21,756 bases of DNA, from assembly GCA_022564935.1 (NCBI GenBank), contig JADFKM010000037.1:1-21756 (forward strand), read 5' to 3'. Below, piece by piece: positions 1 to 21,756 of this stretch; position 1 is the stretch's first letter, and each line of letters starts with the position of its first letter. The DNA comes from Candidatus Dadabacteria bacterium (GTDB lineage Bacteria > Desulfobacterota_D > UBA1144 > Nemesobacterales > JADFKM01). The notes beneath the pieces are model-generated. The model had not been told where the DNA came from, searched no databases, and saw only the letters and a list, made by a program, of their open reading frames with translations. The translations under genes and the position numbers were made by a program.

Positions 1-29
1 CAAACATCCCGGACCAAGCGAAAGCTCAG

Positions 30-1052
30 ATGGTAAAGTTCATAGACGAAGCGAAAATATACGTCAGGTCGGGAGACGGCGGGAACGGCTGCGTGAGTTT
101 CAGGAGGGAGAAGTACGTCCCTAGGGGCGGGCCCGACGGAGGGGACGGCGGAAACGGCGGGGAGGTCATTATCGTGGCGAGGGGAAACATGTCATCCCTG
201 CTGGACTACCGCTACAAGCAGCACTACAAGGCTAAAAGAGGAGAGCACGGAAGGGGCAAGAACCAGCACGGCAAAAACAGCCCGGAGTTATTGATTCCCG
301 TTCCGGTCGGCACTCTGGTAAAGAACATGGGGAGCGGAGAAGTAATAGGCGACCTCACCGAGGAAGGCCAAACACTCGTTGTGGCACCCGGAGGAAGGGG
401 TGGGAAGGGGAACGCCAGGTTCGCCACGTCGACCAACCGAGCGCCGAAGCACGCCCAGCCCGGAGAAGAGGGAGAGGAGAAAACCATCCTCCTTGAGCTG
501 AAACTGCTTGCCGATGTGGGCATAGTGGGACTGCCCAACGCCGGAAAGTCCACCCTTATCTCGCGAATTTCCGCCGCAAGGCCCAAGATAGCCGACTACC
601 CGTTTACCACGACCGTGCCGAACCTGGGCGTGGTGAGCTACGGCGAGGGCAAATCGTTCGTTGTGGCGGACATTCCCGGCCTGATAAAAGGGGCACATGA
701 AGGCTCTGGGCTGGGGGTGACTTTCCTTAAACACATCGAGCGCACACGCCTGCTGATACACCTCGTCGACATCTCACAATTTAGCGGTCGAGACCCCGTT
801 GAGGACTACAACTCCATCAACCATGAGCTCAGCTATTACGGCCACGGGCTCGAGAGCAAACCCCAGATTGTCGCAGGGAATAAAATTGACATGGAAGAGG
901 GCAAAGACAATTTAGATGAGATAGAGACGCGCTTTTCGGAATTGGGAATAGAAATTATCCCGGTCTCAGCCCTCACGGGCAATGGCATTGACACTCTTGT
1001 GGTAGAAACGGGCCGAATTCTCGAACAATCAACGGCTGCCCGGAGCGCCTGA
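30..1052 (+). CDS. obgE: Obg-family GTPase ObgE
   Basis: Ribosome-associated GTPase acting in late 50S assembly and stress/growth control in the cytoplasm. The 340-residue protein has the glycine-rich Obg fold (about 1-157, with dense GG/DGG repeats near 15-45 and 118-128) followed by a Ras-like G domain: G1 GLPNAGKST at 167-175, the PFTTTVPNLG switch region at 191-200, G3 DIPG at 214-217, G4 NKID at 284-287 and G5 SAL at 313-315. There is no C-terminal OCT or ACT-like extension, so it is the minimal architecture. The ATG at 30 gives the canonical MVKFIDEAKIYV start; the 29 upstream bases show no strong Shine-Dalgarno. In many bacteria rplU-rpmA precede obg, but that lies outside the window. 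Identification is secure. Confidence 0.97.
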   Translation: MVKFIDEAKIYVRSGDGGNGCVSFRREKYVPRGGPDGGDGGNGGEVIIVARGNMSSLLDYRYKQHYKAKRGEHGRGKNQHGKNSPELLIPVPVGTLVKNMGSGEVIGDLTEEGQTLVVAPGGRGGKGNARFATSTNRAPKHAQPGEEGEEKTILLELKLLADVGIVGLPNAGKSTLISRISAARPKIADYPFTTTVPNLGVVSYGEGKSFVVADIPGLIKGAHEGSGLGVTFLKHIERTRLLIHLVDISQFSGRDPVEDYNSINHELSYYGHGLESKPQIVAGNKIDMEEGKDNLDEIETRFSELGIEIIPVSALTGNGIDTLVVETGRILEQSTAARSA

Positions 1053-1293
1053 ATCATTAATGAATACTGCCTGCTTACCCCAAAGGCCAGAAGGCAGGTA
1101 CGGTGTCTCCGTTCAGCTTTACTTTTAATCCCGGTGCTTTAAAATACCCTTTTTTACCGCTTCGGCCTGCGAGGTGACAGCCCAAAAAAATAACGAGATT
1201 GAATAGCCCAGCTAAAGGGGGTGTTCTTTAAATCGGTTAATTCTTAACACGACCCGATAGTCGCCCCTGCGGTCGAAGAAACAAGGTGTTGCA

Positions 1294-2646
1294 ATGGAAA
1301 ACAAAGAGCTTATTGAGCTTGTATCGAGCAACTTAAAGAAGGGAGAAACAGGGGCCGTCAAGTCTATACTTGGCCAGGAGCACCCCTCCGCTATCGCAGG
1401 GATATTCCCCGACCTCGATCTTGATGAGAGGATAGGCGTGCTTAACTCCCTAGTGCCCGAAACGCGCTCTTTAGTATTGCTTGAGCTCGACTCAGAGCTG
1501 CGGCACGAGATACTGGAGTATTTAAGTCCATCTGAAATTGCCAAAATTGCCGAGGAGATGGACTCCGACGACATAGCCGATTTAATCTCCGAGCTTCCCG
1601 AGACTGTAGCGCAGCAAGTCCTCTCTATCCTAAGCCCCGAAGAGCTAAAAGAGGTCGAGACCCTCCTCAAATACCCCGAAGACACCGCGGGGGGCCTCAT
1701 GCAGACCGAGCTGGTTAGCGTCAAAGACACCTATACCGTGCGCGAGACCATAGACTGGATAAGGCTAATTGCCGACGAAGTGGAGGACTTCTACGAAATA
1801 TTCGTTACGGACGAACACGACAGGCTCTGCGGCCACACTCCGCTCAAGCAGCTTATACTATCGAGCCACACTACTGTGATAAAGGACATCATGGAGGAAG
1901 TCGAGGCAACCGTGACGCCCTATATCGACCAGGAAGAGGTGGCCGACATCGTGAAAAAATACGACATTATGTCGCTTCCAGTGGTTGATGACCACGGCAA
2001 GCTGCTCGGCCGCATCACAGCAGACGACGTGATAGACGTAATTACTGAGGAGGCATCCGAAGACATTCTCCACCTCGCAGGTGTGGCCGATTATTCCCAT
2101 CCAATCTACACACCCACGTTCGTCAGGGTGAAGTCACGAATTCCGTGGATTCTTCTCGGGCTTGTGGGTGAACTGATAATAGCCTTTATAATCGTGCACC
2201 ACTTTAAACCCACCCTCGAAAAACTGGTCATACTGGCCGCTTTCATGCCGGTTATCATGGCCACGGGGGGAAACGTCGGCATCCAGGCCACCACTATTGT
2301 CGTCAGGGGCCTTGGAATGGGCTCCATCACCCCCAGCCAGATGCTTAAGGTGATGACCTCGGAGCTTAAACTGGGTCTGTCGCTCGGCATAACTTCGGGC
2401 GCCGTAGCTGCCGTCGTGGGCTATATAATCAGCATGAGTGAGCCGCAGGTGCTGATGCTCTCGGTGGCCATTTTCATCGCTATAACCACCGCCACGCTCG
2501 CCACGACGTTCACGGGCGTCATCACCCCCTTCCTGCTGTACAAAATGAGGTTTGACCCCGCCGTGGCCTCGAGCCCGTTCGTGACGATGTCGAACGACAT
2601 ATTCGGCTCGACCATCTTCCTGTTTATTGCAATGCTCCTCTTTTAA
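1294..2646 (+). CDS. mgtE: MgtE magnesium transporter
   Basis: Mg2+-gated, Mg2+-selective inner-membrane channel/transporter. The 450 residues follow the family layout: helical N domain (about 1-130, superhelical repeats such as LSPSEIAKIAEEM and LSPEELKEVETLL), the YPEDTAGGLMQTE linker, tandem CBS domains (about 135-260), a plug helix, and five membrane helices from about 280. The membrane part has the diagnostic MATGGNVGIQATTIVVRGL stretch and the near-C-terminal ND-[IV]-FG motif with the conserved pore Asp (about 435). Start ATG is supported by AAGGTG at 1283-1288. The 240 bp upstream has no recognisable M-box Mg2+ riboswitch, only a weak 6-bp hairpin (1067-1072/1092-1097) without a T tract. 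It is followed 16 bp later by recO. Confidence 0.96.
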   Translation: MENKELIELVSSNLKKGETGAVKSILGQEHPSAIAGIFPDLDLDERIGVLNSLVPETRSLVLLELDSELRHEILEYLSPSEIAKIAEEMDSDDIADLISELPETVAQQVLSILSPEELKEVETLLKYPEDTAGGLMQTELVSVKDTYTVRETIDWIRLIADEVEDFYEIFVTDEHDRLCGHTPLKQLILSSHTTVIKDIMEEVEATVTPYIDQEEVADIVKKYDIMSLPVVDDHGKLLGRITADDVIDVITEEASEDILHLAGVADYSHPIYTPTFVRVKSRIPWILLGLVGELIIAFIIVHHFKPTLEKLVILAAFMPVIMATGGNVGIQATTIVVRGLGMGSITPSQMLKVMTSELKLGLSLGITSGAVAAVVGYIISMSEPQVLMLSVAIFIAITTATLATTFTGVITPFLLYKMRFDPAVASSPFVTMSNDIFGSTIFLFIAMLLF

Positions 2647-2662
2647 AACATAATATTGTCCT

Positions 2663-3232
2663 ATGAACTCCACAAACGCTTTTGTAATAAGGAAATATCC
2701 CCACGGCGAGGCCGACTACATAGTGGAGCTCTTCACCAGGGATTACGGGAAGCTGAGCGCCGTGGCAAAGAACGCAAAAAAGAGCGTGAAGCGCTTCGGC
2801 GGCAGGCTGGAGCGGTTCGTTTTACTGAAGGTCGGGCTCAACACAAGACCGCGCGGGATGCCCGTCCTCGAAGAATGCCTCATTCAGAATGTATTCGGCT
2901 CGTTAATGGATAACCTGAAGCTCTTTTCCTGGGGCAGCTTCGTACTCGAGACCCTGGACGTGCTGACGCCCTACGAAGACCCTGACGAGGGCATCTTCGA
3001 CCTCATTAACCGCACCCTCGCAAGCCTGAATGAGGGCGAAAGCCCCCTGAAAGCGATCCTGGACTTCCAGCTGCAAATCCTTGCGCTGTCAGGATACAGT
3101 CCCCGGCGCGAAATAAGCCCCGGGAGCAAGGAAGAGACGATCGAGAACATAAAATTCCTAATCGAGTTCACACAGCGTTATACGGAAAGACGGTACAAGT
3201 CACTTAGTTTTCTCGAGGAGCTGCTGTTATGA
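2663..3232 (+). CDS. recO: DNA repair protein RecO, short form
   Basis: RecO mediates loading of RecA on SSB-coated ssDNA with RecR (RecFOR pathway). The N-terminal OB fold is clear (residues 1-80: the AFVIRKYPHGEADYIVELFT and GKLSAVAKNAKKS segments), followed by the helical domain (FVLETLDVLTP, DFQLQILALSGYSP at about 132-145). The protein is only 189 residues against about 230-250 usual. The region after LSGYSP, where many RecO proteins carry a four-Cys zinc finger, has no cysteines and is compressed to a short charged stretch. The stop overlaps the start of argJ by 4 bp (ATGA), so the two are likely translationally coupled. No Shine-Dalgarno is obvious before ATG 2663. Family call is good; the shortened C-terminus is the oddity. 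Confidence 0.88.
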   Translation: MNSTNAFVIRKYPHGEADYIVELFTRDYGKLSAVAKNAKKSVKRFGGRLERFVLLKVGLNTRPRGMPVLEECLIQNVFGSLMDNLKLFSWGSFVLETLDVLTPYEDPDEGIFDLINRTLASLNEGESPLKAILDFQLQILALSGYSPRREISPGSKEETIENIKFLIEFTQRYTERRYKSLSFLEELLL

Positions 3233-4410
3233 ACACAGTTCCCGGCTTCCTTGCGGGCGCGGTATCGGCGGGAATAAAAAAGGACAGCGGTCATGACGAC
3301 TTCGGCCTCCTTTATTCGAAAACCCCCGCAAGGGCGGCGGCCGTCTTCACGACCAACGTAGTCAAAGCCGCCCCTGTAGTTCTAGGCATGGGCAGGATAC
3401 GCAACGGGCTGTGTCAGGCCGTGGTCGTAAACAGCGGCAACGCAAACGCCTGTACCGGCCAGCAGGGCACACTGGACGCCGAGGAAACGGCGGCAGCCGT
3501 CGCAGTGGAGCTCGGCATCGATCCCTCCCTGGTAATCCCGTCCTCAACCGGTGTTATAGGCGTCCCGCTGCCCATGAAGCAAATAAAAGAGGCCGTACCC
3601 GCCCTCGTATCGTCCTTGAGAGAAGACGGGCTGGAGGACTTCGCACGCGCCATCACTACAACTGACGGATTCCCCAAATTCACAAGCTCTACAACTAAAA
3701 TCGGAGGCAAAACAGGCACGGTCTCCGTAGTAGGGAAAGGCGCGGGGATGATAGCCCCCAACATGGCCACCATGCTCTCGTTCACTCTGACAGACATCGA
3801 TATAGCGCCGTCAGCCCTCAAAACGGCCCTCAAAACCGTGGTGGAGGAGTCTTATAACAAGATCATAGTGGACGGCGACATCTCGACGAACGACACTGCG
3901 CTCATACTCTCAAACGGCGCGCTTGGCAACAGCCCCCTCAAAGAGAGCGGAGGGGATTACACCCAGCTACTGGAGCTGCTCATCGAGCTGAACACAGAGA
4001 TCGCCACTATGATTGTGCGTGACGGCGAGGGGGCTACTAAGGTGGTAAAAATCGTGGTCAAAGGTGCGGCGAGCCCTACAGACGCAGAAAAGATAGCACG
4101 GGCAATGGGTACGTCCCTGCTCGTCAAAACGGCGCTTTATGGCCAAGACGCCAACTGGGGCAGGTTCGTCGCCGCTGCGGGCGCCGCAGGAGTGGAATTT
4201 GATCCTTCGAGGGTAGACCTGTACTTCGATGAGCATAAGGTGGTCGAAAACGGGGCGCAGGTTCTTGAAGAAAGCGTAGTAGGCCGCGTGTTCAAGAAAC
4301 CGGAGTTTACGGTAACGCTCGACATCAAATCGGGAAGCTCGACCGCTCACGTGCTCACGAGCGACATCACCCACGACTACATAACCCTTAATGCCGACTA
4401 CAGGACATAA
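3229..4410 (+). CDS. argJ: Glutamate N-acetyltransferase ArgJ
   Basis: ArgJ transfers the acetyl group from N-acetylornithine to glutamate in the cyclic arginine pathway, and in many species also makes N-acetylglutamate from acetyl-CoA. The 393-residue protein has the family's self-cleavage site: KGAGMIAPNMATML, with the scissile bond expected between Ala180 and the catalytic Thr181, giving alpha and beta chains. Other family blocks are visible: VVNSGNANACTG (67-76), SSTGVIGVPLPM (105-116), DGDISTNDT and the near-C-terminal YGQDANWGR block. Length is typical. The start overlaps the recO stop. Whether this copy is mono- or bifunctional cannot be told from sequence. Confidence 0.96.
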   Translation: MNTVPGFLAGAVSAGIKKDSGHDDFGLLYSKTPARAAAVFTTNVVKAAPVVLGMGRIRNGLCQAVVVNSGNANACTGQQGTLDAEETAAAVAVELGIDPSLVIPSSTGVIGVPLPMKQIKEAVPALVSSLREDGLEDFARAITTTDGFPKFTSSTTKIGGKTGTVSVVGKGAGMIAPNMATMLSFTLTDIDIAPSALKTALKTVVEESYNKIIVDGDISTNDTALILSNGALGNSPLKESGGDYTQLLELLIELNTEIATMIVRDGEGATKVVKIVVKGAASPTDAEKIARAMGTSLLVKTALYGQDANWGRFVAAAGAAGVEFDPSRVDLYFDEHKVVENGAQVLEESVVGRVFKKPEFTVTLDIKSGSSTAHVLTSDITHDYITLNADYRT

Positions 4411-4450
4411 AGCCCGCCGTGACCTGCGTTCTCAGCGGTGAACCGACAAC

Positions 4451-5560
4451 ATGCCCCGAAATAAGAATGCTATATTTGGATCACTTAACAACACCAACCG
4501 GCTACAGACACCGGACACAGAAATGAGCGTTCCTGAAAAACTCTACGTCGAAAAAAGCGTGCTGACCCATCCCCTGACCGAAAGGATATTGGGGAAGCTG
4601 CCCTCCACACCCGTAATTACCGTCGATGACTACAAATCCATCGGCTCTTCCAAATCCCTCCCGCAGAAAGCCGAGGAGGACAAAAACTCACTCGCCCTTG
4701 CCGTGAACAAGGGCGGGATGCTGAAGAGCATCGGCAGGATGGAGGAGGGCGAGTACTACCTGTTCCACGAGATGGACTGCAAATACGACTGCGAATACTG
4801 CTATTTGCAGTACTACTTCCAGACGAAGGTGCCCGTGATATTCGTCAACCGCGACAGGGCTCTCGAGGAGATGGAAGATGTATTGATCGCGCACCCGAAG
4901 CCCTATTTCCATGTCGGAGAGGTCTCGGACGCCCTGGCTTTCGACCCTCTTACGGGGTTCTCGACCGAAGCCGCAGCCCTATTCGCCCGCTACCCCAACG
5001 GCACAATCGAGTTCAGGACGAAGAGCACAAACGTCGAGGGCCTGACCTCAATACCAAACCCGCCTCCGAACGTAGTGCCGTCGTGGACGCTCAGCCCCGA
5101 GCGGGTGGCGCGTGCGATAGAGCATAAAACCCCCGGCTTGAGCGAAAGGCTCGAAGCCGCCAGGAAGTGCCAAGACGCCGGGTACACGGTGGGAGTGAGG
5201 CTCGACCCAATCCTAGTGTTTGAGGGTTGGGAGGTGGAATACAAAACAATGATAGAGCAGATCTTTGCAGTACTTAATCCCTCCATGATAGACTACATTT
5301 CACTTGGCACCCCCAAGGTTCACAAGCAGCTAATTGAGGTCATGAGAAAACGGTTCCCCACAAGCCCCGTACTGCTCGGCGAGCTTTTCCCCTCGCCCGA
5401 CGGCAAGTACCGCTATTTAAAGTTCCAGCGCATAGACGTGTATGAAAAGACGGCCTCATGGATTCGCCGGTTCAATAGGGAAGTGGAGATGAAGCTTTCT
5501 CTGGAATCTCCCGAGGTCGAATCCATGGTTTTCGGAAACAACCCCACCAAGCGGCCCTGA
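4451..5560 (+). CDS. Spore photoproduct lyase-like radical SAM protein
   Basis: Radical SAM enzyme of the SplB-like family. The cluster motif is CX3CX2C: Cys110, Cys114, Cys117 in CKYDCEYCYLQ. Tyr116 and Tyr118 match tyrosines that flank the third cluster Cys in Bacillus SPL. The downstream block PYFHVGEVSDALAFDPLTGF (151-170) aligns by eye with the SPL segment that carries the catalytic thymine-proximal Cys141, but here the matching position is Glu157. So the fold and cluster are retained while the residue thought to quench the product radical is not. No sporulation gene is nearby, and the N-terminal about 80 residues differ from what I recall of SPL. I infer a divergent SPL-like enzyme of unknown substrate rather than a spore DNA repair enzyme. 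The start is chosen from the ATG with GGTGA about 10 bases upstream. Confidence 0.82.
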   Translation: MPRNKNAIFGSLNNTNRLQTPDTEMSVPEKLYVEKSVLTHPLTERILGKLPSTPVITVDDYKSIGSSKSLPQKAEEDKNSLALAVNKGGMLKSIGRMEEGEYYLFHEMDCKYDCEYCYLQYYFQTKVPVIFVNRDRALEEMEDVLIAHPKPYFHVGEVSDALAFDPLTGFSTEAAALFARYPNGTIEFRTKSTNVEGLTSIPNPPPNVVPSWTLSPERVARAIEHKTPGLSERLEAARKCQDAGYTVGVRLDPILVFEGWEVEYKTMIEQIFAVLNPSMIDYISLGTPKVHKQLIEVMRKRFPTSPVLLGELFPSPDGKYRYLKFQRIDVYEKTASWIRRFNREVEMKLSLESPEVESMVFGNNPTKRP

Positions 5561-5619
5561 GCTCGACTGCGGCCACCCCTTTCGCATCAATGAATCTCTA
5601 AGTTCAGGCGTATGGTTTC

Positions 5620-5660
5620 TTGACCGGAATTTGTGCTGGCTGTAATATGTGATATAGGAG
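5620..5660 (+). promoter_or_regulatory. Probable sigma70 promoter and RBS of the Cdc48 gene
   Basis: TTGACC at 5620-5625, a 17-bp spacer, and TAATAT at 5643-5648. The predicted transcription start (about 5655) falls at AGGAG 5656-5660, which is spaced 9 bp from ATG 5670, so the leader would be only about 15 nt. Inferred from consensus match only. Confidence 0.55.
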
Positions 5661-5669
5661 TAAAGTAAG

Positions 5670-7820
5670 ATGCTGTGTCTAAAAATAGATCAAATTCCGG
5701 TTGAAGAAGCGGGTAAAGGGTTCGCCCTGCTCGACCCGGAGGACATGCGGACTCTCGGCGTCAACAACTGGGACCTTATCGAGATATCAGGAAAGAAACA
5801 AACCGCAGCGAGAGTGATGCCCCTTGAGGAGTCCTGCTGCGGACAGTCCGCCATTCAGATTGACGGCATAACCAGAACCAATGCGAAGGTCGGAACGGAC
5901 GACCTGGTCAATGTGAAAAAAATCCAGTCCAATAACGCTATCAAAGTTGTGTTAGCGCCCATAAAGGACGAAATCTTATATACTATTGACGACAGCTTGT
6001 TCCTAGTCAACCGTCTCAACGGATACCCACTGACGGCAGGAGACAGGGTCAGTATCCCGCTGAACGGCGCAAGGAGCGAAGAATTCCACGTGCTCGGCAC
6101 AATTCCCGCAAACGCCGTAGTAGTCCGCTCGACAACCAAAATCGAGCTCCGCAAGCTGCCCGTCGGCCTTAGCGTATCCCCCAATATTTCTTACGAGCTA
6201 ATCGGCGGTCTTAAGGAGCAGATAATGAAAATACGCGAGATGGTGGAACTTCCGCTCAAAAGCCCGCAGGTTTTCGACAGGCTCGGCATCAACCCGCCGC
6301 GGGGCGTTTTATTGGTCGGGCCTCCGGGAAGCGGCAAGACGCTGCTCGCAAGAACGGTGGCGGCCGAGACCAACGCTTATTTTCAGGTGATTAACGGCCC
6401 GGAGGTGATCCAGAAATTCTACGGCGAGAGCGAAGCCAAGCTCAGGAGCCTGTTCGACGACGCCGCCAAACTTCAGCCCTCCATAATCTTTCTCGACGAA
6501 CTGGACGCCATCGCCCCCAAGCGAGAGAAGGTCTCAGGCGACGTAGAGAAGAGGGTGGTGTCTCAGCTCCTAGCCCTCATGGATGGGCTTAAGGACAGGG
6601 GCAAAGTGATAGTAATCGGAGCCACGAACCTCCCCTCACAGCTCGACCCCGCCCTAAGGCGCCCGGGAAGGTTCGACAGGGAGATCACCCTGGACGTGCC
6701 CGACAGAGAGGGCAGGCTCGAAATACTGCGAATCCACACCGCACATATGCCCCTTACAGACGACGTCGACTTAGGTCACCTCGCCGACATCACACACGGC
6801 TTCGTGGGCGCCGACATCGACAACCTGTGCCGCGAGGGCGCCATGCTCTCGCTAAGGAAGGCGCTTCAGAACACGAGCTCCGAAGACGGCATGCTCCCTC
6901 CGGATGAAATCGCCTCGCTAACCGTAGCTATGGACGATTTCCTCGAAGCGCTGCGCGAGGTCGAGCCCTCTGCGGTGAGAGAGATATTCGTCGAGATCCC
7001 GAAAACGACATGGGACGACATAGGCGGCTTAACAGACGTAAAACAGCGTCTCACCGAAGCCGCGATCTGGCCGCTCAAACACAAAAACCTGTTCAAGGAC
7101 ACCGGCACAAAGCCTCCCAAGGGTGTGCTTATGTTCGGCTCACCCGGCACGGGTAAAACGCTGCTTGCCAAAGCGGTCGCCCATGAAAGCGGTGTGAATT
7201 TCATATCAGTCAAAGCCTCAGAGCTGCTTTCCAAATACTTCGGCGAGTCGGAGCAGGCCGTGAGGGAAGTTTTCAAGAAAGCAAAGCAGGTGGCGCCCTG
7301 CATACTGTTTTTCGACGAGATCGACGCCCTGGCGCCGTCCAGAAAAAGCAGCGACAACACTAACGCGTCCGAGCGGGTGGTAAGCCAGCTACTAATCGAG
7401 ATGGCGGGCATAGAAGAGCTGAGGGGCGTGCTTGTGCTTGCTGCCACTAACAGACTGGACATAGTCGACACCGCGCTGCTAAGGGCGGGCCGGTTCGACC
7501 TAACGCTTGAAATCCCCTACCCAGACCAGGACGCGCTCTATAAGATTTTAAAAATCCACACAGCAAACAAGCCCCTTGCAAGGGACGTCAAACTCAAGGA
7601 AATCGCAGCCAAAACAAAGGGGCTTACCGGAGCCGATATCGAGCTTTTGTGCCAGCGCGCATCCATTTTCGCCATACGAAAGTATCTGGACAGGCAAAAA
7701 GGTGCTGTGAAGATTACACACTCCAATTTTACTCAAGCAATAGACGAATTCTTATCTAAAGAAACTAATTTGCCCAGCCCCTTAAGCTATACTTACCACT
7801 TGCGCACCGGGAAGAACTGA
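5670..7820 (+). CDS. cdc48: Cdc48/VCP-type double AAA+ ATPase
   Basis: Hexameric unfoldase/segregase of the Cdc48/p97/VAT family. Residues 1-175 are an N domain with the double-psi-barrel-like pattern (LLDPEDMRTLGVNNWDLIEISG). D1 has Walker A GPPGSGKT (217-224), pore loop KFYGE (249-253), Walker B FLDELDA with D276/E277, and the RRPGRFDRE arginine-finger block. D2 has Walker A GSPGTGKT (490-497), pore loop KYFGE (522-526), Walker B FFDEIDA with D549/E550, and LRAGRFD. Both sites look catalytically intact. There is no HbYX proteasome-docking tail; the protein ends in RTGKN. The family is universal in archaea and eukaryotes but patchy in bacteria, so the gene may have been acquired or anciently retained. 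It has its own promoter and is followed 2 bp later by the prepilin peptidase gene. Confidence 0.95.
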   Translation: MLCLKIDQIPVEEAGKGFALLDPEDMRTLGVNNWDLIEISGKKQTAARVMPLEESCCGQSAIQIDGITRTNAKVGTDDLVNVKKIQSNNAIKVVLAPIKDEILYTIDDSLFLVNRLNGYPLTAGDRVSIPLNGARSEEFHVLGTIPANAVVVRSTTKIELRKLPVGLSVSPNISYELIGGLKEQIMKIREMVELPLKSPQVFDRLGINPPRGVLLVGPPGSGKTLLARTVAAETNAYFQVINGPEVIQKFYGESEAKLRSLFDDAAKLQPSIIFLDELDAIAPKREKVSGDVEKRVVSQLLALMDGLKDRGKVIVIGATNLPSQLDPALRRPGRFDREITLDVPDREGRLEILRIHTAHMPLTDDVDLGHLADITHGFVGADIDNLCREGAMLSLRKALQNTSSEDGMLPPDEIASLTVAMDDFLEALREVEPSAVREIFVEIPKTTWDDIGGLTDVKQRLTEAAIWPLKHKNLFKDTGTKPPKGVLMFGSPGTGKTLLAKAVAHESGVNFISVKASELLSKYFGESEQAVREVFKKAKQVAPCILFFDEIDALAPSRKSSDNTNASERVVSQLLIEMAGIEELRGVLVLAATNRLDIVDTALLRAGRFDLTLEIPYPDQDALYKILKIHTANKPLARDVKLKEIAAKTKGLTGADIELLCQRASIFAIRKYLDRQKGAVKITHSNFTQAIDEFLSKETNLPSPLSYTYHLRTGKN

Positions 7821-7822
7821 TA

Positions 7823-8650
7823 TTGTCCGACGTCCCCCCATTTTTCATCCTGTTCGCCTTCGTCCTGGGCTCAATTATCGGTAGTTTCCTGAACGTGTGC
7901 ATCTACCGACTTCCAAGGAAGCAGTCGATCATCCTGCCTCCCTCGCACTGCACCACCTGCAACATCCCCATCAGGTTTTACGACAACGTGCCCATACTGA
8001 GCTACCTGCTGCTTCGAGGAAGGTGCAGGTCGTGCGGAGCGGGATTCTCCCCGCGTTACGCCATAATTGAAGCGCTCACGGGCTGTGTGTTTGCTCTCAC
8101 GGTTTATGAATTCGGCCTGTCGGTCGAGACGCTGCTGTATCTGATCCTCCTGCCCTCACTAATCGTGATTACGTTTATCGATCTGGAGCATTGGATCATC
8201 CCGAACGTTATCACTTACCCGGGAATCGCACTAGGGCTTATATTAGCCCTGCTCAGAACCGATTGGGGGGAGTTAAGGATACTCGTGGGGGAAATCGGTA
8301 TCATGAACACCCTGTACGTCGTAGAGCAATTCCCCGCCCTCAACTCAATTCTGGGAATAATGATCGGAGGGGGTGTGCTGCTGCTGATCGGACTTATGTA
8401 CGAAGTCATAAGAAAGCGCGAAGGCATGGGCATGGGAGACGTGAAGCTGCTTGCGATGGTAGGGGCTTTTCTGGGGGTGACGAGCCTGCTGTTTATCGTC
8501 CTTCTGAGCTCCCTACTGGGAACACTCGTGGGAGCTGCCCTGATGATAAACAAACAAAGCGGCATGAAAAGGGCTATCCCCTTCGGACCTTTTCTATCAT
8601 TTGCTGCGGCTCTATACTGCTTTACAGGTGGAATCAGCTTCATTTTTTAG
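7823..8650 (+). CDS. pilD: Type IV prepilin peptidase / N-methyltransferase (A24)
   Basis: Inner-membrane aspartic protease that cleaves the leader of type IV pilins and pseudopilins; full-length members also N-methylate the new N-terminus. The 275-residue protein has the N-terminal cytoplasmic zinc-binding domain (Cys43, Cys46, Cys68, Cys71: CTTC...CRSC) and the catalytic aspartates Asp120 (FIDLEHWIIPN) and Asp206 (GMGMGDVKLL), with several hydrophobic membrane segments. The zinc domain predicts that the methyltransferase function is present. The start is TTG at 7823, 2 bp after the Cdc48 stop, with GGGAAG inside the end of that gene, so coupling is likely. It ends with TAG. An apparent insertion (about residues 147-178) sits between the two catalytic Asp regions. 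No pilin gene is in the window. Confidence 0.94.
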   Translation: MSDVPPFFILFAFVLGSIIGSFLNVCIYRLPRKQSIILPPSHCTTCNIPIRFYDNVPILSYLLLRGRCRSCGAGFSPRYAIIEALTGCVFALTVYEFGLSVETLLYLILLPSLIVITFIDLEHWIIPNVITYPGIALGLILALLRTDWGELRILVGEIGIMNTLYVVEQFPALNSILGIMIGGGVLLLIGLMYEVIRKREGMGMGDVKLLAMVGAFLGVTSLLFIVLLSSLLGTLVGAALMINKQSGMKRAIPFGPFLSFAAALYCFTGGISFIF

Positions 8651-8651
8651 T

Positions 8652-8660
8652 TGGTATAAT
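8652..8660 (+). promoter_or_regulatory. Extended -10 promoter for the two-component operon
   Basis: TGGTATAAT (TG at 8652-8653, TATAAT at 8655-8660) lies directly after the prepilin peptidase stop, with only a weak -35. An extended -10 element can dispense with a good -35. The resulting leader to ATG 8742 would be about 75 nt and contains a short GCGCT/AGCGC hairpin (8688-8692/8703-8707). Inferred by consensus. Confidence 0.5.
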
Positions 8661-8741
8661 TCTAAAAAGAGAGTAAAGTTGATACAGGCGCTCCTAATTT
8701 GAAGCGCTGCACACAATTCTTTATTTTTAACTTCGTCATCG

Positions 8742-10229
8742 ATGCGCCAGATTGGGCTAAGGGTCGAGATACTTTTTAATTTGCTTTTGATAACCGCCGT
8801 GGCGATGTTCTTTATCGGTATAATATCGTTCAAGGTCGTCGAAGGATACGCCCTGCGAGGTAAGGTAGACTCAACCAAGGCCGTAATAAGATCATTCAAA
8901 TCGTTCTACTCTACCAACAGAGACCTTAACAAAGCCGTTGAGTTCCTGAGCGATGTCCTCGAGCCCGGCGCCTGGGGGGTTGTGTCGGATTCGAGAACAA
9001 GGGTGTCCTTCGAAGTGGGCGAAACGGATAAGCCCGAGCACATCACAGACCCCATAATCATGGACGTCATCCACAATGGAAGCACCGTAATTAACGAAGA
9101 AGGGTACAGTTTCCTACCCTTTATATATTACAAAGGCCTAAAATACGCAGCCCCTCTCAATACGGGGGGCGGCAAAGGCGGCTTTATCTACATCTACCAG
9201 CCCCTTGGGTCGATAAAAAAGAGTATTCTCGTGGGACACAGGTACATCGCCCTCTGGATTGTCCTCGATTTGACAATAATCGCCTTATTCGGCTCTTACC
9301 TGCTTTCAAGGAGGATTGTCAGGCCGATCCAGCAGCTCATCAAATCCACAGAGGACATAGCGGCCGGAAAGCCCCCGGCAGCCGAAAACCTGGGATGGGT
9401 TCAAGAAATAAACCAGCTGTACCTGTCCCTCGTGAAAATGTATATTGAAATCGAAATGAGCAAGAGAAAGCTCAGGGAAAACTACGACGCCCTTGAGCAA
9501 AGCCACACCGCTCTCCAGGCGGCTCAGAACGAGGTCATATTATCAGAGAAGCTGGCATCTCTGGGAAAGGTTGCCGCAGGGATTGCCCATGAGATAGGAA
9601 ATCCCCTATCTGCAATCCGCAGCTACGTGGATGCGCTTAAAAAAGGGTACGGGGATAAGGAGTGGAAAAGGGACGAAGTTCTCGGCAGCATACAAAACGA
9701 AGTGCAGCGCATCGACAAGATAATCAGGACGCTGCTAGAATACTCCCGGCCGAAGAGCTTTGAGGTCAGAAATGTTAATATAAAAGAGATGATCGAGGAT
9801 TCGATAGATATAATAAATAGCCAGGGTGTGCTTAAGAACATAGAGATCAATCTCCATATGAGCGACGAGTGCCTTGGAGCCAACGTCGACCGTCATCAGT
9901 TCTCCCAGGTCCTTATTAACCTTATACTTAACGCCAGAGACGCAATGGACGGAACAGGCTCAATCACAATCTCCTCAGGGCCGGCAGAAGGCAACGGAGT
10001 CGAGATCGCCGTCCGGGACACCGGTTGTGGTATCTCTCCGGATACGATAGATAAAATATTCGACCCATTCTTCACAACTAAAGAACCGGGAAAGGGAACA
10101 GGACTAGGTCTGGCGGTTTCTCACAGAATAATAGAGAGCTTTTCGGGCAAAATTACCGTGGAGAGCGAGCAAGGAAAAGGCACTGTTTTTAAAATAGTAC
10201 TTCCAGGGGAAACGAACAATGCCTCATAG
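8742..10229 (+). CDS. Membrane sensor histidine kinase, NtrB/ZraS type
   Basis: Sensor half of a two-component system. Residues about 10-30 form TM1, about 31-163 a periplasmic sensing domain with no motif I recognise, and about 168-189 TM2. A HAMP linker follows (about 190-245, [11 protein letters not shown]), then a coiled coil and the HisKA box [11 protein letters not shown] with phospho-acceptor His283. The ATP-binding domain has the N box [11 protein letters not shown] (Asn397), G1 DTGCG (426-430), the F box [12 protein letters not shown] and G2 GTGLGLAV. The 495-residue length is normal. The NPLS after the His and the NtrC-like partner place it with sigma54-linked kinases. The stop overlaps the start of the response regulator by 11 bp. 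No Shine-Dalgarno is obvious, so the exact start is less certain. It could be a PilS analogue given the pilD neighbour, but it lacks PilS's six membrane helices. Confidence 0.94.
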
Positions 10230-11589
10230 CGTGCTGATTGTGGACGACGAAAAGGGAGTCAGGGAAAGCCTATCGCTCATACTCGAGATGGAAGGGTTCG
10301 AGGTCACGAGCACCGCAAATCCCCTAGAAGCCCTTAAGCTCCTGGACGAGGGTAATAAGTTCTCCTACATAATTTCTGATGTCCGCATGCCGGAGATGGA
10401 CGGGATAAAATTCCTTCATCAGCTTAAAAGCAGGGAAGTGAGCTCAAATATAATAATGATATCGGCCTACGGTAATGTCGAAACTTCCATCGAGGCTATC
10501 AAGAACGGAGCCACCGATTACCTGAACAAGCCTATCAACTCAGACGAGCTCATCCTAAGACTGCGTATGATAGAAGAAAGAAACCGCCTTAGGTCTGAAA
10601 ACCTCTACCTCAAGAAAGAGCTCGGAAAGGAAGAAGGGTTCGAAGAGCTCGTGTATTCTGGAGAAATGATGAAGGCCGTTGTGAACTTCGCGAAGCGGGT
10701 CAGCGAGTATAAAACGACTGTCCTCATCGTTGGGGAAAGCGGAACTGGAAAAGAAATCCTGGCGCACGCCATTCATAAATCGAGCCCGAGACAAGACAAA
10801 CCGTTCGTGGCCGTTAATTGCTCGGCAATCCCGGAAACGCTTTTTGAAAGCGAGCTTTTCGGATACGTCAAGGGCGCTTTCAGCGGTGCAAGCAGCTCGA
10901 AGACGGGACTTTTTGAAGAAGCCGACGGCGGCACACTTTTCCTCGACGAGATTGGCGAATTCCCTCCCGCACTCCAGCCGAAGCTGCTTCGGGCGCTACA
11001 GGAAGAAGAGATTAGACGGCTGGGCGATACGAAGACGCGCAAGGTCGATGTGAGAATAATTGCGGCCACCTCACACAACCTTGCAGAAGATGTTCAGCAG
11101 GGAAGCTTCAGAGACGACCTATACTACCGTCTCAACGTCGTCCCTATTACAATACCCCCCCTTCGCGACAGGGCTGAAGACATACCCAAGCTGATCAAGC
11201 ACTTCATACAAAAATACAACATGAAATTCGGCAAGCACATCGAAGGGATCGCTCCCTCCATCATGCCCCGTCTAATGGAGCATCCATGGAAAGGAAACGT
11301 AAGGGAGCTTGAAAACACTATCGAAAGGGCCATAATACTTGCCGACTCCGACACAATTACCAAAATCGACCTGTCCGAAAGCGCCCCACCGGGTGAGGAT
11401 AACAGGAATTTCTATGTGGACACGCTTTCCCTCGACCAGTCATGGCACAAGCTGGAGTACTACCTTATAACGAAGGCCCTTAAAGAGACCGGTAACAACA
11501 GAACCAAAGCGGCCAAGCTGCTCGAGGTAAGCCGCCGCGCCCTGCAATATAAACTGAAGCAATACGGAATGCTGGACGATGAGGACTGA
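10219..11589 (+). CDS. Sigma54-dependent response regulator, NtrC family
   Basis: Transcription activator that drives sigma54 RNA polymerase when phosphorylated by the kinase upstream. The receiver domain (1-115) has Asp9/Asp10, phospho-acceptor Asp54 (ISDVRMPEMDG), Ser82 and Lys104. The AAA+ domain has Walker A GESGTGKE (172-179), Walker B FLDEIGE (241-247) and a sigma54-contacting loop that reads GAFSGA (219-224) instead of the usual GAFTGA. The C-terminal Fis-type helix-turn-helix (NRTKAAKLLEVSRRALQYKL) ends near residue 450. Length of 456 is typical. GGGGA about 10 bp before ATG 10219 serves as RBS inside the kinase gene. The gene is followed by an intrinsic terminator. The target regulon is not visible here. 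Confidence 0.95.
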   Translation: MPHSVLIVDDEKGVRESLSLILEMEGFEVTSTANPLEALKLLDEGNKFSYIISDVRMPEMDGIKFLHQLKSREVSSNIIMISAYGNVETSIEAIKNGATDYLNKPINSDELILRLRMIEERNRLRSENLYLKKELGKEEGFEELVYSGEMMKAVVNFAKRVSEYKTTVLIVGESGTGKEILAHAIHKSSPRQDKPFVAVNCSAIPETLFESELFGYVKGAFSGASSSKTGLFEEADGGTLFLDEIGEFPPALQPKLLRALQEEEIRRLGDTKTRKVDVRIIAATSHNLAEDVQQGSFRDDLYYRLNVVPITIPPLRDRAEDIPKLIKHFIQKYNMKFGKHIEGIAPSIMPRLMEHPWKGNVRELENTIERAIILADSDTITKIDLSESAPPGEDNRNFYVDTLSLDQSWHKLEYYLITKALKETGNNRTKAAKLLEVSRRALQYKLKQYGMLDDED

Positions 11590-11632
11590 GAAGATAAAAT
11601 AAAGCTCACGTCCTGTGAACCTTAAATATAAT

Positions 11633-11666
11633 TCCTGATTAGTTGATAAAATCAGGACTTTTTTTA
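11633..11666 (+). terminator. Intrinsic terminator after the response regulator
   Basis: Perfect 7-bp stem TCCTGAT (11633-11639) / ATCAGGA (11651-11657), an 11-nt loop, then C followed by seven Ts. It lies 44 bp after the regulator stop and closes the two-component operon. Confidence 0.85.
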
Positions 11667-11708
11667 TAGAATCAACTTAATTGCAAAAACTAAAGTATCC
11701 TCACAAGC

Positions 11709-11723
11709 TCTAGAAAATCTAGA
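11709..11723. repeat. Paired TCTAGA palindromes, operator candidate
   Basis: TCTAGA-AAA-TCTAGA: two identical hexamer palindromes 3 bp apart, in an AT-rich stretch 46 bp upstream of the repeat microgene. The spacing suggests a dimeric DNA-binding site, but no good promoter can be fitted around it, so function is a guess. Confidence 0.35.
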
Positions 11724-11768
11724 TTATATGGATTATTCTGCATAATTAATAGTTAGTAGGAAATAATA

Positions 11769-11906
11769 ATGAAAGTATACCCCGATTTTGGCCATCCTGA
11801 AGGAATTCAAGCAACGCCATGGTTTAAAATGAAGGACGATAAACTATTTCCAGATTTCGGACATCCAGATGGAATTAGTTCTGTACCATGGTATAAGATA
11901 AAATAA
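11769..11906 (+). CDS. 45-residue tandem-repeat microprotein
   Basis: Unrecognised small gene. ATG 11769 is preceded by AGTAGGA about 8 bp upstream and the frame ends at TAA 11904-11906. The 45 residues are almost entirely two copies of one motif 23 residues (69 bp) apart: aromatic-PDFGHP-[E/D]-GI-x3-PW-aromatic-K-[M/I]-K, at about 4-22 and 27-45. Comparing copies codon by codon, PDFGHP, GI, PW and the Lys residues are kept while third positions differ (CCC/CCA, TTT/TTC, GGC/GGA, CCT/CCA, AAA/AAG, AAG/AAA), and replacements are conservative (Tyr/Phe, Glu/Asp, Met/Ile). This is the signature of selection on protein, so I believe it is translated. There is no signal peptide or membrane segment; alternating aromatics hint at beta structure. 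It sits alone after the regulator's terminator. I do not recognise the family. Confidence 0.7.
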   Translation: MKVYPDFGHPEGIQATPWFKMKDDKLFPDFGHPDGISSVPWYKIK

Positions 11907-12116
11907 AACTGCTGACGGGGGCAGATGGGGATGAATCTTGTACCACAAAATTTCTTATTATCCCGGTGGGTTATTAAATTTTCCGAGGCGCTTGCCAAAG
12001 CTTTTCCGAACCTGTGCTCAAACTCATCATTCATATCTCTTTTCAAGGCAATAGTGACACATAACCGCCCATCTCCGTAAATAAGCTTCGAAAACCACAT
12101 CACTGGTTGTAATATA

Positions 12117-13226
12117 TTAAACAGTACAGCTTACGAACGTGAAGGCGTGCAGGCTGCAGGCGTTTGAGCTTGTAGAGAGCTTGAGCCTCCTTGTGCCGAA
12201 CTCTCCGTTCTTGACGATGTTGTACATCCTGGGCTCATCTACCTCTATGAAAGTCCTCCCCTCGGTGTCCGTCTTCACATCGTCCCCCATATCCTCCGGG
12301 GCGAGATAGGCGTCATCCTGCATGATAAACACTTTAAAGCCCTTTTCGCCTTCGGGGCTAATTACAATGTTTACTTCGGATGATGTGTAGCGAAGGTGCA
12401 CACGGGCGTCCGAATCACCGTCGGTTAGTGCGGGTCTCGAATACTCCTTTGACACGAGCTACCTGCCTCCGAAATAGATAGTGTCGTCTTTCATTTGAAA
12501 CTCGGTTGTGTAGTCCACGACGCCTTCAGAACGTATACCCTCGGGGTTTCCGGGCTTGCCCAGGTGGTGCCCAAAATAAAGCTCCGGCGATGCCTTGTAG
12601 CAGTGGATGCCGGGGATATCGGTGTCGCGAACGGGCTTCATCAGGTCGGGAAGCTCCACACCCGGCTCCACCTCACGCAACAGCAGCTGTATAGCGAGCT
12701 CCGTTTCGATGTAGCTCCCTTCGCCGAAATGGGCGTATCTCAGGAAACCGTCTTTGTCCGAGAGGTACTTTGCGGGCCAGTACTTGTTGGAAAACGCCTT
12801 CCAGATGGCGTAATCGTTGTCCATCACCACGGGGTAGCGTATATCAAACTTCTCAATAGCCCTTAGTATGTTCTCCTCCTCCCTAGCAAGCTGGAACTCG
12901 GGGGCATGCACCCCAATGACGCTCAGTCCCAGGCCGGAGTACCTGCTGTTCCACTCCTTTATATAGGGAAGGGTTCTTAGGCAGTTAACGCATGTATAGT
13001 CCCAGAAATCCACAAGTACGGGCTTGCCACGGAGCGAGGCGGTCGAGAGTGGATGGGAGTTGACCTACTTCCCGCCCTCAAGCTCCGGCATCATGAACTT
13101 GTTTTTTTCTATAAACACGGCGGGCACCTTCTCCTTAGATATGTATACTCGATACCATTAATATACCAGTGCCGGAGCGCCAAATATAAAGTCCACACTA
13201 TAAAGCGCCACGATTACAATCCCCAT
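12117..13226 (-). pseudogene. Thioredoxin/DipZ-C-terminal-like protein, interrupted by in-frame stops
   Basis: One continuous minus-strand frame encodes a TlpA/DipZ-like thiol-redox protein: a hydrophobic N-terminal 22-residue segment from ATG 13226, then PELEGGK, then LRGKPVLVDFWDYTCVNCLR with the redox CxxC (CVNC), a full thioredoxin fold (SVIGVHAPEF, KYWPAKYLSDKDG), then the C-terminal beta domain ending DEPRMYNIVKNGEFG and AFTFVSC. The reading frame never shifts, but is cut by TAA at 13158-13160 and TAG at 13065-13067 and 12459-12461. From memory of DipZ-type relatives, both TAGs fall where Trp is expected (T-W-LN before LRGK; GG-x-W-x-V before the beta domain), so single TGG-to-TAG changes explain them; other Trp codons remain TGG. 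AAGGAG at 13131-13136 precedes possible GTG starts (13127, 13118). Most simply a recent pseudogene; a two-part or readthrough product is possible. Confidence 0.78.
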
Positions 13227-13247
13227 AATTGCGTTTATATTTAAACT

Positions 13248-14042
13248 ATGGACGCCGGACAAGCCACAATCAAAGTGGATAGGTGTGAACTCACAGGGGA
13301 GGAGTATCTCAGACTCTCGACCCCGTCACTCACTGCGGAGTACCTGATGGGTCTCGGTATGGATGAGCTCAAAGAAATCGTGACCCTCATGCTAAAAGAG
13401 CACGGCCACTTCGTTTTCCCATCAGACAAAGACCTCAATCAATTTTCGGGAGCCTTCATACTCGAATCACACAAATCTGAGAAGCGTAAATGGAGCGTAA
13501 AATCCTGGAGTCTTTATTGCTGCATAAGGCAGAGTGAACCCGTTAATGCCGAGCTCATAGAGGGGTTTTACAAGATGGTTCTCTCAGACGGCGCCGAGAG
13601 CGGAACGGTAATAACTTCAGGCAAATTCAGTCCCGATGCGAGGCACCTCGGTCAGGAAAAGGGAATAGAGCTAATCGACGGAGAGGTCTTCGTTAAGATG
13701 GTGAAGGAAGCCTCCTCACCCGGACCGTACTCAAGGCAGTGCATGGCCGTTCATGACGACGTAAGAAACGCCATCGTCGAGCTGAAAGAAACCCTCCGGT
13801 CGCTCGGTAAATCCACAGACCGAAGCACGGGGAGCTGGGCTTCTCCGCTCCATATCGACAGGGCGCTGAGAGAGCTTGTAGCGGGTATTTTAGAGCTGTA
13901 CGCAAACCCTAACGACCCGAAAGCAAAAGGGGTGGAGCAAGAGCTGCTCGCTAAAATCGTCGAGGTCAGCACCGCAATCAAAAAAGTGGAGTCCCTGTTC
14001 AAATCCCTGGACGATTTGTTGGAGAGTTCACCTCAAAAATAG
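13248..14042 (+). CDS. Mrr-like (restriction endonuclease-fold) protein, likely inactive
   Basis: Unnamed 264-residue protein. Residues about 117-151 (GTVITSGKFSPDARHLGQEK then GIELIDGEVFVKMV) match the C-terminal part of Mrr_cat domains, where the usual text is like VTTSxFTxxAxxxAxxxxIxLIDGxxLxxLL. The preceding strand, where active enzymes have a QxK (PD-(D/E)xK) centre, reads SLYCCIRQSEPV (88-99), with no QxK and no evident DG-x-D before it. So the fold is probable but nuclease activity doubtful. The C-terminal about 90 residues (from 165) are helical and probably coiled-coil (DDVRNAIVELKETLRSL, AIKKVESLFKSLDDLLESS). It begins 21 bp from the divergent thioredoxin pseudogene. The last residues may have been replaced by an insertion: the KSLDD coding bases recur at 14496-14512. 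Ends with TAG. Confidence 0.72.
   Translation: MDAGQATIKVDRCELTGEEYLRLSTPSLTAEYLMGLGMDELKEIVTLMLKEHGHFVFPSDKDLNQFSGAFILESHKSEKRKWSVKSWSLYCCIRQSEPVNAELIEGFYKMVLSDGAESGTVITSGKFSPDARHLGQEKGIELIDGEVFVKMVKEASSPGPYSRQCMAVHDDVRNAIVELKETLRSLGKSTDRSTGSWASPLHIDRALRELVAGILELYANPNDPKAKGVEQELLAKIVEVSTAIKKVESLFKSLDDLLESSPQK
13999..14015. repeat. 17-bp direct repeat, left copy
   Basis: TCAAATCCCTGGACGAT, inside the end of the Mrr-like gene. An identical copy lies 497 bp downstream. Outside the perfect core TCCC and TGGAG also match in register, giving about 26 of 33 identities. Confidence 0.85.
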
Positions 14043-14091
14043 ACCTCGGCATTGGCACATAAAAAACTTCAATCTATTTAAAAAAGTATCT

Positions 14092-14394
14092 TTAACCTCG
14101 TATTCTTTTTCTTTTTGTACCGCCCAAATTGGAAACCGTAACGCCTATTCTTTTTTTACGCGCTCTTTCCTCCGCTTTCTCCATATCCTTTTGTGGCACT
14201 TTCAAGAGCTTTCTTTTGTCGGGTAGACTTTTTAGTCTACTTAGTGCTTTATCAAGCCCCTTATCAGTCCCACTACGTTCAACTTCGATTGCGGTATTTC
14301 CACTCAAAGCATCGAGACGCCTTTTTCCCGAAATAGGAACTTCTTTTTGTGTTCCTTTTCCTTTAGCGCGCTTATGTGACTGACTTTCACTCAT
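14092..14394 (-). CDS. Small, highly basic protein of unknown function
   Basis: 100 residues from ATG 14394; GGAGG (plus-strand CCTCC 14404-14408) is 9 bp upstream, a better fit than the in-frame GTG one codon earlier. The protein is rich in Lys/Arg throughout, especially the N-terminal (SHKRAKGKGTQKE) and C-terminal (GGTKRKRIRG) ends, without membrane segments. The central part, GKRRLDALSGNTAIEVERSG (residues 23-42), is reminiscent of the R-x-[IL]-D...IEVK core of PD-(D/E)xK nucleases, with Asp28 and Glu37, but Glu39-Arg40 in place of the Lys. This is a resemblance by eye, not an assignment. It has its own near-consensus promoter and a palindromic operator candidate and lies within an AT-rich segment between two direct repeats, so it is probably a recent arrival. 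Likely nucleic-acid binding by charge. Confidence 0.75.
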   Translation of the reverse strand: MSESQSHKRAKGKGTQKEVPISGKRRLDALSGNTAIEVERSGTDKGLDKALSRLKSLPDKRKLLKVPQKDMEKAEERARKKRIGVTVSNLGGTKRKRIRG

Positions 14395-14408
14395 CACTAA
14401 AAACCTCC

Positions 14409-14445
14409 ATATATAGTAGGATTAATTTACTCTACTACTATATAT
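14409..14445. repeat. 11-bp inverted repeat, operator candidate
   Basis: Perfect arms ATATATAGTAG (14409-14419) and CTACTATATAT (14435-14445) separated by 15 bp. The right arm covers the -10 box of the minus-strand promoter and the left arm lies between the predicted transcription start and the RBS of the small basic protein gene, the usual layout of an autorepression operator. Confidence 0.65.
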
Positions 14446-14465
14446 TGTTAGTATTCAATTGTCAA
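14437..14465 (-). promoter_or_regulatory. Sigma70 promoter of the small basic protein gene
   Basis: Reading the minus strand: TTGACA (plus 14460-14465), 17-bp spacer, TATAGT (plus 14437-14442). This is an almost perfect consensus, the best promoter in the window, with predicted start near 14430. Confidence 0.8.
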
Positions 14466-14495
14466 TATTCACAAATCTATAATTGCTCTCCCCCC

Positions 14496-14512
14496 TCAAA
14501 TCCCTGGACGAT
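14496..14512. repeat. 17-bp direct repeat, right copy
   Basis: Second exact copy of TCAAATCCCTGGACGAT. In the Mrr-like gene's frame it again reads KSLDD and continues open (TMERLRIHTGPGM...) to TAA at 14569-14571, which looks like a stranded original C-terminus of that gene. Confidence 0.85.
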
Positions 14513-14576
14513 ACGATGGAGCGCTTGCGTATACATACCGGGCCCGGCATGCCGGACGAAACCGGGCAATAACCTC

Positions 14577-14585
14577 TGGTATAAT
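14577..14585 (+). promoter_or_regulatory. Extended -10 promoter of the ABC exporter operon
   Basis: TGGTATAAT with TG at 14577-14578 and TATAAT at 14580-14585, about 58 bp before the TTG start of the first ABC gene. The -35 is weak. It overlaps the inverted repeat at 14583-14623. Confidence 0.5.
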
Positions 14586-14623
14586 TTGGTGTTTGATCAA
14601 ACTCCGGTAAAAACCACCAAATT
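14583..14623. repeat. Inverted repeat enclosing a 12-bp palindrome, ABC leader
   Basis: Arms AATTTGGTG (14583-14591) and CACCAAATT (14615-14623) pair perfectly, and GTTTGATCAAAC (14591-14602) within is itself a perfect palindrome. The structure begins in the -10 box and covers the start of the leader, so it could be a repressor site or a leader hairpin controlling the exporter. Confidence 0.55.
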
Positions 14624-14643
14624 CCGTCGGGCGGGCTTGAAAC

Positions 14644-16368
14644 TTGAGAAAAAGACACTCTCTCACATCGTTAATATTCCAGTACAAACGCCCCATAGTC
14701 ATCGGTCTCGCTGCTCTTTCGATAGTCGACGCCTGCCAGCTCATAATCCCACTTGTGATTGAAAGAGTCGTGGACGCCCTCACGCTTAATGACGGCGGCG
14801 CCCGCTCCATTACCACTTACGCAATGTTCCTCGTCGGGCTGGGCGTAATAATGTCTGTATTCAGGTTCGTGTGGCGCTACTTCCTGCTCGGAGCGTCGAG
14901 GCGTGTGGAACAGAGGCTCAGAAACCAGTTTTTTAACCACCTGGAGCTGCTCTCGCTCAAGTTCTTTTCCGGGAGAAAAGTGGGCGACCTGATGGCGCAC
15001 ACAGTGAACGACATAGAGACCGTACGGATGGCCTGCGGGCTGGGTCTCGTAATTGCTTACGACGGCGTAGTATTACTGGTGTTTATACTGGCGGCCATGC
15101 TCTATATTTCCCCCTCGCTCACTATGTATGCGGTGCTGCCCTTCCCGATCCTGGGGCTATTGATATACAGTTTCGGCGCAACGATCGAAAGACGATTCAG
15201 CAGGGTGCAGGAGGCCTTCTCCGAGCTTACAGAGTCCGCCAGGGAGTCGCTTTCGGGGATTAAGGTCATCAAGGCGCACGTCGGCGAGAAACGCGAGCTC
15301 AAGCAGTTTGAGGACGCAAGCTCGCAGTACGTGCATAAGAACTTCCGTCTCATAAAAGTGATGGGGATATTCCAGCCGCTGATAGCCCTAATCTCCGGCA
15401 TTGCGCTGGGCATTTTCCTCCTGATTGGCGGCCGGGGGGCGATCTACATGGACATCACGCTCGGAGACTTCGCCGCCATTATACTGTATCTCGGCATGCT
15501 CGCCTGGCCTATGATAGCGCTTGGCTGGGCCGTGGACCTGGTAAGGAGGGGGAGGGCGTCACTAAAACGCATCAATGAAATCCTGGCAATACGTCCTGAC
15601 GACGTGGATGACAAACACAGCATCGCCGCACCAATCGAGGGGGATATCCAGTTAAGAGGCCTGAGCTACACATACCCCGACGGCACCCGCGCATTAGAGG
15701 ACATCACGTTCGACATAAAAAGCGGCGAGGCTTTAGGTATCACGGGGGCCACGGCCGCAGGGAAAACCACAATCCTCGAGCTCCTGAGCAGGGTGATTGA
15801 GCCCGAAGAGGGACATATATTCGTAAACTCCGGCACCGACATCAAGAACCTCAGAAGGGACTGCCTGAGAACCGACGTTGTTTACGTCCCACAGGAAGCC
15901 ACCGTTTTCAGCGGCACCATAAGGGACAACATCGCTTTCATGAACGCTGAGCTTACAGACGAACAAATCGAGGAAGCCGCAAAGCTCGCTCAGATATACG
16001 ATGAAATAATGGAGTTCCCAGACGGCTTCGACTCCGTCGTGGGAGAACGGGGGCTGACGATCTCAGGAGGCCAGAGACAGAGGCTTGCCCTTGCAAGGGC
16101 TATTCTCCTAAACCCGAAGGTACTCGTTCTTGACGACGTGCTGTCTTCGCTCGACCTTCAGACTGAAAGCGCCGTGCTGAGAAACATCAGGGCTGCGATG
16201 AAGGGAAAAACCCTTGTCGCGGTGTCGAGCCGGGTGCCTTCCATAAGCGGCTTTGACCGCATTGCTGTTATTGAAAGCGGTAGGGTGAGGGAGCTTGGCA
16301 CGCACGAAGAGCTTATGGACAGAGACGGCATTTACGCAGGGCTATACAACATCCAGACCATAACCTGA
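14644..16368 (+). CDS. ABC exporter subunit with degenerate NBD
   Basis: Half-transporter (574 residues): six-helix exporter membrane domain (about 15-300) fused to an ATPase domain. Walker A GATAAGKT (368-375), Q-loop Gln417, signature ISGGQ (473-477). The Walker B is VLVLDD: Asp498 replaces the catalytic Glu, and the H-loop reads AVSSR with Ser529 instead of His. The same pattern of a degenerate site defines one partner of heterodimeric exporters (LmrC/BmrC/TM287-like), so it should pair with the gene 10 bp downstream. TTG 14644 is the first possible start after an in-frame TGA at 14638, with a weak GGCGGG upstream. Substrate (drug, lipid or peptide) cannot be inferred. The leader carries a promoter and a nested palindrome. 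Confidence 0.93.
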   Translation: MRKRHSLTSLIFQYKRPIVIGLAALSIVDACQLIIPLVIERVVDALTLNDGGARSITTYAMFLVGLGVIMSVFRFVWRYFLLGASRRVEQRLRNQFFNHLELLSLKFFSGRKVGDLMAHTVNDIETVRMACGLGLVIAYDGVVLLVFILAAMLYISPSLTMYAVLPFPILGLLIYSFGATIERRFSRVQEAFSELTESARESLSGIKVIKAHVGEKRELKQFEDASSQYVHKNFRLIKVMGIFQPLIALISGIALGIFLLIGGRGAIYMDITLGDFAAIILYLGMLAWPMIALGWAVDLVRRGRASLKRINEILAIRPDDVDDKHSIAAPIEGDIQLRGLSYTYPDGTRALEDITFDIKSGEALGITGATAAGKTTILELLSRVIEPEEGHIFVNSGTDIKNLRRDCLRTDVVYVPQEATVFSGTIRDNIAFMNAELTDEQIEEAAKLAQIYDEIMEFPDGFDSVVGERGLTISGGQRQRLALARAILLNPKVLVLDDVLSSLDLQTESAVLRNIRAAMKGKTLVAVSSRVPSISGFDRIAVIESGRVRELGTHEELMDRDGIYAGLYNIQTIT

Positions 16369-16378
16369 TACCACTACG

Positions 16379-18457
16379 ATGAAAAGACCGAGCACATTTG
16401 ACGAACCGGACAAGAAAGTAAAAGGATATGACTTGAATATCCTCAAGTGGATAGTCAAGTTCGCGCTGCCCTTCAAGGGGTTCATGGCGCTGGCGCTCCT
16501 GTTTATGGTGCTCACCGCCTTAGGGGAGCTGTATGTGCCGTACCTGACGAAAATCGCTGTGGACAGCTATATCTCCACCCCCTGGAGAGCTGCACGGTTC
16601 GGGGCGCATGACTCCGAGTTTGAGGAGCGTATCAAAAACACATACCCCGAAGCCTTGATACCCATTTCAAACAACACTTACCTGACGGACATCTCGGCAA
16701 TAGCCAAAGCCGACAGGATACAGCTTGAAAAGCTTGAGATCGTGTCAAAAGAGAGCTTCCTCGTGATAAACACTCAAGACTTCGAGCCTAAAGACCGGGA
16801 TAAGGCGCTGGGTATCGTAGAAGCACACAAAGATGTTTTCACGAAAACCGGAGGGCTTTACTACGCCCCGCTTTCTTCGGTGAAAACTCTCGGCCATGAA
16901 GAGAAGAAGATACTCAGGTTCCGTGACCTCTCAGACGTTAAGAAAACGGCCGGGATTATGGTGCTTGTGATGCTTGGAGTATTTGTTTCGAGCTCACTGT
17001 TCACATACCTGCTTCAATACTCCGGGCAGAAGATCATGCACAACATAAGGACTAACACCTTCTCACACCTGCTTTCGCTGCCACAGCCGTTCTACGACAA
17101 GACACCCGTGGGCACACTCACCACGCGCGTGACCAACGATGTGAATGCCATAAACGAGATGTACACCTCCGTAATCGTACAGTTCGTAAAAGACATTTTA
17201 GTCATTGTGGGAGTGCTTGCGGTGATGTTCGTAATGAACAGGGAGCTTACTCTTCTAATTATTGGACTCACCGTCCTCATCGGGTTCTTCGGGGCTATTT
17301 TCCGCATCAGACTGAGGAGAGCGTACCGGAAAGTCAGACGCTCCATTGCAAAGCTCAACGCCTTCGTGCAGGAGAGCGTGCAGGGCATCCTGCTCATCAA
17401 GCTGTACATGAGGGAGAAGCAGAACTACGAAAGGTTCGAAAAAGTGAGCCGTGAGAACTTCAACGCCAACATGGAGCAGGTATTCGCGTTCGCCACCTTC
17501 AGGCCGATAATCGAGTTCATAAGCGTCTTCGCGATCGCCCTCATCCTGTGGCACGGCGGACTCAGCGTCCTCAGGCTAGAGCTGACTCTCGGGGCACTCA
17601 TAGCGTACCTTTCATATATAAGAATGCTGTTTGCCCCGATTCTTGAGCTTGCAGAGAGGTACAACATATCACAGTCTGCGATGGCAGCTTCCGAAAACCT
17701 GTACCACCTGCACATGATGGAGCCGGAAGAAAGGCGCGCAGCAGGCAGCACAGCGCGTTTTTCGGGCAGTCTGGAATTCAAAAACGTCTGGTTTGCATAT
17801 AACGGCGAGGACTGGGTTCTCAAGGACGTCTCTTTCACGCTCAAGCCGGGAGAGACGCTGGCCCTCGTGGGGCTGACCGGCTCAGGGAAGACAACAATAG
17901 TGAATCTGATCTTAAAGTTCTACAAGCCGCAAAAAGGACAGATACTTTTTGACGGAATTCCCATTACCCAGTACGACCCGGAGTTTCTGCGCTCGAACAT
18001 CTCGACAGTATTCCAGGACTCGTTCCTGTTCGGAGGGAACTCCCGAGATACAAACTCCGACGGTCTCAGGGATATTATCGGGACGGAAAACGCTGCAGTG
18101 CTTGGGAGCGGGAACGGAGAGAACTTCTCCTCTGGGGAAAAGCAGCTCGTCTCTCTCGGTCAGGCGTTTGGCAAAGAAATGAAATTCCTCATTCTGGACG
18201 AAGCCACCTCGCACATAGACGCGCAGATAGAGAAAAGAATTCAGGACGCGCTAAAGCGGGACGCACACAAACGCGCCACCCTCATCATTGCGCACAGGCT
18301 TTTAAACGCAGCAAACTCCGACAAGATAATCGTGGTACACAAAGGTGAGATATACGAAGAGGGATCCCACGCGCAGCTGCTCGAGAAAAAGGGCATATAT
18401 TACAACCTCACGAGACTGCAAACCAAGATGCACGACTACTCGTCCTTCGCCGATTGA
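16379..18457 (+). CDS. ABC exporter subunit with catalytic NBD and large TM1-TM2 loop
   Basis: Partner half-transporter, 692 residues. TM1 is about 25-55; the next membrane helix only begins near 192, leaving an insertion of about 130 polar residues (65-190) predicted on the external side. The rest of the membrane domain is standard. NBD: Walker A GLTGSGKT (498-505), Gln546, Walker B FLILDEAT (Asp607, Glu608) and H-loop His639, so this subunit supplies the catalytic Glu and His. The signature is non-canonical, FSSGEKQ (583-589). Only 38 residues separate the Q-loop Gln from the signature Ser (MsbA has about 58), so the helical subdomain is shortened; the frame is uninterrupted. Expected to form a heterodimer with the upstream gene. 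Confidence 0.93.
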   Translation: MKRPSTFDEPDKKVKGYDLNILKWIVKFALPFKGFMALALLFMVLTALGELYVPYLTKIAVDSYISTPWRAARFGAHDSEFEERIKNTYPEALIPISNNTYLTDISAIAKADRIQLEKLEIVSKESFLVINTQDFEPKDRDKALGIVEAHKDVFTKTGGLYYAPLSSVKTLGHEEKKILRFRDLSDVKKTAGIMVLVMLGVFVSSSLFTYLLQYSGQKIMHNIRTNTFSHLLSLPQPFYDKTPVGTLTTRVTNDVNAINEMYTSVIVQFVKDILVIVGVLAVMFVMNRELTLLIIGLTVLIGFFGAIFRIRLRRAYRKVRRSIAKLNAFVQESVQGILLIKLYMREKQNYERFEKVSRENFNANMEQVFAFATFRPIIEFISVFAIALILWHGGLSVLRLELTLGALIAYLSYIRMLFAPILELAERYNISQSAMAASENLYHLHMMEPEERRAAGSTARFSGSLEFKNVWFAYNGEDWVLKDVSFTLKPGETLALVGLTGSGKTTIVNLILKFYKPQKGQILFDGIPITQYDPEFLRSNISTVFQDSFLFGGNSRDTNSDGLRDIIGTENAAVLGSGNGENFSSGEKQLVSLGQAFGKEMKFLILDEATSHIDAQIEKRIQDALKRDAHKRATLIIAHRLLNAANSDKIIVVHKGEIYEEGSHAQLLEKKGIYYNLTRLQTKMHDYSSFAD

Positions 18458-18504
18458 GGGAAGCACTGGAAAACATCAACGCCGTTCCGGTTTTTCACCG
18501 TCTC

Positions 18505-18532
18505 TTGTCTCCACTACAATCGTTGGTATACT
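18505..18532 (+). promoter_or_regulatory. tRNA operon promoter
   Basis: TTGTCT (18505-18510), 16-bp spacer, TATACT (18527-18532), with TGG in front of the -10 (extended -10). Predicted start about 18539, 11 bp before tRNA-Pro. Confidence 0.6.
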
Positions 18533-18549
18533 CTAGGCCTTGTGGCCCC

Positions 18550-18626
<77 letters not shown>

Positions 18627-18648
18627 AAACTCACAACTCCACAGCAAT

Positions 18649-18725
18649 GCGCCCTTAGCTCAGCCGGACAGAGCAACGGCCTTCTAAGCCGTGGGTCGGG
18701 GGTTCGAATCCCTCAGGGCGCGCCA
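18649..18725 (+). tRNA. tRNA-Arg(UCU)
   Basis: 77 nt with encoded CCA: acceptor GCGCCCT/AGGGCGC, discriminator G, anticodon stem ACGGC/GCCGT around loop CTTCTAA with anticodon TCT at 18683-18685, T arm GGGGG-TTCGAAT-CCCTC. It lies 23 bp after tRNA-Pro and is likely co-transcribed with it. Confidence 0.96.
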
Positions 18726-18786
18726 CTATTTTCTAATAATTACGGATTCTGAAAAAGTCCATAGAGATGCTATATAGACCCTTTAC

Positions 18787-18832
18787 CCAGGTGTGGGGTG
18801 TCTTGCGCAAGCACTGGGAACTGTGCACCTGG
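18787..18832. repeat. Nested hairpin of unknown role
   Basis: Outer stem CCAGGTG (18787-18793) / CACCTGG (18826-18832) encloses a second stem, GTG and CTTGCGCAAG and CAC (18798-18814). No T tract follows, so it is not an ordinary terminator. It lies between the tRNA pair and the tRNA-like remnant. Confidence 0.45.
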
Positions 18833-18928
18833 ATACGTCTGCGATGCCTACGGCCGCTGCATACCGCCCCCGTAATAAAATATGGGGTCGCCTCTCTTTA
18901 TATTTATCATCCCTCTCTTCGGGTATGT

Positions 18929-19009
18929 GGGGCAGCGTAGCACAGTTGGCTGCGCGCGGCGTTTGGGACGCTGAGGTCGGGGGGTCCGAATCCATCAGGA
19001 GCGCGCACC
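18929..19009 (+). pseudogene. Degenerate tRNA, Pro-like 5' part and Arg-like 3' end
   Basis: From the D arm to the anticodon arm (GCGTAGC-CAGTTGG, then GCGCGCGGCGTTTGGGACGC) it copies tRNA-Pro(UGG) about 380 bp upstream, including anticodon TGG. After the T-loop region the sequence (CGAATCCATCAGGAGCGCGC) instead follows the 3' end of the neighbouring tRNA-Arg. The acceptor halves do not pair, the T stem is mismatched (GGGGG/CCATC), the T loop reads TCCGAAT, and there is no CCA. It therefore looks like a non-functional chimera from recombination between the tandem tRNAs. Confidence 0.75.
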
Positions 19010-19169
19010 TTAAATTCTACGACTACGGATAACTACAACTCCCTAAACAATCTGATAGTCCTCTGTTATAGCTACACAGTTACCAACTCTTTTACCAGCC
19101 AAATTCTATATATATAAAGCGGAGTGTATGAAGGTACTTCCTTGTCAATAAACTCCTTGAACTCAACTT

Positions 19170-20018
19170 CTATTCCAGAGGAGTATCGTCCAGGTTCGCC
19201 CATTCGTCCATCGAGCCATCGTAGACGCGCGGCACCGGATAGCCGAGCAGCTCCAGAGCGAAGGCCATGAAGGTCGCGCGTACGGCGGCCTGGCAGTGAG
19301 TCACGATAGCAGCAGTCTTATCCACACCGAATTTGTTGAATATCTCCTGAATCTCATCGGCCGAGCGGAAGCACCTGACGGCTTCGGCGTCGGTGGAATT
19401 CTCTAGCAGCAGGTTCCACTCGAGGTGCGTGGCTCCGGGCACGTGCCCCACCCTCTTATTGCCGTGGTCTGCCCGGCCGTGATATTCGTCACCGGAGCGG
19501 ACATCGAGGACCTGCCAGCCGGTGTCGTTATACTTGGCAAGAAGCTCATCGAGCGTTGCCAGCCTCCGGGGGTTTGGTGAAGGGACAAAAGGCTCCGCCG
19601 GATTGGAAGGAGATTGAGAGGTGTAGGATACGGGCAGACCGGCAGATACCCAGCCCTGCCAGCCGCCGTCGAGCACCTTGGCGTTATCGAACCCGAAGTA
19701 TTTTAGAACCCACCACAGGCGCGTCGCAAAAATAGTGCCCCATTCGTCGTACATGACCACCGTTGAATTCGCGCCTATCCCCAAATCCACCGTCAATTTC
19801 TCAAACTCGCTCTGAGTGGGAAGAAACCAGCTCTGATTTCCCTCTCCATCAACGGCTTTAACATAGGCGTGCCCCGGCCTGCATAATGCGCCGGGTATGT
19901 GTGCGCGCGCGTACGAGCCGGAATCCCAGGGACAATCGACTATCAGCAAGTCTGAGTCGTCTTTGTGCTCCATCAGCCAATGGGGACTGACTAAAATGTC
20001 CGGGTTTGGATACTCCAT
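19170..20018 (-). CDS. Two-domain rhodanese-family sulfurtransferase
   Basis: Transfers sulfane sulfur from a donor (thiosulfate or 3-mercaptopyruvate) to a thiol or cyanide. Two tandem rhodanese domains: the N-terminal one (about 5-130: VSPHWLMEHKDDSDLLIVDC, HIPGAL, YDEWGTIFATRLWWVLKYFG) is structural, lacking an active Cys; the C-terminal one (about 150-280: VLDVRSGDEYHG, GHVPGATHLEW) carries the catalytic loop CQAAVRAT, Cys242 counted from this start. The loop is neither the CRxGxR type of thiosulfate enzymes nor the CGSGVT type of mercaptopyruvate enzymes, so donor choice is open. Two ATGs are adjacent (20021 and 20018); AGGAG (plus CTCCT 20026-20030) is 4 bp from the first and 7 bp from the second, so I prefer 20018. 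Stand-alone gene with its own promoter. Confidence 0.93.
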   Translation of the reverse strand: MEYPNPDILVSPHWLMEHKDDSDLLIVDCPWDSGSYARAHIPGALCRPGHAYVKAVDGEGNQSWFLPTQSEFEKLTVDLGIGANSTVVMYDEWGTIFATRLWWVLKYFGFDNAKVLDGGWQGWVSAGLPVSYTSQSPSNPAEPFVPSPNPRRLATLDELLAKYNDTGWQVLDVRSGDEYHGRADHGNKRVGHVPGATHLEWNLLLENSTDAEAVRCFRSADEIQEIFNKFGVDKTAAIVTHCQAAVRATFMAFALELLGYPVPRVYDGSMDEWANLDDTPLE

Positions 20019-20046
20019 CATTGCTCTCCTAGGGTTGATTTTTATA

Positions 20047-20074
20047 ACTATACTTTACTGCTGTGCTATTACAA
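20047..20074 (-). promoter_or_regulatory. Probable promoter of the sulfurtransferase gene
   Basis: On the minus strand TTGTAA (plus 20069-20074), 16-bp spacer, TATAGT (plus 20047-20052), giving a leader of about 20 nt that contains the AGGAG RBS. Confidence 0.45.
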
Positions 20075-20117
20075 AACAGTTGCTTCTTGCATGTTAATTC
20101 TAAAATATTCGTCTTTA

Positions 20118-20237
20118 TTGACGGCTACAAAACCCCACTCTATACAATTTTTAACCGGTTCCATTAAAGCCGTTTCCCAAATACAACTCATCTTTGAATC
20201 CGAACCATTTGACAGGGTTGAATGTAGTCTGTAATTT
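20118..20237 (+). promoter_or_regulatory. Two promoter-like sequences in the gene-free stretch before tRNA-His
   Basis: The 20031-20409 stretch has no supported gene. On the + strand it contains TTGACG-N17-TATACA (20118-20146) and TTGACA-N17-TAATTT (20209-20237). They may serve tRNA-His through a 165-260 nt leader, or an undetected small RNA. A TATATA box at 20393-20398 just before the tRNA lacks a good -35. Confidence 0.35.
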
Positions 20238-20409
20238 TTTGACGCTTATCTATCGGTTTGTCTCCCTGAACAGAAATGGTACTATCAGTTGGTTGAATTT
20301 CGCAAGGGAATCGCAGAATGTGCCACAATTACTCCCGGTGAAGTGTCCAACCGTTTTCCAGCGAATGCCTGTACGGAAATGTGCTTATTGGATATATAGC
20401 TCGAACAGT

Positions 20410-20488
20410 GGTGGGTGTAGCTCAGTTTGGTTAGAGCACTGGGTTGTGGCCCCAGGGGTCGCCGGTTCAAATCCGGTCACCCACCCCA
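20410..20488 (+). tRNA. tRNA-His(GUG)
   Basis: Acceptor GTGGGTG/CACCCAC with the His-specific extra G(-1) at 20410 opposite discriminator C 20485, encoded CCA at 20486-20488, anticodon stem CTGGG/CCCAG and anticodon GTG at 20446-20448, T arm CCGG-TTCAAAT-CCGG. It sits immediately beside a tyrosine recombinase gene. Confidence 0.95.
20461..20488 (+). other. Inferred attachment site (attL) in tRNA-His 3' end
   Basis: The integrase gene ends 25 bp from the tRNA 3' end and reads toward it. Tyrosine recombinases of islands commonly use the T arm/acceptor 3' part of a tRNA as the crossover site. The partner copy (attR) would be to the right, outside this window, so this is inferred from layout only. 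Confidence 0.5.
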
Positions 20489-20512
20489 ATAATTACAGTA
20501 CCTTACACAACA

Positions 20513-21607
20513 TCAAACTTCCTCTGTTTTTTCACTGGTACGGTTTTCGGTACGGTTTGACCCGAAATTTCCCAGTTTTTCTACCGCTTCTCTAAGGGAA
20601 TCGTCAAGATGGGCGTATCTCATTGTGGTTTTCAAATCGGCATGGCCCAATATAGTTGAGACCGCTACGATGTTAGCTCCGCTCTCAACCATACGAGTAG
20701 CCGCTGTGTGTCTCAGATCATGAAACCTCAACCCTTCTATGTCTGCATCCCTTAAGGCTTTCCCGAAGGCCTGTTTTAGGGAATCATGCCTCTTGTAGGG
20801 GTTCCCGTTTGAGCTTAAGATTACGTACTCGCTGCCGCCACCCTTTAACTTCTGTTCCAAGAGGACGGTTTTCAGGGTCGCATTTATGGGGATTTTCCTA
20901 GTCCTTTTACTCTTGGAAACTAGAAACCCTACCGTAATTAGGTTGTTTTCAAAGTCTACTGCGTCCCATGTGAGGGTTAATATTTCGCTCTTTCGCATTC
21001 CTGTGTTAAGCGCTGTCGTTATAATGGGCTTCAAATACGATGGGCTGCAACTCAAAAGCCTTTGCTCCTCGTCAGGCGTGAGTATCCTTTCCTTCTGGTT
21101 ATGCACCTCAAGCAGCCCTGACTCAGACACGGGATTGCTTCCAAAAAACCTTCTCCATCGCTTGGCAAGGTTATACAAGTGCCTTAAAACCTCTAGTTCG
21201 CGGTTTACTGTAGCAGGTTTTGCTTTGGAGAGCCTCGACAGCTTGTAGTCGTCTATGTCTTTAGGCGCTAGTTCGGACAACTTCTTATCTCTGAAAAAGC
21301 CCAAAATGTGGCGCAGGCTATAATCATCTCTCCACCAGGAGCGCTTTTTTTTCACGTCCCTAACATACCTTTTGTATTCTTCTGCGAACTCGCTTATGGT
21401 GGGGATACGGGCGTCAATGATGTCGTACTCACCTAGTCGAAGACGCCTCTTAGTCTCCTCCATTACCCGTTTGGCCTGCGTCTTGGTAACTATGCCTGCC
21501 TCGCCTACGGATCGCTTTATCTCCCTGCCGTTGTACCATAACCGAAAATACCAGTAGGGGGTCTTAGAGCCGTCCTTACTCTCGTGGTATCTTTTGAAAA
21601 CTCCCAT
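20513..21607 (-). CDS. Tyrosine recombinase / integrase
   Basis: Phage- or island-type site-specific recombinase, 364 residues. N-terminal AP2-like arm-binding domain (PYWYFRLWYNGREIKRSVG, 17-35), SAM-like core-binding domain (about 68-160), catalytic domain with Arg205 (TGMRKSEI), probable Lys232 in the beta hairpin, His296 and Arg299 (HDLRH), His322 (LGHADLKTTMRYAH) and the nucleophile Tyr331. All catalytic residues are present, so it looks active. ATG 21607 is preceded by GGAGG (plus 21617-21621) with 9-bp spacing. It lies at the edge of an element integrated at tRNA-His; cargo genes would be to the right of the window. Confidence 0.95.
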   Translation of the reverse strand: MGVFKRYHESKDGSKTPYWYFRLWYNGREIKRSVGEAGIVTKTQAKRVMEETKRRLRLGEYDIIDARIPTISEFAEEYKRYVRDVKKKRSWWRDDYSLRHILGFFRDKKLSELAPKDIDDYKLSRLSKAKPATVNRELEVLRHLYNLAKRWRRFFGSNPVSESGLLEVHNQKERILTPDEEQRLLSCSPSYLKPIITTALNTGMRKSEILTLTWDAVDFENNLITVGFLVSKSKRTRKIPINATLKTVLLEQKLKGGGSEYVILSSNGNPYKRHDSLKQAFGKALRDADIEGLRFHDLRHTAATRMVESGANIVAVSTILGHADLKTTMRYAHLDDSLREAVEKLGNFGSNRTENRTSEKTEEV

Positions 21608-21613
21608 AACCGG

Positions 21614-21720
21614 TTACCTCCGTTTTTTTTTTCAGGTAACAAAGGCTCTTTAATCTCATAGCCTTTCCTTCCCATTAATTGGTGAATCAATGCACGTATT
21701 ATCTCTGATGCTGTAGCCAT
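21614..21720 (-). CDS. Small ORF upstream of the integrase, possible frameshift site
   Basis: ATG 21720 opens MATASEIIRALIHQLMGRKG and continues EIKEPLLPEKK, then reaches a run of ten As (plus-strand Ts 21623-21632). In the annotated frame it would run on inside the integrase to 21517, mostly as an out-of-frame shadow. With one extra A, or a -1 slip, it would read EKKKRR and stop at TAA (plus 21614-21616), giving 35 residues and ending just before the integrase start. The weak RBS is GAAGAG. I do not recognise the product; position suggests a small regulator or excision factor, but nothing in the sequence proves it. Confidence 0.35.
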
Positions 21721-21756
21721 ATTCTCTTCAGCATAATTATTTAAGAATTCAAGTTC

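Follow-up and report, generated by a model that had tools for sequence, protein, structure and literature searches.

Beta-flowers are small bacterial proteins composed of repeated beta hairpins arranged with four-, five- or six-fold symmetry, in which the turns on one face are short and the loops on the opposite face long; many of them enclose a C-terminal hydrophobic helix, their motif is [DNEQ]xxG, and half-flowers have been noted (PMC10584680). They are represented in Pfam by PF21784 (Bflower), PF21785 and PF21786 (Bflower_3), within clan CL0395. The protein family described here, to which a 45-codon gene of a Candidatus Dadabacteria bacterium belongs, looks in structural models as if it were built like a beta-flower, although we do not claim membership.

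The window, i.e., the whole 21,756-nucleotide stretch of DNA analyzed, contains the open reading frame P0001 (11769..11906, + strand), which runs from an ATG start to a TAA stop and encodes MKVYPDFGHPEGIQATPWFKMKDDKLFPDFGHPDGISSVPWYKIK. The product consists of two repeat units, KVYPDFGHPEGIQATPWFKMK (11772..11834, +) and KLFPDFGHPDGISSVPWYKIK (11841..11903, +), whose cores (residues 2-22 and 25-45) recur with a period of 23 codons and are identical at 13 of 21 residues. None of 100,000 residue shuffles attained 13 identities, the maximum being 8, and among the 261 open frames of the window the internal-repeat score of P0001 is equalled only by a CDC48-like protein with two AAA domains. These results confirm the two-copy, 23-codon organization proposed in an earlier sequence-only reading. 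The same reading held that the two repeats differ mainly at synonymous positions, a fair if incomplete description: third positions prevail among the nucleotide differences (4, 4 and 12 at the first, second and third codon positions), yet 8 of the 21 residues differ as well.

The signals around P0001 largely agree with that reading. A Shine-Dalgarno-like AGGA (11758..11761, +) precedes the ATG by 7 nt, and the terminator ahead of the gene is real. The latter belongs to the upstream NtrC-type gene and comprises a hairpin with an 8-bp stem and a run of seven T (11633..11665, +; -8.6 kcal/mol, z -2.0), which a consensus terminator scan overlooked because its loop is 9 nt long. The paired TCTAGA palindrome is also present, as TCTAGAAAATCTAGA at 11709..11723, but its folding is unremarkable (z -1.0). 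P0001 resides in the 527-nt gap (11590..12116) between two convergent genes, one encoding the NtrC-type sigma-54 response regulator (10219..11589, +) and the other a redoxin/Thioredoxin_10 protein (12117..13118, -). In two relatives from the same taxonomic order (G025 and G013), this gap spans only 88-92 nt, placing P0001 in an insertion of ~440 nt, while in G019 and G022 the gap is filled by a different gene. Moreover, among 57 genomes of the window's phylum the P0001 gene was found in no other, and its GC content is 38%, compared with 52% for the window. The longer gap, the absence from those other genomes and the low GC content together point to gain of a lineage-specific insert, presumably by horizontal transfer, in the window's lineage.

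Several other features of the window deserve mention. The redoxin gene is 60% identical to and collinear with intact relatives, and is interrupted at two conserved tryptophan positions by in-frame TAG codons. Because TAG serves elsewhere in the window as a normal stop, recoding is less likely than a young pseudogene (or assembly errors). A stretch of this gene, FGHHLGKPGNPEGI...MKDD, was considered as a relative of the repeat and rejected, since it aligns end to end with the normal redoxins of relatives. An Mrr_cat restriction-endonuclease-like gene (13248-14042, +) lies 1.3 kb from P0001, and a tyrosine integrase gene beside tRNA-His at the contig end (20411-21607) probably marks an integrated element running off the contig.

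The closest relative of P0001 is the Streptomyces huasconensis gene P0004, encoding MKAYPDFGHPEGIGASPWFKIRGDKLYPDFGHPKGIDPSPWFKLR, which likewise has two repeats and is 69% identical at the protein level (31 of 45 residues). Its contig has a GC content of 63-75%, typical of Streptomyces, and the two genes differ sharply in GC3 (27% in P0001 vs 87% in P0004). Of the 31 identical residues, 25 are encoded by different codons, differences are distributed 7/10/36 over the three codon positions (chi-square p 6e-7), and the NG86 estimate of dN is 0.22 with dS saturated. Because 69% of the protein is shared while most identical residues are differently encoded, the peptide itself is what is selected; judged by this comparison, the P0001 reading frame is under protein-level selection. 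The purifying selection claimed earlier is further supported by the Chitinophaga four-repeat orthologues, with dN/dS of about 0.03-0.19 for those pairs with measurable dS. A function as RNA was discarded, as the locus has no Rfam match and the codon-position pattern indicates a protein, and a pure DNA repeat element is rejected by the same pattern. It is thus very probable that P0001 is genuinely translated and belongs to an uncatalogued family.

The extent of this family emerged from searches in plasmids, phages and genomes. A tblastn search of plasmids with the P0001 45-mer found matches over its full length, though weak ones (E 0.3 to 5), which are four-copy tandem arrays of the same 23-residue period, namely KIYRTVSHVDGWNGLPQYEIRGN x4 in E. 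coli and a Cupriavidus copy. Searches from these arrays led to members on phage contigs (L018, L020 and L059). When 84,980 species genomes were scanned with a degenerate DNA pattern encoding H-x-[DEN]-G-x4-P-x-[YF]-[EK]-x-[RK]-[GD]-[ND]-K, 23 stretches matched, and translation showed nearly all of them to be true members; they come from Chitinophaga (seven), Alcanivorax, Halomonas, Smithella, Electrothrix, Elusimicrobia, Burkholderia, Acinetobacter, Cupriavidus and Streptomyces huasconensis. In all, four-repeat members are found on E. coli, Enterobacter and Cupriavidus plasmids, on the three phage contigs and in about 20 genomes. P0004 matches four-repeat proteins with E of 4e-7 to 2e-12 in ten other-genome searches, and the profiles of the two- and four-repeat forms align over their full length, the latter result being confirmatory only as the profiles have sequences in common. 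Both P0001 units match the family repeat unit, K-[IVL]-[YF]-x4-H-x-x-G-x4-P-x-[YF]-[EK]-[ILM]-[RK]; four tandem units are typical of the family, not defining, as P0001 has two and relatives with one, two or three are known. Across the aligned repeat units, those of the window included, the HPxG loop His is present in 70 of 71 and the Gly in all, figures inflated by a unit finder that demanded H or N and G or S at these positions, and the His is also invariant in unfiltered alignments. Candidates L032 and L064 were dismissed as chance matches, as was the sole match of a PDFGHPxG pattern in viral contigs, and first-look matches of P0001 in the window's own order (E 0.01 to 1) gained no confirmation from the profile.

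The family is rare and patchy. In E. coli, the gene occurs on plasmids in 14 of 5426 genomes and on 0 chromosomes. With the centre genome counted in each case, matches were found in 3 of 295 sampled genomes of Streptomyces and, at the level of the phylum, in 3 of 296 for Streptomyces (one by chance), 1 of 277 for Smithella, 1 of 296 for Chitinophaga and 3 of 349 for Alcanivorax. Presence in roughly 1% of the genomes sampled, or less, is as expected for mobile cargo, and P0001 is likely a mobile accessory gene. Among individual members, six copies (L022, L024, L029, L039, L070 and L015), from several Cupriavidus, a Rhodocyclaceae MAG and a megaplasmid, share the same in-frame TGA in repeat 2 of the four-repeat gene, which probably reflects one mobile element spreading a broken gene. 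A Vibrio plasmid relative (L019, 2477-2713) has 18-residue repeats devoid of the HPxG loop, and a genome of the Actinomycetota phylum (L063, G814) bears a partly masked PDRDHPNGRSRAKWFRIEGDKV repeat array. In Chitinophaga (L023 and L027), the gene lies downstream of response-regulator genes in the same orientation and is itself retained from species to species; Chitinophaga offers a good system for genetics on the four-repeat gene. Homologues exist beyond near-identical strains, contrary to the outcome that would have refuted the sequence-only reading; some related loci are disrupted, either by the Cupriavidus-type TGA or as one-repeat variants.

Scans of family members against Pfam, NCBIfam, PHROGs and PADLOC gave low-score noise only, the PDB contained no match by sequence or by profile, and none of the papers searched contained PDFGHP or YRTVSH. 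The E. coli plasmid copies are either unannotated or overlapped by an opposite-strand "hypothetical protein" call. By these sequence-based searches, the family is new to Pfam, NCBIfam, PADLOC and the PDB, and undescribed. The earlier statement that no family could be recognized is accordingly true of curated databases, but a broad unnamed family does exist.

Repeat number varies within the family. At the Streptomyces locus, the gene has two repeats in G060, four in G337 (PDYGHP type) and one in G123 (MNAYPDFGHPGGMSASPWFKLR), all three copies sitting downstream of a conserved 57-codon gene (MAKKLTPGTPAPKSGQYK...) kept in the three species. The Streptomyces relative has a Shedu SduA nuclease gene and, likewise close by, a tRNA-like sequence (L042, 4537-5424 and 6090-6265). 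Related E. coli plasmids carry four, three or one repeats, so that the relatives with other repeat numbers sought on the basis of the earlier reading are indeed found. Recombination presumably causes these changes. Repeats within one gene are nearly uniform on mobile elements (identity 0.92-0.96 in E. coli and Enterobacter) and in two Burkholderiales (0.88-0.90), but have diverged in Chitinophaga (0.4). Repeat 1 of the window is more similar to repeat 1 of the Streptomyces gene (identity 0.76) than to its own neighbor, repeat 2 (0.62), a slight hint from sequence that the two-repeat form is older than the split between the two genes.

To relate the family to known folds, we turned to structure prediction. 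For the four-repeat protein of Smithella, AlphaFold2 (AF2), supplied with 12 sequences, reached a pLDDT of 96.8 and a pTM of 0.86 and predicted eight strands (residues 2-6, 18-23, 26-29, 43-46, 49-52, 64-69, 72-75 and 87-92), values to be read with AF2's tendency toward confident models for repetitive sequences in mind. In this model, the repeat boundaries form tight hairpins with 2-residue turns, and the HPxG stretch forms a long loop of about 12 residues. From the strand count, the pTM and weak barrel matches, we infer that four-repeat members would form a closed barrel. For the window protein alone, AF2 predicted a single hairpin at residues 18-29 with a pLDDT of 49.5, a low value that may reflect merely a short sequence and a thin alignment. 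The self-pairing beta structure suggested earlier is supported in so far as the repeat is predicted as a beta hairpin. A poor lone model beside a confident four-repeat model fits, without proving, assembly of a barrel from two copies; that two P0001 molecules would form such a four-hairpin barrel is, on these predictions, evenly balanced.

A fold search with the four-repeat model retrieved no significant match in the PDB or BFVD (best VIA Z 4.8). The predicted eight strands, with short turns and long loops, would suit the architecture published for the four-fold beta-flower. However, the long loop of the present family has HPxG rather than [DNEQ]xxG, and the C-terminal hydrophobic helix is absent. 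Bflower profiles gave no match above the curated cut-off for P0001 or 19 relatives, and profile-profile comparison of the family with three true Bflower proteins yielded nothing. Only the divergent Vibrio member matches Bflower_3, and does so weakly and below the cut-off (E 1.2e-4; 22.5 bits vs 34); this protein possibly bridges the two groups. Choline-binding/CROP-type cell-wall-binding repeats (such as C-LytA), which share aromatic-rich hairpin repeats of about 20 residues, occupy the top Foldseek rows, none of them significant (E 0.27 or worse). Those repeats are open solenoids, and their whole-fold TM against the four-repeat model is about 0.2. Lipocalin-like barrels (e.g., Atu4866, 2jmb) share the eight-stranded meander barrel inferred here and give the best VIA-align rows, yet their Z of 4.8 to 4 signals no more than a common arrangement and their sequences are unrelated.

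As a whole, the locus is best explained as a half-size barrel-repeat microprotein carried as mobile accessory cargo, an account we consider reasonably probable. P0001 encodes a real microprotein, which with its two repeats is half the usual size for this uncatalogued family, whose 23-residue repeats are predicted beta hairpins. In the four-repeat form, each repeat would contribute one hairpin (strand WYEIR, a tight G-N/D turn and strand KIYPT) and one long loop bearing HPxG, the four together building an eight-stranded barrel that resembles a four-fold beta-flower; two copies of P0001 would pair into the same barrel. The gene would spread horizontally as a stand-alone unit via plasmids, phages and chromosomal insertion spots, and its repeat number would shift by recombination between 69-nt units. 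The product would act as a small soluble binding protein through a ring of conserved His and aromatic loop residues, and such a mobile accessory binding barrel is the role we favor. More tentatively, and with less than even odds, P0001 may be an obligate homodimer and the 22-residue form a homotetramer, with genes of one to four repeats being living intermediates of one symmetric fold, whose repeat number is free because selection sees the assembled barrel on mobile elements.

Alternatively, the family could be a component of phage and plasmid conflict, such as an antitoxin, an anti-defence protein or a defence accessory protein. It is carried by phages and plasmids, and conflict-type genes often adjoin it: the window has the Mrr_cat endonuclease gene, Streptomyces has Shedu SduA, E. 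coli plasmids have HigBA, and other loci have a NACHT NTPase, RelBE (in Vibrio) or HNH, FRG, RhuM, SocA/Panacea and Xre/MbcA/ParS antitoxin genes. However, neighborhoods differ, no conserved operon partner that would point to a function recurs across the family loci compared, and PADLOC models match no member; as such neighbors are expected for any gene on accessory DNA, the association is suggestive only, and we regard this role as somewhat unlikely. Another reading of the models is that the near-invariant His of each repeat forms a symmetric metal- or cofactor-binding site in the assembled barrel. The His conservation described above argues for it, whereas the loops may face away from the axis and the Vibrio member lacks the His loop entirely, making such a site unlikely.

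P0001 could also be the contracted, decaying remnant of a four-repeat gene, functionless and retained by chance. Repeat loss is common, as seen in the three- and one-repeat E. coli plasmid genes and the one-repeat Streptomyces gene (G123); the one- and three-repeat plasmid genes could be decay products, and the two-repeat form might then be one as well. The identical Cupriavidus-type copies with an in-frame TGA and the adjoining redoxin gene with its two TAG codons are further examples of broken genes. Yet the start, the Shine-Dalgarno-like site and the stop of P0001 are all intact, and the two-repeat form is common to two distant phyla at 69% protein identity with 36 of 45 third positions changed. 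It also looks old from the repeat 1 comparison, and decay thus appears quite improbable. Finally, a secreted peptide signal or modified peptide (RiPP) precursor, suggested by small size alone, is hardly credible, given that P0001 has no N-terminal leader, cleavage site or adjoining maturation or export genes and that its relatives are compact predicted barrels.

The half-size barrel microprotein favored here belongs to a family that annotation pipelines miss and through which plasmids and phages in several phyla gain one more unexplained cargo gene. If the half-size protein folds as a dimer, natural forms of a single barrel with one, two, three and four repeats would be at hand, and the growth of symmetric folds by duplication of small self-assembling peptides would become testable with natural sequences. 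The interest of the family lies in what such a series could show about fold evolution and in the wide spread of a cargo gene that goes unannotated, rather than in a known activity.
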